From Halovivax limisalsi (GTDB lineage: Archaea > Halobacteriota > Halobacteria > Halobacteriales > Natrialbaceae): DNA of 64,000 nucleotides. The notes below the pieces were generated by a model. It was not told the DNA's origin. It worked only from the letters and a program-made list of their open reading frames with translations, and did no database searches. Each line of letters begins with the position of its first letter. The first letter of the stretch is position 1. Location: NCBI RefSeq assembly GCF_023093535.1, contig NZ_CP095757.1, positions 2,604,001-2,668,000 on the forward strand, in the 5' to 3' direction. The position numbers were made by a program, and so were the translations under genes. Shown here one piece after another: positions 1 to 64,000 of the stretch.

Positions 1-91
1 GGAGCTCGTCGGGGATCGCCTCGTTGACGCGCTCGCGGCGCTCCCGGACGGCCTCGAGTACCGCCTGTTCGCGTGCCTCGGGGGTCGTCAT
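1..91 (-). CDS. idsA: Geranylgeranyl/polyprenyl diphosphate synthase, N-terminal fragment
   Basis: Only the first 30 codons are inside the window, reading MTTPEAREQAVLEAVRERRE and then a VNEAI segment. That charged amphipathic start resembles the N-terminus of haloarchaeal all-trans prenyl diphosphate synthases, which make the C20 precursor of archaeal ether lipids. No catalytic DDxxD motif is visible because it would lie outside. The call therefore rests mainly on position: the ATG starts one base after the RNase J stop, in a cluster that already carries mevalonate kinase and isopentenyl phosphate kinase. Another gene of the same cluster is possible. Confidence 0.6.
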   Translation of the reverse strand, partial: MTTPEAREQAVLEAVRERRERVNEAIPDEL

Positions 92-92
92 C

Positions 93-1445
93 TCACTCGA
101 CCAGCTGGATCAGGTTGCCGTTCGACGTCACGTGGAGGTCGCGTCCGAGCTTGTACCCCTCGCTCCGTGCGAGGTCGACGTAGCCGGAGAAGCCCTTCAT
201 GTCCTGGTGGGCCGGGATGAGGTGCTGGGGTTGCAGCGCCTGCAGCATCTCGTAGTGGCCCTCCTGGTTGAGGTGGCCCGAAACGTGAATGTCCGAGTAG
301 ATGCGCGCACCCTGCATGCCCAGCAGCTTCTCGGCCTGGTAGCGCTGGCCCTCGTTGGTCGGCTCCGGGATGACCCGGGCGGAGAAGACGACCTTGTCGC
401 CGTCGTCGAGTTCGTACGGCGTCTCGCCGCGGGCCATCCGGGTGAGCATCGCGCGCGGCTCGCCCTGGTGACCGGTGACGACCGGCAGGAAGTTCTCCTT
501 GCCCTCGTTCATGATGCGCTTGAACGTCCGGTCGACCGACTTGCGGTGGCCGAACATGCCGAGATCCGACGGGAAGTCGACGAAGTCGAGTCGCTCGGCC
601 GTCCCGGAGTACTTCTCCATCGAGCGGCCCAGCAGGACCGGCTGGCGGCCGATGTCCTGGGCGAACTCGACGAGCGAGGAGACGCGAGCGATGTGACTCG
701 AGAACGTCGTCGCGACGATCCCCCCGTCGTAGTCCTCGATGCTGTAGAGGACGTCACGGAGATGCTCCCGCGCCGTGCGCTCGGACGGGGTCCGACCCTG
801 CTTGTTGGCGTTCGTACAGTCCTCGATGTAACAGAGGACGCCCTCGCCCTCGCGACCGATCTCGCGGAAGCGCTCCATGTCGATCGGGTCGCCGAGGACC
901 GGCGTGTGATCCATGCGCTTGTCCAGCCCGTAGACGACGGCCCCCTCTGGGGTGTGCAACACGGGGTTGATGGCGTCGATGATCGAGTGGGTGACGTTGA
1001 CGAACTCGAGTTCGACCTGCCCGCTGTCGCCGATCGACATCGTCTCGCCGGGGTCCATCTTGACCAGGTCGTTCTCGACGCCGAACTTCTGCTCGCTCTC
1101 GATCTGCTGTTTGACCAGCTCGATCGTAAACGGCGTCGCGACGACCGGCGCGTTGTACCGGTGGGCGAGCTTCGAGATCGCGCCGATGTGGTCCAGGTGA
1201 CCGTGTGTCGGCACGATCGCCTGCACGTCGCCCTCCAGATCGGACATGATCCGGTCGTCCGGGATCGCGCCCATGTCGATCAGGTCGAGACTGTGCATCC
1301 GTTCGGTCTCGACGTTGTCGTGGATGAGAACCTGCGAAAGGTTCAGTCCCATGTCGAAGATGACAACGTCGTCGCCCGCGCGAACGGCAGTCATCTGCCG
1401 TCCGACTTCCTCGTAACCGCCTATCGTTGCGATTTCTATTTCCAT
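93..1445 (-). CDS. rnj: Ribonuclease J (archaeal metallo-beta-lactamase 5'-3' exoribonuclease)
   Basis: A 450-residue metallo-beta-lactamase/beta-CASP protein that degrades RNA 5'-3' using two zinc ions. The signature HGHLDHIG is at residues 81-88. The C-terminal half carries the beta-CASP region and conserved histidines in SGHLNQEGH and IPAHQD. The length fits archaeal RNase J, which lacks the long C-terminal tail of bacterial forms. The start is fixed by [10 protein letters not shown], the usual first strand. It lies in the isoprenoid/ribosomal supercluster; its stop is one base before the prenyl synthase ATG. The leader of about 170 nt is unusually long for a haloarchaeon and holds strong RNA structure (1457-1476 and 1545-1593), so the gene may be controlled at RNA level. 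Confidence 0.93.
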
Positions 1446-1456
1446 TTGTAAACACC

Positions 1457-1476
1457 GAGAGCCGGTCGGGGCTCTC
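1457..1476 (-). promoter_or_regulatory. Hairpin just upstream of the RNase J start
   Basis: Arms GAGAGCC (1457-1463) and GGCTCTC (1470-1476) pair perfectly around a 6-nt loop, ending 11 nt before the RNase J ATG on the minus strand. A hairpin this close to a start could block ribosome access or be an RNase target. This is read directly from sequence; function is inference. Confidence 0.5.
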
Positions 1477-1544
1477 TGGGTAACGGTCCGCGGACTCCCG
1501 GTTCCTGCGGCCTCGACGGTTTCCGCGCGTCGGCCATCCCGCTA

Positions 1545-1593
1545 TGCGGCCGGTCTCGGCGGGTCTCGTGACCCAGTTCCGAGGGCGGCCGCA
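1545..1593 (-). ncRNA. Structured RNA element in the RNase J 5' leader
   Basis: Three nested perfect helices form one long hairpin: TGCGGCCG (1545-1552) with CGGCCGCA (1586-1593), CTCGG (1555-1559) with CCGAG (1579-1583), and GGGTC (1561-1565) with GACCC (1570-1574), closing a 4-nt loop. It lies between a TATA-like TTTATA (about 1636-1643) and the RNase J start, so it should be transcribed as part of the leader. It does not match tRNA, SRP or RNase P RNA landmarks I know. It could be an autoregulatory leader, an independent small RNA, or the terminator of the upstream mvk-ipk genes, although no T-tract follows. Confidence 0.5.
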
Positions 1594-1635
1594 CTTGCCC
1601 GCGGGTCTCGCTACCTCGTCCTACACAGCCATCGC

Positions 1636-1643
1636 GTATAAAC
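1636..1643 (-). promoter_or_regulatory. TATA box for RNase J (internal promoter of the supercluster)
   Basis: GTTTATAC on the minus strand lies 190 nt upstream of the RNase J ATG, in the 262-bp gap after isopentenyl phosphate kinase. Expected transcription start is near 1612, giving a leader that includes the nested hairpin. No other TATA-like sequence was seen in this GC-rich gap. Confidence 0.5.
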
Positions 1644-1707
1644 TCCGCGGGTCGACGACGCGGCCGATCGACCGCACGTTCGACCCACCTGCGACCGCAC
1701 TGACGGC

Positions 1708-2454
1708 TCACTCGATCGTCGTTCCGGGCCGCTCGCCGGCGAGAAACGCCCGCAAGTCGGACAGTCCGACGATCGACGCACTCGACTCGAGTTCGAGGAG
1801 CGATCGAACCTTCCCGGCCATGCCGCCGCTGACGTCCGTCGCGTCGCTCTCGCCGAGGGCGCTCGCGACGGCATCGTAGGAATCGATCCGCTCGACCACC
1901 GTCCCGTCTTCGTCGAGGACGCCCGGCACGGCCGAACAGAGACCCACCCGCTCCGCCGCGAGCGCCCGCGCCAGTTCGACGACGAGTTCGTCGCCGCTGA
2001 GAACGGTCACACCCTCGGTCTCGTGGGCGACGAGATCGCCGTGGAGGACGGGGACGAACCCCTCGCCAACGAGGGTTTCGACCTGACCCGTCGGGAACGT
2101 GAGGGTTCCGTCGGCGCGTCGACTGGCCGTCGAGAGCGGATGGATCGGCACTGCCGGCACGTCGCGCTCGACGAGCCGATCCAGCACGAAGCGATCGAGC
2201 GTGGTCATCGCTCCGTGAATCGCGTGAACCGCGTCGACGTCGTGACTCCCGCTCGTCGTGGACACGCCGTGCTCGCTCGCGTGGTGGTGCCCGAAACTGC
2301 CGCCGCCGTGAACGAGTACGAGGTCCGTGACGTCGCCGGCCGACCGGGCCTCCGCGATCGCGTCGGCGGCTCGATCGAGCGCCGCCCCGTCGAGCGTCTC
2401 GGGGCGGTCCTTCTCGGTGATGACGCTGCCGCCGAGCTTCAGGACGACGGTCAT
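1708..2454 (-). CDS. ipk: Isopentenyl phosphate kinase
   Basis: A 248-residue amino-acid-kinase-fold enzyme that phosphorylates isopentenyl phosphate to isopentenyl diphosphate with ATP, the last step of the archaeal mevalonate pathway. Visible motifs are the N-terminal KLGGSVITEKDRP (Lys6 phosphate grip) and HGGGSFGHHHA at 49-59, whose histidines position the substrate phosphate and distinguish this family from glutamate-5-kinase. The C-terminal part has the DVSGGMAGK nucleotide-binding loop. The ATG overlaps the mevalonate kinase stop by 4 bp, so the two are translationally coupled. Confidence 0.93.
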   Translation of the reverse strand: MTVVLKLGGSVITEKDRPETLDGAALDRAADAIAEARSAGDVTDLVLVHGGGSFGHHHASEHGVSTTSGSHDVDAVHAIHGAMTTLDRFVLDRLVERDVPAVPIHPLSTASRRADGTLTFPTGQVETLVGEGFVPVLHGDLVAHETEGVTVLSGDELVVELARALAAERVGLCSAVPGVLDEDGTVVERIDSYDAVASALGESDATDVSGGMAGKVRSLLELESSASIVGLSDLRAFLAGERPGTTIE

Positions 2455-3437
2455 TCGAGCCGTCGCACCCCGTCCTCGGCGAGTTCCGCCCGAAACACCG
2501 ACTCGCAGCCCGGAAGGTAGCGAAGCGCCGTCTCCGTCTCGGGGGTCGGGTCGAGGGCGACGATGCAGCCGCCGCCGCCCGCGCCGGTCAGCTTCGCCCC
2601 GTGCGCGCCCGCCGTCCGTGCCGCCCAGACCATGTTATCGAGCGATCGCGACGAGACGCCCAGCGCCGCGAGGAGACCGTGATTGAAGTCCATCAGATCG
2701 CCGAGTTCGTCGAGTTCACCCGCCTCGAGGACGGTTTCGCCACGCCTGACGAGGTCGCCGATCGAACCGATCGTATCGGCGGCGAAGTCGTACTCATCGC
2801 GAAGCGATCGGACGCCCGAAACCAGCGCGCCCGTATCGCCGGCGCCCCCGTCGAACCCGATCACGAACGGGAGATCCGGCGCCTCGATCGACCGGCAATC
2901 GTCGCCTTCGACTCTGACGGCGCCACCCGTCGCCGAACAGAACGTGTCGGCCCGGGAGGCCTGCCCGTCCTGAACGGCCAGCTCCGTCCGATAGGCGCGC
3001 TCGGCGAGTTCGGCCGGTTCGAGTTCGACGCCCAGCGCGCGGGTCGCCGCGTCGATGGCGGCCACGACGACCGCAGCCGACGACCCGAGCCCGGCGCCCA
3101 GGGGGATGTCGCTCTCGATCGTCACGTCGAAGCCCGCGTCGGTCTCGCCGGCGACCTCGCGCACCTGGGCGATCGCCTCGTCGACGTAGCCCATGGCCGC
3201 GTTCACCAGCGACTCGTCGGCGTCGATGTCGGGCGTCCCCGCGGTCGACCCCGAATACTCGACGGTAAAGCCGTCCAGGCTCAGTTCGTCCGAGTGAACC
3301 CGCAACGTGGCGTCCGACCGCCGCTCGACGCCGACGCGCGCCCGCCGCTCGATCGCGCACGGGACGGCGGGTTCGCCGTACACCACCGCGTGCTCCCCGA
3401 AGAGGTAGACCTTCCCGGGAGCGCTCGACCGGGTCAT
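2451..3437 (-). CDS. mvk: Mevalonate kinase
   Basis: A 328-residue GHMP kinase that phosphorylates mevalonate. Residues 5-20 (SAPGKVYLFGEHAVVY) form the substrate-binding start, 111-121 (IPLGAGLGSSA) the phosphate-binding loop, and KLTGAGGGG near the C-terminus is GHMP motif 3. I chose the ATG at 3437 rather than a 21-codon-longer reading because MTRSSAPGK is the family start and a palindromic GCTTAAGC, a TATA-like element, is centred about 27 nt upstream, as for a leaderless message. It runs into isopentenyl phosphate kinase with a 4-bp overlap. Confidence 0.93.
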   Translation of the reverse strand: MTRSSAPGKVYLFGEHAVVYGEPAVPCAIERRARVGVERRSDATLRVHSDELSLDGFTVEYSGSTAGTPDIDADESLVNAAMGYVDEAIAQVREVAGETDAGFDVTIESDIPLGAGLGSSAAVVVAAIDAATRALGVELEPAELAERAYRTELAVQDGQASRADTFCSATGGAVRVEGDDCRSIEAPDLPFVIGFDGGAGDTGALVSGVRSLRDEYDFAADTIGSIGDLVRRGETVLEAGELDELGDLMDFNHGLLAALGVSSRSLDNMVWAARTAGAHGAKLTGAGGGGCIVALDPTPETETALRYLPGCESVFRAELAEDGVRRLE

Positions 3438-3533
3438 ACCCCGACGATTCGAGCCTCGCGGCTTAAGCGCTATCGTCTCGGCCGCCGACCCGACGACCAC
3501 CCACCGGTGGGGAGTCCGATCGAGACGAGCCCG

Positions 3534-3662
3534 TCACAGGACGGTGAGCGCGAGCAGTTGGTAGACGAGTCCGAGCGCGAACACGCCGATCAGCATGGCG
3601 GCCGCCAGAAACACGACGCGCGGTATGTGCTCCTCATCGAAGGTGAACAGGAGATCGCTCAT
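3534..3662 (-). CDS. Small single-span membrane protein
   Basis: A 42-residue peptide: MSDLLFTFDEEHIPR followed by one hydrophobic helix rich in V, A, L and F to the C-terminus. It sits between rps2 and mevalonate kinase in the same orientation, where I recall haloarchaeal clusters carrying a short unnamed ORF. A TATA-like GGATTACG lies about 25 nt before the ATG, supporting a leaderless transcript. The gene reads open 42 codons further upstream, but that extension is arginine-rich with no family look, so the shorter start is preferred. Function unknown. Confidence 0.7.
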   Translation of the reverse strand: MSDLLFTFDEEHIPRVVFLAAAMLIGVFALGLVYQLLALTVL

Positions 3663-3798
3663 AGTGGTCGGTTGGCCGGTGCCGACGTAATCCTTTCCCT
3701 GTGCGCTCGGCCACCGGGCCACGACGTCGCGACGGGCGACACCGTCTCGCCGCTGGCCACCGCGACGGAGCCGCAAGAAGAACTCCAAACCCGTCGAT

Positions 3799-4590
3799 TC
3801 AGACCAGGCTCTCGAAGTCGTCGAGCGCGTAGGACGGCTCGGCGCCGCGGCGGTCGAGGACCTCGTTCGCGAGTAACCAGTAGACGACCGACAGCGCCTT
3901 TCGTCCCTTGTTGTTCGTGGGGACGACCAGATCGACGTTGCCCGTCTGGTTGTTCGAGTCGCACATCGCGATGACGGGGATGCCGACCGTGATGGCCTCC
4001 TTGACGGCCTGGGCGTCGCCGATCGGGTCGGTGACGACGAGCACGTCGGGCTCGATGTAGCCGTCGTACTTCGGATTCGTCAGCGTGCCGGGGATGAACC
4101 GGCCCGTCCGAGCGCGGGCGCCGACGGCCTCGGCGAACTTCTCCGCCGGGAAGCGCCCGTACTGGCGGCTCGAGGTCACGAGGATCTGCTCCGGGGTGTA
4201 GTTCGCGAGGAAGTCCGCGGCGGTACGGATCCGGCCATCCGTCTTGCCCACGTCGAGGACGTAGAGCCCGTCGGTCCGGACCCGGTGGATGAACCGGTCC
4301 ATGTCCGCAGTCTTCTGCTGGGTGCCGATGTGAACGCCGGCGCCCAGGTAATCCTCGACGGGGATGAGCAGGTCGGCCTCCTCGTCGCTCATGACGTCGT
4401 CGTCGAGCGACGGCCCGCTCGCCTCCTCGTCCGGTTCTTCGGCCTCGGCGGCTGCCTCGGCCGGCTGGTCGTCTACGGGTTCGACGTCGGCCTCGGATTC
4501 GGCGGCGGGGCCGGCACCCTCGGCCGGCTCCTCGTCGATCTCCTCCTCGGCGGCGTCGAGGCCCTCCTGTTGTGTATCGTTCTCTGTCAT
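3799..4590 (-). CDS. rps2: 30S ribosomal protein S2 (uS2)
   Basis: A 263-residue small-subunit protein. The first 65 or so residues are a low-complexity acidic extension of Glu, Asp and Ala, typical of haloarchaeal S2 adaptation to high salt. The conserved body begins at [16 protein letters not shown] and continues through [14 protein letters not shown] and [15 protein letters not shown], all uS2 hallmarks. Its ATG overlaps the enolase stop by 4 bp, so it is cotranslated with eno downstream of rpoN-rpoK. Confidence 0.96.
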
Positions 4591-5792
4591 ATAGCGTCGT
4601 CCTCGATTCTGATCAGTTCGTTTAGCTTCGCGGTTCGCTCGCCGCCGACGGCGCCCGTCTTGATGAACGAGGCGTCCGTCGCCACGGCGAGGTGTGCGAT
4701 CGTCACGTCCTCCGTCTCGCCCGATCGGTGCGAGACGACCGACTCGTACCCGCTCGCGGTCGCCAGTTCGATCGCGTCGAACGCGTCCGCGAGCGTCCCG
4801 ATCTGGTTCGGCTTGATCAGGATGCTGTTGGCCGCGCCGCGATCGATACCCGTCCGCAGGCGCTCGACGTTCGTCACGAAGAGGTCGTCGCCGCAGACGA
4901 GGGTCGCGTCTCCAACTCGGTCCGTCAACGTCGCGTAGGCGTCGTAATCGTCCTCGTCGAGCGGGTCCTCGACGTAGACGAGGTCGTACCGCGAGACGAG
5001 GTCGGCGACGTAGTCGATCTGCTCGTCGGTCGAGCGGGTTTCGTCGCTGTAGACGTACGCGCCAGCGTCGGCGTCGTACAGTTCCGACGCGGCGACGTCG
5101 AGCCCGAAGCCGATCTCGAAGCCGACCTCGTCCGCGACGCGCCCGACCGCGTCGTCGACGATCTCGAACGCCTCAGCGTCGGTCACCGAGGGCGCCCACG
5201 CGCCCTCGTCGCCCTTCCCCGCCGGCTCGTCGCGTTCGTCCAGAATGTCCGCGACGGCCGCGTGGACGGCCGCGTTCGCGAAGACGGCGTCCTGGACGTT
5301 CGGCGCACCGACGGGCGCGGCGAGGAACTCCTGAATATCCGTCGCGTCGGCGGCGTGTTCGCCACCGCCGACGACGTTGCCCAGCGGCGTGGGGAACGTG
5401 TCGCCACGGAAGGTACCACCGAGATGCTGAAACAGCGGCGCACCGAGAACGTCGGCGCCGGCTTTCGCCGCGGCCATCGAGATGGCGACGGCGCTGTTGG
5501 CTCCGATCTCGGCGTAGTTCTCGGTGCCGTCGGCCGCGCGCAGCGCCGCGTCGACGTCGCGCTGGTTCCCGGCGTAGACCTCACCGACGAGTCGCGGAAT
5601 CACCCGTTCGCGGGCGGCCGCGATGGCCTCGCTCGGCGGGCGTTCGATCGCCTCGTACTCGCCGGTGCTCGCTCCCGACGGTGCCGCCGCCCGGCCGAAC
5701 CCGCCGCTCTCGGTGAGGACGTCGGCCTCGACGGTGGGATCGCCACGCGAGTCGAGGATCTCCCGGAGCCGGACGTCGGTGATCAGCGTCAT
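4587..5792 (-). CDS. eno: Enolase (phosphopyruvate hydratase)
   Basis: A 401-residue glycolytic enzyme interconverting 2-phosphoglycerate and phosphoenolpyruvate. Conserved sites are the flexible-loop [17 protein letters not shown] segment near residue 40, Mg ligands in [10 protein letters not shown] and CGDDLF, the catalytic lysine in [10 protein letters not shown], and the phosphate loop [10 protein letters not shown]. Its place between rpoK and rps2 is a classic archaeal arrangement. It overlaps both neighbours by 4 bp, so it is part of the ribosomal/RNA polymerase transcript. Confidence 0.96.
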
Positions 5793-5974
5793 GTCGATTT
5801 CGAGCCCCGATTGATCGTAAACGGCAGGACGCCGGCGTCGTACTCCTCGGCAGCGATGAGGATCGGCTGGGTCCGGTCCGTCTCGATCAGCACCGGGGCG
5901 CCGTAGGACACCTGCAGTGCGCGCGCACCGAGGATCCGGGCTTTCTCGTAGCGATTGTGTCGTTCCTGTTGCAT
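5789..5974 (-). CDS. rpoK: DNA-directed RNA polymerase subunit K (Rpo6)
   Basis: A 61-residue RpoK/omega homologue that helps assemble RNA polymerase. [20 protein letters not shown] and [15 protein letters not shown] are diagnostic. The ATG at 5974 is chosen because it gives the usual short length and lies 2 nt from the rpoN stop; a longer upstream reading would run through rpoN. Its stop overlaps the enolase start. Confidence 0.95.
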
Positions 5975-5976
5975 GG

Positions 5977-6171
5977 TTACTGGTACGGCGAGACGACGTC
6001 GACGAGGTCGGTGTGACTGACGAGCATGCGTCGACAGCAGAAGCGGTCGACGCCGAGATCGTCGAGCACCTCCGCGGGGTCCTCGTCGCCGTCGCGAGCG
6101 CGATCTTCGAACTCCTCCCAGTGCTCGGCGACGACGTTGCCGCACGTGAAACACCGGACTGGTACCATCAT
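5977..6171 (-). CDS. rpoN: DNA-directed RNA polymerase subunit N (Rpo10)
   Basis: A 64-residue zinc-binding subunit. CFTCGN near residue 7 and CCRRM near residue 45 give the CxxC...CC zinc site. Two adjacent ATG codons open the gene; the upstream one is used here. Close spacing to rps9 (12 nt) and rpoK (2 nt) indicates a single transcript. Confidence 0.95.
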
Positions 6172-6183
6172 ATTTGGGTCACC

Positions 6184-6582
6184 TCAGCGGTAGGACTTCT
6201 GGTAGCGAGCCCGCGCACCGGGGCCGCCCCACTTCTTGGGTTCGGACTGGCGCACGTCGTTGACCAGCAGCGACCGGTCGAACGACATGTACGCGTCGCG
6301 CAGTTCGGCGTCGTTCGTGTGCTGGACGATGCCGCGCGCGATCGCGGTGCGGACGGCGTCTGCCTGCCCGCTGATCCCGCCGCCCTCGACGCGAACGTCG
6401 ATGTCGACGCCGTCTCGCAGTTCGTCGCCCGCGATGCGGAACGGCTCGAGCATCTTGAGCCGCGACATTTCGGGTTCGACCAGTTCGACCGGCTGTGCGT
6501 TGATCCGGACGCGGCCCTCGCCGTCTGTGACGGTGGCCCGCGCCACGGCCGTCTTCTTCTTGCCGCTCGTGTTCGTTACCAT
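6184..6582 (-). CDS. rps9: 30S ribosomal protein S9 (uS9)
   Basis: A 132-residue small-subunit protein. [18 protein letters not shown] and the basic tail ending [11 protein letters not shown], which reaches the P-site tRNA, identify uS9. It overlaps the end of rpl13 by 7 nt and is followed by rpoN. Confidence 0.96.
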
Positions 6583-7025
6583 GTGACGTTTGCACCCAGT
6601 TGGTCGGCGACTTCGCCCAGGTGGACGAAGCGAATGTTCGACAGGCGATCCAGCGACGTTCCCTCCAGCACCTCGGCCTCGTGGTCGTCGTCCCCGTCGT
6701 ACGGATTCCCGACGTAGGCGCGCACGTTCGAGAGCGCCTCGCGACCGCGGGGCTTCTTGTACGGAACCATGCCGCGCACGGAGCGCTTGAGGATCGTGTC
6801 CGGGCGCTTCGGGTAGTTCGGACCGCGATCGGAACCCAGCTGGGCCCGGGTCCGGTAGGTCTCGAAGATGTCCTCCTTGTCGCCGGTGATGACGGCGGCT
6901 TCGGCGTTGACGACGGCGACGCGCTCGCCGTCCAGGGCGCGCTGGGCCACCTCGCTGGCGACCCGGCCCATGATGCAATCGCGGGCGTCGACGACGACGT
7001 CGGCGTCGAACTCGGCGACGCTCAT
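6576..7025 (-). CDS. rpl13: 50S ribosomal protein L13 (uL13)
   Basis: A 149-residue large-subunit protein. The segment [20 protein letters not shown] at the N-terminus and [15 protein letters not shown] in the middle are characteristic of archaeal uL13. It overlaps rpl18e by 4 bp and rps9 by 7 bp. Confidence 0.95.
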
Positions 7026-7375
7026 GCGATCACCCGCACGTTCGATCCGTCCGGATTCTCTTCGAGCAGCTGCTCGATCGGTACGTACTCGCCGACCTGA
7101 TCGATCTTGGTCGCGGCCGACGACGACGCGTCGACGGCGGCGACGGTGACGTTCTTGCGCAGGCGACCGCTGCCCAGCACCTTGCCGGGAACGATCACGG
7201 TCTCGTCTTCGCGGGCGTAGCGCTCGATGCGCCCCAGGTTCACCTCCGCGTGGTTCGACCGGGGCTTCTCGAGGCGGTCCGCGATGTCGCGCCAGACGTC
7301 CGCGTCCCGCGATCGGGACGCGGACTTCAACTCGGCGATGAGGTCTGTGAGCCTCGGGTTGGTCTTCGTACTCAT
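7022..7375 (-). CDS. rpl18e: 50S ribosomal protein L18e (eL18)
   Basis: A 117-residue protein with the archaeal/eukaryotic eL18 core: [29 protein letters not shown] and [11 protein letters not shown]. Unlike most genes here it has a clear Shine-Dalgarno sequence, GGAGG about 7 nt before the ATG, as expected for an internal cistron translated after the tRNA-Leu has been excised from the same precursor. Confidence 0.95.
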
Positions 7376-7429
7376 TGATATCCTCCAGTAGGTGGTAACT
7401 GCGTGTCCGCTTCGGTCGGACAGAAGTGA

Positions 7430-7514
7430 TGCAGGGAGCAGGATTTGAACCTGCGGACTCCTACGAGACAGCGCCCTGAACGCTGCGCCGTTGGCCTGAC
7501 TTGGCTATCCCTGC
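7430..7514 (-). tRNA. tRNA-Leu (CAG)
   Basis: An 85-nt class II tRNA on the minus strand. Acceptor GCAGGGA pairs with TCCCTGC, with discriminator A. The anticodon stem CAGCG/CGCTG encloses TTCAGGG with anticodon CAG. There is a long variable arm as expected for leucine, and T-arm GCAGGTTCAAATCCTGC. CCA is not encoded. It sits between rpoD and rpl18e inside the supercluster. Confidence 0.97.
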
Positions 7515-7553
7515 GTGCACTTCCGTCTACCCACCGCCCCTTCAAACCGCTTT

Positions 7554-7570
7554 CGATCCCCGCAGGATCG
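7554..7570 (-). promoter_or_regulatory. Hairpin in the rpoD to tRNA-Leu spacer
   Basis: CGATCC (7554-7559) and GGATCG (7565-7570) pair around a 5-nt loop, about 40 nt upstream of the mature tRNA-Leu 5' end. It may be a processing signal separating rpoD mRNA from the tRNA, or a weak terminator. Function is inferred. Confidence 0.35.
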
Positions 7571-7636
7571 ACGCCTGACTCGCAGGTGCCGGCTCCGGCG
7601 TCCGCCGCGGTCGAAGGGGAGTGGGCTCGCATCTGT

Positions 7637-8389
7637 CTATAGCTGTACGGCCGTTTCCAGTTCGGCCGCGCGCTCGTCGATCGTATCGACCGCGCGCGTG
7701 ACCAGTTCCTCGACGGTGAACGAGCCGTCCGTCTCCACGTGGAAGACGAACGCGTTCGGCACGTCCTCGACGCTGACGTCCTTGCCGGGGTAGCGCTCGG
7801 TGAGGTCGTGGTCGAACTCCCTCGACGGGATCAGTTCGCCGTCGTCCTCGATGACGCCCCGAACGATCTGGGGCTCCTCGTCCTCGAACTCGGGCAGGTC
7901 GCCGTCGACCGTCACCCGCTGCAGGTGCCGGTAGCCGACGGAGACGCCGCCCTGGTGTTTGGCGTGGTTCTTCCCGCGATCGTAGGCGGCGTCGGCCTCC
8001 GCCTCGAGGCGCTGGCCGTCCTTGAGGTGGATGATCGGGACGTTATCCTCGGCGGGCCGGACGAGGTCGGGTTCGCTCGAGACGAGGTCGCTCGAGTAGG
8101 CCGTTCCCGGCCCTTCCACGTCGATCGAGAGCGTGACCACGTCGTCGTCACCGAACTCCTCGGGTTCCGGCGTCGTCAGGGGGACGAGTCCCAGCCTGAG
8201 CGCCAGCTGCTCGTCGAACATCACCGACGAGTTCTCGATGAACCGAACGGTGTCGATCGAGAGCGTCGGCACGTCGGCGATCATCGCGCGGCGAATGCCG
8301 TTGGCGAACGCGGGCGTGACGCCGCGGACGAGGAACCGCGCCTCGCGATCGCCGCGTTCGACGAACTCGACGTCGTAGTCTGTCGTCAT
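7637..8389 (-). CDS. rpoD: DNA-directed RNA polymerase subunit D (Rpo3)
   Basis: A 250-residue alpha-like assembly subunit. The N-terminal dimerisation signature is [19 protein letters not shown] followed by [10 protein letters not shown], and the C-terminal strand-helix pair closes the fold. The protein contains no cysteine, so the iron-sulfur insertion domain of some archaeal D subunits has no ligands here. It lies three bases from rps11. Confidence 0.95.
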
Positions 8390-8392
8390 CGG

Positions 8393-8782
8393 TCAGAACC
8401 CGCCCTTGCCCTTCGGCGCTCGCGATCCGTCGTGCGGGATCGGCGTGACGTCCTCGATGCGACCGATCTCGATGCCCGAGCGGGCGAGCGCGCGGATCGT
8501 CGCCTGCGCGCCGGGGCCCGGGGATTTCTGGAGGTTACCGCCCGGGCCGCGCACGCGAACGTGCAGACCGGTGATCCCGGCGGCCTTGACCTCCTCCGCG
8601 ACGCCCTCGGCCATCTGCATCGCCGCGTACGGCGAGGCCTCGTCGCGGTTCTGCTTGACCGCCGTGCCGCCGCTGGACTTGGCGATCGTCTCCGCGCCCG
8701 TGAGGTCCGTCACGGTCATGATCGTGTTGTTGAACGATGCGTGCACGTGGGCGAGACCCCACTTCTCGTCGTCCTGGCTCAT
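8393..8782 (-). CDS. rps11: 30S ribosomal protein S11 (uS11)
   Basis: A 129-residue protein of the small-subunit platform. [20 protein letters not shown] at the start and [11 protein letters not shown], followed by [12 protein letters not shown], are uS11 landmarks. It is packed between rps4 (1-nt gap) and rpoD. Confidence 0.96.
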
Positions 8783-8783
8783 G

Positions 8784-9305
8784 TTATTGTCCCTCCGCGC
8801 GTTCCGGGTGCAGTTCGTCCGCCAGCGGGCTCGTCTCGTCGAACGAAACGTCGGCCTCCTCGTCGACGTCGACGACGTAGGACGGCACGCGGTGGCGCCG
8901 ATCGCCGACGGTCACGTGGCCGTGCGTGATGAACTGTCGGGCCTGCTGGGGCGTGTTGGCCAGCCCCTTGCGGTAGACGACGGTCTGGAGTCGGCGTTCG
9001 AGGACGTCCTCGACCTCGAGGCTCAGCACGTCGCCGAGGCCGTCTGCCTCGTCGAGGACGCCGACGCGCTTGAGTCGACCGAGGAACTCACGGGTTCGGC
9101 GCACGACGACCGGGTCGTCCTGGGCCTGTGCGAGCAGGTCGCGGGCCTCGCGCCGGTACGAGCGCAGCTCGGACTGGGCGCGCCAGAGTTCCTCCTTGTT
9201 CGTCAGCCCGTAGCGATCGAGCAGCGAGTGCTCGTTCGCGATGCGCTCGCCCTGGTAGGGGTGGTTCGGCGTCTCGTAGTGTTTGGTGTCGGTGCCGAGC
9301 GCCAT
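8784..9305 (-). CDS. rps4: 30S ribosomal protein S4 (uS4)
   Basis: A 173-residue archaeal-length S4 with an S4 RNA-binding domain at about residues 108-150 ([20 protein letters not shown], then [10 protein letters not shown]). It shares one base with the rps13 stop and is followed by rps11, the usual archaeal rps13-rps4-rps11-rpoD order. Confidence 0.96.
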
Positions 9306-9832
9306 TATTCACCACCCTCCTCTTCGGCGGCCGCTTCCTCTTCGGCCTGTTCCTCGCGGATCTCCTCGACGTTGACGCCGATCGTCCCCTCGGTCCGGCC
9401 GGTGGACTTCGTCCGCTGCCCGCGGACCTTCTGCCCGCGCTTGTGGCGGGCGCCCTTGTAGGAGTCGATCATCTTCATCCGGTTGATGTCCTGCTGGCGC
9501 GTGAGCTGGAGTTCGTTGCCGATCTCGTGGCTCGTCTCGCCGGAGTAGTAGTCACCCGGGCGGTTGGTCAGCCAGTCCGGAACCTCCTCGGCGATCCCTT
9601 CGACCAGCGAGACGACCTCGTCGATCGTCTCCTGTTCGAGGGCACCGAACGTCGCGGTCCGGTCGACATCGGCTTCGTTCGCGACGAGTCGGGCGGTTCG
9701 CCGCCCGATCCCCTGGAGTTCGGTCAGCGATCGCTCGACGGATTTCGTCCCGTCGAGGTCCGTCTGCCCGATCCGAACGAAGTACTGGATGTCTTCGTCT
9801 GTCTCGGTTTCGTCTGGTGTTTCCTCGCTCAT
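9305..9832 (-). CDS. rps13: 30S ribosomal protein S13 (uS13)
   Basis: A 175-residue protein. The first 20 residues are acidic. The body has [14 protein letters not shown] and [13 protein letters not shown] (helix-hairpin-helix), and the basic tail [20 protein letters not shown] reaches the subunit interface. MSEETPDET at 9832 is chosen because the eight extra upstream codons run into the tRNA spacer. It is the first protein gene of the supercluster, directly behind tRNA-Ser. Confidence 0.95.
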
Positions 9833-9905
9833 GTATCGTGTCTGTCTCTGTCTCACCGACGGTACCGGCTGGGCCGGTCCGGCGGTTGGTCTGCGATCGG
9901 ACGGA

Positions 9906-9989
9906 CGTCGTGGCGGGGATTCGAACCCCGGAGGCTTGACGCCACATGGTTAGCAACCATGCGCCTTGGGCCTGCTTGGCTACCACGAC
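9906..9989 (-). tRNA. tRNA-Ser (GCT)
   Basis: An 84-nt class II tRNA on the minus strand. Acceptor GTCGTGG pairs with CCACGAC, with discriminator G. The anticodon stem CATGG/CCATG encloses TTGCTAA with anticodon GCT. The long variable arm GCGTCAAGCC type and T-arm CGGGGTTCGAATCCCCG support serine. CCA is not encoded. It heads the ribosomal supercluster. Confidence 0.97.
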
Positions 9990-10044
9990 CCGTGATCTAT
10001 CGTCGCCCGTGTGGACTCGGGAGCCGACCTCCCTGCAGCGTAGC

Positions 10045-10079
10045 GTACCCGAAATTACACCCCGTCGGGTACATAAGGG
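10045..10079 (-). promoter_or_regulatory. Promoter region with inverted repeat for the tRNA-Ser/ribosomal supercluster
   Basis: A TATA-like CTTATGT (minus strand, about 10073-10079) is immediately followed by a perfect 8-bp inverted repeat, GTACCCGA (10045-10052) and TCGGGTAC (10065-10072), with a 12-nt spacer. The repeat therefore lies across the expected transcription start, a natural place for a repressor or for a 5' RNA hairpin. Confidence 0.45.
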
Positions 10080-10084
10080 CAACG

Positions 10085-10501
10085 AAACGCCTGCAACCAA
10101 CGCCGGGGCGATCGAGGGACGAACGGCGAGCGCATCGGCCACCGACGCCCGACGACGAACCGGTGGGTCGGCTCACAGCGCGGCCGAGGCCGATTCGAAA
10201 CACGGCGACCGTGGAGGGTCGATAATCGATCGGCGCTGAAGCGCTCGTCGTCGGTCGGCGAGATCGACTTTCGTCCGTATCGAAACCGAATTATGTGAAC
10301 GGCGAACTACGTCGACGTGACAGGGAATCCACAATCGGTCCGGCGTGATACCCCGGCAGGCGGATCGGCGATCACGGCGAGCGGGAATTCGCTGGTCCGC
10401 GCTCGCCGGTCGACGAACGGTGTCTCCCGTCGAACTGAGAGACTCCACGATCGAAATGTTATCTACAACGACGGAACTGCTACCATGCATGACCGCGACG
10501 A
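10085..10501. other. Intergenic region between divergent clusters
   Basis: About 415 bp with no ORF I would accept on either strand. It separates the minus-strand supercluster from the plus-strand DUF4129 operon. A weak TATA-like ATGTTATCTA near 10456-10466 could drive the operon. Otherwise it is GC-rich sequence without repeats or RNA landmarks. Confidence 0.6.
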
Positions 10502-10555
10502 GTGACGCACTACCTCGGGACGGTGGTTCTCGGTGACAGTACCGGGTGTCGGTCC

Positions 10556-11506
10556 GTGACCTCGAGAGAGACCGCCCTCCGGCTCACCGCAGCGATCGTG
10601 GCGATTCTTGCTCTCGCAGTCGTCGCGTCGGTCCTCCCCGACGTCATCGAGCCGGCCGGTGGCGGTGGCGGTGGCGTCTCCGACGGCAGCGGGACCAGCC
10701 AGCCGAACGTATCCGGGACGGAACCGGCCCCGGACAATCCCGGTAACGTGCTGTTCCTCCGACTCATCGTCGCCGGGCTCCTCGGCCTGTTCGTCGTGGC
10801 GATCGTCTGGATGGTACTCTACGACCGCCGGGAATTGCTCGCGTTACTCAGGCGGATGGCAGGCGTGGCGGTCGTCGTGGCCATCTTGCTGGCGGTGGTC
10901 GTCGCGGTCATGGAACCGCCGGAACTCGGGCCGATGGAAAACATGACGGGAACCGGCGGCGGAACCGGACCCGGGGAAGCGGGCCCCGCCCCGGGCGACT
11001 CGGGGGAGTCAAACACTGATTCGAATCTGCTTTCCGTAAACGACGTGTTGCTGTTCGCCGTGGTCCTGCTGGCCGTCGTGGCGATCGGCTACGTCCTCAA
11101 ACGGCGCTTGGAACGCGATGACGGGGAGGTCGGGGAGACGCTCCCGGAAGAGACGCCCGCGGAGGAGGTGGCCGACGTCGCGGGAGCGACGGCCGACCGC
11201 ATTCAGTCCGACGTCAACGGGGCCGTCGAGAACGAAGTGTTCCGGGCGTGGAAGCGGATGACCGAAGTACTCCCGGTCGACAATCCGGCATCGAGTACCC
11301 CGGGAGAGTTCGCCGACGCGGCGATCGACGCCGGCTTCGATCCCGACGACGTCGGCGAACTCACCTCGCTCTTCGAGGCCGTACGCTACGGGCCGGCCGA
11401 CGCCACAGATATCGAGACCGACCGTGCCATTTCCATCATGCGACGCATCGAATCGGCCGCTGATACGGACGGACAACTTGAGGCCGCTCCGGGTGAGCGC
11501 GAATGA
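10556..11506 (+). CDS. DUF4129 domain membrane protein
   Basis: About 316 residues from the GTG at 10556; a GTG 18 codons upstream (10502) is an alternative start. One hydrophobic helix near the N-terminus is followed by a Gly-rich exported segment, two central helices, a second Gly/Pro-rich loop and a third membrane pair. The C-terminal 100 residues (FRAWKRMTEVL, STPGEFADAAIDAG, LTSLFEAVRYG) match the DUF4129 domain often found next to DUF58 and transglutaminase genes. It overlaps the next gene by 4 bp (ATGA). Role unknown; the family is usually linked to cell-envelope processes with a MoxR ATPase, which is absent here. Confidence 0.8.
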   Translation: MTSRETALRLTAAIVAILALAVVASVLPDVIEPAGGGGGGVSDGSGTSQPNVSGTEPAPDNPGNVLFLRLIVAGLLGLFVVAIVWMVLYDRRELLALLRRMAGVAVVVAILLAVVVAVMEPPELGPMENMTGTGGGTGPGEAGPAPGDSGESNTDSNLLSVNDVLLFAVVLLAVVAIGYVLKRRLERDDGEVGETLPEETPAEEVADVAGATADRIQSDVNGAVENEVFRAWKRMTEVLPVDNPASSTPGEFADAAIDAGFDPDDVGELTSLFEAVRYGPADATDIETDRAISIMRRIESAADTDGQLEAAPGERE

Positions 11507-13500
11507 GTGCCCCCATCAAGTCGATCGTGCTGGCGCTGGCGCTCGCCTCGCTCGCGTTCGCGATCGGCGTCCTGTTCGACGTGGTCACGTTCAACGCGTC
11601 GACGGCCCTGTTGACGGGACTCGGCGCGCTGGCACTCGCGGGCGCCGCCTCGGGCCTTTCCGACGCCCGCCATCGACCGGACACGCCGTCGACGCCCGTC
11701 CCGGAACGCCGCGTCGAGGCGACGGTGCCCGAAACGTCGCCAGCCGAGGCGCTTTCCGAGTTCGAGGGGCGGGCCGACACCGACCGCAACGAGGCGTACA
11801 CGACCTGGATCGCGCTCCGTCGGATCGCGGCCGAAACGCTGTCGCGTTACACGAAGTACGACGACGCGAGTGCGACCGAAGCGATCGACGCGGGCGCGTG
11901 GACGGACGACGAAACGGCCGCTCGCTACCTCGCGACGGACGAGTCCTCGGTCGAAGACGCCGGGCTCGCGATCCGGGAACGATTCACCACCGGTCGCGAC
12001 CGGCTGCGGCGGGGCGCGATGCGGGCTCGCGTCGAGCGAACCGTCGACGCGATCGCCGCGATCCAGCGCGAGGCGGGTCGGATCGACGACCGGACGACGA
12101 TCGAGGATTCGAACGACGACCGTCCGGTCGGCGACGTGGGCACGCGAACGACGACGCGAGCGCTCGAGGAGTCCGTACCGACCTCCCGCGTCGAGACCGG
12201 CCACTGGTGGGGCGTCGGATCGATCGCGCTGGGGTTGATCGGGCTCGGGGCGATCGCGGAGTTACCCGGCCTGTTGCTCGCCGGAACGGTCGCCGTCGGC
12301 TACGCCGGCTTCGCCCGATCGAGTTCGCCGGACGAGCCGAAACTCGATGTCGAGCGAACCGTCGCTCCCGAGGAGCCGGATCCCGGCGAGCGCGTCACCG
12401 TCGAAACCACGCTGACGAATCGGGGGCCGACGCTGTTCGACGTCCGCTTCATAGACGGGGTGCCGGGCGCACTCTCGGTCGAGGAGGGGAGCCCGCGGAT
12501 CGCGACCCCGCTTCGTGCAGGCGCGTCGGTCACGGTCACCTACGAGGTCGAGGCCAGGCCCGGCACGCACGCGTTCGACCCCGCAATGGTGATCGTCGGC
12601 GACGCCTCGCGGTCGAGCGAGGTGGCGGTCCTCGTCCCGGAATCGACGACAATTGCGTGTCGACCGCGCCTCGAGCCCGCCGAGGCGGCGATTCCGCTCC
12701 GGCTGTCGGCCATCCGCCGCACGGGGCAGCTGACGATCCGGGAGGGCGGGTCGGGGACGGACTTTCACTCGGTGCGGGCCTACCAGTCGGGCGACCCGAT
12801 CAACCGGATCGACTGGAATCGACACGCGCGGACCGGCGAGCTGGCGACGATCCAGTTCCACACCGAGCGGGCCACCCGCGTCCTCCTCGTGATCGACTCG
12901 CGGCGGGAGGCCTACGTCGCGCCGACGCCGTCCGCGATGCACGCCGTCGACCGGTCTGTGGGCGCAGCCGGCCGGATCGCGGCGAGCCTGCTCGACGACG
13001 GCGACGCGGTCGGCCTCTCCGCGATCGGCCCGACGACGCGATCGGGCGGGGAATCGGCCGACGGCGACGAGATTATCGAGAACACCTGCTGGATCCCGCC
13101 GGCGGCCGGCCCCGACCACCGGCTGTCGCTCCGGACCGCGCTGACGGGCCACCCGCAGTTCTCGACCGTTCCCGCGCCCGCGTCGCGGCTGTGGATCTCC
13201 CAGCTCGGCGAACTCAGGCAGCACCTCCGGGGCGAAACCCAGGTGATCCTCTTTACGCCGCTTTCGGACTTCGGGAGCGTGCTCATCGCCAGGCGATTCG
13301 CCTCGCGCGGTCACCCCGTGACGGTCGTCAGCCCCGACCCGACGACCGAGACGACGCCCGAGACGCAGCTCGCACGACTCTGTCGGACGTTGCGTCGCGA
13401 CGATCTCCAGCGAAACGGGATTCCCGTCCTCGACTGGCCGGCCGACGAACGGATCGAGGCGCTGCTCGAACGGTACGCGAACCGGGGTGTCGTCCGATGA
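11503..13500 (+). CDS. DUF7269-DUF58 fusion membrane protein
   Basis: A 665-residue protein in two parts. Residues 1-215 have two N-terminal membrane helices and a soluble region (RRIAAETLSR and AIDAGAWTDDETAARYL) resembling the haloarchaeal DUF7269 family. Residues about 225-665 have a second helix pair and then a DUF58 protein: an Ig-like segment on the outside, then GTDFHSVRAYQSGDPINRID near 415-435 and a vWA-like RVLLVIDSRR. DUF58 proteins usually pair with MoxR ATPases as chaperones in envelope biogenesis. In other haloarchaea these halves are, as I recall, separate genes. It shares ATGA overlaps with both neighbours. Confidence 0.8.
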   Translation: MSAPIKSIVLALALASLAFAIGVLFDVVTFNASTALLTGLGALALAGAASGLSDARHRPDTPSTPVPERRVEATVPETSPAEALSEFEGRADTDRNEAYTTWIALRRIAAETLSRYTKYDDASATEAIDAGAWTDDETAARYLATDESSVEDAGLAIRERFTTGRDRLRRGAMRARVERTVDAIAAIQREAGRIDDRTTIEDSNDDRPVGDVGTRTTTRALEESVPTSRVETGHWWGVGSIALGLIGLGAIAELPGLLLAGTVAVGYAGFARSSSPDEPKLDVERTVAPEEPDPGERVTVETTLTNRGPTLFDVRFIDGVPGALSVEEGSPRIATPLRAGASVTVTYEVEARPGTHAFDPAMVIVGDASRSSEVAVLVPESTTIACRPRLEPAEAAIPLRLSAIRRTGQLTIREGGSGTDFHSVRAYQSGDPINRIDWNRHARTGELATIQFHTERATRVLLVIDSRREAYVAPTPSAMHAVDRSVGAAGRIAASLLDDGDAVGLSAIGPTTRSGGESADGDEIIENTCWIPPAAGPDHRLSLRTALTGHPQFSTVPAPASRLWISQLGELRQHLRGETQVILFTPLSDFGSVLIARRFASRGHPVTVVSPDPTTETTPETQLARLCRTLRRDDLQRNGIPVLDWPADERIEALLERYANRGVVR

Positions 13501-14030
13501 CCGACCTCGATCGGCGACCGACGCGGCTCGCGAGCGTCGTCTCGGTGCTCGCGGCGGTCTGCGTGATCGGCTCGACCCTCGCAAACCCGGTCCCCGCGGC
13601 GCCGCTCGCGATCGTGGCCGCGCTGCTCGTCGCGACGGCGCTCTCGATCGGATCGCGGCCGGTGCTCGACGTCGGCGGCCTCGTCGCGATCGCCGCCGTC
13701 GCGGTCGGCGCCGCCGGGGCGCACCCGGCGTGGCCGCTCGTGGGCGCGGTGGCCGCGATCGTTTCCTGGGACCTCGGGGGCGCGGCGATCAGGCTCGGCC
13801 ACCAGGTCGGCCGGGCGGCGGAGACGACGCGCCTCGAACTCTGGTACGTCGTCACGAGCGTGGGTGTCGGAGCCGGAACCGGCACCGTGGCCTACGCCGC
13901 CTACACGATCGCCGGCGGTGGACTCTCGCTCGACGCCGCGGTGTTGCTGCTCCTCGCGGGCGTCCTCGCGACGCTGGCGCTCGGCGCTCGCTTCGACTGG
14001 GGCGACGGCGGCGTCGGCGTGCTGCGCTGA
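13497..14030 (+). CDS. DUF7519 family membrane protein
   Basis: A 177-residue, almost wholly hydrophobic protein with about five membrane helices and short loops, including WPLVGAVAAIVSWDLGGAA and AVLLLLAGVLATLALGARF. It resembles the small last gene of haloarchaeal DUF4129/DUF58 operons (DUF7519). The ATG overlaps the DUF58 stop (GATGA), so it is translationally coupled. No catalytic motif is visible; a membrane partner of the DUF58 protein is the simplest reading. Confidence 0.75.
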   Translation: MTDLDRRPTRLASVVSVLAAVCVIGSTLANPVPAAPLAIVAALLVATALSIGSRPVLDVGGLVAIAAVAVGAAGAHPAWPLVGAVAAIVSWDLGGAAIRLGHQVGRAAETTRLELWYVVTSVGVGAGTGTVAYAAYTIAGGGLSLDAAVLLLLAGVLATLALGARFDWGDGGVGVLR

Positions 14031-14084
14031 TCGGCCGCGCGGGCCCGCACTCGCGTGTCGCCAGCGACCGCCCGGTGACGCGGT

Positions 14085-15134
14085 TCACTCCGAGACGGGC
14101 GCGTCGACGTATTCCTCGTTGACTTCCCAGCCGCCGTCGTCGTCGCGAACCATGTACTCGCCGTAGAAGGGAACCCGGGTCTCGACGATCGTCCGGAACG
14201 CCTCGCGAATCTCCGATTCGGTCATCGCACCCATCGAGCGGTGATCGTCGGTGCGGTTGAGACAGCCCGTGAGGCGCCCGTCGGGGGTCACTCGAACCCG
14301 GTGGCAGTTCGCACAGAACGTCGGGTTCTCGACCGGATCGACGACCTCGACCATCCCCGCAGGCCCGTCGATCGCGTCGGGCGATTCCGGCGCGACCCCA
14401 TCGGCACCATCGCTCTCCGCCGCATCGTCGTCGGCCGCCCGAATCCAGTACCGGGTTCGATCGTGCATCTCGCGGGTCTCGATCGCGACCGCCCGCTCGG
14501 CCAGCCAGTCGTGGACGCGCTCGATGTCGATCCGCCACTCCGGGTGGCCCGTCAGCTCCGGCATGTACTCGATGAGCTGGAGTCGAAGACCGGGGTTCGC
14601 CGCGACGTGGTCGACCATCTCGGGGACGTAGCCCGCCGTTCGCTCGAAGACCACCGTGTTGAGTTTGACCGGCTGGAGCCCGGCCTCGAGCGCCGCCTCG
14701 ACGCCCGCCAGGACGGCGTCGTACGCGCCCGACTTCGTCACGGCGGCGAATGTCTCGGGGTCCATGGCATCCTGGGAAATGTTGACCCGTTGAAGGCCCG
14801 CCTCGACGAGATCCGCGGCGCGACCGGGGAGGAAGGTTCCGTTCGTCGTCATCGAGATCTCGAGTTCCGAGGGCGTGCGCTCGACGATCTCCTCGAGATC
14901 CGACCGCAACATCGGTTCACCGCCGGTGAACTTGACGGAGTCGACGCCGAACTCGGGGACGATCTCGAGGAATCGAACCACGTCGTCGGCGTCCATCTCG
15001 TCGTCCCGCGGCGCCATCGGCCCTCGCGTGTCGCCCAGCCCCTCGTTGTGGCAGTAGACGCAGTCGAAGTTACACCGATCGGTGAGCGAGACGCGAACGC
15101 CGGTCACCTCCCGCCCGAAATCGTCGGTGAGCAC
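14085..15134 (-). CDS. moaA: GTP 3',8-cyclase MoaA (molybdenum cofactor synthesis)
   Basis: A 349-residue radical SAM enzyme that starts molybdopterin synthesis by cyclising GTP. The radical SAM cysteines are C21, C25 and C28 (CNFDCVYC). The second cluster is held by C274, C277 and C291 ([17 protein letters not shown]). The GTG start at 15134 gives the family N-terminus [10 protein letters not shown] strong TATA, TTTTATA, about 28 nt upstream fits a leaderless message. A 20-residue acidic insert before the second cluster is a halophile embellishment. No other moa gene is nearby. Confidence 0.93.
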
Positions 15135-15154
15135 GGGACTATCTGGGAACCGAG

Positions 15155-15166
15155 CGCGTATAAAAC
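15155..15166 (-). promoter_or_regulatory. TATA box of moaA
   Basis: TGTTTTATACGC on the minus strand, centred about 27 nt before the GTG start. The spacing is what decides the GTG at 15134 over a 13-codon-longer reading. Confidence 0.65.
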
Positions 15167-15329
15167 ACCGCAATGGCAGGGTCCGCGCACCGGCCCCGCT
15201 CGAACTAGACGTCGAGGCACGACGGTCGCGAACCGAACTCCAGCGCCGGGGCCGTCGATCGTCCCGTCGTGCGGACAGTCACGACAGCCTGCAGACCACT
15301 CATTTGACTCCGGGTCGTTGGAAGGGAGT

Positions 15330-15992
15330 ATGGGCACAACCGCGGAACTCGTCATGCCGACCAGCGAGTTCGCACTCGCCCACACGCTCTCGGAAGCGTC
15401 GTCGCTCACCGCCGGGATCGAACCCCTCGTCGCCACCGACCCGGCGCGGGTGATGCCCTACGTCACGTTTCGCGGCCAGCGAGCGGACGTCGACGGGCTC
15501 GAATCGACGCTCGCGGCCGATCCGAGCGTGCGCGAGGCCACCGCACTCACGAACGGAGACGAGACCAGTCGGTTCAGAATCGAGTGGGATCCGACGGTGA
15601 CGGAGACGGTCCGAACCTTGACCGAGACGGACGCGTCGATCCTCGAGGCGACCGCCGAGAACACCCACTGGCGGTTTCGACTCCTCGTCCCCCGCCGGGA
15701 CGACCTGTCTCGAACGTACGACGCGGCCACCGAGGCCGGGCTCACGCTCGACGTCGTTCGGGTCCACGAGATGGAGTCCGACGAACGGAGTCGGTACGGG
15801 CTCACGGACGCGCAACACGAGACGTTGATCCAGGCGCTCGAACACGGCTACTACGAGATCCCCCGCACGGTCGACATGGAAGAACTCGCGACCCACCTCG
15901 AGATTTCTCACCAGGCGCTCTCGGAGCGACTTCGCCGTGCCCACCGCCGACTCGTCACCGAAGCGCTCGACGCGGATGACGACGGTGAGTGA
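15330..15992 (+). CDS. Bat-type helix-turn-helix transcriptional regulator (HTH_10)
   Basis: A 220-residue haloarchaeal regulator. The N-terminal 150 residues are a mixed sensor-like region (SEFALAHTLS, GIEPLVATDPA). The C-terminal 55 residues are the bacterio-opsin activator HTH_10 domain: LTDAQHETLIQALEHGYYEIPR, a segment that begins near 168, then the MEELATHLEISHQALSERLR recognition helix pair. It lacks PAS/GAF domains of Bat itself. It is divergent from moaA and monocistronic; target genes are not evident. Confidence 0.85.
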   Translation: MGTTAELVMPTSEFALAHTLSEASSLTAGIEPLVATDPARVMPYVTFRGQRADVDGLESTLAADPSVREATALTNGDETSRFRIEWDPTVTETVRTLTETDASILEATAENTHWRFRLLVPRRDDLSRTYDAATEAGLTLDVVRVHEMESDERSRYGLTDAQHETLIQALEHGYYEIPRTVDMEELATHLEISHQALSERLRRAHRRLVTEALDADDDGE

Positions 15993-16074
15993 CCGTCTAC
16001 CGATCCGGCTCCCGTCGCCACACCCGGCCCGTTGCGGCACAAAACCTACGCCATTCCCCGTGGAGACCGGACGT

Positions 16075-16287
16075 ATGGACTCGGAGATGCTGACGGACCA
16101 GTGCGATCTGGTCGAACTGATCGAAGCCGAGGGCTGGGAGGTCACGGATCTCGAGCTCACGGCCTACGAGAGCCCCTGGGCCGACGAGGACGACCCCGAA
16201 GCCTCGGTAACGATCACGGCGAGAAAACCCTACACCGACGAGGAGGGCGACGACGGGGACGACGACAGCCCGTTCAAGATCAATTGA
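16075..16287 (+). CDS. Small acidic haloarchaeal protein
   Basis: A 70-residue protein, MDSEMLTDQCDLVELIEAEG at the N-terminus, a central segment with beta-strand pattern (VTDLELTAYES, ASVTITARKPY) and an Asp-rich tail. I do not recognise a named family. The ATG at 16075 is taken because the sequence upstream loses coding character. Single cysteine at residue 10. Confidence 0.65.
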   Translation: MDSEMLTDQCDLVELIEAEGWEVTDLELTAYESPWADEDDPEASVTITARKPYTDEEGDDGDDDSPFKIN

Positions 16288-16298
16288 GCGAGCGTCGT

Positions 16299-16329
16299 CA
16301 ACCAACGGGCGAGCGCCGTCCGTCGGTTG
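16299..16329. terminator. Hairpin and short direct repeats between convergent genes
   Basis: CAACCAACG (16299-16307) can pair, with one mismatch, with CGTCGGTTG (16321-16329). The 13-mer CGTCCGTCGGTTG occurs twice, at 16317-16329 and 16339-16351, a 22-bp period. The region lies between the convergent small acidic gene and rtcB and probably serves as a terminator. Confidence 0.4.
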
Positions 16330-16392
16330 AACGAGGCTCGTCCGTCGGTTGTGCGAGCGCGACACCACTCCCGCGGGACGGCCCGACGGAGG

Positions 16393-17859
16393 CTAGCCCT
16401 TGATATTGCAGACGGGGAACGTCCGGGCGACTTTGTCGCCGATACCGAGTTCGTCCGAGACGCGGACGACCTCGTCGACGTCCTTGTAGACGCCCGGGGC
16501 CTCCTCGGCGACCGTCGCGCCCGACTGGGCCTTCACGAAGATCTGCTGGTCCCGCTCGAGTTCGTCCCGGACGTCGCCGCCCCAGTACTCGTTCTTCGCC
16601 CGCGTCCGACTCATCAGCCGGCCGGCGCCGTGGGCGGTCGAGCCGAACGTCAGGTCCATCGAGCGCTCGCCCCCGCGGAGGACGTAGCTGCCCGCGCCCA
16701 TGCTGCCGGGGATGATGACCGGCTGGCCGACGTCGCGGTAGGCCGCTGGCACCTCGGGGTGGCCGGCCGGGAACGCCCGCGTCGCGCCCTTTCTGTGGAC
16801 GTAGAGTTCCCGTTCGGTTCCGTCCGCGTCGATCGTGTGGGTCTCCTTCTTCGCGATGTTGTGGGCCACGTCGTAGAGGAGGTCCATCTCCATGGCCTCC
16901 CGATCGCGATCGAAGACGCGCTCGAACACGCGCCGGGTCCGGTGCATGATCAGCTGGCGGTTCACCCAGGCGAAGTTGATCGCGGCGTTCATCGCCCCGT
17001 AGTACTCCGCGGCGAGTTGCGAGCCGGCGGGCGCCGCCGCCAACTCCTTGTCGGGAAGCTGCGAGAGCAGCCCCTGGTGGTGCTGTTCGATCTTCCGCAG
17101 GTAGTCGTTACAGGTCTGGTGACCGAGGCCGCGCGAGCCGCAGTGAATGAGGACGACGATCTGGTCCTCCCGGAGTCCGAACGCGTCGGCGACGGCGTCG
17201 TCGTAGACGTCGGTCACGCGCTGGACCTCGAGGAAGTGATTCCCGGAGCCGAGCGAGCCGAGCTGGTTCTTCCCTCGATCCTTCGCCTTCTGGCTCACGA
17301 GCGAGGCATCCGCGCCCGCTCTGACCCCCTCGTCCTCGCAGTGCGTCAGGTCCGACTCGACCGCGTAGTCGTGCTCGAGCGCCCAGTCGACGCCCCGTTC
17401 GAGCACCGCCTCCACGGTGTCGATCCCCGATTCGACGACTCCCCCGCCGCCCAGGCCCGACGGCACGTTCGCGAACAGCGAGTCGACGAGCTCGCGCTCG
17501 CGACCCTGGACGTCCTCGTACGTGAGGTTCGTCTTCATCATTCGCACCCCACAATTGATGTCGTAGCCGACCGCTCCGGGCGAGATACAGCCGGTTTCCG
17601 CGTCCATCGCCCCGACGCCGCCGACGGGGAAGCCGTAGCCCTGGTGGCCGTCGGGCATGCAGATGGCGTAGTTCGTGATCCCCGGGAGGTGCGTCGTGTT
17701 CCGGAGCTGTTCGAGCGTCTTATCGTCCGATATCTCTTCGAGCAGCGATTCGCTCGCGAGAACGCGCGCGGGGACGCGCATCTCTCCCGTTCGGGGGAGC
17801 TCCCAGACGTGCTCGCGAACCCGCTCCAGTTCGAATTCGCCGGCGTCGAACGTGGTCAT
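16393..17859 (-). CDS. rtcB: tRNA-splicing ligase RtcB
   Basis: A 488-residue RNA ligase that joins 2',3'-cyclic phosphate and 5'-OH ends using GTP and Mn, sealing spliced tRNA exons. Metal ligands include Cys103 in YDINCGVRM and histidines in IHCGSRGLGHQ. The guanylylated histidine is in STAHGAGRLMSR. MPDGHQGYGFPVGGV is the family signature. Length is normal with no intein. Its activator archease lies 1.4 kb upstream, separated by a DoxX-like gene. Confidence 0.96.
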   Translation of the reverse strand: MTTFDAGEFELERVREHVWELPRTGEMRVPARVLASESLLEEISDDKTLEQLRNTTHLPGITNYAICMPDGHQGYGFPVGGVGAMDAETGCISPGAVGYDINCGVRMMKTNLTYEDVQGRERELVDSLFANVPSGLGGGGVVESGIDTVEAVLERGVDWALEHDYAVESDLTHCEDEGVRAGADASLVSQKAKDRGKNQLGSLGSGNHFLEVQRVTDVYDDAVADAFGLREDQIVVLIHCGSRGLGHQTCNDYLRKIEQHHQGLLSQLPDKELAAAPAGSQLAAEYYGAMNAAINFAWVNRQLIMHRTRRVFERVFDRDREAMEMDLLYDVAHNIAKKETHTIDADGTERELYVHRKGATRAFPAGHPEVPAAYRDVGQPVIIPGSMGAGSYVLRGGERSMDLTFGSTAHGAGRLMSRTRAKNEYWGGDVRDELERDQQIFVKAQSGATVAEEAPGVYKDVDEVVRVSDELGIGDKVARTFPVCNIKG

Positions 17860-17949
17860 ACGTGACCTTGGCCGGGGTCGCTAAAAGACGTTGGCACGCG
17901 CGATTCCGCGACGTGACCGGCCGTCGGTTCCCACCCGTCGGTCGATCCG

Positions 17950-19089
17950 TCAGTCGTCCGTCGTCGGCACGGGGTCACCGGGCGACGGAACGTGAACGGT
18001 GGGATCGTGCCGGGAGAGCCGGGCGTCGACGGACCACGGCCCGGCGCCGGTGATCAGGAGGACCGACGCCAACCCGAACAGCCCGACGTGAGCGAGTACG
18101 GGATCGTCCGGCAGGGCGAACAGCGTGGCGGTGAAGACGACCAGTGCGGTGACCGAGACGGCCCTGGTGAACGCCCCGACCAGCAGCCCCAGACCGAGGA
18201 GGATTTCGGTCAGTCCGGCGCCGAGCACCCACAGCTCCGGCGGAACCGGAAGAACCCCGGAGAGATCGTACCGGGACACGACGGCCAGGGCGAGTCCCGG
18301 ATCGAGGAGCTTCTGACTCGCGCCGAGGTAGACGAACGTCAGGCCGAGGCCGATCCGACAGACGGTCGGGACGTACCGGCGAAGCGGCGCGACCCGGGCC
18401 TGGATCGCGTGGCCGAACCGAGCCACCGTGTCGAACCGGCCGGTGATCGTCCCCTCCGTCTCGGCGAGCCGGAGTAGTACGTGATCCGCGCTCGGCGTCC
18501 CGCCCCCGAGGATCGCGATCGCGAGCGCGCCGCCGACCACCTCGAACTGGAGCAAGAGCGCCGGGGCGAACGCCAGCCCGACCACGTAGACGACGAGCGC
18601 CGCGATCGCGGCAAGACGGGTTGTGAGGCCGAACAACAGCAGGAACCCGAGCAGAACCTGGAGGAGTCGCACGTCGGCCGCGACCGCCGGACTGACGAAG
18701 TAGCCGCTGAAACCGGCGCCGATCAGGGGAATACCGAACGAGATGCGAAGCAACCAGGGGACGTACTCGCGGTACTCGCTCATCGCGACCCGAAAGGCGA
18801 GCAGGTCGCGACGGACCGGCCGCCCGTAGAGGTACGCCCCGATCGCGAGCGCGAGCGCGACGCCCGCGACGAGCAACGGGCCGACGACCGCCGGGTCGGA
18901 CAGTGCCTCCCGATAGAACGCCGCCAGTTCGACGTCCTCGCGCTCGTCCGTGACGTACTCCTCGTGAGCGCGCCCGATACCGCTGGACAGCACCACCGCC
19001 CCGATCGTGAGCGCGGCGGCAGCCAGCCGGCCGAACGGGTGAACGCGACCGGGTGACGTTGCGCGGCCGGCCGACGAGTCACTCGACAT
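17950..19089 (-). CDS. DoxX-like integral membrane protein
   Basis: A 379-residue protein with an N-terminal hydrophobic helix ending IGRAHEEYVTDE, which may be a signal peptide, then about eight membrane helices. Two repeated DoxX-like units are visible: YVPWLLRISFGIPLIGAGFS in the first and TVCRIGLGLTFVYLGASQKL in the second, each followed by LxxxLLGFxLLxGLxTR-type helices. DoxX/DoxD relatives include thiosulfate:quinone oxidoreductase subunits, but no cofactor site is seen, so the role is open. The start is MSSDSSAGR, 62 codons into a longer open frame. Confidence 0.75.
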   Translation of the reverse strand: MSSDSSAGRATSPGRVHPFGRLAAAALTIGAVVLSSGIGRAHEEYVTDEREDVELAAFYREALSDPAVVGPLLVAGVALALAIGAYLYGRPVRRDLLAFRVAMSEYREYVPWLLRISFGIPLIGAGFSGYFVSPAVAADVRLLQVLLGFLLLFGLTTRLAAIAALVVYVVGLAFAPALLLQFEVVGGALAIAILGGGTPSADHVLLRLAETEGTITGRFDTVARFGHAIQARVAPLRRYVPTVCRIGLGLTFVYLGASQKLLDPGLALAVVSRYDLSGVLPVPPELWVLGAGLTEILLGLGLLVGAFTRAVSVTALVVFTATLFALPDDPVLAHVGLFGLASVLLITGAGPWSVDARLSRHDPTVHVPSPGDPVPTTDD

Positions 19090-19237
19090 ATCCCGGTTAC
19101 CACGGACTCGGTGAAAAACGACCACCGACGGTCCACGCAGCACGAGGTCCCGGCGGTCGGTGCGAACCGGTGCGTCATCGCGGTGGGGATGTCGATACCG
19201 TGGGAGTCGAGGGCCCGTCACGGACGCCGAATCCGAG

Positions 19238-19666
19238 TCACACGTCGAAGACGACGTACGCGATCCAGCCGTCATCGGTGGGTTCGAGTCGCATATCTGC
19301 GTAGGTGACGGCCTTCACCTCGCGAGCGGCGATCGATTCGAGCGGCACGCCCCGCGCCGCACCCTCCAGCGACCACGTCGGGTCGGCGTCGCCCGTCTCG
19401 CCCGGTCGGTCGATCTCGACCGCGTGGTCGACGGGAAGGACACCTCTGACGTCGCGTTCGTAGATGAGCTCGTCGAGGTACTCGAAGAGCAACGCCTCGC
19501 GCGACTCGGCCGCGACCGCGAGGGAGAATCGATCCCCGCCCGCGGGTATCGCCTCGCAACTCGCCGCCGCGAGCCCCTCCGCCGCGGCCTCGAAGACGGC
19601 TGCGAGCGTCTCGCCCGTCGCCTCGACAGCGACGTCGGCGGTGTGCTCGCGAAGCTCGTACGGCAT
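19238..19666 (-). CDS. Archease (RtcB cofactor)
   Basis: A 142-residue acidic protein. MPYELREHTADVAVEATGET contains the metal-binding Asp of archeases; VKAVTYADMRLE near residue 120 is the second conserved site. Archease speeds RtcB guanylylation and turnover. The ATG at 19666 matches the family start. Nearby rtcB on the same strand supports the assignment. Confidence 0.92.
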   Translation of the reverse strand: MPYELREHTADVAVEATGETLAAVFEAAAEGLAAASCEAIPAGGDRFSLAVAAESREALLFEYLDELIYERDVRGVLPVDHAVEIDRPGETGDADPTWSLEGAARGVPLESIAAREVKAVTYADMRLEPTDDGWIAYVVFDV

Positions 19667-19820
19667 CGGTCGACGGTTCGCCGGCGCCCGCCGTAGGTCC
19701 ATCGGTCCCGGGCGGATTCGGCGCTCACCTCGAAGACGGTGTGAACCCGGCTGCGGTCACCGCGTCGAACCGTCACGTCGACGGACCGAGCGGTCGAATC
19801 GGTCGCCGATTGCCGGTGGA

Positions 19821-19829
19821 ATTATATTG
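19821..19829 (+). promoter_or_regulatory. TATA box of the GNAT gene
   Basis: ATTATATTG is centred 27 nt before the GTG at 19852, marking it as a leaderless start. Confidence 0.6.
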
Positions 19830-19851
19830 TCGACGATGGTATCTCCACCCA

Positions 19852-20337
19852 GTGAGCGTCAACATCGACCGCCGGACCGTCCCCGCGGGCACCGACGACT
19901 ACGTGGCGGAGGCGTGGGAGCTCAAGGAGACGATCCACGAGCGGGAGGGGGTGTTGAAACAACGCCGGGACTTCTTCACCGACGCGTACCGCCGCTCGAC
20001 GGTCCACTGCATCTTCACCGACCACGAGTCGACCACGCTCGCCGGCTTCGTCACCGTTCGGCGCGACGGCTACATTCTCTTTCTCGCGGTCGATCCCGAC
20101 TGTCGCGGCGAAGGTATCGGCAAGCAACTCGTCGGCACCGTCGTCTCCGACCACCGCTCGGTGACCTGCCACGCGCGGACGACAAACGAGAACGCCCTCC
20201 AGTTCTACGAGCACCTCGGCTTCGAGATTACCCGGCGGATCGACAACTACTACGAGGACGGCGGCGACGCCTACTACCTCAAACTGAATACCGACGTCGG
20301 CCTCACCGACAAGCTCGCGGACTTCGTGCGTCGGTGA
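19852..20337 (+). CDS. GNAT family N-acetyltransferase
   Basis: A 161-residue acetyltransferase. The acetyl-CoA pyrophosphate loop is DPDCRGEGIGKQLV, and the C-terminal ENALQFYEHLGFEI strand-helix is typical of RimI-like enzymes. The leaderless GTG start is set by a TATA box 27 nt upstream. It precedes priS on the same strand, a pairing I recall from other haloarchaea; the substrate is unknown, though replication or ribosomal proteins are possible. Confidence 0.88.
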   Translation: MSVNIDRRTVPAGTDDYVAEAWELKETIHEREGVLKQRRDFFTDAYRRSTVHCIFTDHESTTLAGFVTVRRDGYILFLAVDPDCRGEGIGKQLVGTVVSDHRSVTCHARTTNENALQFYEHLGFEITRRIDNYYEDGGDAYYLKLNTDVGLTDKLADFVRR

Positions 20338-20412
20338 CTGCGGGATCGATCGACGGTCACGGGATCACGGTCCCAATACAGTTATACACTCGGCCCGGCG
20401 AGTAGCGGGCGC

Positions 20413-21588
20413 ATGGAGGAGCGAACCCGGGCCTATCTGCGGGGTCGATTCCGGGATTACTACCGGCGAGCGTCGATCACGCCGCCGCCCGACGCGAACG
20501 CACGAGAGTGGGGCTACATCCCCTGGACGGCGGGACCCGACACCCGCATGATCCGCCACCGGTCCCTGCTCGATCTCGGGGACGTCGAGACCTTCCTCGA
20601 GCGGGAACGGCCCCAGCACGTCTACTTCTCCGCCGGCCGGTACGACGACCCGGGGGCGGGGTCGATGGACGAGAAAGGGTGGCGCGACGCGGACCTCGTA
20701 TTCGACCTCGACGCGGATCACCTCCCCGGGGTCACGCTCGGCGAGGACTCCTACGCCGAGATGCTCGCCACCTGTAAAGATGCGCTCTATCGCCTGCTAG
20801 ATTTTCTCGAAGACGATTTCGGGTTCGAGGAGTTACAGATCGTCTTCTCGGGCGGTCGCGGCTATCACGTTCACGTGCGCGACGACGCCGTCCGCCACCT
20901 CGAACGCGAACACCGTCGCGAGATCGTCGACTACGTCCGGGGGATCGGTCTCGAGTACGACGAGTTGATCGAGACCGAGACCGTCGCCGGGATGGGCCGA
21001 AAGACGCCGACCGAGCGGCGAACGCTTACCACCGCGGGCGGCTGGGGAGCGCGGATCCACCGCCGGTTCACTGACTACCTCGACGACGTCCTCGCGATGG
21101 ACGACGCCGACGCGATCCAAGAACTCCAGTCGTTCGACGGCATCGGCGAGGGAAGAGCCGAGGCCGCGCTCACCGCCGCGCGGACGAACCGGGAGGCGAT
21201 CGACGCCGGGAACGTCACCGTCCACACCGCAGTGGCGCAACTGGCGGAGCGATTCGCCGAGCGAACCGTCGCGGCCGAGAACGCGCCCATCGACGAACCC
21301 GTGACGACCGACACCAATCGGCTCATCCGATTACCGGGCAGCCTCCACGGCGGTAGCGCCCTCGCCGTCCGCCGGATCGACCGGGACGCACTGGCGGACT
21401 TCGACCCGCTCGTCGACGCCGTCCCGGAGACGTTCACCGGCCACGAGATTTCGGTCCAGGTAACCGGACCCGGTGTGGTCGAACTCGGTGGCGACAGCTT
21501 TACAGTATCCGAGGGAGATCAGTCACTACCAGAGTACGTCGCGCTGTTCCTGATGGCGCGCGGACGCGCCGAGAAGGAACGCGAGTGA
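20413..21588 (+). CDS. priS: DNA primase small (catalytic) subunit
   Basis: A 391-residue archaeo-eukaryotic primase. The metal-binding acidic motif is FDLDAD at 97-102, and the nucleotide site is VFSGGRGYHVHV at 144-155. The third conserved region is near TNRLIRLPGSLHGGS. It synthesises primers with PriL. A TATA sequence, GTTATACA, about 30 nt before the ATG supports a leaderless start. It is followed after about 70 nt by a GINS subunit gene, a conserved replication pair. Confidence 0.95.
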   Translation: MEERTRAYLRGRFRDYYRRASITPPPDANAREWGYIPWTAGPDTRMIRHRSLLDLGDVETFLERERPQHVYFSAGRYDDPGAGSMDEKGWRDADLVFDLDADHLPGVTLGEDSYAEMLATCKDALYRLLDFLEDDFGFEELQIVFSGGRGYHVHVRDDAVRHLEREHRREIVDYVRGIGLEYDELIETETVAGMGRKTPTERRTLTTAGGWGARIHRRFTDYLDDVLAMDDADAIQELQSFDGIGEGRAEAALTAARTNREAIDAGNVTVHTAVAQLAERFAERTVAAENAPIDEPVTTDTNRLIRLPGSLHGGSALAVRRIDRDALADFDPLVDAVPETFTGHEISVQVTGPGVVELGGDSFTVSEGDQSLPEYVALFLMARGRAEKERE

Positions 21589-21659
21589 TCGGCGCGGCAG
21601 GCGAGTAACGCGCGATCGACCTGCGGCCGCGGCCGAACGAACGACGACTGCTACGCACT

Positions 21660-22583
21660 ATGAACCTGGAAGAACTCCGCTCCGTGCGCAATACCGAACG
21701 CCAGCGCGACAGTCTCCAGGACCTGCGCCCGTCGTTCTACCGCGAGGTCGGCGAGTACATCGATTCGCTCGAGGCCGAGCGCGACGACCTCGCCGCGGCC
21801 AGCGACGACCCGTTCGCCTCCCCGGACGTGACGCGACTGACGAACGAGATCGAGACGGCGAAGGACGTCGCGGAGGCCATCTACGAGCGCCGCATGGGCA
21901 AGCTCGTCAAACAGGCGAGCCTGGCCGCAGCCGGGCTGAACGCCGATTCGGAGGGGCTCACCGACGAGGAGCGAGCCCTCTTTTCCGACCTCGTCGAACG
22001 GATCGAGACGAACAAGGCGGAGATTCTCTCGGTGCTCGACGGCGAGGGCGTCGCCGACGGACCGACGCCCGACAGTTCGCAGCCGCCGTCGGCGACCGAG
22101 GCGCCGCCAGCACCGCCGGAAGAGGGGCACGATCCGACCGGGACGTCGCCGACCGTCGACGAGGGCGGCGTCTCGGCCGCCGACGTGATGGCCGGCGACT
22201 CGCCGGCTGCGAGCGACGATTCGAGGAGCGACGAGTCCGCGAACCGATCGGTCGACGAAGGAACGGATCGATCGACAGGCGAGACATCGGACGGCTCACC
22301 CGACGGGACCGCGGATCGAGCGGCCGGCGACTCGTCGGACCGGTCGACCGACGGGACGCCGACCCGTCCGAGCGACGGCGACCCGGACGGGAGCGCCGCC
22401 GACGAGTCGAGCGTGTCCGATCGCGACGTCGATCGCGTCACCGTCCAGATCAAAAGCGACGTCGGAGCCATCCTCGGCGTCGACGATCGGGAGTACACGC
22501 TCTCGAGCGACGACGTGGTGACGCTCCCCGAGGCGAACGCGACGCCCCTCATCGAGCGGGACGCGGCCGAGCCGCTCGAGTGA
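21660..22583 (+). CDS. DNA replication complex GINS subunit
   Basis: A 307-residue GINS protein that bridges MCM helicase and primase or GAN in the archaeal CMG complex. The A domain is helical (ELRSVRNTERQRD, LRPSFYREVGEYIDSLEAE, RRMGKLVKQASLAA). A disordered Ser/Asp/Gly-rich linker of about 120 residues (130-250) is much longer than in other archaea. A small B domain follows (VDRVTVQIKSDVGAILGVD). The A-then-B order is that of Gins51. Partner of the adjacent priS. Confidence 0.9.
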   Translation: MNLEELRSVRNTERQRDSLQDLRPSFYREVGEYIDSLEAERDDLAAASDDPFASPDVTRLTNEIETAKDVAEAIYERRMGKLVKQASLAAAGLNADSEGLTDEERALFSDLVERIETNKAEILSVLDGEGVADGPTPDSSQPPSATEAPPAPPEEGHDPTGTSPTVDEGGVSAADVMAGDSPAASDDSRSDESANRSVDEGTDRSTGETSDGSPDGTADRAAGDSSDRSTDGTPTRPSDGDPDGSAADESSVSDRDVDRVTVQIKSDVGAILGVDDREYTLSSDDVVTLPEANATPLIERDAAEPLE

Positions 22584-22630
22584 CGAGCACGGCTGTGGGT
22601 GACACCGGGTCCGCTACCGACACCTCTACG

Positions 22631-22645
22631 TTGGGTTCGACCCAA
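22631..22645. promoter_or_regulatory. Palindromic operator candidate before bcp
   Basis: TTGGGT-TCG-ACCCAA is a perfect 6-bp inverted repeat with a 3-nt centre, ending 9 nt before the peroxiredoxin ATG. Its place over the expected transcript start suggests a repressor site. Confidence 0.45.
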
Positions 22646-22654
22646 CGGCCGCAT

Positions 22655-23107
22655 ATGCTCGACGTCGGAACCGACGCCCCGTCCTTCGAACTGCCGAATC
22701 AGCACGGCGAGTCCGTCTCGCTCGAATCCTTCGCCGGCCGGCCGGTCGTCGTCTACTTCTACCCGCGGGCGAACACCGAGGGCTGCACCGTCGAGGCCTG
22801 CGAATTCCGCGACGCCCGCCCGCGGCTCGACGACCACGACGCCGTCGTCCTCGGCATCAGCGACGACCCGGTCGAGGACCTGGCCGACTTCGCCGACGAC
22901 TACGACCTCGACTTCCACCTGCTCTCGGACGAGGACGGCAGCGTCGCAACGGCCTACGACTCCTACGGCGAGAAACAGATGTTCGGCAACACGTTCGACG
23001 GCGTCTTTCGCAACACGTACGTCGTCGGTCCCGACGGGACGATCCAGGCGGCCTTCGAAGGTGTCACGCCCGAGGGCCACGCCGAGGAGGTCCTGGCGGA
23101 GCTGTAA
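22655..23107 (+). CDS. bcp: Thioredoxin-dependent peroxiredoxin (Bcp/PrxQ)
   Basis: A 150-residue peroxiredoxin that reduces hydroperoxides. The peroxidatic cysteine is C44 and the resolving one C49 (EGCTVEACEF), the PrxQ spacing. VVVYFYPRANT precedes them and the RNTYVVGPDGTI strand follows. The ATG at 22655 is chosen over an in-frame GTG 25 codons upstream because it gives the family start and sits behind a palindrome. It ends in a convergent terminator with cdc48. Confidence 0.93.
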   Translation: MLDVGTDAPSFELPNQHGESVSLESFAGRPVVVYFYPRANTEGCTVEACEFRDARPRLDDHDAVVLGISDDPVEDLADFADDYDLDFHLLSDEDGSVATAYDSYGEKQMFGNTFDGVFRNTYVVGPDGTIQAAFEGVTPEGHAEEVLAEL

Positions 23108-23224
23108 CCACGGGCTGTCCGCCGTCCATCGGAGACACACGGTCAAAAACGGAGGGAACCGATCGCGGAGAGAGCGTATCCGTCACAACGGTTCGTTCCG
23201 ACGCGGTGCGGTTTTTGGTGGAGA

Positions 23225-23270
23225 TTTTTGTCGGGTCAACGCGACCGAAGGGAGCGAGACCCGACAAAAA
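23225..23270. terminator. Bidirectional terminator between bcp and cdc48
   Basis: A perfect 13-bp inverted repeat, TTTTTGTCGGGTC (23225-23237) and GACCCGACAAAAA (23258-23270), encloses a 20-nt loop. It gives a GC stem ending in a T-tract on either strand, and lies 5 nt beyond the cdc48 stop between convergent genes. Confidence 0.8.
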
Positions 23271-23274
23271 GGTC

Positions 23275-25536
23275 CTACTGGAAGGTCCGACCGAGTTGAT
23301 CCTTCTGGGTCGCCGGTTCGGCCGCGTCGAACTCCTCTTCGATCTCCTCGTAGCGTTCCCTGGTGTCGCTGGTCACGCTCGGGGAGACCTCCTCGAGGGC
23401 CTGCTCGAAGTGCTCCTTCGAGATGCGGACGTTCGAGATCGTGTCCGGCATATCCTCGGGGTCGACGGAGTTGACGAACTCCCGGGTCGCCGCCATCGAG
23501 GCCTCGCGAGTGACGGCCTCGATGTCCGCGCCGACGTAGCCCTCGGTCTCGGCCGCGAGCCAGTCGAGGTCGACCGCGTCGGCCAGCGGCTTGTCCTTCG
23601 TGTGGACCTCGAAGATCTTCCGGCGGGCCGCTTCGTCGGGGACCGGCACGTGGACGTGGCGGTCCAGCCGACCGGGACGCAGCAGCGCCGGGTCGATCAG
23701 GTCGGGTCGGTTCGTCGTCGCGATGACGACGACGTCCTCGAGCTCCTCGAGCCCGTCGAGTTCGGTCAGCAGCTGACTGACCATCCGCTCGGAGACGCCG
23801 GAGTCGCCGGTCGTCCGGCCGCGCTCGCCCGCGATCGAGTCGATCTCGTCGAAGAAGATCACGGTCGGGGCGTTCGAGCGGGCCTTCTCGAAGACCTCGC
23901 GGATGCCCTTCTCGGACTCGCCGACGAACTTGTTGAGCAGTTCGGGCCCCTTGATCGAGATGAAGTTCGACTGGGACTCGTTGGCGATGGCCTTCGCGAG
24001 CAGCGTCTTCCCCGTCCCCGGCGGACCGTACATGAGGACGCCCTTCGGCGCCTGCATGTCCATCTGGGCGTAGACCTCGGGGTAGTCGAGCGGCCACTGG
24101 ATCGTCTCGCGGAGCCGCTCTTTGGTGTCCTCGAGGCCGCCGACGTCGGCCCAGGTGACGTCCGGCACCTCGACGAAGACCTCCCGAAGCGCGGAGGGCT
24201 GGATCCCCTTGAGCGCTTCCTTGAAGTCGGACTCCGTCACCTGCAACGATTCGAGCAGGTCCGCGTCGATCTCGTCGGACTCGAGGTCGAGCTCGGGTCG
24301 GATGCGACGCAGGGCGTTCATCGCCGCCTCGCGGGTCAGCGTCGCCAGGTCCGCGCCGACGAAGCCGTGGGTGTTCTCGGCGTACTGATCGAGGTCGATC
24401 GACTCGGTCAGCGGCATCCCGCGGGTGTGGACTTGCAAGATCTCCTTGCGTCCCTCCTTGTCCGGGACGCCGATCTCGATCTCGCGGTCGAACCGGCCGC
24501 CGCGTCGCAGCGCGGGATCGATCGAGTCGACCCGGTTGGTCGCGGCGATGACGGTGACGCGACCGCGCTCTTCGAGGCCGTCCATCAGCGAGAGGAGCTG
24601 GGCGACCACGCGTCGTTCGACGTCGCCGCTGGTCTCCTCGCGCTTGGAGGCGATCGAGTCGATCTCGTCGATGAAGACGATCGCGGGCGCGTTCTCCTCG
24701 GCGGTCTCGAAGACCTCGCGCAGCTGCTCTTCGGACTCGCCGTAGTACTTCGACATGATCTCCGGCCCGGAGATGGTCTCGAAGTGGGCGTCGATCTCGT
24801 TGGCGACGGCCTTCGCCATCAGCGTCTTGCCGGTCCCCGGCGGGCCGTGGAGCAGGACGCCCTTCGGCGGCTCGATGCCCAGCTGCTGGAACAGCTCGGG
24901 GTGGCGCATCGGCAGCTCGATCATTTCGCGAACCTGGTCGAGTTCGTCCTCGAGGCCGCCGATGTCCTCGTACGTGACGTTCGGAACGCCCTCGGGTGAT
25001 TCGCCGCCCGAGCGGATCTGCTCGGCCGGCGTCTCCGAGATCTCGATCGCGGTCGAGTCGGTGATGACGACCGTCCCGGAGGGCGAGGTCGAGGCGATCT
25101 TCAGCGGGACGGACTGGCCCGACCCCGCCATCGGTCCGAACGAGAGCGAGAACGGCACGGTCTGGCCCTCGGTGACGGCCTGGCCGCTCAGCTTGTCGCG
25201 GACGAGCGGGCCGATGTCACCGCGGATGCGCAGGTTCTGCGGCAGCGCGACGGTGATCGACGACGCCGGGTTGACGTCGGCGGGTTCGACCTCGATCCGG
25301 TCGTCGATGCCCACGCCCGCCTCCTGGCGGAGGCGACCGTCGATCCGGACGATGCCTTTGCCCTCGTCCTCCGGATAGCCCGGCCAGACGCGCGCGACGG
25401 ATCGCCCCTCGCCGCTCGCGGAGAGCAGAATGTAATCGCCGTTCTCGAGTCCGAGCTCGCGCATCGACGCGCGATCGATGGCGGCGAGTCCGCGACCCGC
25501 GTCCTTCTGTTTCAGTGGTTTGACGGTGACTTTCAT
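23275..25536 (-). CDS. cdc48: Cdc48/p97-type AAA+ ATPase
   Basis: A 753-residue double-ring unfoldase. Residues 1-190 are the substrate-binding N-domain (double-psi barrel, [14 protein letters not shown]). Two AAA modules follow, each with Walker A GPPGTGKT (about residues 229 and 502), Walker B VFIDEIDS or IFFDEIDS, and second-region arginines. It extracts and unfolds proteins for degradation, in archaea probably with the 20S proteasome, whose alpha subunit is encoded 9 kb away. The C-terminus LGRTFQ lacks a clear HbYX tail. It overlaps the DUF7127 gene by 4 bp. Confidence 0.95.
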
Positions 25537-25781
25537 CGCGTGTCCTCCACTTCGATGCTGAGCACGTCGTTTTTGATAAACGTGTGCGCGTCGCTCGCGC
25601 CGTCGGGAAGCTCGATCTCGAACTGGCGGTCGCCGGTCACGACGATCGCCGTCCCGTCGACGACGTCGACGCTGGGATCGGTCTCGACCGTCGGCAGGTC
25701 GGCCACGACGACGCGTTCGTCGTCGTACTCGTAGGTTCTGACCATCGGTTCGTCTCCGACGGTACGGGTGGTTTGAGTCAT
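25533..25781 (-). CDS. DUF7127 family protein (small Hsp20-like)
   Basis: An 82-residue protein with a compact beta pattern: [17 protein letters not shown], then [19 protein letters not shown] and SIEVEDTR. This is reminiscent of an alpha-crystallin/HSP20 strand set without N-terminal arm. It is the first gene of a two-gene operon with cdc48 (4-bp overlap), so it may be an adaptor or cofactor of the unfoldase. The promoter carries a palindrome next to TATA. Confidence 0.75.
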
Positions 25782-25810
25782 ATTCGACTAACTCAAGGTA
25801 AGCGCCGATA

Positions 25811-25830
25811 CTATATAAAGCTTTCTAAAG
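25811..25830 (-). promoter_or_regulatory. TATA box with adjacent palindrome, DUF7127-cdc48 promoter
   Basis: On the minus strand the palindrome CTTTAGAAAG is directly followed by CTTTATATAG, a strong TATA box about 35 nt before the ATG. The palindrome occupies the position of the TFB-recognition element, as in regulated stress promoters. Confidence 0.6.
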
Positions 25831-26076
25831 ATGAGGTCCCGTGTCTCCCGGTTTTCCGAAAGAGGACTGTTCGCGGTTCACATCGAACGTCCCCAGCGCT
25901 CATATGCACATCGGCGCGGCTTACACCGCCGCCATCAGTAGACCCTGTCTCCCAGTAGCTGCGCTCGGTCCTCCCGACTGCAGTCCGATGCGTTCACTCG
26001 ATGGTCCACGTCCCCGGGGTTCGCGTCGGCTGGGCTCTCGCCGCAGGCTTATGGCACGCCTCGTCCAATACGGTGC

Positions 26077-26862
26077 ATGGAGCGGGTCGAACACCACGGA
26101 CGCACCACGGCCTACCGCCACGTCGATCGCACAGATGACGGTGGCGGACCCGGACTCTGTTTCGTTCACGGGAGCGGCGGCACGGGCCGGCTCTGGAACG
26201 GACAACTGCCACTCGCGAACCGAACGCCGGTGACGACGCTCGACCTGAGCGGACACGGGGACTCGGACGACATCGACGCCGACGCCGGCTACCAGACGTT
26301 CGCCGCCTACGGCGACGACGTGCTCGCGGTGCTCGAGGAGACCGACGACCGCGTCCTCGTCGGCTCGTCGCTCGGCGGCGCGGTGCTCATGCACCTGGCG
26401 ATCGAACGCGACCTCGACGCCGACGCCCTCGTCCTGGCCGGTACCGGCGCCCGCCTGGGGGTCCTCGACGACCTGCTCACCTGGCTGCGGACGGACTTCG
26501 AGCGCGCCGTCGACTTCCTGGTCGAACCGGGACACCTGGTCCAGACGGACGACCCGGACGTTCGCGAGCGATCGCGGGCGATTTTGACCGAGACGGGCCG
26601 CGCCGTCACCCACCGCGACTTCCTCTCGTGCCACCGCTTCGACGTGCGAGGCGACCTCGACGCGATCGACGGTCCCGCGCTCGTCGTCTACGGCAGCGAG
26701 GACAAACTGACGCCGCCCTGGTTCCACGAGTACCTGGCGGACCACCTCCCGGACGCGACGCTCGTCGAGATCGAGGGCGCCGCCCACCTCACGATGCTCG
26801 AGAGCCCGGCGGTCTTCAACGAGGTGCTGATCGACTTCCTCGAAACGCGGAACCTGCTGTAA
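26077..26862 (+). CDS. Alpha/beta hydrolase
   Basis: A 261-residue hydrolase. The oxyanion motif is CFVHGSGGT near residue 30. The nucleophile is Ser98 in GSSLGG, the acid Asp in YGSEDKLTPP, and the base His in GAAHLTMLE, a complete triad. The substrate cannot be read from sequence; the small cap domain between 125 and 190 (LTWLRTDFERAVDFLV) suggests an esterase or hydrolase of a small acyl compound. It is convergent with panB, stop to stop 28 bp. Confidence 0.85.
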   Translation: MERVEHHGRTTAYRHVDRTDDGGGPGLCFVHGSGGTGRLWNGQLPLANRTPVTTLDLSGHGDSDDIDADAGYQTFAAYGDDVLAVLEETDDRVLVGSSLGGAVLMHLAIERDLDADALVLAGTGARLGVLDDLLTWLRTDFERAVDFLVEPGHLVQTDDPDVRERSRAILTETGRAVTHRDFLSCHRFDVRGDLDAIDGPALVVYGSEDKLTPPWFHEYLADHLPDATLVEIEGAAHLTMLESPAVFNEVLIDFLETRNLL

Positions 26863-26890
26863 CCTTCGAACTGACCGCTCGCGGCGGCCG

Positions 26891-27703
26891 TCAGTAGAGA
26901 TCGTCCAGCTCCGCCTCCTCGTGGCTGTGTTCGTCGGCGGGGAACGATCCCGATTCGACCGCCTCGACGTACGACGAGACCGCCGATTCCATCTCGCCGC
27001 GAACGTCGCCGAAGCGCTTCGCGAACGACGGCGACCACTCGCTGAGCCCGACCGCGTCGTGAAAGACGAGCACCTGGCCGTCGCAGTCGGGGCCGGCGCC
27101 GATCCCGATCGTGGGAATGTCGATTGTCTCGGTCACCCTGGCCGCGAGGTTCGACGGGACGTGTTCGAGGACGAGCGAGAACGCGCCAGCGTCCTCGTGT
27201 TCGCGCGCGAGGTCGAGAATACGTTCGGCGCTCTCCGCGTCGGTCCCCTGCCGCGGAAAGCCGCCGTACTGGTTGACGTGCTGGGGCGTCAGCCCCAGGT
27301 GGGCCATCACCGGGATGCCGAGTTCGACGAGTCGGCGAGTGAGGTCGACCGTGTGCGGACCGCACTCGAGTTTGACCGCCTCGCAACCCGTCTCCTTCAG
27401 CAGGGTGCCGGCGTTCTCGACGCTCGTCGCCTCGTCGCTTCCGAAGGAGAGAAACGGCATATCCGCGACGACCATCGCGTCCTCGACCCCTCGCGCGACG
27501 GCGCTCGTGTGGTGGGCGATGGCGTCGAACGAGACCGGCACCGTCGTCTCGTACCCCAGCATCGCGTTGCCCACGCTGTCGCCCACGAGGACCACGTCGA
27601 CGCCCGCGTCGTCGACGAGTTCGGCCGTGGGGGCGTCGTAGGCCGTCAACATCGTGATCGGTTCTTCACCGGCTTTCGCCCGCAGGTCTCGGACGCTCAC
27701 CAT
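26891..27703 (-). CDS. panB: 3-methyl-2-oxobutanoate hydroxymethyltransferase
   Basis: A 270-residue TIM-barrel enzyme of pantothenate/CoA synthesis, making ketopantoate from 2-oxoisovalerate and methylene-tetrahydropterin. Motifs are MLTAYDAPTA, VGDSVGNAMLGYETT (Mg ligand Asp), EGG-equivalent KLECGP, MAHLGLTPQ and GIGAGPDCDGQVLVFHD. Its one-carbon donor links it to glyA and folD at 40-43 kb. In haloarchaea the CoA pathway uses PoK/PPS instead of PanK/PanC for later steps. Confidence 0.93.
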   Translation of the reverse strand: MVSVRDLRAKAGEEPITMLTAYDAPTAELVDDAGVDVVLVGDSVGNAMLGYETTVPVSFDAIAHHTSAVARGVEDAMVVADMPFLSFGSDEATSVENAGTLLKETGCEAVKLECGPHTVDLTRRLVELGIPVMAHLGLTPQHVNQYGGFPRQGTDAESAERILDLAREHEDAGAFSLVLEHVPSNLAARVTETIDIPTIGIGAGPDCDGQVLVFHDAVGLSEWSPSFAKRFGDVRGEMESAVSSYVEAVESGSFPADEHSHEEAELDDLY

Positions 27704-27827
27704 GGCTAGACCTTCGGTTCGAGCGAGTAAACCCCACTGGTTCGACCGACGGTCCCGGTCGATGAGCGCCCCGACCGCTCGCTCGCGTGACGGCGCCTTT
27801 AAGACGTGCGGGGACCGACCCTCCGCC

Positions 27828-28067
27828 GTGCCGGAACCCGTCGAAACGAGCGATCCGGACGGCCTCGACTACGGCTGGGTGATGCAGGTCACCTTCGTCC
27901 TTACGATCGTCGTCGGAGCCCCCGCGGTCGCCCTCCTCTCGATACCGGCGACGCTTCCCACCTGGGGCGAACGCGTCGAGTTCGCCATCCGGGTCGGCGC
28001 CGTCGTCTGGCTCGTCACCGCCCTCGCCGTCTTCGCCTACGCGAAACGAACACAGGCGGAGTCGTAG
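27828..28067 (+). CDS. Small two-span membrane protein (DUF5822-like)
   Basis: A 79-residue protein from a GTG start: PEPVETSDPDGLDYGWVMQV, a first helix (FVLTIVVGAPAVALLSIPA), a short loop LPTWGERVEF and a second helix ending AYAKRT. I recall this as a conserved haloarchaeal family (DUF5822). TTTAAG about 28 nt upstream supports the leaderless GTG. Divergent from panB. Function unknown. Confidence 0.7.
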   Translation: MPEPVETSDPDGLDYGWVMQVTFVLTIVVGAPAVALLSIPATLPTWGERVEFAIRVGAVVWLVTALAVFAYAKRTQAES

Positions 28068-28165
28068 CCGATACCCGATCGGTCGAGTTTCGGCTTCGGA
28101 CCGGCCGACTGCCGTCAGTCCGGACCACTGGCCGTCGTATCCGCGCGTTCCGGCGGCCGCGCTTT

Positions 28166-28720
28166 TCACCCCGTTTCCGGGCGACCCGTCTCCAGATGCG
28201 ATTCGATGGGCCGAAACGCCACCCCTGCTCGCTCGGCCGTCGTCGCGTCGCTCTCGGAGTCGCCGACGAACAGCGGGTTCGCCGACTCGCCCGGGAGGCG
28301 ATCGATGGCGGCGAGCAGCGGCTCCGGATCGGGTTTCATCGTCGGTACGCTATCGCGACCGACGACCGCGTCGACGGCCTTCGCCAGGCCGTGACGCTCG
28401 AGCGCGATCCGGCAGGCCGCCTCGCAGTTGAGCGAACAGACGCCGACGGGAACGGGCTCTTCGACCACGACGGACGCGAGGTCGAGCGCGCTGGCCGTTC
28501 TCGCACCCGCTCGTTCGTGCTCGGCGATCGTCGCGTCGATCTCCGCGCGTCGCTCGGGCGTCCCCGCCTCCCGGAGGATCGCCCAGGATCGCTCCTCCGG
28601 TGGTTCGAGGCCGTCCCGCCGGTAGATCGAGCGGACGTCGGTCGCCACGGCCGTCCAGTCCACGTCGAGATCGACGAGCGTGCCGTCGAGATCGTAGACG
28701 ACGGCGTCGTATCCGGTCAC
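28166..28720 (-). CDS. HAD superfamily phosphatase
   Basis: A 184-residue HAD hydrolase. Motif I is VVYDLDGTLVDLD at residues 6-18 with both catalytic aspartates, motif II is in CSLNCEAA, motif III the lysine of TMKPDPEPLL, and motif IV FVGDSESDATTAERAG. The arrangement is that of phosphoglycolate phosphatase-like enzymes. The GTG at 28720 is preferred over an ATG 27 codons upstream, because motif I then sits at the normal distance from the start. Downstream of the acyl-CoA dehydrogenase gene. Confidence 0.82.
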   Translation of the reverse strand: MTGYDAVVYDLDGTLVDLDVDWTAVATDVRSIYRRDGLEPPEERSWAILREAGTPERRAEIDATIAEHERAGARTASALDLASVVVEEPVPVGVCSLNCEAACRIALERHGLAKAVDAVVGRDSVPTMKPDPEPLLAAIDRLPGESANPLFVGDSESDATTAERAGVAFRPIESHLETGRPETG

Positions 28721-28845
28721 GGCACCCCGTTCGAACCGCAGCGGAAAATTCGTATCGTTCGCGTCGTCGCGACCAACCGTCGACCGAGTCGTCGCTCGCA
28801 TCACCGACACGCCCGATAGATACTCGGTCCGAGCCGCAAACGATC

Positions 28846-29976
28846 TCAATCGAGGAGGTGCCGTGCGATGACGGTCTTCTGGATCTCCGTCGTCCCCTCG
28901 TAGATCTCCGTGATCTTCGCGTCCCGGTAGAGTCGTTCGACCTCGCCCTCGGTGACGTAGCCGTAGCCGCCGTGGACCTGGACGGCCTCGTTCGTGACGT
29001 CCATCGCCGCCTCGCTCGCGACGTACTTCGCCATGCTCGCGGCCATCGGCGCGTCGTCGCTGCCGGCCGCGCGCTCCCTGGCGGCGTGGCGAGTGAGCTG
29101 GCGGGCCGACTCGGTCCGGGCCGCCATCTCCGCGAGTTTGTGTCGCACCGACTGGATGTCGGCGATCGGGCCGCCGAACTGCTCGCGTTCCTGGCTGTAC
29201 GCGACCGCTTCCTCGAGCGCGTGGTCTGCCAGGCCGACCGCCTGCGAGGCGATGGCGACGCGACCGCCCGTCAGGATCTCGAACGCCGCGGAGAGGCCCC
29301 GCCCTTCCTCGGTCAGGCGGTTTTCCGCCGGCACGCGCACGTCGTCGAAGGTGAGCGACGTGGTGTCGCTCGCACGGAGGCCGAGCTTGTCCTCCTTCTC
29401 GCCGACCGACAGGCCGTCGACGTCCTTGGGGACGAGAAACTGCGTGACGGTGTCCGGATCGTCGCGATCGGTCTTCGCGAAGAGGACGATCACGCCCGAA
29501 CGTTCCCCGTTCGTGATCCACTGCTTCTCGCCGTCGATGACGTACTCGTCGCCCTCCCGGCGGGCCTCCGTCGACATGGCCCGCGGATTCGACCCGGCGT
29601 GAGGCTCGGAGAGCGCGAAGGCGCCGACCGGCCGCCCCTCCGCCATCTCGGGGAGCCAACGCTCCTGCTGGGCCTCCGAGCCGAAGGTGGCGAGACACGA
29701 GGTCGCGAGCCCGTGGACCGACAGCGCCGTCGCGACCGCGAGCGAACCGTAAGCGACCGACTCGTTGACCACGCTCGCCGTCACGGGATCGGCGTCGAAC
29801 CCGCCGTAGGCCTCGGGGACGGTCAACCCCGTCAGATCGAGTTCGGCGAGGCCGTCCCAGATCCCCTCGGGAAACGTCTGGGTCTCGTCGGCCTCGCGGG
29901 CCACCGGGCGGATCTCCTCGCGCGCGAACTCGCGAACCACGTCCCGAATCGCGCGCTGTTCGTCCGAGAGCGTCAT
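28846..29976 (-). CDS. Acyl-CoA dehydrogenase
   Basis: A 376-residue FAD flavoenzyme for the first step of fatty acyl-CoA beta-oxidation. MTLSDEQRAIRDVVREFARE opens the helical N-domain, AFALSEPHAGSN and QWITNG line the flavin, and VHGGYGYVTEG followed by KITEIYEGTTEIQK carries the catalytic glutamate. The ATG at 29976 is taken over a longer reading because a TTTATG element lies about 27 nt upstream. No electron-transfer flavoprotein genes are in the window. Confidence 0.92.
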   Translation of the reverse strand: MTLSDEQRAIRDVVREFAREEIRPVAREADETQTFPEGIWDGLAELDLTGLTVPEAYGGFDADPVTASVVNESVAYGSLAVATALSVHGLATSCLATFGSEAQQERWLPEMAEGRPVGAFALSEPHAGSNPRAMSTEARREGDEYVIDGEKQWITNGERSGVIVLFAKTDRDDPDTVTQFLVPKDVDGLSVGEKEDKLGLRASDTTSLTFDDVRVPAENRLTEEGRGLSAAFEILTGGRVAIASQAVGLADHALEEAVAYSQEREQFGGPIADIQSVRHKLAEMAARTESARQLTRHAARERAAGSDDAPMAASMAKYVASEAAMDVTNEAVQVHGGYGYVTEGEVERLYRDAKITEIYEGTTEIQKTVIARHLLD

Positions 29977-30090
29977 ATTCCACGATTCGAGGGCCCGGGC
30001 ATAAAGGACGGCGATCCGGGTCGGCATCGGCGATCCGCCCGAGCGCGCCAGCGGGCGATCCGGGGGCGTCGATCGGGGTTCGGCACCCGC

Positions 30091-31353
30091 TCACTCGAGG
30101 CGGGCGATCCGGTTCATCGCGTCGATCGTTCGGAGGACGTCGACGCTCTGGCCCTCGTCGAAGACGAGTTCGTCGGTCGCGAGGACGTGTTCGAGGACGG
30201 ACTCCGAGGCGTGGCCCGGCGCCGCCGCGATCCCCGCGTCGCGCTCGTCGAGCCACCGCATCACGCGGAGGTCGCTCTTCGAATCGCCCATCACGAGCGC
30301 GAACGGGTCTTCGACGCCCAGGACGGCGAACGCCCGGTCGACACCCGCCGCCTTGTTCAGTTCGAGGCTGCCGATCTCGGCCGCGTCGGCCTCGTAGTAC
30401 GCGACGTCGATCCGCTCGAGCATGTCCCGAAGCGCCGTCCCCGTCTCCGGGGCATCGATATCGGGATAGGCACCCTCGCGTTCGAGTACGCCCCTGATCT
30501 CGGCGTCCTCGCTCGCGTAATACGCCCGGGTCGAATCGCGGATCGACCCGCCGCCAGCATCGTCGCCGTTCGCACCGTCGATCCGGCGAGCGACGGCGTC
30601 GGCGAGCAGGTCGACCAGGTAGACCAGTGCCTCGTCGATCAACGCCCGCGCCTGCGCAGAACCGATCTCGAAGTTCGGCTTCAGCGTCACGTTGAACTCG
30701 TTTCCCTGCAGGTGACAGCCGCGTCGCAGTCGGGTCGGCGCCTCGGGCAACACCCGCGCGCGGACGTCCTCGAACGTCGTCCGGATCGGTTCGTCGAGTT
30801 CCTCGTAGAGCAACTGCTTCGTCTCGGCGCCGTGACCCGGGGTGAACACGCCGGTGCCCGACTCGTAGACGATCGACAGCTCGCCGGAGTGGACGAGTTT
30901 GCTGCCCAGCCCCTGAATGGCAAAGCCCTTGACGTTCTCCAGGGTCTGGCCGGTGCAGATGACGATCGGAACGCCGGCCTCGTGGAACTCGGTGAGGGCG
31001 TGCAGCGTCTCCCGGGGGATCTCGTTGTCGGTGCCGGCGGCCGATCGGAGCGTCTCGTCGACGTCGAGGACGAGGACGTTCACCGCCCGCCCGTGGGTCG
31101 CGTACAGGTCAAGCGCCGTGAACGCCTGGTTCCGCGTCGCGCGCGCGGCGATCCCGGCGAGGGTCTCCCCCGCGGCGAACGACGAGCGGATCGAGGCTTT
31201 GCGCGACTCGAGTTCGCCGCTGGCGCGCTCCCAGTTCTCCAGGGCCACCCGCGAATCGACCGGCGGGAAGACGTCGACGAACGCCTGGTACGCGCGAAGC
31301 GTCGCCGTGTCGTACTCGTCGTAGAGCCGGTAGAGAACGTCGTGATCGACCAT
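30091..31353 (-). CDS. HAD family hydrolase with N-terminal helical extension
   Basis: A 420-residue protein. Residues 1-90 are helical and charged. The HAD core starts at VLVLDVDETLRSAAG, where the usual DxDGTL reads DVDETL, followed by motif II VICTGQTLENVKG. A large insertion (about 160-330) is the C2-type cap, and motif IV is VMGDSKSDLRVM. The cap size and order fit Cof-type sugar phosphatases, but the substrate is unknown. It lies directly downstream of hflX on the same strand. Confidence 0.8.
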   Translation of the reverse strand: MVDHDVLYRLYDEYDTATLRAYQAFVDVFPPVDSRVALENWERASGELESRKASIRSSFAAGETLAGIAARATRNQAFTALDLYATHGRAVNVLVLDVDETLRSAAGTDNEIPRETLHALTEFHEAGVPIVICTGQTLENVKGFAIQGLGSKLVHSGELSIVYESGTGVFTPGHGAETKQLLYEELDEPIRTTFEDVRARVLPEAPTRLRRGCHLQGNEFNVTLKPNFEIGSAQARALIDEALVYLVDLLADAVARRIDGANGDDAGGGSIRDSTRAYYASEDAEIRGVLEREGAYPDIDAPETGTALRDMLERIDVAYYEADAAEIGSLELNKAAGVDRAFAVLGVEDPFALVMGDSKSDLRVMRWLDERDAGIAAAPGHASESVLEHVLATDELVFDEGQSVDVLRTIDAMNRIARLE

Positions 31354-31427
31354 GGCCCAACGGGCACCGACTGGCGCCAAAACGGTTTGTGTGCGGGGCC
31401 GACGGTTGCCAGCCGGCCCCGAGCCGG

Positions 31428-32729
31428 TTACGACGATTCCGGCACGGTCGGCTCCAGGTCGCCGGCGCGGGTTCGCACCTTCGAGACGATTGCGGGTCGA
31501 GCCTCGAACGAGATCTGCACGTCCTCGTCCCCGTAGGTGACGTCCTCGACGTGGGCGTTGTCGTGGATCCACGACACCAGACTCATCGTCTCGTCGGTCA
31601 TCGGCAGGACGAGGCGCTCGCGCTCCCAGTCGGGGAGTTCGACGTCGATCCGATCCAGCAGCGCGTCGACGTTCGTGCCATCGCGTGCGCTCACCGCGAC
31701 CGGGTTCGGTGCCAGCCCCGAGAGCGCCTCGCGCTTGTCGGCGAGTTCGTCGTCGCTCACGCGGTCGGTCTTGTTGAAGACCGTCACGATCGGCGCCTCG
31801 TTGCGCTCGTAGAGCGTGTCGTGACAGGTGACGAGTTTCTCGTGAATCTCCTCGACCGGTTCGCTCACGTCGACGACCAGCAGGACCAGGTCGGCCCGGT
31901 AGACCGAATCGAGCGTCGACTTGAACGACTCGACGAGCCAGTGGGGCAGATCGGAGATGAAGCCGACCGTGTCGGTCAGCAGGACGTCCCGCGGCGGGAT
32001 GTCGGCGCGGCGCGTCGTGGTTCCGAGCGTCGTGAACAGCCGATCCTCGGATTCGGCGGTGGGATCGAGATCCGGGTGGAGATCCGCGTTCTCGTCGACG
32101 TCCAGATCCGTCGCCAGCTGGCGGAGCAGCGTCGATTTACCGGCGTTGGTGTAGCCCGCGAGCGCGACCAGGTCGAAGCCCGAGTCACGGCGTCGTTCCC
32201 GGCGCTGGGCCTCGGTCTGCTCGATAGAGTCGAGTTCGTCGCGGATGCGGCTGATCTGGGCCTTGATGTCCTCCTCGCGGCCCTCGTCGTACTCGCCCAG
32301 GCCCATGAACCCCGGTCGCTCGTCGCGCTTGGCGAGGCTGGCCTTCGCCTCCGCCCGGGGGAGTTCGTAGCGCAACTCCGCGAGTTCGACCTGCAGCTGG
32401 GCCTTTCGCGTCTGGGCGCGCTGGCCGAAGATCTCGAGGATGAGCGTGAATCGATCGATCACCTCGACGCCCTCCGGCAGTCGCTGGCCGAGGTTGTACG
32501 TCTGGTAGGGCCCGAGGCGGTTGTCGAAGACGACCGTCGTCGCGTCGGTGTCCGCGACGACCCGGGCGAGTTCGTCGACCTTCCCCTCGCCGAGCTGGAG
32601 GGCCGCGTCGGCCCGTCGGGATTGAGTTACCTCCCCGGTGACCGTGTAGCCCGCGGCTCGGGCCAGATCGGAAATTTCGCTCGTGTCGGCGGGACCGTCA
32701 TCGACGCGCTTTGCGATGACGGCTCTCAT
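31428..32729 (-). CDS. hflX: GTPase HflX
   Basis: A 433-residue ribosome-associated GTPase. The N-terminal HflX domain (LQLGEGKVDEL, TVVFDNRLGPYQTYNL) is followed by a coiled coil (about 130-185). The G-domain has G1 ALAGYTNAGKSTLL, G3 DTVGFISDLPHWLVES and G4 VFNKTD. HflX splits stalled ribosomes in bacteria. It is coexpressed with the downstream HAD gene. Confidence 0.94.
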   Translation of the reverse strand: MRAVIAKRVDDGPADTSEISDLARAAGYTVTGEVTQSRRADAALQLGEGKVDELARVVADTDATTVVFDNRLGPYQTYNLGQRLPEGVEVIDRFTLILEIFGQRAQTRKAQLQVELAELRYELPRAEAKASLAKRDERPGFMGLGEYDEGREEDIKAQISRIRDELDSIEQTEAQRRERRRDSGFDLVALAGYTNAGKSTLLRQLATDLDVDENADLHPDLDPTAESEDRLFTTLGTTTRRADIPPRDVLLTDTVGFISDLPHWLVESFKSTLDSVYRADLVLLVVDVSEPVEEIHEKLVTCHDTLYERNEAPIVTVFNKTDRVSDDELADKREALSGLAPNPVAVSARDGTNVDALLDRIDVELPDWERERLVLPMTDETMSLVSWIHDNAHVEDVTYGDEDVQISFEARPAIVSKVRTRAGDLEPTVPESS

Positions 32730-33032
32730 GGTCGGATCGATTCGCTCTCGATCGGCACCGACCGCGCCGGTTCGGTCCGCCGGTCGTCCGACGGACGGTC
32801 ACGACTGACCTGATAGCGCGACCGCGGCGGATGCGTGCGTGCGGTCGGTTCAGGGATGGGAACGGTTCACCCCGAGTTCGTCGGATCGATACATGCGAAT
32901 CACTACGGGCCGGACCATCTTGAATCCCGTGGCGAGCGACGGGCGGCGGGTGAAAGTGAACCGCGAATCGGGAGCGGCCCGTCGAGCGACGGTTCGAGCG
33001 CCGGCCGCGCGAGCGGCCGACCGATCGAGACG
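32730..33032. other. Intergenic region between hflX and the SBDS gene
   Basis: About 300 bp between the hflX start and the SBDS stop, both minus strand. It should hold the hflX promoter. I see no convincing ORF, no tRNA and no strong hairpin; codon composition looks random on both strands. Confidence 0.5.
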
Positions 33033-33758
33033 TTACCGGGTGCGGAGGTCGTCTTTATCCTTGACGATCCGGGTTTCGGCCTCGCCGCTCGTGTGCTCGT
33101 TGACCAGATCGTAGAAGTCGTTCTGGAGACCGGCGGGGAAGGTGACGACGCCGATCCAGGAGCCGTCGGCCTGCCACTCCTCTCGCTCGAGGTCGCCGTA
33201 CTGGCGCACTTTCGCCTGCGCGCTGCCCGCGTACTCGGCCGGGAGCTGGACGGCGACCGTCACCTCCTCGAATCGGATCGGGATGACCGGCCGCAGCGCC
33301 TCGAGCGCGTCGTCGACCTGCTGTTCGACCGGCTCCATCGGATCGACCTGGAAGCCGGCCTCCTCGAGGGCCGTCTCGATGCGCTCGGGCGGGTGGGGCG
33401 CGTCGTCCATCTGGGGATTGATCGCGTTCCTGGCGATCCGGTTGATGAGTTGCTTTCGCTTCTGCTCTTGCATCTCGCGGCGCTGGTCGGCCGTGATCTG
33501 GATCTCGCCGCGCTCGATCACCTCCGGGATGATCTCGAGCGGATCCGTGGTCCCGAAGACGTCCTCGAGCGCGCTCTCGGCGGGCCGGTCGCCGCGCGAA
33601 GCGTCCTCGAAGACGTCCTCGGCGGCGATGACGTCCGTCAGCTCGCCGTCGAATTCCCCGCGCTTTATCGACAGCGCCGCGTCCGGGTCGACCAGGACCT
33701 CGAATCGCTCGCCGTGGGATTCGAGCTGGGCCGTCACCGCCTCGTCGAGTGATATCAT
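33033..33758 (-). CDS. Ribosome maturation protein SBDS homologue
   Basis: A 241-residue SBDS protein that, with EF-2-like GTPases, releases eIF6 from 60S-type subunits. Domain I begins [20 protein letters not shown], domain II is helical ([33 protein letters not shown]), and domain III is a ferredoxin-like fold ([13 protein letters not shown]). It lies beside proteasome and RNase P genes, the same neighbourhood seen in many archaea. Confidence 0.93.
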
Positions 33759-34004
33759 ACCCGATAGCTTTCCCCGGCGCTCACAAGAGTGTTTCCCGAC
33801 CGGTGCGGGTCGAATCATCCAGAAGCTGGTCGACGCGATCGAGGCCGTCGACGTTCCAGACCTCGAGGGGTCGGTCCCATCCGTGACCGGACCGAACCGC
33901 ACGAATGCGTTCCCGGCGCATCGGTTTGCGGCGGCGCGGCTATCGCAGTGATCTCCACCGAGCGGGCGGCCCGAGATGGCGCGACCGATCCTCCGTTCGC
34001 CGCG

Positions 34005-34760
34005 TTATTCGTCGTCCTCGTCGCCGGGCGTCTCGCGCAGGTCGGTCTCCTCGAGGCGGGAACCGATCTCCTCGTCGTCGAAGACCCGGTAGGTCTCCGT
34101 CTCGGCGTCGACGGTGGCGAGGCCGACCTCGGTGGGGAGGAGCGAGCCCTCGTTGACGCTGGCGAGGGCGTCGAGCGCGAGCGAGACGCCGTCGTCGATC
34201 GTCGCCTCGTCGTCGTAGTTCGATTCGAGGTACTCCTGCAGTTCCGCGCGGTCGGCCCCGACGGCCAGGGCCTTCCACTCGTAGGGCGTCCCCGACGGAT
34301 CGGTTTCGAAGAGGCGCGGCTCGCCGTCTTCGATGCCGCCGACGATCAGCGCGACGCCGAACGGACGGGCGCCGCCGACCTGCGTGTACTGCTGGATGTG
34401 GTCGGTGATCTCCTTCGTCAGGCTCTCGACGCCGATGGGTTCGCCGTAGCGAAGCTGGTTGACCTGGGCCTGGCGGCGGGCGAAGTCGATCAGCTGGCGG
34501 GCGTCGGCGACGTGGCCCGCGCTGGCGATGCCGATGTGGTCGTCGGCCTTGTGGATCTTTTCGACGGAGGAGTCCTCGAGCAGCGGGGAGGGGATCCGTT
34601 TGTCGACGGCGAGGACGACGCCGTCGCTCGTTCGAATGCCGATGCTCGCCGTCCCGCGTTTGACCGCTTCGCGGGCGTATTCGACCTGATAGAGGCGCCC
34701 ATCAGGTGAGAAGATCGTGATGCCGCGGTCGTACGCCTGCTGTTGGGCTTGTCCCTGCAT
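34005..34760 (-). CDS. psmA: 20S proteasome alpha subunit
   Basis: A 251-residue alpha subunit forming the outer ring and gate. The start MQGQAQQQAYDRGITIFSPD and the RLYQVEYAREAVKRG helix are diagnostic; no propeptide or catalytic threonine is present, as expected for alpha. The C-terminal 25 residues are acidic. A 35-codon ORF ends 4 nt before its ATG, and the only TATA box is upstream of that ORF, so translation is probably coupled. Confidence 0.95.
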   Translation of the reverse strand: MQGQAQQQAYDRGITIFSPDGRLYQVEYAREAVKRGTASIGIRTSDGVVLAVDKRIPSPLLEDSSVEKIHKADDHIGIASAGHVADARQLIDFARRQAQVNQLRYGEPIGVESLTKEITDHIQQYTQVGGARPFGVALIVGGIEDGEPRLFETDPSGTPYEWKALAVGADRAELQEYLESNYDDEATIDDGVSLALDALASVNEGSLLPTEVGLATVDAETETYRVFDDEEIGSRLEETDLRETPGDEDDE

Positions 34761-34764
34761 AGTA

Positions 34765-34872
34765 TCACGCTAGATCGAGGTCTGTCGCGTCGGTGACGAA
34801 CCGCACTTCGACTGGCGGCTTCGACGAGGTGTCGACGCCGTCGGGTCCGAACACGACGTTTCTCTCGGTCAC
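34765..34872 (-). CDS. Leaderless 35-codon small ORF upstream of psmA
   Basis: GTG start, reading MTERNVVFGPDGVDTSSKPP then VEVRFVTDATDLDLA and TGA. Nearly all third codon positions are G or C until the last few codons, as in real genes here. A TATA element TATTTAG (34890-34896) lies 21-24 nt upstream, making the GTG the natural first codon of a leaderless mRNA. The stop is 4 nt before the psmA ATG (TGATACTATG). It is either a small protein made with the proteasome or a coupling leader peptide. I recognise no family. Confidence 0.6.
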   Translation of the reverse strand: MTERNVVFGPDGVDTSSKPPVEVRFVTDATDLDLA

Positions 34873-34889
34873 GAATTGCCCACGGCGTC

Positions 34890-34896
34890 CTAAATA
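34890..34896 (-). promoter_or_regulatory. TATA box of the small ORF-psmA operon
   Basis: TATTTAG on the minus strand in a short AT-rich patch (TAAGTAAACTATTTAGG). The distance to psmA itself, about 130 nt, is too long for a leaderless psmA message, but fits the GTG at 34872. Confidence 0.6.
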
Positions 34897-35065
34897 GTTT
34901 ACTTACCGGACCCGACGGCGATCCGCCTCGGCCGGGGATCACCGATCGGCTAAAACGGGGTGTTTACGGACCCCATCGCCGGACCAGGTCGATCGACGGG
35001 GTCGTGTCCGTCGCGAAATCGACACCGAGAGGGACCCGGCCGCACTTCGCCGAACGATCACTCAG

Positions 35066-35419
35066 TCAGTCGCGCTCGAGGAACTTCTCCGTCGCCGCGC
35101 GGATCGTGCCGCTCGTCCCGCGGACGTGCAGGCCGAGGGGCGCCCCGTCGACGGTGTCGACACACGCGAGCGCGGCGCGTGCGGGCCCAGTCTCGTCCCG
35201 GCGAACCCGGACCAGTGCTTCGCCGCGACCGGCTTCGAACTCGTACTCGACGACGGTGAGGTCCGCGTCGGCGCTCCCGGGGTCGCCGAGGAGGTTCTGC
35301 GCCGCGTACCAGCACTCGCGCTGGAAGCTTCGCCGATCGATCGCCGCGTCGGCACGGGATTCGAGGCCGACGGCGAGGTAGCGCCATCGCGGGCGGAGGT
35401 GCTTCGGGAGGTGTTTCAT
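35066..35419 (-). CDS. rnp2: Ribonuclease P protein component 2 (Pop5)
   Basis: A 117-residue RNase P protein. MKHLPKHLRPRWRYLAVGLE is the archaeal Pop5 start; LVRVRRDETGPARAALACVD and LHVRGTSGTIRAA complete the fold. It works with Rpp30 on the catalytic RNA to mature tRNA 5' ends. It overlaps the methyltransferase gene by 4 bp, and Rpp30 is the next gene but one. Confidence 0.92.
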   Translation of the reverse strand: MKHLPKHLRPRWRYLAVGLESRADAAIDRRSFQRECWYAAQNLLGDPGSADADLTVVEYEFEAGRGEALVRVRRDETGPARAALACVDTVDGAPLGLHVRGTSGTIRAATEKFLERD

Positions 35420-36120
35420 GGAGACTGGCCCCCGGCAGGGCCGTCGGCGTCACCGGAAGTCGCCGCGTCGGTCGGTGCACGATCGGTTCCCGTCGATCCG
35501 ACCGCGTCGCCGGCCGTGTCGGCACGCTCGGCCACGAGCACGCCGGCCTGATCGTGCACCCGTTCGGCGGCCGTAACGGCGAAGCCGACGTCCGTGAAGA
35601 CGTCGACGAGGTGACCGACCGTGGCGGGATCGTCGACCTCGGGACTGTAGAACGGTTCGTCGGGATCGGGTTCGCCGAAGAACATCACGTCTCCGAGAAC
35701 GACCCGATCCGGTTCGAGCGAGGCGATGGTCTCGATAGCGGTGCGCTTTCGCTCGTCCGTGAGGTGGTGCATCGCGAAGTTCGAGACGACCGCGTCGACG
35801 TCGGCGTCGCAGTCGGGGTCGACGAACGACCCGTTGGCGAACGAGACGGCGTCGAGGCCCCGATTGGCCGCTTTCTCGCGCGCAACCTCGAGCATCCCGT
35901 CGCTGACGTCCCGCCCGATGACGCGATCGGCGTCGGCCGCGAGCGCCAGCGCGATCGCACCCGTCCCGGTGCCGATGTCGAGGACGGTCGCGCCGTCGGC
36001 GCGCGCGTGTTCGATAACCAGATCGACGCAGTCGTGGTAGGTCGGCGAGTGGTCGGCGCCGTCGTAGTCGGCTGCAGCGTCGTCGAAGCGCTCTGCGTGT
36101 TCCTCAACCGTCCGGTTCAT
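35416..36120 (-). CDS. Class I SAM-dependent methyltransferase
   Basis: A 234-residue methyltransferase. The SAM loop is VLDIGTGTGAIALALA near residue 46, the acidic ribose ligand is in VIGRDVSDGMLEVA, and VVSNFAMHHLTD is the post-II motif. The final 35 residues are a Gly/Thr/Asp-rich tail. It overlaps both RNase P protein genes (17 bp with rpp30, 4 bp with pop5), so it is firmly in that operon, suggesting a tRNA or translation-related substrate; this is inference. A GTG at 36129 is an alternative start. Confidence 0.85.
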   Translation of the reverse strand: MNRTVEEHAERFDDAAADYDGADHSPTYHDCVDLVIEHARADGATVLDIGTGTGAIALALAADADRVIGRDVSDGMLEVAREKAANRGLDAVSFANGSFVDPDCDADVDAVVSNFAMHHLTDERKRTAIETIASLEPDRVVLGDVMFFGEPDPDEPFYSPEVDDPATVGHLVDVFTDVGFAVTAAERVHDQAGVLVAERADTAGDAVGSTGTDRAPTDAATSGDADGPAGGQSP

Positions 36121-36805
36121 GTCGACCACGTTCGACCCCCGGTTCTATGAACGACTCGGACTGGACGCGTCTGTTTCGCGCGACGATCGTCCCCCACTCT
36201 GCTAGGCCGGCCTCGATCCAGTCGGTCGAGAGACCGATCTGTTCGCCAAGGGCCGCGAGCTCGCGCGGGGATCGAAGCTCGAACCGTGCCGCCGCGTTGG
36301 CGCTCACCACGTACGGCGCGTCGTAGTGGTCGACCAATTCGACGAGTTTCCGAAGGGCCTGGAGGCTGCGGACACGCCGTCCGCCGCTCTCCCGCAACAC
36401 CGGCCCGAGGTCCACCTCGATCCGGACGCCGTTCTCGGCCGCCGCCTTCGCCACGACGTGATTCAGATCGCCCTCGTCGGCCATCGGCCGCGCGAGGACG
36501 TCCACCTTCTCGGATTCGACCGCGAATCGATTCATCGCCGGCGTCCCGCCCGCGACCGAGAGGACGGTCACCTCGGGACGGTAGTTTCCGATCGAGCCGC
36601 CGGCTTGCTGCGGCAAGTCGGCGTCGATCTCGACGCCGGGAACGACGTCGATCGCCGGGTCGACGGCCTCGAGCGCGGCTTCGACGGCAGCATTGCGAGC
36701 GCCGTCACGGAGGATCAGCCCGTCGTATCCCAGGGTCGTCGCCGTTTCGAGCGCGGCTTCGAGGGCCGCTGGGTCGTCCGGGTCGATCGCGACGGCCTCG
36801 TACAT
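36104..36805 (-). CDS. rnp3: Ribonuclease P protein component 3 (Rpp30)
   Basis: A 233-residue TIM-barrel RNase P protein. MYEAVAIDPD opens it, GYDGLILRDG and VVPGVEIDA follow, and VDVLARPMADEGDLNHVVAKAA and the RIEVDLGPVLRESGGRRVRS segment are Rpp30 landmarks. It pairs with Pop5 in the holoenzyme. An upstream GTG (VKITKALGF) is open in frame, but the ATG gives the usual family start. Confidence 0.9.
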   Translation of the reverse strand: MYEAVAIDPDDPAALEAALETATTLGYDGLILRDGARNAAVEAALEAVDPAIDVVPGVEIDADLPQQAGGSIGNYRPEVTVLSVAGGTPAMNRFAVESEKVDVLARPMADEGDLNHVVAKAAAENGVRIEVDLGPVLRESGGRRVRSLQALRKLVELVDHYDAPYVVSANAAARFELRSPRELAALGEQIGLSTDWIEAGLAEWGTIVARNRRVQSESFIEPGVERGRHEPDG

Positions 36806-36998
36806 ACGGGTCCGTCGGAACCCAAGCGCCTTGGTGATTTTCACTTCCCGGCCGCGTTCGAGGCGCGGGCCGTCGACCGGTATGTCCTGCAACGGTCGCG
36901 GGGCCCCACGATCACGGAGAACGGTCCGGCGAGATGGAACTAGAGGCGGGGCGAGAGACGGAGAAGTGAGATGGGTGCCGGGGAATTGGCGCGTCGAT

Positions 36999-37823
36999 TC
37001 AGTTCAGCATACTCTGGGCGACGGTCGCGAGCTGCCCGTTGTCCGCGTCGGCGAGGCGTTCGTCGCCGATCTTCAGGCGAAGCCGCGGCCGTCCCACGTC
37101 GATCGGGACCTTCTCGGTGTCGATCAGTCCCATGTCCTCCAGCTTGGTCTTCGTCCGACTGAACGTCGCCTTCGAGGCGATGCCGACGTCCTCGCCCCAC
37201 TTGCTGATGTCGTATAGCAGCGCCTCGTTCCGCGCGGCGAACAGCAGCGAGATCGTGACCTCGTCGAGGCCGTCGCCGTCGCCGCGTGCGGTCTCGAGCG
37301 AACCGAGGATCGTCGTGAAGTCGTCCTCGGCTTCGGGACTGATCTCCTCGGAGAGCGTGTTTCGCACGCGCGTGATCGGCGGCGTGCGGAGGCTGAACGG
37401 TTCGGCGTCGTCCCAGCGGCCGGCGTAGGTCTCGACCGTCGCGGAGACGAACTCCTCGTCGTCGGCCACCAGTCCGCCGACGCGATCGGCCGCGTGGACG
37501 ATCGCGACCACCGCGTCGTCGGTCACGAGCAGGGAGTTCTCGGGGGCTTCCTCGATCGTTCGCAGCTCGAGGCGACCGGCGTCGATCAGATCGGCCGCGT
37601 TACTCGCGACGATGAAGTCGTCCATGACGTCCTTGAGGGTTCGCTCGTCGGCGAGCATGTGAACCGTCGGCAGGTCGTCATCGTCGGCCGTCGCGACCGA
37701 GACGAAGTCCTCGATGGCGTCACGCGACGGATTGACCATGTAGACGTCCCCGGTGGCATCTTCTAGGACAGTTTTCACGATATCGTCGATCTGGGTGTTC
37801 AGTAAATTCGAGCTCGGTGCCAT
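36999..37823 (-). CDS. tbsP: Transcriptional regulator TbsP (DUF5821 family)
   Basis: A 274-residue regulator. The N-terminal domain MAPSSNLLNTQIDDIVKTVL, DVYMVNPSRDAIEDFV and LLVTDDAVVAIV is the DUF5821 core, and the C-terminal 100 residues form a winged helix (ARNEALLYDISKWGEDVGIA, then KATFSRTKTKLEDMGLI). In Haloferax this protein was named TbsP for suppressing trmB defects and tuning gluconeogenesis genes. The upstream 230 bp are AT-rich with several inverted repeats, consistent with autoregulation. Confidence 0.8.
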   Translation of the reverse strand: MAPSSNLLNTQIDDIVKTVLEDATGDVYMVNPSRDAIEDFVSVATADDDDLPTVHMLADERTLKDVMDDFIVASNAADLIDAGRLELRTIEEAPENSLLVTDDAVVAIVHAADRVGGLVADDEEFVSATVETYAGRWDDAEPFSLRTPPITRVRNTLSEEISPEAEDDFTTILGSLETARGDGDGLDEVTISLLFAARNEALLYDISKWGEDVGIASKATFSRTKTKLEDMGLIDTEKVPIDVGRPRLRLKIGDERLADADNGQLATVAQSMLN

Positions 37824-37898
37824 ACAGAAGTAAAAGATAGGGCCCTACTTAATTTTGATGGCCGCTCTCAAGCGGCAACACTCCCTCGGTTACCAATG

Positions 37899-37970
37899 AA
37901 AGGTACCGTTCCATTGGTTACTACTAACCAGTCCTAAATTCCGATAGTAACTGGAAAGAGAATAGCAGAC
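37899..37970. promoter_or_regulatory. AT-rich regulatory region with interleaved inverted repeats
   Basis: Between tbsP and the 38.08-kb gene GC drops sharply. GTTACCAATG is matched by CATTGGTTAC (9 of 10 pairing positions) about 13 nt later, overlapped by GGTTA-CTAC-TAACC and by CCAGT...ACTGG. These look like multiple binding sites for a dimeric regulator, possibly TbsP itself. Confidence 0.5.
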
Positions 37971-38031
37971 GGGTCGTCGAATCAAAGATTCTAGTAAGAT
38001 AATAAAACGTTGTTGGACTCAAGAAGGTAAC

Positions 38032-38052
38032 ACTATCGGATAGTTTTATATG
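38032..38052 (+). promoter_or_regulatory. Palindrome and TATA box of the 38.08-kb gene
   Basis: ACTATC-G-GATAGT is a perfect palindrome (38032-38044) fused to the TATA box TTTTATATG (38044-38052). An ATG follows 26 nt beyond the TATA end. Confidence 0.6.
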
Positions 38053-38077
38053 TGTTACGGCCAAATGCTCTGCTCGC

Positions 38078-38263
38078 ATGGGTGCCAACGACTATCACGT
38101 GCTCGAACGCGGTATGGAGCACGTACGTGGGTGGAACCGCCGTATCGACCGGATCGCCGACCGAGTGCCGGTACGGAAGCTGCGCTCGCCGTCCGGCGAC
38201 GCGTTCGATGCGTCAGTTCCACCCCTCGAAGCGAAGCGGGTTAGTTCGTACGGCGGTCCCTGA
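38078..38263 (+). CDS. Small basic protein of unknown function
   Basis: A 61-residue ORF, MGANDYHVLERGMEHVRGWN then RRIDRIADRVPVRKL. The first 45 codons have strong G/C at third positions and the reading is Arg/His-rich and helical; the last 15 codons lose that bias, so the protein may be truncated or have a replaced end. A TATA box with a palindrome is positioned correctly upstream. It converges on the CHAT protease gene. I recognise no family. Confidence 0.5.
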   Translation: MGANDYHVLERGMEHVRGWNRRIDRIADRVPVRKLRSPSGDAFDASVPPLEAKRVSSYGGP

Positions 38264-38375
38264 ACGGGTCTAGCGTCGCGCCGCACGGACGGACACGGAC
38301 GCTTCTGCGGTGAATCGGCGACTCTTACCGCGATTTCCGCCACCCGTTCTCCATCGACCGACGAGCGTCGGCTAC

Positions 38376-40586
38376 TCACTCCGTCAGTTTCGGCCAGAGA
38401 TCCTGTGACCAGTAGAGGTCGCCGTCGTAGATGACCGGCGCTTCGGATTCCGCGAGGAAGGTCACGAGTTCGTCCCGATCGAGGACGAAGTTCGACTCGT
38501 TCCCGCAGAGCGACGCGTACTCGTTTCCCGGCGTGTGCGGGAAGTAGTACGAACCGGTAAGCTGTGAGGAATAACACGAGAGCGTCAGCAAGTACCGGTC
38601 GGCGTCGTCCAGCGCTTCGAGGGTGATCGTCGTCGGGGTCCGATGCTCACCTTGCGTGAGGGTGTGGGTCCCGTCGCCGACGACGGCGTAGTCCTTTCCC
38701 ATCATGATCCGCCTGCGAGCGAGCCCCATCGCTCGCTCGAATCCGAAACCGTTGACGAGGAGCTTCGCGAACGTCGATCCCACCTTTACGGCGTGATCGT
38801 TGAGGACCTGCGTGAACGTCACGGCGCCGGCGACGCTTCCCCTCTCGACGAGCGTTCGCCCCTCGTGGAACGAGCCACAGGCGTTGAGGAAGAACGTCTC
38901 GACGTTACAGTCCTCGAGCGTCGCCGTCGAGAAGTATCCGTCCGGGCATCGGAGCCCCTCCTGCTCGCAGTGACCGATGTAGTGGACGAAATCGACGTTC
39001 GATTCGAATATCGACCGAAGATCCTCGGTCGAACAGCCCTCGCGCACGCGAACGTCCATAGAGAGGTCTTCCGATCGATTCCGGTAAATGTCGTAGACGT
39101 CGGCGTGTTCGCCGGCCATCTCCGGGTCGTTGAGGATCACGTAGATGACCGTCTCGTCGCTCGGAGTGTCGAGAAATTCGAGCCGGTTGTAGTAGGCCTG
39201 GGGTGAGGATTTGAAGACGTCGATCGGGACACCGGCTGCCAGCCAGCCGTGGGTCTTCCCGCTACGGAGTTCGGGTTTGACGATGTCTACGGACGCCACC
39301 TCGCCCGCCGACCGATACCCGCCACCGTCGGCTGCCGTCGGTCCAGCGGCGTCGCCGCCCCCAGCCGTCGATCCGGTGTCGTCCCGAGCGCTCGTCGGTG
39401 CGGGGTTCGTACCGTCCGCAGCCGGCTGGCCGGGTTCGTCGCCTCCCGATAGGTTCGAAGCGGTGTCGCCTCGATAGAAGTCGTCGAGCGATCGTTCGAC
39501 GAGCTCCTGGCCCTCCAGCGCGGACGTGCGCGGGAGGAAACACAACCCCATTCGATCGAGCAGGAACGGAAGAACGTCGGCCTGGGCCGGATCGGGGTCG
39601 ACGTACATCGAGAGATGCCACTCCGGCAACCGGTGTTCCAGGGCCTCGTAGGGCACGTCCAGGTAGGCGTCGAGTCGGTCCGCCGGTTCGGCGGCGTACA
39701 GCCGCTCCGTCTCGAGATCCAGCGCGTCGAGCAATCGAAGTTCCGTCAGGTTCGTCCCGTAGGGGCCGACGTTTCGGACCAGACAGTCGAGGAAGAAGAT
39801 CTTTCGCAGGAGGCGTTCGACGTCCCGCTCGAGGTCGGGGAGCGGCGAGAGGGCGAGTTCGCGATCCTGCTCCGGGAGCCGGAGGTGCGGTCGGTCCACC
39901 GCGGCCGTGCGGACCGACGCTTGCACGTAGTAGGCGAGCGGCGCCGTCACGAAGATGGCGTCGAAGGCCTCCGGGACCAGCAGTTCGACGCCCGGCGCGG
40001 GCCGGTGGGTCGCGATCGACTCCGGCACGTCGAACGAGTCGCCGAGTTCGAGCAACGGCGGGTGCCCGCGAAGCGTGGGGTAGGACCGATCGGGACCCTG
40101 GGTCTTGTGCGACGACGAGAGATACGAGATCGCGCGTGCGAGCCCGGGAGGCGTCTCAGGGATCGTGATCGTTCCGGCCGGGAACTCGTGACGGCTCCGG
40201 AATCCGAGCAGCAGCGAGGTGGATCGATCGAGCGAGACGACGACCGACTCGTAGTCCGGCGTCCGTTCGATGCGGAGGCCGCCGTCGACCCGGACGTAGG
40301 TCTTGATCTCGGTGTCGACGTCGATCAGGTACTCCCCGCTCGGAAGTTCGAGCGAGCGACCGGCCGGGTCGAGTTCGTGCTGCGTGCCCGTCTCCAGCGA
40401 GCGGACGTAGACGACCGCGTGGGGAAACCGTAGCTCCGAGGCCGTGGCCTCGATGACAGCGTCTACGGGTCGCTGAATCTCCGCGTCGGTCGACCGAACG
40501 TCGCCCAGATCGCCGCTGACGAGCAGTTCCGTCGTGTCGGTGTCGACGATGCGGAGGGAGTCGGCTGCCACCTCCCACTCGATCAT
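38376..40586 (-). CDS. CHAT-domain cysteine protease-like protein
   Basis: A 736-residue protein. Residues 1-365 form a domain I do not recognise, rich in beta strands early (LPSGEYLIDVDTEIKTYVRV) and helices later. A Gly/Asp/Thr linker spans about 370-428. The C-terminal part is a caspase-like CHAT domain: His539 in VHYIGHCEQEG and Cys570 in FFLNACGSFHEG, preceded by IYVILNDPEMAG and followed by AGAVTFTQVLNDHAVKVG. The usual His-Gly is His-Cys here. No membrane segment or TPR is seen. CHAT proteases are often effectors activated by a sensor domain. Its promoter is divergent from glyA. Confidence 0.75.
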   Translation of the reverse strand: MIEWEVAADSLRIVDTDTTELLVSGDLGDVRSTDAEIQRPVDAVIEATASELRFPHAVVYVRSLETGTQHELDPAGRSLELPSGEYLIDVDTEIKTYVRVDGGLRIERTPDYESVVVSLDRSTSLLLGFRSRHEFPAGTITIPETPPGLARAISYLSSSHKTQGPDRSYPTLRGHPPLLELGDSFDVPESIATHRPAPGVELLVPEAFDAIFVTAPLAYYVQASVRTAAVDRPHLRLPEQDRELALSPLPDLERDVERLLRKIFFLDCLVRNVGPYGTNLTELRLLDALDLETERLYAAEPADRLDAYLDVPYEALEHRLPEWHLSMYVDPDPAQADVLPFLLDRMGLCFLPRTSALEGQELVERSLDDFYRGDTASNLSGGDEPGQPAADGTNPAPTSARDDTGSTAGGGDAAGPTAADGGGYRSAGEVASVDIVKPELRSGKTHGWLAAGVPIDVFKSSPQAYYNRLEFLDTPSDETVIYVILNDPEMAGEHADVYDIYRNRSEDLSMDVRVREGCSTEDLRSIFESNVDFVHYIGHCEQEGLRCPDGYFSTATLEDCNVETFFLNACGSFHEGRTLVERGSVAGAVTFTQVLNDHAVKVGSTFAKLLVNGFGFERAMGLARRRIMMGKDYAVVGDGTHTLTQGEHRTPTTITLEALDDADRYLLTLSCYSSQLTGSYYFPHTPGNEYASLCGNESNFVLDRDELVTFLAESEAPVIYDGDLYWSQDLWPKLTE

Positions 40587-40704
40587 TCGGATGCATCCAT
40601 GGAATCGGAGACAATTAGTTGTATCGAAGAAGGGTTCACCGTTCGAACCGTTCGAAAGCCCGTCGAAAGGTACACTTATGGAGCGGCCCGGTCGCTGTTC
40701 GACT

Positions 40705-41952
40705 ATGGACCACGAGGTCACCAGGACCGCCGATCCGGCGGTCGCCGACGCGCTCGAGGCAGAGATCGATCGCCAGCGCTCGTCGCTACAGATGATCGCG
40801 AGCGAGAATCACGTCAGCGAGGCGGTGCTCGACGCCCAGGGGAGCGTCCTGACGAACAAGTACGCCGAGGGCTACCCGGGCGCGCGCTACTACGGGGGCT
40901 GCGAACACGCCGACACGGTCGAGAACCTCGCCATCGAGCGCGCGAAAGAACTCTTCGGCGCCGAGCACGTCAACGTGCAACCCCACTCCGGCACGCAGGC
41001 CAACCAGGCCGTCTACTACGCGATGCTCGACCCCGGCGACAAGATCCTCTCGCTCGATCTCAATCACGGCGGCCACCTCAGCCACGGCCACCCCGCGAAC
41101 TTCACCGGCCAGCTCTACGAGGTCGAGCAGTACGAGGTCGATCCCGAAACGGGCTACCTCGACTACGACGGCCTGGCCGAGCAGGCGGCCGCGTTCGAAC
41201 CCGACATCATCGTCTCGGGCTACTCCGCGTACCCGCGCGAGGTCGAGTGGACGGAGATCCAGGCCGTCGCCGACGAGGTCGGCGCGCTCCACCTGGCCGA
41301 CATCGCCCACATCACGGGCCTCGTCGCCGCCGGCGTCCACGACTCGCCGGTCGGGATCGCGGACTTCGTGACCGGCAGCACGCACAAGACCATCCGCGCC
41401 GGTCGCGGCGGGATCGTGATGACGAGCGAGGCGTACGCCGACGACGTCGATTCGGCCGTCTTCCCCGGCGGCCAGGGCGGACCGCTCATGCACAACATCG
41501 CGGGCAAGGCCGTCGGCTTCGGCGAGGCGCTCGAACCCGAGTTCGAGGAGTACGCCCGACAGACCGTGGCCAACGCGAGGGCGCTCGGCGAGTCGCTCTC
41601 CGAGCGCGGCTTCTCGCTCGTCTCCGGGGGCACGGACAATCACCTCGTCCTCGTCGACCTCCGCGACTCGCACCCAGATACCTCCGGCGGCGACGCGGAG
41701 GACGCCCTCGAAGCGGCGAACGTCGTCCTCAACGCGAACACGGTCCCCGGCGAGACGCGCAGTCCGTTCGACCCGAGCGGCATCCGCGCGGGCACCCCAG
41801 CGCTTACGACGCGCGGGTTCGACGAGGACGACGCCCGCCTCGTCGGCGACCTGATCGCCCGCGTCGTCGACGCCCCCGAGGACGAATCCGTCCGGGAGTC
41901 GGTCCGCGAGGACGTCGAGACGCTCTGTGCGGAGAATCCGCTCTACGAGTGA
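40705..41952 (+). CDS. glyA: Serine hydroxymethyltransferase
   Basis: A 415-residue PLP enzyme converting serine and tetrahydropterin to glycine and methylene-tetrahydropterin. LQMIASENHVSEAVL and KYAEGYPGARYYGGCEHAD bind substrate; the PLP lysine is in TGSTHKTIRAGRGG; HLADIAHITGLVAAG holds the PLP aspartate and histidine. CACTTATGG about 28 nt upstream is the TATA element. It precedes folD, the next enzyme of one-carbon metabolism, on the same strand after 213 bp. Confidence 0.95.
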   Translation: MDHEVTRTADPAVADALEAEIDRQRSSLQMIASENHVSEAVLDAQGSVLTNKYAEGYPGARYYGGCEHADTVENLAIERAKELFGAEHVNVQPHSGTQANQAVYYAMLDPGDKILSLDLNHGGHLSHGHPANFTGQLYEVEQYEVDPETGYLDYDGLAEQAAAFEPDIIVSGYSAYPREVEWTEIQAVADEVGALHLADIAHITGLVAAGVHDSPVGIADFVTGSTHKTIRAGRGGIVMTSEAYADDVDSAVFPGGQGGPLMHNIAGKAVGFGEALEPEFEEYARQTVANARALGESLSERGFSLVSGGTDNHLVLVDLRDSHPDTSGGDAEDALEAANVVLNANTVPGETRSPFDPSGIRAGTPALTTRGFDEDDARLVGDLIARVVDAPEDESVRESVREDVETLCAENPLYE

Positions 41953-42165
41953 TCCGGGTCTGAACGGCGGCTCCGACGGGTAGTACGGTCGCGACGGATG
42001 AGTCGGCCACGACGAGTTCCGTTCGGTCTCCGTCGCCGTGTTCGGTCTCCGTCGTCACAATCAGACGGAGGTCCGAGACGAACCGATGCCAACGCGAGAG
42101 CCGGTCGCCCGCCGATTCGACGGGGCTTCGACAGTATCATTACCGTGCCAGTCCGCCGCCCTAGT

Positions 42166-43059
42166 ATGACGGATATCATCGACGGGAACGCGGTCGCCGA
42201 CGAGATCAAATCGGGGCTCGAAGGCGCGATCGAAACCCTGGCCGACGCGGGCGCGCGGCCCGGACTCGCGACCGTCCTGATGGGCGACGATCCGGCGAGT
42301 CAGACCTACGTGAACATGAAACAGCGTGACTGCGAGGAGGTGGGCATCGAGGGGCGCCACGTCGACGTCGACGGCGACGCACCGCCCGAGAGGCTGTACG
42401 AGCAGATCGACGCGCTGAACGACGATCCCGATATTCACGGCTACCTCGTCCAGGATCCGACGCCGGACCACGTCGATTACCGGGACGTGATCCGCCGGAT
42501 CGCCCCCGAGAAGGACGTCGACGGCTTCCACCCGGAGAACGTCGGCCGACTGGTAGCCGGCGACGCCCGGTTTCGTCCCTGCACGCCCCACGGCGTCCAG
42601 AAGCTCCTCCAGGCGTACGACGTCGAGACAGAGGGCGCGGACGTGACCATCGTCGGCCGCTCGCGCATCGTCGGCAAGCCGCTCGCGAACCTGCTGGTCC
42701 AGAAGGCCGACGACGGCAACGCCACCGTGACGGTCTGTCACTCCCGAACGGAGGACCTCGCCGAGAAGACGCGCAACGCGGATATCCTCGTCGCCGCCGT
42801 CGGCGTTCCCGAACTGGTTGACGGCCCGATGGTCAGCGAGGGAACGGTCGTGATCGACGTCGGGATCAACCGCGTCGAGGACGACACCGAGAAGGGCTAC
42901 GAACTCGTCGGCGACGTCGACTTCAAGAGCGTGAAATCCAAGGCGAGCCTGATAACGCCCGTTCCCGGCGGTGTGGGGCCGATGACCCGCGCGATGTTAC
43001 TCTACAACACAGTGAAGGCCGCGAGCGTGCAGGAGGGTGTCGCCGTCGACCTGCCCTGA
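42166..43059 (+). CDS. folD: Bifunctional methylene-THF dehydrogenase/methenyl-THF cyclohydrolase
   Basis: A 297-residue FolD. The catalytic YVNMKQRD (Tyr/Lys) is near residue 46, VQDPTPDHVD and the DVDGFHPENVGRL loop follow, and the Rossmann motif VGRSRIVGKPLANLL binds NAD(P). The C-terminal VGINRVED and TPVPGGVGPMT are typical. Some haloarchaea use folate-type one-carbon carriers, and glyA next door supports this. Confidence 0.95.
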   Translation: MTDIIDGNAVADEIKSGLEGAIETLADAGARPGLATVLMGDDPASQTYVNMKQRDCEEVGIEGRHVDVDGDAPPERLYEQIDALNDDPDIHGYLVQDPTPDHVDYRDVIRRIAPEKDVDGFHPENVGRLVAGDARFRPCTPHGVQKLLQAYDVETEGADVTIVGRSRIVGKPLANLLVQKADDGNATVTVCHSRTEDLAEKTRNADILVAAVGVPELVDGPMVSEGTVVIDVGINRVEDDTEKGYELVGDVDFKSVKSKASLITPVPGGVGPMTRAMLLYNTVKAASVQEGVAVDLP

Positions 43060-43212
43060 CACCGCCCCGTCCGGCAACGCTGGTCGTCGCTACCGTCGTG
43101 GCGTCATCGTAGCCGGCACCGGTCGCCGGGTAGCCGGGTGCCGACCGCGTCGGTCGGCCGACAGCGTTCCGGCAAACACAGCTATTTCCCGTTTCGGGCC
43201 CCACTAGAGGGT

Positions 43213-43830
43213 ATGAGCGACGAATCGATACCCGTCAGTGCGGAGCCGCCAGAGAGCCCGATGCGGACGACCGGCACAGATCACGTCACGATCTGGGGAT
43301 CGAACGCCGAGGACACGATCGCGTTCTACCGCGACGTGCTGGGGATGCCGCTGGTGCTTCGCCAGCCCAACCTCGACGACCCCTCCCAGACGCACCTGTT
43401 CTTCGACACCGGCGACGGTCGCATCATCACGTTCTTCGTCGGAGATCGGCCCTCGAATCCACGACGGCAGGGCGGCGGCGTCGGCTCGGTCCACCACCTC
43501 GCGTTCCGGTTCGACCCGGAGCGATTCGAGGAGGTCATGGCGGCGCTGGACGACGTCGGACGCGGCTACAACGTCTTCGACCGGGGCATCTTCCAGTCGC
43601 TGTACACCCACGACCAGGACGGCCTGGTGATCGAACTCACCACCGACAAGTACGAGGTGCCCGACGACCGCCGGGGTGAAGTCCTGGCGACCGCCCAGCG
43701 ACTCAGGGAGGAAGACGGCGCGGACTACGCGATGGATCGCCACCTCGAAGCCGCCCTCGAAGAGCTCGGCATCGAGGTGACGCGCCACGAACTGCCCGAC
43801 GCGGCGACCGGGGTCGGCGGCGTCGAGTAA
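43213..43830 (+). CDS. VOC family protein (glyoxalase/dioxygenase superfamily)
   Basis: A 205-residue protein. TGTDHVTIWGSNAEDTIAFY with HLFFDTGDGRIITFF form the first beta-alpha-beta-beta-beta unit, and GSVHHLAFRFDPERF with QDGLVIELTTD the second. His, His and Glu at the VOC metal positions are present, as in ring-cleavage dioxygenases and fosfomycin-type enzymes. The last 45 residues are a helical extension. Substrate unknown; monocistronic. Confidence 0.82.
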   Translation: MSDESIPVSAEPPESPMRTTGTDHVTIWGSNAEDTIAFYRDVLGMPLVLRQPNLDDPSQTHLFFDTGDGRIITFFVGDRPSNPRRQGGGVGSVHHLAFRFDPERFEEVMAALDDVGRGYNVFDRGIFQSLYTHDQDGLVIELTTDKYEVPDDRRGEVLATAQRLREEDGADYAMDRHLEAALEELGIEVTRHELPDAATGVGGVE

Positions 43831-43847
43831 GGCGACGACCGACGGCA

Positions 43848-44570
43848 TTACAGGGTCGCCGACAGCGTTTCGAGGTCGGCTTCGACGTCCGCGAGGGTGG
43901 CACCCCCGTCCCCTCGAATCGCGCTCCCGAGGGTCCGACAGGCGGTCAGCAACCGTTCGGCCGTCTCCGGGTCGATCTCGCCGTCGAGATGGTCCACCCT
44001 GACGGCGTGGTCGTCGAGGCGCTGTGCGAGGTCGGTGATCGCCGGGTCGGCCGACCGCTCGGCGGTCCACTTCCGGATGTCGCGGCGGTAGTCACGGACC
44101 GTCCGGGCGACGGCCAGGCCGCGAGCGCCGGCGAACGAAGCGGGGAGTTCGTCGGCCGGCGGTCGCTCGCCCGCATCGACCGAGCGGAGCAAGGAGAGGA
44201 CGTACAGTTCCTCGTCTTCCGTCAGCGTGCGTTTCGAGGACGCGATCGCGGCGGCGTAGCGCAGTTCGAGGGCCCCGACGTACGTCTCGTCCACGGGGCG
44301 TACCGTTCCCTCCGATACGAATCCCCGGCGGGCGACGTACTCCCGACACGCTTGGCCGGCTCGCGTCGCCAGCTCGTCGGTCGACGACTCGGCGGCGTCC
44401 TGCCGGATGGGCTGTAAGTCGAGCGTCGCCGCCGCGTCGGTCTGCAGTTCGGGGTCGTCCGTGGCGACGCTCCGGGGACTCCCGCACGCCGGACACGCGA
44501 TCTCGCCCGTCCGGCCGTAGGACCAGCGCGTTCCGCACTCGCGACACTCCCGTTTCCCGCGCACCTTCAT
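43848..44570 (-). CDS. TFIIB-type zinc ribbon protein (DUF7117-like)
   Basis: A 240-residue haloarchaeal protein. A zinc ribbon at the N-terminus (CRECGTRW and CPACGSP, residues 9-33) is followed by an alpha-helical body (ATRAGQACREYVARRG, DEELYVLSLLRSVDAG, RTVRDYRRDIRKWTAE) without recognisable catalytic residues. The family looks like a nucleic-acid or protein binding adaptor. Convergent with the VOC gene; divergent from the 44.8-kb gene. Confidence 0.75.
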   Translation of the reverse strand: MKVRGKRECRECGTRWSYGRTGEIACPACGSPRSVATDDPELQTDAAATLDLQPIRQDAAESSTDELATRAGQACREYVARRGFVSEGTVRPVDETYVGALELRYAAAIASSKRTLTEDEELYVLSLLRSVDAGERPPADELPASFAGARGLAVARTVRDYRRDIRKWTAERSADPAITDLAQRLDDHAVRVDHLDGEIDPETAERLLTACRTLGSAIRGDGGATLADVEADLETLSATL

Positions 44571-44853
44571 GCCAGTCCGTAGGACCGGGACGCAGAAATG
44601 TGCCCCGACCGGCGGTGGGCGCCCGACCAACCGACGAGCCGACCGTCCCGACTGGGCAATCGTTTTACGCTCCGCGAACGATAGGTGCCGTCGATGACAC
44701 GGAGCGCCCACACTCCTGATCGAGAAATTCTCCGCCGCTGATAGCACACCGACCGATCCACCGGTCGCCGTCGATCGCTCGAATGGCAGCGACGCCGTCG
44801 AACTCGCTCTCGGCACCACCGAACACACGCTCACAGCGGCCTGTGCCCGACGG

Positions 44854-45183
44854 TTGCGCGCCGAGCTCGCGGACGCGCTGAGCGAGAAACGGGAGTTCGC
44901 CAGGACGGTCGGTCGGCACCGGTCCGACGGGACGTACGTCGTCGAGCGTCGCGGGGCCAGTTCGAGCGGGCACCGCAAAGTGTTCGACTCGTTCGAGGCC
45001 CTTCGGTCGCTGTACCGATCGCTTCCCGAACGCGTCCGCGCGTCGGACCTCGACCGGGACGGCCTGACCGGGAGTCGACGACACGCGGTCCTCTGGCACT
45101 TCGTCGAGCACCCGGCCTTCGAGTGTGATCGAATCGCGAGACAACCGCTCACCGTCGTAAAGCGGGGTGACCGAGTCGAGTAG
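44854..45183 (+). CDS. DUF7528-like small protein with a doubtful start
   Basis: A 109-residue reading from a TTG: LRAELADALSEKREFARTVG, then HRKVFDSFEALRSLYRSLPE and GLTGSRRHAVLWHFVEHPAF, which I recall as a haloarchaeal family (DUF7528). Coding character continues upstream in frame (ELALGTTEHTLTAACARRL) to about 44700, but no ATG or GTG exists there. The well-placed ATG at 44694, about 28 nt after a TTTTACG TATA element, is in the other frame and stops after 15 codons. Either one base has been inserted near the start (frameshift) or a non-standard codon such as CTG at 44716 is used. Confidence 0.6.
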   Translation: MRAELADALSEKREFARTVGRHRSDGTYVVERRGASSSGHRKVFDSFEALRSLYRSLPERVRASDLDRDGLTGSRRHAVLWHFVEHPAFECDRIARQPLTVVKRGDRVE

Positions 45184-45282
45184 CGGTCGGTACCCGTCGA
45201 CCTGCCACTGCGGTCGGGGCCGAACCCGGACGCCCGCACCCCGACGTTTAACATCGTCGTAGCGGGTAGCTTCCGGTGACAC

Positions 45283-45351
45283 ATGCGCGAATACTCGACC
45301 ACGGCCGAGCTGACCGCGGCGGGGTCTGCCACCGGGAGGGGAGACCGATGA
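45283..45351 (+). CDS. 22-codon upstream ORF
   Basis: ATG CGC GAA TAC... reads MREYSTTAELTAAGSATGRG then DR and TGA. The TGA overlaps the next ATG (CGATGAG), and a TTTAACA element lies about 32 nt upstream, so this could be the first cistron of the message with coupled translation. It could equally be a plain 5' leader with an incidental ORF. Confidence 0.35.
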   Translation: MREYSTTAELTAAGSATGRGDR

Positions 45352-45494
45352 GAGACGAATCGGAGGTTCGGGAACAGTACGAGTTCCTCGCAGAACACTT
45401 AGAGAGCGAGGAAATGCGCCACGAGGGCGTCAAAGAGATGTTCACCTACTACAAACGAGCGCTGGGGTGGGTCCTCGAAGAGGAACACATGTGA
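45348..45494 (+). CDS. Small helical protein
   Basis: A 48-residue protein: MRDESEVREQYEFLAEHLES, then EEMRHEGVKEMFTYYKRALG and a WVLEEEHM end. It is fully helical and acidic, a compact haloarchaeal small protein I cannot name. A purine-rich GGGAGGGGAG precedes the ATG. No cysteines, so not a zinc finger. Confidence 0.65.
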   Translation: MRDESEVREQYEFLAEHLESEEMRHEGVKEMFTYYKRALGWVLEEEHM

Positions 45495-45671
45495 CTGCTG
45501 GAACCGGGGCGCATTCGATAGATACCACGAATGACACGTCGTCGACATACATGTCTGATAATCGATTCGTCGGACGACGTATCGTCCGCACTGACCGACC
45601 GGGTCCTCGGTACCTTCCGCATCACCTACAATTCGGGCGACGGAACCGTCACCGCCGTCGGACAATGTCGA

Positions 45672-45681
45672 TACATTTAAG
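45672..45681 (+). promoter_or_regulatory. TATA box of the hairpin RNA
   Basis: TACATTTAAG in an otherwise GC-rich stretch. A start about 25 nt downstream falls at the foot of the first hairpin, with no ORF following. Confidence 0.5.
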
Positions 45682-45702
45682 TAGAACGACGGACTTTGCT
45701 AG

Positions 45703-45800
45703 CGTGACGCTTCGCTTGGAGGGCCGAAGCGTCAGCGGGGACCAATTCAGGGCGGCAAGCGATCTCGCGACCCTTTTCAGGTCGCGAGGTTCGCTTTCCT
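45703..45800 (+). ncRNA. Candidate small RNA with two strong hairpins
   Basis: Hairpin 1 pairs TGACGCTTCG (45705-45714) with CGAAGCGTCA (45725-45734) around loop CTTGGAGGGC. Hairpin 2 pairs CTCGCGACC (45764-45772) with GGTCGCGAG (45780-45788) around CTTTTCA. A TATA box lies about 25 nt before hairpin 1, and a T-rich TTTCCTGTTTCG follows hairpin 2. The exposed GGAGG in loop 1 could pair with C-rich targets. No ORF fits. End positions are estimates. A degraded mobile-element end is the alternative. Confidence 0.5.
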
Positions 45801-45901
45801 GTTTCGACCAAGCTATCGAACAGCGGTGCCTGTAAACCTCCATAAGTATTTTGACAGAAGCGGTTTCATTCACCCGACGATCGGAGGGTCAGATCCGATA
45901 A

Positions 45902-45940
45902 ACTTATTTAATTCAGACAATAAGTGGGGGTAGTACTTAT
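45902..45940 (+). promoter_or_regulatory. padR promoter and operator repeats
   Basis: ACTTATT (45902-45908) and AATAAGT (45919-45925) form a perfect inverted repeat around the TATA-like TTATTTAATT, with a third half-site ACTTAT at 45935-45940, just before the ATG. This is the layout of an autorepressed PadR gene. Confidence 0.6.
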
Positions 45941-45942
45941 CC

Positions 45943-46218
45943 ATGTACGACCTCACCGGATTCCAGCGCGACCTGCTGTACGTCATCGGGGGCAACGACG
46001 AACCGCACGGGCTCGCGATCAAGGAAGAGCTCGAGACCTACTACGAGAGCGAGATCCACCACGGGCGATTGTATCCCAATCTCGACACGCTGGTCGACAA
46101 GGGCCTCGTCGAAAAAGGGCAGCGAGACCGGCGGACGAACTACTACACCGTCACCCGTCGCGGCGTACGCGAACTCGAGGCCAGGCGAGAGTGGGAAGGC
46201 CAGTACGTCGACCTGTAG
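45943..46218 (+). CDS. PadR family transcriptional regulator
   Basis: A 91-residue winged-helix regulator of minimal PadR type. LTGFQRDLLYVIGG opens helix 1, PHGLAIKEELETYY is helix 2-3 and the HHGRLYPNLDTLVDKGLVEK recognition helix, and RRTNYYTVTRRGVRELEA is the wing. It lacks the C-terminal PadR dimerisation coil. It is preceded by inverted repeats spanning its TATA box, suggesting autoregulation. Confidence 0.9.
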   Translation: MYDLTGFQRDLLYVIGGNDEPHGLAIKEELETYYESEIHHGRLYPNLDTLVDKGLVEKGQRDRRTNYYTVTRRGVRELEARREWEGQYVDL

Positions 46219-46230
46219 CGGCCGTTCAAT

Positions 46231-46245
46231 CGAGGAGGTTCCTCG
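46231..46245 (+). terminator. Hairpin after padR
   Basis: CGAGGA-GGT-TCCTCG is a perfect 6-bp stem with a 3-nt loop, 13 nt after the padR stop. No T-tract follows directly, so it is a weak terminator or RNA end-protection structure. Confidence 0.4.
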
Positions 46246-46448
46246 GCGCGTGCAGTCGGGTCGATCGTCGAACGACGGGGAGGGTCGGTTCGTCACAGCC
46301 GGCGAGGTTCGCCTGGAATCGGTTGTCGGGTCGCGGGTCAGGGCTGTCTCACTCCGAATCGCGTCGTCCATCGAAGGCACCGACCGGATCCGCTGGAACG
46401 TGACGCCGACAACGAACGTTTTTTGCACCGGGGCCACCCATCTCGACT

Positions 46449-47816
46449 ATGGATCGTGATACGGTCGAGCCGGTCGTGGACGACGTGCCGGGGTCGCGAG
46501 CGCAGCAGTGGGCGGAATATCACCACCGGTTCGCGGCGCCGAGTACGTACGTCTACGAGTTCGTCTGGGATTCGACAGCCGACGCGACGGGGCCGTTCTG
46601 CACGGACGTCGACGGCAACGTGCTGCTGGATTTCACCAGCCACGTCGCCGCGTCGCCCCTGGGCTATAACAACCCGACATTGCAGTCGAAGCTCGACGCG
46701 ATCGACCTGCCGGATCCGACGAAGATCGCCGGTCAGGACTTCTACGTCAGCAGCGACTGGCCGCCGGAGTCGAGCGAGGTGCCCGGCCCCAGCGAACTGA
46801 TGGATCGGCTCACCCAGCTCACCGATCACTACGACATGGACACCGTCTTCCTCTCGAACTCCGGGGCCGAGGCGGTCGAGAACGCGATCAAGATCTGCTA
46901 CGCTCGCGGCGGCCACCGCGGCGTCACCACCGAGGGCGCCTTCCACGGGCGTACCCTCGGTGCGCTCTCACTCAACCGCTCGAAAGCGGTGCACCGAAAA
47001 GGCTACCCGGAGGTTCCCGGCATCGTCTCGATCCCCTATCCCTCGACCGACGAGGTCTACGAGTCACGCTGGCGAACCGACGGTCCGGGCGGCAACGTCC
47101 TCGCGGACAAACTCCACCCCGAGCGCGGCGTCATCGACGCCGACGAACTCGCCTACGTCATCCTCGAACCGATCCAGGGCGAAGGGGGCTATCGGCCCGC
47201 CCACCCCGAGTTTGCGCGCGACATCGAGGCCATCCGCGACCGGTACGACGTCGCCGTCATCGCCGACGAGATCCAGTCGGGATTGGGACGGACGGGCGAG
47301 TTCTGGGGCGTCGACCACCTCGATCTCACGCCGGACGTCATCACGAGCGCGAAGGGCCTGCGCGTCGGCGCGACGATCTCCCGCTCCGACGTCTTCCCCG
47401 AAGAGACGGGTCGCATCTCCTCGACGTGGGGCGCCGGCGACCTCGTCTCGAGTCTCCAGGGTGCACTCACGATCGACGTCATCCACGAGGAGAATCTCCT
47501 TCAGAACGTCCGCGAGCGCGGGCGCCAGCTCACGGAGACCATCGTCGACGCCGACCTGCCGGGCGTCGTCAACGTTCGCGGTCCCGGGTTGATGGTCGGT
47601 GTGGAGTTCGACGAAAAAGGTCGACGCGAGGCCGTCGTCGAGGCCGCGATGGAGCGCGGACTGCTCACCCTCGGCTGTGGCTACAAGACGCTCCGGTTGC
47701 TCCCGCCGCTTGACGTCACCGAGCGCGAGATCGAGCTCGGCGCCGACCTGCTCGCGTCGGCCGTCGAGTCAGTCGCCGAGACGAAGCCGGTCGCGTCCGC
47801 GGACGGCGGGACCTGA
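46449..47816 (+). CDS. Class III pyridoxal-phosphate aminotransferase
   Basis: A 455-residue aminotransferase of the ornithine/GABA/acetylornithine group. LSNSGAEAVENAIK binds PLP phosphate, GAFHGRTLGALSL and VILEPIQGEGGYRPA follow, with VIADEIQSGLGRTGEFWG carrying the PLP aspartate and ITSAKGLRVG the Schiff-base lysine near residue 300. The acyl donor cannot be deduced. It is the longest gene after padR, separated by 230 bp with its own weak TATA. Not in an operon. Confidence 0.88.
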   Translation: MDRDTVEPVVDDVPGSRAQQWAEYHHRFAAPSTYVYEFVWDSTADATGPFCTDVDGNVLLDFTSHVAASPLGYNNPTLQSKLDAIDLPDPTKIAGQDFYVSSDWPPESSEVPGPSELMDRLTQLTDHYDMDTVFLSNSGAEAVENAIKICYARGGHRGVTTEGAFHGRTLGALSLNRSKAVHRKGYPEVPGIVSIPYPSTDEVYESRWRTDGPGGNVLADKLHPERGVIDADELAYVILEPIQGEGGYRPAHPEFARDIEAIRDRYDVAVIADEIQSGLGRTGEFWGVDHLDLTPDVITSAKGLRVGATISRSDVFPEETGRISSTWGAGDLVSSLQGALTIDVIHEENLLQNVRERGRQLTETIVDADLPGVVNVRGPGLMVGVEFDEKGRREAVVEAAMERGLLTLGCGYKTLRLLPPLDVTEREIELGADLLASAVESVAETKPVASADGGT

Positions 47817-47901
47817 ACCCGTCCGACGGGAGCCGTTCCGATCGACCGTCCGTCCGGCGCGGCGACGGCCACACTGGATCGTCGGGTTCTGCGCGCTCGA
47901 A

Positions 47902-48225
47902 TCAGAACTGATAGCGCCGCTCGTCGTCGAGCTGGGGATACTGGTCCGCGCCCGACATCTCGTCGTAGGTCATCCCGGAGAGGTACTCGTCGTAGGTGAC
48001 GTCGAAGCCCGATCGGAGGTGGAAGTCGAGCCGACCGGTCTCGACCGTCGTCTGAAAGAGCATGTGCACCGCGCGCCGGAGGAGTTCGTCCGTCTCCTCG
48101 AGGTCGAGCGCCGCCTCGAGCATGGCGAGTTCGGTTCGCGTCTCCCGGTCGAGCGAGACCGCACACTCCCCGCCGAGGTCACCGTAGTTCGATTCGACGG
48201 CGTCCGTCAGATCGTCGAGGCCCAT
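47902..48225 (-). CDS. Conserved haloarchaeal protein of unknown function
   Basis: A 107-residue acidic protein. MGLDDLTDAVESNYGDLGGE and ECAVSLDRETRTELAMLEAA, then a LRRAVHMLFQTTVETGRLDF helix and a Tyr/Asp-rich tail (YDEYLSGMTYDEM). The pattern suggests a helical DNA- or protein-binding dimer, but I recognise no named family. CATTAGT about 25 nt upstream fits a leaderless start. It converges on the aminotransferase gene and diverges from mutY. Confidence 0.65.
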   Translation of the reverse strand: MGLDDLTDAVESNYGDLGGECAVSLDRETRTELAMLEAALDLEETDELLRRAVHMLFQTTVETGRLDFHLRSGFDVTYDEYLSGMTYDEMSGADQYPQLDDERRYQF

Positions 48226-48339
48226 ACCCGGAGCACGAGGCGAGGACTAATGGGTTTCGCGATTCGGACCACAGGGCTGCGTGAAACGCTCGCCGCGGAC
48301 CATCACGCCTAAACGGGCGTCGGCCCAACGGACCGCCGG

Positions 48340-49263
48340 ATGAGCGACGCCGCCGCGGCCGATGCCCTGCCGGAAGAGACCGACGCCGTTCGGACGGCGC
48401 TGATCGAGTGGTACGAGCGCGATCACCGAGCGTTTCCCTGGCGCGAGACGGACGATCCGTACGCCATCCTCGTCTGCGAGGTGATGAGCCAGCAGACGCA
48501 ACTGGATCGCGTCGTCGACGCATGGGAGGCCTTCCTCGATCGGTGGCCGACCGTCGACTCGCTGGCCGACGCAGACCGGGCCGACGTCGTCGGCTTCTGG
48601 AGCGACCAGCGACTCGGCTACAACAATCGGGCGCGCTACCTCCACGAGGCCGCCCGGCAGGTCGTCTCGGCGTACGACGGGTCGTTCCCCGACTCGCCCG
48701 CCGAACTCGAGGAGCTGATGGGCGTCGGCCCGTACACCGCGAACGCCGTCGCGAGTTTCGCGTTCGACGCGGGCGACGCGGTCGTCGATACGAACGTCAA
48801 GCGCGTCCTCTACCGCGCATTCGACGTCCCGGACGACGACGAGGCGTTCGAAGCGACGGCCGGACGGCTCATGCCCGACGGCCGGTCGCGGGTGTGGAAC
48901 AACGCCATCATGGAACTCGGCGGGGTCGCCTGCGAGAAGACGCCGCGCTGCGACGAGGCCGACTGTCCGTGGCGCGAGTGGTGTCACGCCTACCGGACCG
49001 GCGACTTCACGGCCCCGGACGTGCCGACGCAACCCGAGTTCGAGGGGAGCCGCCGCCAGATGCGCGGACGGGTCGTGCGCGCGCTCGGCGAGCACGGGCC
49101 GCTGGACATCGACACGCTGGGCCACCGGGTCCGGGTCGATTACGCGCCGGACGGCGACCGCGGGCGGGCGTGGCTCCGCGATCTGCTTTCGGATCTGGCG
49201 GACGACGGACTGGTCGACGTCGACGACGGTGACGACGAGGGTCGGGTTCGCCTGCGACGGTGA
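48340..49263 (+). CDS. mutY: A/G-specific adenine glycosylase MutY
   Basis: A 307-residue base-excision enzyme removing adenine opposite 8-oxoguanine. EVMSQQTQLDRV binds DNA, LMGVGPYTANAVASFAF is the helix-hairpin-helix, and VVDTNVKRV holds the catalytic aspartate. The iron-sulfur cysteines read C-x5-C-x4-C-x5-C (CEKTPRCDEADCPWREWC), slightly different from the usual C-x6-C-x2-C-x5-C. The C-terminal 8-oxoG-recognising NUDIX-like domain is replaced by a short winged-helix-like segment. Confidence 0.88.
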   Translation: MSDAAAADALPEETDAVRTALIEWYERDHRAFPWRETDDPYAILVCEVMSQQTQLDRVVDAWEAFLDRWPTVDSLADADRADVVGFWSDQRLGYNNRARYLHEAARQVVSAYDGSFPDSPAELEELMGVGPYTANAVASFAFDAGDAVVDTNVKRVLYRAFDVPDDDEAFEATAGRLMPDGRSRVWNNAIMELGGVACEKTPRCDEADCPWREWCHAYRTGDFTAPDVPTQPEFEGSRRQMRGRVVRALGEHGPLDIDTLGHRVRVDYAPDGDRGRAWLRDLLSDLADDGLVDVDDGDDEGRVRLRR

Positions 49264-49386
49264 CGACGGTTCCGAACGGAGTCCTCCCGCCGGACGGATC
49301 GTGATGGGTTGCGTGGTCGCGAGGATCCCCCGGCGCAGCGACTCGGCAGAGCCGATCACTGCACCAACTCGAACGTGTCGTTCGAC

Positions 49387-50061
49387 TTAGCTAGTCGGAA
49401 CGGCTCGCAGGAACCGGTGTGTCCCGAGGACCGAACAGCACCAGAGACCGAACAGCCCGAAGAGGACGATCGGCACCTCGAGGCGAACGATCAGCTCGCC
49501 GAACGGGATCGACGTCGCGACGAACGCCGGCCCGTCGTACCAGGCGAGCAGGCCAAGAAACAGCCCGGCCAGGCTGTACAGCAGGGCCGGAATCGTCGCG
49601 GCGCGGAGTCGTTGCGAGTGGCGTCGGATCGATCGATCGGTCGTCCGTAGCCGCGTGAGCACCGACCAGTGGAGGAGGTGGCAGGCGAGGAGGCCGCCGC
49701 CGAGCAGGATGGTCGACACCGCGAGGCCGGGTGCGAACGCGAACGTCTCGACGGCGACGAGCCACCCGAGCCAGACGATCGCGTAGCACGTGGCGACGAC
49801 GAGGCGGTGTGGACTGGGCCGGTCAATCGTCCAGGTCGGGCCCGCCGTCTCGCCGATGAGGCCGGTTCGAATCACCGCGCCGAAGACGAGAACCGTCAGG
49901 CCCGCAAGCACCGTGTACGGTCGTCGCGGTTCGAAGGCGACGAGGGCGAACCAGCACCCGACGAGCAGGGCGTCGACCAGCCCGACGACCATCGCGGCGC
50001 GAACGGCGAGTCCGCGCCGACCGGAAAACTCGCCGACGCGCGAGCCGCGCATGACGCTCAT
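49387..50061 (-). CDS. Integral membrane protein
   Basis: A 224-residue protein with about six membrane helices: VRAAMVVGLVDALLVGCWFA, YTVLAGLTVLVFGAVIR, VVATCYAIVWLGWLVAVETF, GLAVSTILLGGGLLACHLLH, ALLYSLAGLFLGLLAWY and VPIVLFGLFGLWCCSVLG. No catalytic or cofactor motif is visible. Starts at 50061 or 50052 are both possible. Convergent with mutY. Unknown family. Confidence 0.7.
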   Translation of the reverse strand: MSVMRGSRVGEFSGRRGLAVRAAMVVGLVDALLVGCWFALVAFEPRRPYTVLAGLTVLVFGAVIRTGLIGETAGPTWTIDRPSPHRLVVATCYAIVWLGWLVAVETFAFAPGLAVSTILLGGGLLACHLLHWSVLTRLRTTDRSIRRHSQRLRAATIPALLYSLAGLFLGLLAWYDGPAFVATSIPFGELIVRLEVPIVLFGLFGLWCCSVLGTHRFLRAVPTS

Positions 50062-50415
50062 GCGACCACGACCACGCGGAACACGTTCGTTACCCAGTCC
50101 GTACCGGTCCCGATACGGTCGAACGCGTGTTCGTTCGGTCCGCCGGGCAACGCTGGCCGTGTGGACGGCGCCTCGAAGGCGAGTCCGGGTAATCGAGCCG
50201 AACGACGGGTTTCGACCGATCTCCGGGAGGGCTGACGGTCTCACCCGGCGATCCGGCACGTCTCGAAACCGGAACCGAGCGGTTCGTCCCGGCCGCACTT
50301 CGTCGGTGGTACGGGCAGCCTACGGCAGATCCGGACGTCGGTAACGAGCCGTTTCACTCGGACGGAGGTCGAAACGTGGCACAAAACTATGTCTCGGCAC
50401 CGACAACGGCGGGGT
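50062..50415. other. Intergenic region between divergent genes
   Basis: About 350 bp between the membrane protein and the 50.4-kb gene. It must carry both promoters; ACAAAACTATG around 50380-50390 is the only AT-rich patch, fitting the plus-strand gene. A small hairpin CGCCT-CGA-AGGCG is present near 50170. No ORF accepted. Confidence 0.5.
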
Positions 50416-51015
50416 ATGACTGACGAGGGCGGTTCCAGCATGGCGGAGACGATCGTGAAAGAAGCAGTCGGCATGGGGCTCGAGTCGCCGATGCGCGACT
50501 CGATACTGGACGCCGTCGACGAGGCGGAGGGGCGCGGACCGTCGAGCGTGCTCCCGCTCGTGGGCGGGGCGCTGGCGGTCGGGGCCGGCATCGGCTATCT
50601 GCTCGGGACGCAGGAGGTCGCCACCCCGCGGCCGGAGGGCGAGTCAGTCCCGGTCGACCTGCCGGCGAAAGAATCGGTGGCACCGGGCGAGGAAGCGGGC
50701 GAGCGCGAGACGGACGGTGGTGGCGGCCGGCTCGGCAAACTCCTCGCCCTTCTGGCGGTCGCGGCCGGGGTCGCGTACCTCAATCGCCGCCGGAGCGAGT
50801 CCGAGGAGGGCTGGGAACCGGTCGAGGAGATCGATTCGGCCGTCGACGAGGTCGGCGAGGACGTCGAAGCCGCCGTGACCGGAGACGAGGAGGGAGGGGG
50901 CGACGTCTCCGGCGAGGAAGAGACGGACGAAGACGGGGACGCGGGGATGGAGTCCGATGACGGCGAGGAAACCGGCGCCGACGAGACGTCGGCGGACGAG
51001 GAAACGGAGGAGTAA
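50416..51015 (+). CDS. Two-span membrane protein with acidic tail
   Basis: A 199-residue protein. An N-terminal helical segment (MAETIVKEAVGMGLESPMRD) precedes a first membrane helix (LPLVGGALAVGAGIGYLLG), an acidic loop, a second helix (LGKLLALLAVAAGVAYLNRR) and an 80-residue tail of mostly Glu, Asp and Gly. Such tails are common in halophile membrane-anchored proteins. The family is not recognised; MTDEGGSSM at 50416 is the chosen start. Confidence 0.65.
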   Translation: MTDEGGSSMAETIVKEAVGMGLESPMRDSILDAVDEAEGRGPSSVLPLVGGALAVGAGIGYLLGTQEVATPRPEGESVPVDLPAKESVAPGEEAGERETDGGGGRLGKLLALLAVAAGVAYLNRRRSESEEGWEPVEEIDSAVDEVGEDVEAAVTGDEEGGGDVSGEEETDEDGDAGMESDDGEETGADETSADEETEE

Positions 51016-51356
51016 GTCGACGCGACCGCGACGTCGGTGAGTCCGCGGCGGCTCCCGAACCGAGTCTGCGACATACCACGTGTGCTGGTCGGAGATCCCG
51101 CTTGCGCAGTCAGAGTGATCAGCGAACGGTCCGGGGCGGATCCACCCGCCCGGCCCGTAGCGAGGCCACCCACGTACTCGGTAGCGAAGCTACCTGCGCA
51201 GTCCGGGGGACGATTTGCCGAGTTGGCGATTCCGTGCAATACTGTCAGCTGAAGCGCTGAGACGCAGCGGCAGGTCCGGGAAGTGCCAGAGCGGGACCGG
51301 GGTCGGTGTCCGACGGGACGATAGAGCTAAGGAGGAGACGGCGACAGCTTTGCCCG
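51016..51356. other. Intergenic region upstream of the CTAG methylase
   Basis: About 340 bp without an acceptable ORF. A short perfect hairpin GGTAGC-GAA-GCTACC lies at 51180-51194; a diverged copy of the same 16-nt unit (CCGTAGCGAGGCCACC) lies about 25 nt upstream. TGCGCAGTC occurs twice. No clear TATA for the methylase was found; AGAGCTAAGGAGG near 51325-51337 is the only purine-rich AT patch. Confidence 0.45.
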
Positions 51357-52520
51357 ATGGAGACGACCCATCGCGTCGTGACGGGTGATGCGCGAGCGCT
51401 CGAGACGATCGAGGACGGCTCGGTGGAGCTGGTCGTCACGTCGCCTCCCTACCCGATGATCGAGATGTGGGACGAGCTGTTCGCCGAGCTCGATCCGGCG
51501 ATCGGCGACGCGCTCGAGGCGGGCGACGGCCGGGCGGCGTTCGACGCGATGCACGCCCAGCTCGATCGAGTCTGGGCGGAGGTCGATCGCGCCCTGGTCG
51601 AGGGCGGCATCGCCTGTATCAACGTCGGCGATGCGACGCGCACGATCGACGGCACGTTCCGCGTCTACCCGAACCACGCCCGCATCCTGGAGGCGTTCGA
51701 CGCGCGCGGGTACGACCTCCTCCCGGACGTCCTGTGGCGAAAACCGACAAACAGCGCGGCGAAGTTCATGGGCAGCGGCATGCTACCGCCCAACGCATAC
51801 GTCACGCTCGAACACGAGCACATCCTGATCGTCCGCAAGGGCGGCGGTCGACGCTCGTTCGAGCCCGGCGCGGACCGCCGGTACGAGGCGGCGTACTTCT
51901 GGGAGGAGCGAAACCGGTGGTTCTCGGACCTCTGGACGGACGTCCGCGGCGAGTTACAGGAACTGCCCGGCAGTCCCGATCGCGAGCGCTCGGCCGCGTT
52001 TCCGCTCGAGATTCCGTACCGCCTCTGCTGTATGTACAGCGCCTACGGCGACACCGTCCTCGATCCGTTCTTCGGCACCGGAACGACGTCGCTCGCCGCG
52101 CTGTGTGCGGGCCGACACTCCGTCGGCTACGAACTCGATCCGGGGTTCGTCGAGCACTTCGACGACCGCGTCGACCGCGCACCCGCGCTCTCGTCGTCGG
52201 TGACGAAGCGTCGGCTTCGACGCCACCGCTCGTTCGTGGCCGATCGCCGTGCCGACGGCGACTCGCTCGCCTACCAGTCGGTTCACTACGACGTCCCGGT
52301 GCGGACGAAACAGGAACGCCAAATCAGATTCTACGCGGTCGACGACGTGGACGTCGAGGACGACGGGACGGCGGTGACCTATCGTGCGACGCACGAACCG
52401 GTCGGGCCGGTCGATGCGGAGATCGACGCCGACGATTCGATCGACGCCGACGACGCGGGCGGTTCGGCGGGCTCGACCGATCGCACCGATTCCGAGGACG
52501 CGGCCGGTACCGGCGAGTAG
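51357..52520 (+). CDS. zim: CTAG-specific DNA (N4-cytosine) methyltransferase, Zim type
   Basis: A 387-residue amino-methyltransferase. Catalytic TSPPY is at 28-32, directly after the MET THRVVTGDARALETI start that I recall from haloarchaeal Zim enzymes, which methylate CTAG without a partner nuclease. The SAM motif DPFFGTGTTSLAAL is near 236-248, so catalytic motif precedes SAM motif (beta class). The last 45 residues are an Asp/Gly/Thr tail. CTAG is visibly rare in the window, as expected where Zim is kept. No restriction gene is adjacent. Confidence 0.8.
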   Translation: METTHRVVTGDARALETIEDGSVELVVTSPPYPMIEMWDELFAELDPAIGDALEAGDGRAAFDAMHAQLDRVWAEVDRALVEGGIACINVGDATRTIDGTFRVYPNHARILEAFDARGYDLLPDVLWRKPTNSAAKFMGSGMLPPNAYVTLEHEHILIVRKGGGRRSFEPGADRRYEAAYFWEERNRWFSDLWTDVRGELQELPGSPDRERSAAFPLEIPYRLCCMYSAYGDTVLDPFFGTGTTSLAALCAGRHSVGYELDPGFVEHFDDRVDRAPALSSSVTKRRLRRHRSFVADRRADGDSLAYQSVHYDVPVRTKQERQIRFYAVDDVDVEDDGTAVTYRATHEPVGPVDAEIDADDSIDADDAGGSAGSTDRTDSEDAAGTGE

Positions 52521-52679
52521 GACGGCCACGGTGGGATGACGGATCAGACGGCGCGTACCGACGGGTCGAACGACGACTCGTTCGTCGAACCGATCAACCG
52601 CGTCGCTGACCGGTCGGGTCGCGTCAATTCCACGCCGGACCTGCAAACAGTTAAGTATTGAGGTGGGTTATCGAGTAGC

Positions 52680-53411
52680 ATGGGAATTTCCGACAGCCTG
52701 GCGTTCGGGCACGTCGATCGAGAGCGAGTGTACCAGTACGTCGAACGGCACGGGACCGCCACGCTCGAGGAACTCGAATCGTCCCTGTCGGTCGACCCCG
52801 GCGGACTCAGACATCACGTCGCGATACTCAAGCGCGACGGCTACCTGGAGGAGGACGACGGCACCTATCAGGTCGCCCTCGACGCGGGCGCCGAAGAGGA
52901 GTACGAGGCCGAATCCTTCGCCTTCCACATCCGACCGGCTCGCCAGGAGGACCTGGCCGGAATCGTCGGGGCGATCCGGCAGGTGGCCGAGGAGCGCACC
53001 TACATCGTCGCCGAGAGCGTCGCCGACGAGGTGGACCACCAGGAGGCCCTGTTGCGCCACAACGAACTCGAATCGCGCATGTTCTTCGTGGCGACGATCG
53101 AGGACGAGGTCGTCGGCTGGGTCCACCTCAACGCGCCGGAGCTCGAGAAGTTGAGCCACACCGCCGAACTCACCGTCGGCGTCATCGAGGAGTATCGCGG
53201 CCACGAGATCGGCTCTCACCTGCTCGCCCGCGGGCTCGAGTGGGCGGGGACGAACGGCTACGAGCGGGTCTACAACAGCGTGCCATCGACGAACGAAACG
53301 GCCGTCGCGTTCCTCGAATCCCACGGCTGGGAGACCGAAGCCGTCCGCGAGGACCACTACAAGATCGACGGCGAGTACGTCGACGAAGTGATGATGGCCG
53401 TCTCGCTCTGA
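52680..53411 (+). CDS. Winged-helix/GNAT fusion protein
   Basis: A 243-residue protein. Residues 1-70 are a winged helix (RVYQYVERHGTATLEELESS, then DPGGLRHHVAILKRDGYLEE). Residues 80-243 are a GNAT acetyltransferase with the CoA loop VIEEYRGHEIGSHLLARG and NETAVAFLESHGWETE. The fusion suggests a regulator that also acetylates, or an enzyme controlled by DNA binding. GTTAAGTATTG about 25 nt upstream is the TATA element. Confidence 0.82.
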   Translation: MGISDSLAFGHVDRERVYQYVERHGTATLEELESSLSVDPGGLRHHVAILKRDGYLEEDDGTYQVALDAGAEEEYEAESFAFHIRPARQEDLAGIVGAIRQVAEERTYIVAESVADEVDHQEALLRHNELESRMFFVATIEDEVVGWVHLNAPELEKLSHTAELTVGVIEEYRGHEIGSHLLARGLEWAGTNGYERVYNSVPSTNETAVAFLESHGWETEAVREDHYKIDGEYVDEVMMAVSL

Positions 53412-53418
53412 TCCCGGC

Positions 53419-53838
53419 TCACTCCTCCGGATTCGGGCCGGCCGTCGCCTCGGTCTCCTGCAGGACGAACAGGTCCTCGTACTCGGCCGGGAGCTGGTCT
53501 TTGAGTTTCTCCATCGAGCTCTCCGGGATGACCTCGTCGACCACCTCCATCACGACGCGGGCGCGGTATATCACGTCCTCTCTGTCCTCGCTACCGACTT
53601 GCTCCCGATCGGCCACGCGATCGACGAATTCGTCCCAGCCGAAGGATTCGACCTCGTCGACCTTCTCCAGGTGGCGACCGATCTCCTCGGGAAGTTGCGC
53701 ACCGACGTTCTCGGCCTGCCCGGGCTGGATCCGCTCGCTGAGCGTCGTCAGCGTCGCCCGCGTCGTGCTGAGGGCGGCTTCCCGAGAGTCGAGCTGTGCT
53801 CGGTGCTGGACGTCGCCGATAAATTCGTCGTACTGCAT
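53419..53838 (-). CDS. DUF2267 domain protein
   Basis: A 139-residue protein starting MQYDEFIGDVQHRAQLDSRE, a helical repeat with TLSERIQPGQAENVGAQLPE and the second unit MEVVDEVIPESSMEKLKDQL. This tandem helical pattern is DUF2267, a widespread family without assigned function. The C-terminal tail is acidic. It is convergent with the HTH-GNAT gene, 7 bp apart, and divergent from ychF. Confidence 0.8.
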   Translation of the reverse strand: MQYDEFIGDVQHRAQLDSREAALSTTRATLTTLSERIQPGQAENVGAQLPEEIGRHLEKVDEVESFGWDEFVDRVADREQVGSEDREDVIYRARVVMEVVDEVIPESSMEKLKDQLPAEYEDLFVLQETEATAGPNPEE

Positions 53839-53989
53839 AGTCGGACGTTCAGCGGTGGCTTCCGTCAGTCTGCTACCGTCAAGCGAAAGCACGGATCGGT
53901 TTCGGACGAGGATATCGTCCGCCGCGGATCCGCCCGGCCGAATCCGGGATATCGAAAGACAGTTCTCCGTGATCCGGTAAGGGACTGGC

Positions 53990-55168
53990 ATGCTTTCGAT
54001 CGCGCTTGCCGGGAAGCCGAACGCCGGCAAGTCGACGTTCTACACCGCGGCGACGATGGCCGAGGTGGACGTCGCCAACTACCCGTTCACGACGATCGAC
54101 GCGAACCGCGGGGTGAGCTACGTCCGGACCGAGTGTCCCTGCCTCGAGCGCGAGGAGCGCTGCAACGCGGACAACTGCGAGGACGGCAAGCGCTACGTCC
54201 CCGTCGAGCTGATCGACGTGGCCGGGCTCGTCCCCGGCGCCCACGAGGGGAAGGGCCTGGGCAACCAGTTCCTCGACGCGCTCACGAACGCCGACGTGAT
54301 CGTCAACGTCGTCGACGCCTCCGGCGGGACGAACGCGAAGGGTGAACCCGTCGACGTCGGCTCGCACGACCCGCTCGAGGACATCGACTTCGTCGAGGAG
54401 GAGATGGACCTCTGGCTCGCCGGGATCGTCGATCGGAACTGGGAAGGCGTCGAGCGGGCCTCCCGCTCGCCCGACTTCGACCTCGACGACGAACTCGCGG
54501 AGATGCTGTCGGGATTCGGCGCCGGGCCGACCGAGATCGCGACGATCCTGCGCGACCTGGAGTACCCCGACGACCCGATCCAGTGGGACGACGAGCACCG
54601 AGAGAACCTGGCGCGCGAGGTCCGCGCGACGACCAAACCGATCGTCGTCGCCGCGAACAAGATCGACGTCGCTCCGCAGGAAAACGTCGAGCGCCTGCTC
54701 GACCTCGATAAGCCGGTCGTCCCGACGACCGCAGAAGGCGAACTCGCGCTCAGACGGGCCGCCGAGAACGACCTCGTCGACTACGATCCGGGCGACGAGA
54801 CGATCGACATCGGCGACGGCGTCAACGACGCCCAGCGGGAGGCGCTCGAGGACCTCGCCGACACGATGGCCGAGTGGGGCGGGACGGGCGTCCAGGCGGC
54901 GTTCGACTACGCGGTCTACGAGTTGCTCGACCACCTCACCGCCTACCCGGTGGAGGACGCGGCGAAGTGGTCGGACGGAAGCGGCAACGTCCTCCCCGAC
55001 GCGTTCTTGCTCCCCGACGGCTCGACCCCGGTCGACCTGGCCTACGCCGTCCACTCCGACATCGGCGACGGATACCTCCACGCCGTCGACGCGCGCTCCT
55101 CGCGCGAAATTTCCGACGAGTACGAACTCGAGGAGGGCGACGTGATCAAGATCGTGTCGACGGCCTGA
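53990..55168 (+). CDS. ychF: Redox-regulated ATPase/GTPase YchF (Obg family)
   Basis: A 392-residue Obg-related P-loop protein. G1 is ALAGKPNAGKSTFY, G3 is ELIDVAGLVPGAHEGKGLG, and the G4 position reads VAANKIDVA. A cysteine-rich insert ECPCLEREERCNADNC near residue 50 is found in archaeal/eukaryotic members. The C-terminal 80 residues are a TGS domain (LPDGSTPVDLAYAVH). It binds ribosomes and ATP in characterised homologues. Confidence 0.93.
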   Translation: MLSIALAGKPNAGKSTFYTAATMAEVDVANYPFTTIDANRGVSYVRTECPCLEREERCNADNCEDGKRYVPVELIDVAGLVPGAHEGKGLGNQFLDALTNADVIVNVVDASGGTNAKGEPVDVGSHDPLEDIDFVEEEMDLWLAGIVDRNWEGVERASRSPDFDLDDELAEMLSGFGAGPTEIATILRDLEYPDDPIQWDDEHRENLAREVRATTKPIVVAANKIDVAPQENVERLLDLDKPVVPTTAEGELALRRAAENDLVDYDPGDETIDIGDGVNDAQREALEDLADTMAEWGGTGVQAAFDYAVYELLDHLTAYPVEDAAKWSDGSGNVLPDAFLLPDGSTPVDLAYAVHSDIGDGYLHAVDARSSREISDEYELEEGDVIKIVSTA

Positions 55169-55264
55169 ACCGGTCGGGACCGGAGCCCCAGACGAATTGC
55201 GGGGAGCGGGCGTTCGCTGCGACCGGCACACACCTTGATGTAAATTCGCCCCAGACGGGAGGAC

Positions 55265-56953
55265 ATGACCGAGACCACGGGCGCCGACCTCTTCGTCGAC
55301 GCCCTCGAGGGGTACGGCGTCGAGTACGTCTTCGGGAACCCGGGAACGACGGAGTTGCCGGTCGTCGACGCGATCAGCGAGGGCGACCTCGACTATATCC
55401 TCGGGCTCCACGAGGACGTCGCGGTCGGCATGGCCGGCGGCTACGCCCAGGCGCGGCGGTATCACGCGCACCACGACCCGAACGTCACGCCGGTCGGCGT
55501 GGCGAACCTCCACATCGCGCCCGGCCTCGCTCACGGCCTCGGGAACCTCTACGCGGCGAAGATGGTCGGCGCACCGCTCGTCGTCACGGCGGGCAACCAC
55601 GGCACGGATTTCCGCCACGAGGAGCCCATCCTCTCGGGCGACCTCGCTGCGATGGCCGACCAGTTCTGCAAGTGGTCCGACGAGGTGCTGGACGTCGCCG
55701 CCCTCCCGACGATGCTCCGGCGCGCGTTCCGCGTCGCGCTCGAACCGCCGACGGGACCGGTCTTCCTCGGCCTTCCGCTCGACGTGATGCTCGCCGAAAC
55801 CGAGGCCGAACCGGAGCGGCTCGGGCCCATCCCGACCGCGGGCCCCGGCGACCCCGACGCGATCGAGGCCGCGGCGGACGCGCTGGTCGAGGCGGACAAC
55901 CCGGTCATCGTCGTCGGCGACCACGTCGCCCGGGCGGGCGCGGATGCCGTCCAGGCCGCGGTCGACCTCGCGGAGGCGACGGGCGCACGCGTCCACGGCG
56001 AGATCCTCTCCTGCGAGGTGAACTTCCCGACCGCGCACCCGCAGTGGATCTCGCACGTGCCGCCTGACGAGGAGCTCGCCTCGACCCTGCTGTCGGCCGG
56101 GACGGTCCTGTTCGCGGGCTGTTCGACCAACACCACCCTGACCCGCCACGAGGAACCGCTCGTCCCCGACCGCGCGACCTGCCTGCACGTCAGCGACGCC
56201 GTCTGGGAGGTCGGCAAGAACCAGCCCGCCGACGTCGCCGTCGTCGGCGATCCGGGTCAGGCGCTTTCCGCCATCGCCGATCGGGTCGCGGATGGGCTCT
56301 CCGACGACGTCCGCGAGGAGCGCCTGGAGTACGTGGACGCCGTTTCAGAGATGGTCGAGGCCCAGATGGCGACGATGACAAGCGACGAACGGCCCGACGA
56401 TCCCCGGGCGTCGAAGGCCCAGCTAGTCGACGCGATGGAGCGGGTCGCCGGCGACGCGTTCGTCGTCGACGAAGGCGTCACCTCGAAGTACGCGATGCTC
56501 ACGCGGTGGTCGTTCGAACCGGAAGGGTACATCTCCAACAAGGGCGGCGGCCTGGGATACGGGCTCCCGGCCGCGGTCGGGGCCGCCCTCGCGGAACGAG
56601 ACCGCGACGAGCCCCGGGACGTCGTCGGCTTCGTCGGCGACGGCTCGTACCTCTACTACCCGCACGCGATCTACAGCGCGGCCCGCTACGACCTCGACCT
56701 CACCGTCGTCGTCTCGGACAACCGAAACTACCGCATCCTGAAGGACAACACGCTCGATCTCATGGGCGGCGACGAGGACGACTACGCCTTCCCCGGCATG
56801 GACTTCGACCCACCGGTCGACCTCGCCGCCAACGCCGAGAGCCACGGCGCGCGCGGTAACCTGGTCGAGACGCCCGACGAGATCGAATCCGCGCTGGAGG
56901 AGGCCCTCGACCGCGAGGGCCCCGACGTGCTCGACGTGCTCGTCCACGATTGA
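55265..56953 (+). CDS. Thiamine-diphosphate enzyme, benzoylformate decarboxylase/acetolactate synthase-like
   Basis: A 562-residue protein with three TPP-enzyme domains. Glu50 in LHEDVAVGMAGGYAQ activates the cofactor, and the pyrophosphate-Mg site is VGDGSYLYYPHAIYSAARY near 458, ending DNRNYRIL. NPGTTELPVVDAI and FRHEEPIL line the active site. The order fits decarboxylases and carboligases such as benzoylformate decarboxylase or acetolactate synthase; the substrate is not certain. GGGAGGAC precedes the ATG as a ribosome binding site. Convergent with the FAD oxidase gene. Confidence 0.85.
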   Translation: MTETTGADLFVDALEGYGVEYVFGNPGTTELPVVDAISEGDLDYILGLHEDVAVGMAGGYAQARRYHAHHDPNVTPVGVANLHIAPGLAHGLGNLYAAKMVGAPLVVTAGNHGTDFRHEEPILSGDLAAMADQFCKWSDEVLDVAALPTMLRRAFRVALEPPTGPVFLGLPLDVMLAETEAEPERLGPIPTAGPGDPDAIEAAADALVEADNPVIVVGDHVARAGADAVQAAVDLAEATGARVHGEILSCEVNFPTAHPQWISHVPPDEELASTLLSAGTVLFAGCSTNTTLTRHEEPLVPDRATCLHVSDAVWEVGKNQPADVAVVGDPGQALSAIADRVADGLSDDVREERLEYVDAVSEMVEAQMATMTSDERPDDPRASKAQLVDAMERVAGDAFVVDEGVTSKYAMLTRWSFEPEGYISNKGGGLGYGLPAAVGAALAERDRDEPRDVVGFVGDGSYLYYPHAIYSAARYDLDLTVVVSDNRNYRILKDNTLDLMGGDEDDYAFPGMDFDPPVDLAANAESHGARGNLVETPDEIESALEEALDREGPDVLDVLVHD

Positions 56954-56975
56954 GTGGTTCGGGTACCACTCGTGC

Positions 56976-58406
56976 TCACTCGCCGCTCGTCGGATCGCGA
57001 ACCCGTCCGCCATCGACGGTCTCGGGAAAGATCTTTCCCGGATTCAGCGTGCCGGTCGGATCCAGGGCGCGCTTGATCGATCGCATAGCCTCGACCGCGC
57101 CCGACCCGTGCTCGAGATCGAGGTACTCGCGTTTTCCCCGGCCGATCCCGTGTTCGCCCGTGGCCGTCCCGCCCAGATCGATCGCCCGCTCGACGATCGC
57201 GGCGTACAGTTCCTCGCCGCGTTCGACCATCTCGGGATCGGAGCGGTCGACGAGAACGCTGTAGTGGAGGTTGCCGTCGCCGGCGTGGCCGAAGCAGGGC
57301 ACGAGCAGGTCCGCCTCGTCGGCGAGGCGCTTGGCCTCGTGGACGATCTCGGGGTAGGCGCTAATCGGGACCGTCACGTCGCCCGGGTGAAGCGGATCGA
57401 GGGCAGCGTCGTAACTCGCGACGGCGTAGGCGAGGTCGCGCCGCGCCGCCCAGAGGTCGGCCATCTCGGTCTCCCCGGCACTCGTCTCGAAGCGGTCGAG
57501 GGCGTACTCCGCGAAGATCGTCCGGCAGAGCGCCACCTCCTCGTCGACGCCGTGGTTGGCGTGGAATTCGAGAAACACCATCGGCGCGTCGGGGAGGTCG
57601 CTTCCCAGGTACTCGTTGGCCATCATCCCGCTCAAGCCGTCGACGAGTTCGATGCGGGCGACGTCGACGCCCGACTGGACGACGTCCGAGACGGCTTCGG
57701 TGGCGGCGTCGAGCGTCTCGAAGATGGCGCGGGCGCCGCGCTTCTGGGCGGGACGTCCTGCCAATTCGAGCGTCGCCTCCGTGACGACGGCCAGGGTCCC
57801 TTCGCTGCCGACCAGTACGTCGGTCAGGTTGTACCCGCTCGAGGTCTTGACGGCCTTCGATCCGGTCCGGATCACCGTCCCGTCGGCCAGGACCGCCTCG
57901 AGACCGAGCACCCAGTCGGCGATCTCGCCGTACTTGACCGTCTGCATGCCGCTCGCGTCCGTCGCGATCATCCCGCCGATCGTCGAGATATCGCCCGAGG
58001 ACGGCAACGGCGGGAAGAAGAGTCCGTCGCGAGCGACCCGGTCGTCGACCGCCGAGCCGATGATCCCCGGCTCGACGTCGATCTGGAAGTCGTCCGGGCG
58101 ATACGCCACCACGGCGTCCATCCGCGTCAGATCGAGGCTGATGCCGCGGTGGGCCGGCACGGCGTTTCCCTCGAGACCGGTTCCGGCGGCGTAGGGGGTG
58201 ACCGGGACGTCGCGTTCGGTCGCGGCGGCCAGCACGGCCGAGACGTCGGCCGTCGATTCGGGGTAGACGACAGCGTCAGGGAGCACGCCTTCGTCCAGCT
58301 GCGACGCGCCCCAGTCCGCCGCGTGGGACTCGCGGCGACCGTCGGCGACCGACACCTGGTCGTCCGCGAGATCGAGGGCCGAGAGGAACGACGTGTCGTG
58401 ACTCAT
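56976..58406 (-). CDS. FAD-linked D-lactate/glycolate dehydrogenase-type oxidoreductase
   Basis: A 476-residue FAD-binding type 4 oxidoreductase. The FAD domain has YAAGTGLEGNAVPAHRGIS and PLPSSGDISTIGGMIATDAS; SEGTLAVVTEATLEL closes it. The cap has FGHAGDGNLHYSVL with active-site histidines, and the C-terminal ATGEHGIGRGKREYL contacts flavin. These features match D-lactate dehydrogenase and the GlcD subunit of glycolate oxidase. A TTTATAGG TATA box is positioned for a leaderless ATG. No iron-sulfur partner is adjacent. Confidence 0.9.
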   Translation of the reverse strand: MSHDTSFLSALDLADDQVSVADGRRESHAADWGASQLDEGVLPDAVVYPESTADVSAVLAAATERDVPVTPYAAGTGLEGNAVPAHRGISLDLTRMDAVVAYRPDDFQIDVEPGIIGSAVDDRVARDGLFFPPLPSSGDISTIGGMIATDASGMQTVKYGEIADWVLGLEAVLADGTVIRTGSKAVKTSSGYNLTDVLVGSEGTLAVVTEATLELAGRPAQKRGARAIFETLDAATEAVSDVVQSGVDVARIELVDGLSGMMANEYLGSDLPDAPMVFLEFHANHGVDEEVALCRTIFAEYALDRFETSAGETEMADLWAARRDLAYAVASYDAALDPLHPGDVTVPISAYPEIVHEAKRLADEADLLVPCFGHAGDGNLHYSVLVDRSDPEMVERGEELYAAIVERAIDLGGTATGEHGIGRGKREYLDLEHGSGAVEAMRSIKRALDPTGTLNPGKIFPETVDGGRVRDPTSGE

Positions 58407-58506
58407 ACGTGACCGTCACGCATACTGCCTATAAACGTTTTTGCGGAGCGGGAAGTCAGCGCGGTGCCGCCGCTACGGACCCGGTCGCGAGCAGAAGAAC
58501 GAAACG

Positions 58507-58791
58507 TCAGTCGATGTGGCCTTCGCGGCGCAGCTGCGTGGCGTCCTGGTTGGTGTAGCGCCACTCGATGGTCGCCTTCTCGTCCTGCCAGTCCCACGGC
58601 TCCGCGACGACGACGTCGTCCTCTTCGATCCAGGTCCGGTACTTCATTCGACCGGGGATCCGACCGAGTCGCTCGACACCGTCAGCACAGCGCAGCTGCA
58701 CGTGGTTGCCTCCGAGGTGGTCGGTGACCACCGCGAAAACTTCGTCGTTCGAGGGCATGCGGAGGTTCCGCCGCCCGGATTCTTCACTCAC
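58507..58791 (-). CDS. eif1A: Translation initiation factor aIF1A
   Basis: A 94-residue S1/OB-fold factor. [40 protein letters not shown] and [20 protein letters not shown] are the archaeal aIF1A core. It binds the ribosomal A site during start selection. A strong TTTATACG lies about 25 nt before the ATG, so it has its own promoter. Confidence 0.96.
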
Positions 58792-58875
58792 ACCCTCCCT
58801 ACTCGGTCAGGACGTATAAATGGGCGGGAGGCACGATACCACGGTTCGGACGGATACTGATCCAAGGGCACGCCG

Positions 58876-59736
58876 CTACAGAACGCGCCCGAGCGGTTCG
58901 AACCAGACCGCCGCCACGAGGACCGCGAGGAAGACGTAACAGCCCCGGATCAACAGCATCGTGGCGATCTCGGGACCGCCGCGCCGGGCGACGAGCGCGA
59001 CGGCGGCGAGGACGGCGACGGCGACGACGCTTCCCGGCGGGAAGAGACCGATGGCGACGAATCCCAGACAGCCGACCAGGCCGGCCGCAATCAACCCGTA
59101 CGCCAGTTCGATCGCTCGCCGCGGACCGACGGCGACGGCGACGGACCGCTTTCCGATCGATCGGTCGTAGGCGACGTCGGTCGTGTCGTCGACCACCTTG
59201 ATCCCGGTGAGGACGACGACGAAGACGGCCGCGAACGCGAGCGCGAGCGATCCGACGACGCCGACCTGAACGTAATAGCCGCCGAGGATCGCCAGGCCGA
59301 TCCCGACCGGATACCCCATCGTCGCGCCGATCGGGTGCATGTCGAGCTGCGGCGCGTGGAGGTACGCGATCAGCCAGGTCGGCAGCGTCAATCCGGCGGC
59401 GACGAGATCGACGCGCGTAGCCAGCCCGAGCAGCGCGGCGCCGAAGAGCGCCGTCGCGCCGCCGAGTCCCAGGAGACAGCCGGTGACGGTGAGCGGGTGA
59501 TCGTCGTCCTCGTCGCGAAGGTGAAAGTCGACGTAGCCGTCCTTGACGTGGGCCGTGTACACCGCGGCGAAGATCGCGACTGCGTGTAACGCGGCCGCCA
59601 ACGGGTCGGTCCCGGCGGCGAGAACGCCGCCGAACAGCGACGCGGCGACGGGCGGCAGCATGAACACCGGGTGGACCTGCGAGGCGAACGCCCGGAGACC
59701 CGATCGGACGCCGGTTCCGTGGCGAGCGACGGCCAT
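58876..59736 (-). CDS. UbiA family prenyltransferase
   Basis: A 286-residue membrane protein with about eight helices. The first Asp-rich site is DGYVDFHLRDEDDD near residue 66-79, the second VDDTTDVAYDRSIGKRS near 188-204, the two Mg-diphosphate sites of UbiA enzymes. In archaea the family includes geranylgeranylglyceryl phosphate geranylgeranyltransferase and menaquinone enzymes; the target cannot be decided. TATATTTT about 27 nt upstream is the promoter. Confidence 0.85.
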   Translation of the reverse strand: MAVARHGTGVRSGLRAFASQVHPVFMLPPVAASLFGGVLAAGTDPLAAALHAVAIFAAVYTAHVKDGYVDFHLRDEDDDHPLTVTGCLLGLGGATALFGAALLGLATRVDLVAAGLTLPTWLIAYLHAPQLDMHPIGATMGYPVGIGLAILGGYYVQVGVVGSLALAFAAVFVVVLTGIKVVDDTTDVAYDRSIGKRSVAVAVGPRRAIELAYGLIAAGLVGCLGFVAIGLFPPGSVVAVAVLAAVALVARRGGPEIATMLLIRGCYVFLAVLVAAVWFEPLGRVL

Positions 59737-59834
59737 ACCCGTCCCACCACGAACGGCCTGAAAATATACGGGGTGTGTCGGACGTCGGTGGTGGCGCTCC
59801 CGTCGGCGTCGAAGACGGCGTCCCCGTCCGATCG

Positions 59835-60944
59835 CTACCGGACCGCTCGCGTCGCGTCGTCGATGATTTCGAGCGCCTCCTTCAGCTCCTCCGTCCCCGT
59901 CGCGTAGGAGAGGCGGGCGTAGCCCTCGCCGTGCTCGCCGAACGCCCCGCCCGGGACAACGACGACGCCGCGATCGAGTACTTCCTCGCACCAGCCCTCG
60001 GGGACCTCGGGCATCGCGTAGAACGCGCCCGCCGGCGTCGGGACCGTCAACCCGGCGTCCTCCAGCCCGTCGACCACGAGGTCGCGACGATCCTCGAACG
60101 TGGCGACCATCTCCTCGACCGGGTCCTGCGGCCCGGAGAGGGCCGCCTCGGCCGCGTACTGGGCGGGTGCGGAGGCGCAAGCCTGGACGTACTGGTGGAC
60201 GCGCAGCATCCGTTCGATGCGTCGGTGCGACCCCGTCACCCAGCCCAGCCGCCAGCCGGTCATCGAGTAGGTCTTCGAACAGGCGCCGATCGTGACGACG
60301 TTATCCGTCTCCGCGTACGCCATCGGCGAGTGGTGCTCGCCGTCGAAGACGATGTGCTCGTAGACCTCGTCGGAGATGCAGAGCACGTCGTGCTCGTCGG
60401 CGATGCGGGCGAACTCGCGCACGTCGTCCTCGGAGGCGACCGCACCCGTCGGATTCCCGGGACTGTTGACGATGAACGCCGCGGTGTCGTCGGTGATGGC
60501 ATCCTCGACGGCAGCCGGGTCGATCGTGAGGTCCTCGCGCAACGCGACCGGCTTCGGGACCCCGCCGGCGAGGTTCGTCAGCGCGTCGTAGGCGACGAAG
60601 CCGGGATCGGGAAAGACGACCTCCTGACCGGCATCGACGTGGGCCTCGAGCGCGAGGTGCAGCGCCTCGCTTCCCCCGGCCGTCGCGATAACGTCGCTCG
60701 GGTCGATCGAGCGGTCGTAGGCGCCGACGATCGCTTCGCGCAGCGCTTCCGTCCCCTTGTTCGACGTGTACGGATCCGTCTCGTGTGACTCGATCGCCTC
60801 GATCGCCGCCCGCGAGGCGTGCTCGGGCGTCGGGAAGTCCGGTTGCCCGAGGCCGAGGTTGATCGCGTCCTCGCCTGCCGCTTCGAACACCTCGCGAATG
60901 CCGCTGATCGAGACGTTTTCGACTCGCGTCGAGAACCCCGTCAT
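59835..60944 (-). CDS. Class I pyridoxal-phosphate aminotransferase (aspartate aminotransferase-like)
   Basis: A 369-residue enzyme. INLGLGQPDFPTPEHA opens it, then NSPGNPTGAV, ISDEVYEHIVFDG, the PLP lysine in SKTYSMTGWRLGW near residue 232, and ARLSYATGTEEL with the carboxylate-binding arginine. It belongs to the aspartate/aromatic aminotransferase I-gamma type of archaea. The ATG at 60944 is chosen over 32 extra upstream codons because MTGFSTRVENVSISGIREVF matches the family start. Confidence 0.9.
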   Translation of the reverse strand: MTGFSTRVENVSISGIREVFEAAGEDAINLGLGQPDFPTPEHASRAAIEAIESHETDPYTSNKGTEALREAIVGAYDRSIDPSDVIATAGGSEALHLALEAHVDAGQEVVFPDPGFVAYDALTNLAGGVPKPVALREDLTIDPAAVEDAITDDTAAFIVNSPGNPTGAVASEDDVREFARIADEHDVLCISDEVYEHIVFDGEHHSPMAYAETDNVVTIGACSKTYSMTGWRLGWVTGSHRRIERMLRVHQYVQACASAPAQYAAEAALSGPQDPVEEMVATFEDRRDLVVDGLEDAGLTVPTPAGAFYAMPEVPEGWCEEVLDRGVVVVPGGAFGEHGEGYARLSYATGTEELKEALEIIDDATRAVR

Positions 60945-61097
60945 ACTCGACAGGGTGGACCGGAACCCGATAACTCTTGCTGGTGCGGGCGACGAACGAA
61001 ACGGCCATTTGTTGAACGGATGTGAGATCGCAGCGCCCACGAGACGGGTGCGGATCGACTCGTGACCGTTTCGCCCAACAGCTGGTTGCGCGTGCCC

Positions 61098-61328
61098 TCA
61101 CTCGGCGGCGTCGACGATTCGCGTCGCACCCGATCGCGGATCGACGTGCACCCGCACTCGGCCGGCGGCCGTCGTCGCCGGGACGATCCACGTCGATCGG
61201 GTCCGGTGGGGGAGCGAAACCTCGATCGCATCGTACCCGGCCGATTCGAGCGCATCGGCGGCGCGTCTCGTCGCCGCATCGACGGACGGTACGGTCTGCG
61301 TCGGTGCTCGACGCTGTGCGGTTGTCAT
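61098..61328 (-). CDS. Small haloarchaeal protein
   Basis: A 76-residue protein, MTTAQRRAPTQTVPSVDAAT, an amphipathic helix (RRAADALESAGYDAIEVSLP) and a strand pair (STWIVPATTAAGRVRVHVDP, TRIVDAAE). The fold pattern resembles a small ferredoxin-like or ACT-like unit, but no family is recognised. A run of TATAGATAG about 20 nt upstream gives a clear TATA box, supporting a real gene. Confidence 0.65.
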   Translation of the reverse strand: MTTAQRRAPTQTVPSVDAATRRAADALESAGYDAIEVSLPHRTRSTWIVPATTAAGRVRVHVDPRSGATRIVDAAE

Positions 61329-61497
61329 CGGCCTTCTATCTATATCTATGCTACCACCACACATGAACCAGGTCGGCGGTTCCCACTCGCCGGGAGCGTG
61401 CCGGTGGACCCCACACTCGATCCGCGTGGAACTCGCATCCAACCGTAAGGACCGAGACGCTGACAGGAGGGGACGGTCGAAAAATCGTCGGCGGAGA

Positions 61498-62361
61498 TCA
61501 GTAGAACTCGCGGACGAGGTCCATCGCGTCCTCGGGCGCACCGTCGGGAATCTCGGACATGTCCGCGTCGATCCCGTGCTGCTCGTCGTACGGGACGGAC
61601 GTTTCGTCCTGATACATCACGCCCTGGTACTCCTTGTCGGCGTCGAGGATGACCTCCTTCGCGCTCTCGTAGTCGGTCGGGTCGTGGCCCTCCTCCTCGA
61701 GGTCGACGAGGGTGTCGCGGAAGTAGTCGTAGGTGTCGACGTCGTTGAACGTCACGCACGGGCTGAAGACGTTGACGAAGCCGAAGCCGTCGTGCTCGAT
61801 CGCGGCCTCGACGATCTCGGTGTGACGCATCGCGTCGGAGGCGAACGACTGGGCGACGAACGTCGCGCCGGAGGCCAGCGCGAGCGCGAGCGGGTTGACC
61901 GGCGGCTGCTGGGGGCCCTCGGGCGTCGTCGACGTCTCGAAGTCCGAGCGCGAGGTCGGCGAGGCCTGGCCCTTCGTCAGCCCGTAGATGCGGTTGTCCA
62001 TGACGACGTAGGACATGTCGACGTTCCGGCGGACGGCGTGGACGAAGTGGCCGGCGCCGATCGAGTAGCCGTCGCCGTCGCCGCCGGCGACCATGACCTC
62101 GATGTCTGGCCGGGCCATCTTGACGCCGGTGCCGACCGGCAGGGCGCGCCCGTGGACGCCGTGGAGCGCGTAGCTGTGCATGTAGGTGCCGATCTTACCC
62201 GAACAGCCGATGCCGGCGACGACGAACGTGTTGTCGGGGTCGTTGCCCGTGTTCGCCAGGGCCTTCATCATGCCGTTCATGGTCCCGAAGTCGCCGCAGC
62301 CGGGACACCAGGTCGGTTGCTTGTCGGACTTGAAGTCGGTGAATCTGACGTCTGAACTCAT
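61498..62361 (-). CDS. korB: 2-oxoacid:ferredoxin oxidoreductase beta subunit (KorB)
   Basis: A 287-residue TPP-binding subunit. WCPGCGDFGTMNGMM near the start, GIGCSGKIGTYMHSYALHGV and VAGGDGDGYSIGAGHFVHA (the TPP-Mg motif) are diagnostic, as is NRIYGLTKGQASPTS. With KorA it converts 2-oxoglutarate, or pyruvate, to acyl-CoA with ferredoxin reduction. Its ATG overlaps the korA stop by 4 bp, so it is the second gene of the operon. Confidence 0.94.
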   Translation of the reverse strand: MSSDVRFTDFKSDKQPTWCPGCGDFGTMNGMMKALANTGNDPDNTFVVAGIGCSGKIGTYMHSYALHGVHGRALPVGTGVKMARPDIEVMVAGGDGDGYSIGAGHFVHAVRRNVDMSYVVMDNRIYGLTKGQASPTSRSDFETSTTPEGPQQPPVNPLALALASGATFVAQSFASDAMRHTEIVEAAIEHDGFGFVNVFSPCVTFNDVDTYDYFRDTLVDLEEEGHDPTDYESAKEVILDADKEYQGVMYQDETSVPYDEQHGIDADMSEIPDGAPEDAMDLVREFY

Positions 62362-64000
62362 TGTGCTGGTACCTCCGCGGCGAGCGCCGCCTCGATGTCG
62401 TCTGCGAGTTCGTCCGCCTTGAAGCGAACGCCCGTGTACTTGTTGATGCGTTTGACGCGGGTCAGCGTATCGTGTTCGATCACGTCGGCGAACTGTCCCG
62501 ACGCGTTACACTCGACGACGACCACGTCGTCGGCCGCCTCGACGTCGTCGGAGAGGTTCGGACGCGGGAAGAGATAGGGGACCGAGAGGACGCGGACGGA
62601 GACGTCGCGCTCGTCGAGCAGGTCGAGCGCCTCGACGATCGCACCCTCGTTCGACCCCCACGAGATGACGAGATCGTCGGCGTCCGGGTCGCCGAACTCG
62701 CGGTAGTCCCAGTCCTCCTCGGCCCTGGCGGTCTCCACTTTCCGGTTACGTTTGTCGACCTGCTGGACGCGAACGTCCGTCTCCTCGGTCCGGCGGCCGA
62801 GTTCGTCGTGCTCGAGGCCGGTACTCATGTGCGCGCCGTCGAGCGTGCCCGGGAGCGCTCGGGGACTGATGCCGTCGTCGGTCGCGGCGTGGGCGCGGAA
62901 GCGACCCTCGTCGTCGAGCCACGCCTCGACGTCGTCCTCGTCGACGATCTTCCCGCGGTCGATCTCGACGTCGTCCATGTCGAAGGCCTCCGGCGGGAAC
63001 GTCTGTTCGGTGACCGACATCGCCAGATCGGAGACGAGGAAGACCGGCGTCTGGTACTTCTCCGCGAGGTTGAACGCCTCGATCGTCTTCCAGAAGCACT
63101 CGGTGACGGTCGTCGGGGCGACGACGAAGCGCGGGACCTCGCCGTGGCCGCCGTAGAGGACCATGTTCAGGTCGCCCTGCTCCTGCTTCGTCGGCATCCC
63201 CGTCGAGGGACCGGAGCGCTGCACGTCGGCGATGACGAGGGGTGTCTCGCTCGTCGCCACGAGGCCGAACGTCTCGGTCATGAGGTCGATCCCCGCCCCG
63301 GAGGTCGCCGTCATCGAACGCGCGCCGCCGCGAGCGGCGCCCAGCGCCATGTTGATTGCGGAGAGTTCGTCCTCGGCCTGGACGACGTGGCCGCCGTAGT
63401 CGTCGATGCGGCCCGTCAGGTACTCCATGATCGAGGTCGCGGGGGTGATGGGGTAGCCCGCGTAGAAGCGGCAGCCGGCGGCGATGGCGCCCATGCCGAT
63501 CGCCTCGTTGCCGTTCAGCAGGACGTAGTCCTCGTCTGTCGTCTCCAAATTGTAGCCGAGGCGATCGAGGTCGTAGTGCTCCTCGACGTACTCCTGGCCG
63601 AGTCTGGCTGCCTCCCTGTTGTTCTCGACGATCTTCGAGCCCTTGCCGCCGAAGCGCTTCTCCAGGGCTTCGTCGAGGTACTCGACGTCGAAGCCGGTGA
63701 TCTCACAGGCCGCGCCGAGCGCGACGATGTTTCGCATGATTGCCCCGCCGGCCTCTTCGGCCAGGGACTTCAGCGGAACGTCGACGGCCGTGATCTCCTC
63801 CGGGATCTCCGCGTCCCAGGATCGTTCGCCGTCGTAGATGACGGCGCTGCCGTCGTGCATTTCGTCGAGATTCTCGTCGATGGTGCGCTGGGTGAGCGCG
63901 ACGAGAATGTCGAGCCGATCGACGACGCTCTGGACGTCCTCGACGGCCGTCCTGATCTTGTAGGCCGTGTACCCGCCCCGGATGCGCGAGGCGAAGTCCT
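62358..64000 (-). CDS. korA: 2-oxoacid:ferredoxin oxidoreductase alpha subunit (KorA), 5' end missing
   Basis: At least 547 codons continuing past the window edge; the reading enters as SRIRGGYTAYKIRTAVED, which belongs to the gamma-like segment fused ahead of the alpha part in haloarchaeal KorA. NGNEAIGMGAIAAGC, YPITPATSIMEYL and AEDELSAINMALGAARGGAR form the alpha core, and NEGAIVEALDLL the C-terminal domain. It is the catalytic partner of KorB, giving the ferredoxin-linked step of the citric acid cycle. Confidence 0.94.
   Translation of the reverse strand, partial: DFASRIRGGYTAYKIRTAVEDVQSVVDRLDILVALTQRTIDENLDEMHDGSAVIYDGERSWDAEIPEEITAVDVPLKSLAEEAGGAIMRNIVALGAACEITGFDVEYLDEALEKRFGGKGSKIVENNREAARLGQEYVEEHYDLDRLGYNLETTDEDYVLLNGNEAIGMGAIAAGCRFYAGYPITPATSIMEYLTGRIDDYGGHVVQAEDELSAINMALGAARGGARSMTATSGAGIDLMTETFGLVATSETPLVIADVQRSGPSTGMPTKQEQGDLNMVLYGGHGEVPRFVVAPTTVTECFWKTIEAFNLAEKYQTPVFLVSDLAMSVTEQTFPPEAFDMDDVEIDRGKIVDEDDVEAWLDDEGRFRAHAATDDGISPRALPGTLDGAHMSTGLEHDELGRRTEETDVRVQQVDKRNRKVETARAEEDWDYREFGDPDADDLVISWGSNEGAIVEALDLLDERDVSVRVLSVPYLFPRPNLSDDVEAADDVVVVECNASGQFADVIEHDTLTRVKRINKYTGVRFKADELADDIEAALAAEVPAQ

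Follow-up and report, generated by a model that had tools for sequence, protein, structure and literature searches.

A small RNA gene with an invariant GGAGG loop and unusual conservation across the haloarchaea

The small RNAs (sRNAs) of haloarchaea have been called poorly conserved. In the main text of a study of Hfx. volcanii, 22 of the 27 sRNAs tested were confined to that species; H225.2R, hts10 and htsf_359, among the 27 whose genes were deleted, are present in 19, 18 and 12 other haloarchaeal genomes, and loss of H225.2R was pleiotropic (PMC3956466). In Hfx. volcanii the sRNA of highest abundance, standing above every mRNA, is according to another report an intergenic RNA of 111 nt (PMC5892119). 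Also 111 nt long is the chromosomal sRNA_61, for which the main text gives high ribosome occupancy and a stopless frame of 32 aa, with protein undetectable and the RNA taken as non-coding by tag western (PMC12482152). H3.2 and HVO_2908s are the two intergenic sRNAs that Hfx. volcanii and Hbt. salinarum are reported to share in their vesicles, and their sequences are highly identical in the two genera (PMC10927574).

We describe here a locus of Halovivax limisalsi that is almost certainly a real small RNA gene, and one present in nearly the whole class. It lies in the window, by which we mean the whole 64,000-nt stretch of DNA analysed. A sequence-only reading had proposed a promoter, two hairpins and a T-rich end at this place, and all were located: TATA-like TTTAAGT at 45676-45682, a 10-bp stem with GGAGG in its loop, and a 9-bp stem. 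The features are as follows.

45348..45494, + strand: gene for a conserved 48-aa protein, the upstream neighbour (same strand and no more than 400 nt away in 110 of 179 copies)
45666..45682, + strand: archaeal promoter, BRE/TATA-like TGTCGATACATTTAAGT, read from sequence
45704..45706, + strand: predicted transcription start at the base of hairpin 1, from the TATA position and the sharp onset of conservation
45705..45734, + strand: 5' hairpin with a 10-bp stem, from the fold, the complementary arms and compensatory changes in divergent paralogues
45715..45724, + strand: loop CUUGGAGGGC, with UGGAGGG invariant on comparison of copies
45734..45745, + strand: tail AGCGGGGACC(AA), mostly single-stranded in the predicted fold
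45746..45760, + strand: G-rich linker TTCAGGGCGGCAAGC, kept in most of the class
45754..45799, + strand: covarying 3' hairpin, outer arms GGCAAGCGA/TCGCTTTCC, inner arms CTCGCGACC/GGTCGCGAG
45794..45805, + strand: pyrimidine/T-rich 3' end, presumed termination region, read from sequence
45943..46218, + strand: padR regulator gene, the downstream neighbour (Pfam PF03551, E 6.6e-17)

Stem 1 pairs TGACGCTTCG (45705-45714) with CGAAGCGTCA (45725-45734) over 10 bp and closes a 10-nt loop, CTTGGAGGGC. Stem 2, formed over 9 bp by the inner arms (45764-45772 and 45780-45788), is enclosed by the outer stem (45754-45762 and 45791-45799). The T-rich end at 45794-45805 was not flagged by a consensus terminator scan. 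The folded RNA reaches a minimum free energy of -51.6 kcal/mol; 200 dinucleotide shuffles gave -39.05 +/- 3.26 (z -3.85), and none of them was as low. The genome carries a single copy; its nearest other site to the 21-nt core has 3 mismatches.

Conservation was assessed in two kinds of sample. Loci L002-L062, 61 in all, were fetched by BLAST similarity and not by motif, so sequence invariance there is unselected. An identical 27-mer, TGGAGGGCCGAAGCGTCAGCGGGGACC, comprising the loop, right arm and tail, was found in 59 of them, and the remaining two are unrelated tandem repeats. Alignment A1 (68 of the 83 non-redundant copies, that of the window included), model R1 and a 179-copy set were assembled by requiring the exact 27-mer, and invariance inside it is there by construction; the 179-copy set holds a few loci twice, and gave 166 distinct sequences among the 175 copies with enough flank. 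In the similarity-fetched loci, identity falls to the random level in the flanks (0.27 at 110 nt before the start of the motif and 0.26 at 130 nt after it). Of a roughly 100-nt RNA, some 40 nt at the 5' end are nearly unchanged across haloarchaea, and the tail shows no change in the copies compared; plasmid-type paralogues and certain lineages have a different linker. The unit is, on these comparisons, conserved far beyond chance. A TTTA-type box, sought with a loose regular expression, begins at -32 relative to CGCTTCG in 156 of the 166 distinct copies, and this constant position puts the expected transcription start at the foot of the first hairpin.

The two hairpins evolve differently. In the main lineage the nine core pairs of hairpin 1 are constant in A1, except for an A-U to G-U change in 2 of 68 sequences. 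With so little variation there, structural support for this hairpin comes from the divergent paralogues, in which two pairs show double-sided changes (four cells), with compensatory swaps from UUCG/CGAA to UCCG/CGGA and to UCUG/CAGA. Paired cells made up 94.3% of the hairpin 1 paralogue alignment compared with 27-40% in slid controls; the outermost pair is missing in 6 of 12 paralogue variants. Locus L043 was left out of alignment A2. The 3' hairpin differs in length between copies, and RNAalifold for this reason did not detect it in A1; it was therefore tested separately, on the 17 sequences of equal length (15 distinct) among 36 listed. There 8 of 17 pairs have changed on both sides, in 23 cells, and 99.6% of cells are paired. 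This hairpin folds with z < -2 in 77 of 83 copies, measured against mononucleotide shuffles. A covarying, variable 3' hairpin beside a constant 5' part thus suggests a frozen 5' module joined to an exchangeable 3' protector or terminator.

A DNA search found homologues in 387 of the 391 class genomes, and in 375 of the 377 that are of good quality; a DNA similarity search found them in 56 of 61 relatives. The sequence-only reading had called for homologues with conserved stems; these exist class-wide, and both stems covary. Its proposal of a free-standing small RNA gene is borne out by this breadth together with the constant promoter spacing and the covarying hairpins. A covariance model matched 80 of 392 genomes of the phylum, all within the window's own order, with no match outside the class, although weak matches may have been lost to its strict filters. 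When named genomes were scanned, at least 119 stretches were returned, and all among the 80 listed come from haloarchaea or uncultured archaea. Genomes of family f5 mostly carry two copies of the RNA, sometimes three or four. The class genomes lacking it are G044, G059 and G394 (family f9) and G046 (family f11). Since there are four such genomes, and two of those in f9 keep the 48-aa gene, the RNA is not indispensable everywhere. The end of a repeated mobile element had been raised as a reading that would undo the proposal, and it is not borne out: the locus is single-copy in this genome, it has no match in phages, and the only two matches on viral contigs have no stem.

Several matches were rejected. 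The viral contigs just mentioned, L212 and L213, came from a loose pattern, and the L212 match lies within a coding ORF. L245 and L249, also loose-pattern matches, lack the stem. Two of the similarity finds, L053 and L054, consist of tandem repeats (45 and 28 nt) and do not enter the conservation counts. Their repeats (L053 1-97, L054 1494-1573) resemble the RNA loop plus right arm (GGAGGGCCGAAGCGTCAGCGGG), and one reading frame through them yields EGRSVSG-like peptides.

How does this RNA relate to those already named? Equating it with a particular Hfx. volcanii sRNA failed, as the main texts print no sequences or coordinates, and the comparison was made on other properties. It falls in the same length class as sRNA_61 and STRG.2577.4, which we infer to be one RNA. 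A second Haloferax copy, read in three Haloferax species other than Hfx. volcanii, would have a longest stopless frame of exactly 32 aa if it were 111 nt long, counting from a start at GTGACG (the predicted GTG) or 1 nt before; sRNA_61 is chromosomal and has a frame of that length. The syntenic Haloferax copy (L140) gives 36-37 aa from the same starts and so does not fit. Identity with sRNA_61, judged from length and frame count only, is no more than suggested. H3.2 and HVO_2908s could be the two copies of the RNA, being two sRNAs as the copies in family f5 mostly are two. The L140 copy, however, lies near a gene that we take to be fen1 (HVO_2873), away from HVO_2908. A published CdrS site lying between the genes HVO_2907 and HVO_2910 is not linked to the RNA (PMC8406309). 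H225.2R, hts10 and htsf_359 are likewise conserved haloarchaeal intergenic sRNAs, a likeness of description only. A transcript of the RNA may already have been recorded in a model haloarchaeon.

Divergent paralogues, carried by plasmid pHLAC01 and by other genomes, retain only the 5' module. Their loop UGGAGGG and tail are identical to those of the main lineage, as the search demanded, while promoter and 3' half differ. In L207, found by covariance model with neither loop nor tail demanded, the loop is kept and the tail is degenerate: AGAGGGAC replaces AGCGGGGACC (about 920-985, - strand), and the copy adjoins a gene 55% identical to one of 325 aa. In L202, L203-L206, L246-L248, L260 and L261 the paralogues lie divergent from this 325-aa gene (phrog_35116), which is common on haloarchaeal plasmids (69 records). 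In 14 more distant homologues among these records (57-67% identity), the RNA module was absent upstream of all 14; the gene is therefore no general partner of the RNA. A gene for a TRAM-domain protein occurs near both pHLAC01 paralogues, and TRAM homologues are also found in L139, L206 and L246.

The best explanation of the whole, to which we give about an even chance, is a class-wide non-coding RNA of about 100 nt that has its own promoter and acts in trans by docking on an invariant partner. It would be transcribed from its TATA promoter, starting at the base of the 5' hairpin. This hairpin would present the invariant UUGGAGGG loop, followed by the invariant tail, and the variable 3' hairpin would protect or terminate the RNA. 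Because loop and tail are fixed in sequence and the stem is in part fixed only in structure, the 5' part looks like a docking module, and loop and tail would dock on a partner as invariant as themselves, most likely in an abundant housekeeping role. The GGAGG loop as the active part would fit its invariance even in divergent paralogues. The gene, its promoter, the two hairpins, the lack of coding, the distribution and the constancy of loop and tail are observed here; transcript ends, abundance, partner and effect are given as we infer them. Our first choice of partner would be the translation machinery, with GGAGG pairing to CCUCC at the 3' end of 16S rRNA, and we name the ribosome tentatively. 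Against the 16S 3' end of its own genome the loop can form 6 nt of pairing (UGGAGG:CCUCCA), and the GCC 3' of GGAGG gives no extension; besides GGAGG:CCUCC, an rRNA search returned nothing but 8-9-mers such as chance would give. The haloarchaeal lineage is dominated by leaderless mRNAs. A general RNA-binding protein would be the second choice, and antisense action on one or a few mRNAs is less likely.

It is somewhat doubtful that the RNA serves as a sponge or a scaffold for a conserved RNA-binding protein, with loop and tail as the binding site and a TRAM-domain protein as one candidate. A fixed loop and tail on a stem free to change are typical of protein recognition, and the TRAM genes by the pHLAC01 paralogues and in the three other loci point the same way. 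The plasmid cassettes, however, are related to each other and therefore are not independent evidence for TRAM, and no TRAM gene stands beside the RNA in the window or at the syntenic Haloferax locus. Bacterial CsrB/RsmZ and 6S RNAs sequester proteins, and the working would be similar if loop and tail titrate one. The present RNA differs in having one GGA loop rather than many and no link to RNA polymerase, and homology is not expected.

The sequence-only reading had suggested that the GGAGG loop could bind C-rich targets or the anti-Shine-Dalgarno region. In the base-pairing view, a classical trans-acting sRNA would use its GGAGG loop or G-rich tail to pair short seeds in many C-rich mRNAs. 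The invariant loop is indeed G-rich, and such sRNAs are known in haloarchaea, but we consider this unlikely. Antisense sites to the tail 12-mer AGCGGGGACCAA, counted by hand from a listing for 59 genomes, were not enriched (7 off-gene versus 14 for the reversed control), which lends no support to an antisense target of perfect conservation; short seeds lie outside this test. For a 10-mer of the loop the comparison speaks neither way, since the reversed control was several-fold commoner than the true string, probably from codon usage. Pairing to targets alone would moreover seldom freeze some 40 nt, both stem arms included, across a class. To return to docking, its boldest form would make this an unrecognised housekeeping RNA, fixed like rRNA, whose portable module of UUGGAGGG loop and GCGGGGACC tail, found on plasmids too, sets translation globally through the anti-Shine-Dalgarno sequence or a universal RNA-binding protein; we regard this as improbable.

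Gene order around the RNA is partly conserved. The 48-aa protein (MRDESEVREQYEFL...) is conserved across the class beside the RNA, and matches no Pfam or NCBIfam family above cut-off. In 95 of 179 copies the gene padR follows at a distance of at most 600 nt downstream. The order 48-aa gene, RNA, padR in 77 of the 179 is what would be expected if the unit were a cis-acting leader or processed 3' UTR belonging to one of these genes. This is nevertheless very unlikely: the unit has its own promoter at constant spacing; neither neighbour is in place in 51 of 179 copies, some of them because the locus ends nearby; and family f9 has the 48-aa gene without the RNA. The distance to padR can be as short as about 226 nt or exceed 600 nt, and with such variation the RNA is unlikely to be a padR leader. 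Directly upstream of padR, at 45902-45940, are inverted repeats (ACTTATT/AATAAGT and ATAAGT/ACTTAT), a possible autoregulatory operator.

The unit had also been read as free of ORFs. That holds in the sense that it is non-coding; as a statement about frames it does not, since ORFs cross it on the + strand (45467-45835, 122 aa) and on the - strand (45649-45873, 74 aa). The loop can be longer by one or two bases in relatives, which interrupts every frame through the core; the extra loop base breaks the sense ORF in 6 of the 59 similarity-found loci. We therefore take the crossing ORFs to be chance ORFs, and the small RNA gene is, by this comparison, non-coding. It is scarcely credible that a GTG or TTG inside the hairpin opens a leaderless gene for a small protein: an open frame crosses the unit in this window, but loop length differs by a base among species, the core lacks a codon-like pattern (third positions are as invariant as the rest), and downstream sequence is not common to paralogues.

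The RNA belongs to no family that we could recognise. Rfam 15 covariance models at the gathering threshold found only tRNAs in the window, and at permissive thresholds the one sub-threshold match near the unit scored 19.1 bits against a threshold of 80. Seven homologous loci scanned for RNA families gave none but one tRNA. The hallmarks of C/D box guide RNAs are box C (RUGAUGA) and box D (CUGA); read by eye, the invariant part contains neither. H/ACA guide RNAs have a hairpin with a pseudouridylation pocket and an ACA box 3' of it, and by eye no ACA follows the second hairpin, where TGTTTCG stands. With its own promoter in an intergenic region and its lack of coding, the unit agrees with the description of a haloarchaeal trans-acting intergenic sRNA.

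Six strings from the RNA core had no occurrence in the full text of 5.39 million papers, and no description of the RNA as a family was found in the literature searched. What emerges is an archaeal sRNA of unusual conservation, absent from Rfam, with a putative function. Conservation of such degree usually means a core function. A 5' module essentially frozen through nearly the whole class contrasts with the poor conservation reported for haloarchaeal sRNAs. The anatomy of the RNA offers a direct and mutable handle, in the loop GGAGGG and the tail GCGGGGACC, and the natural paralogues tease apart structure from sequence. Should this RNA prove identical with the abundant one that associates with ribosomes in Hfx. 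volcanii, a global translational control in archaea would become testable by simple loop mutants.
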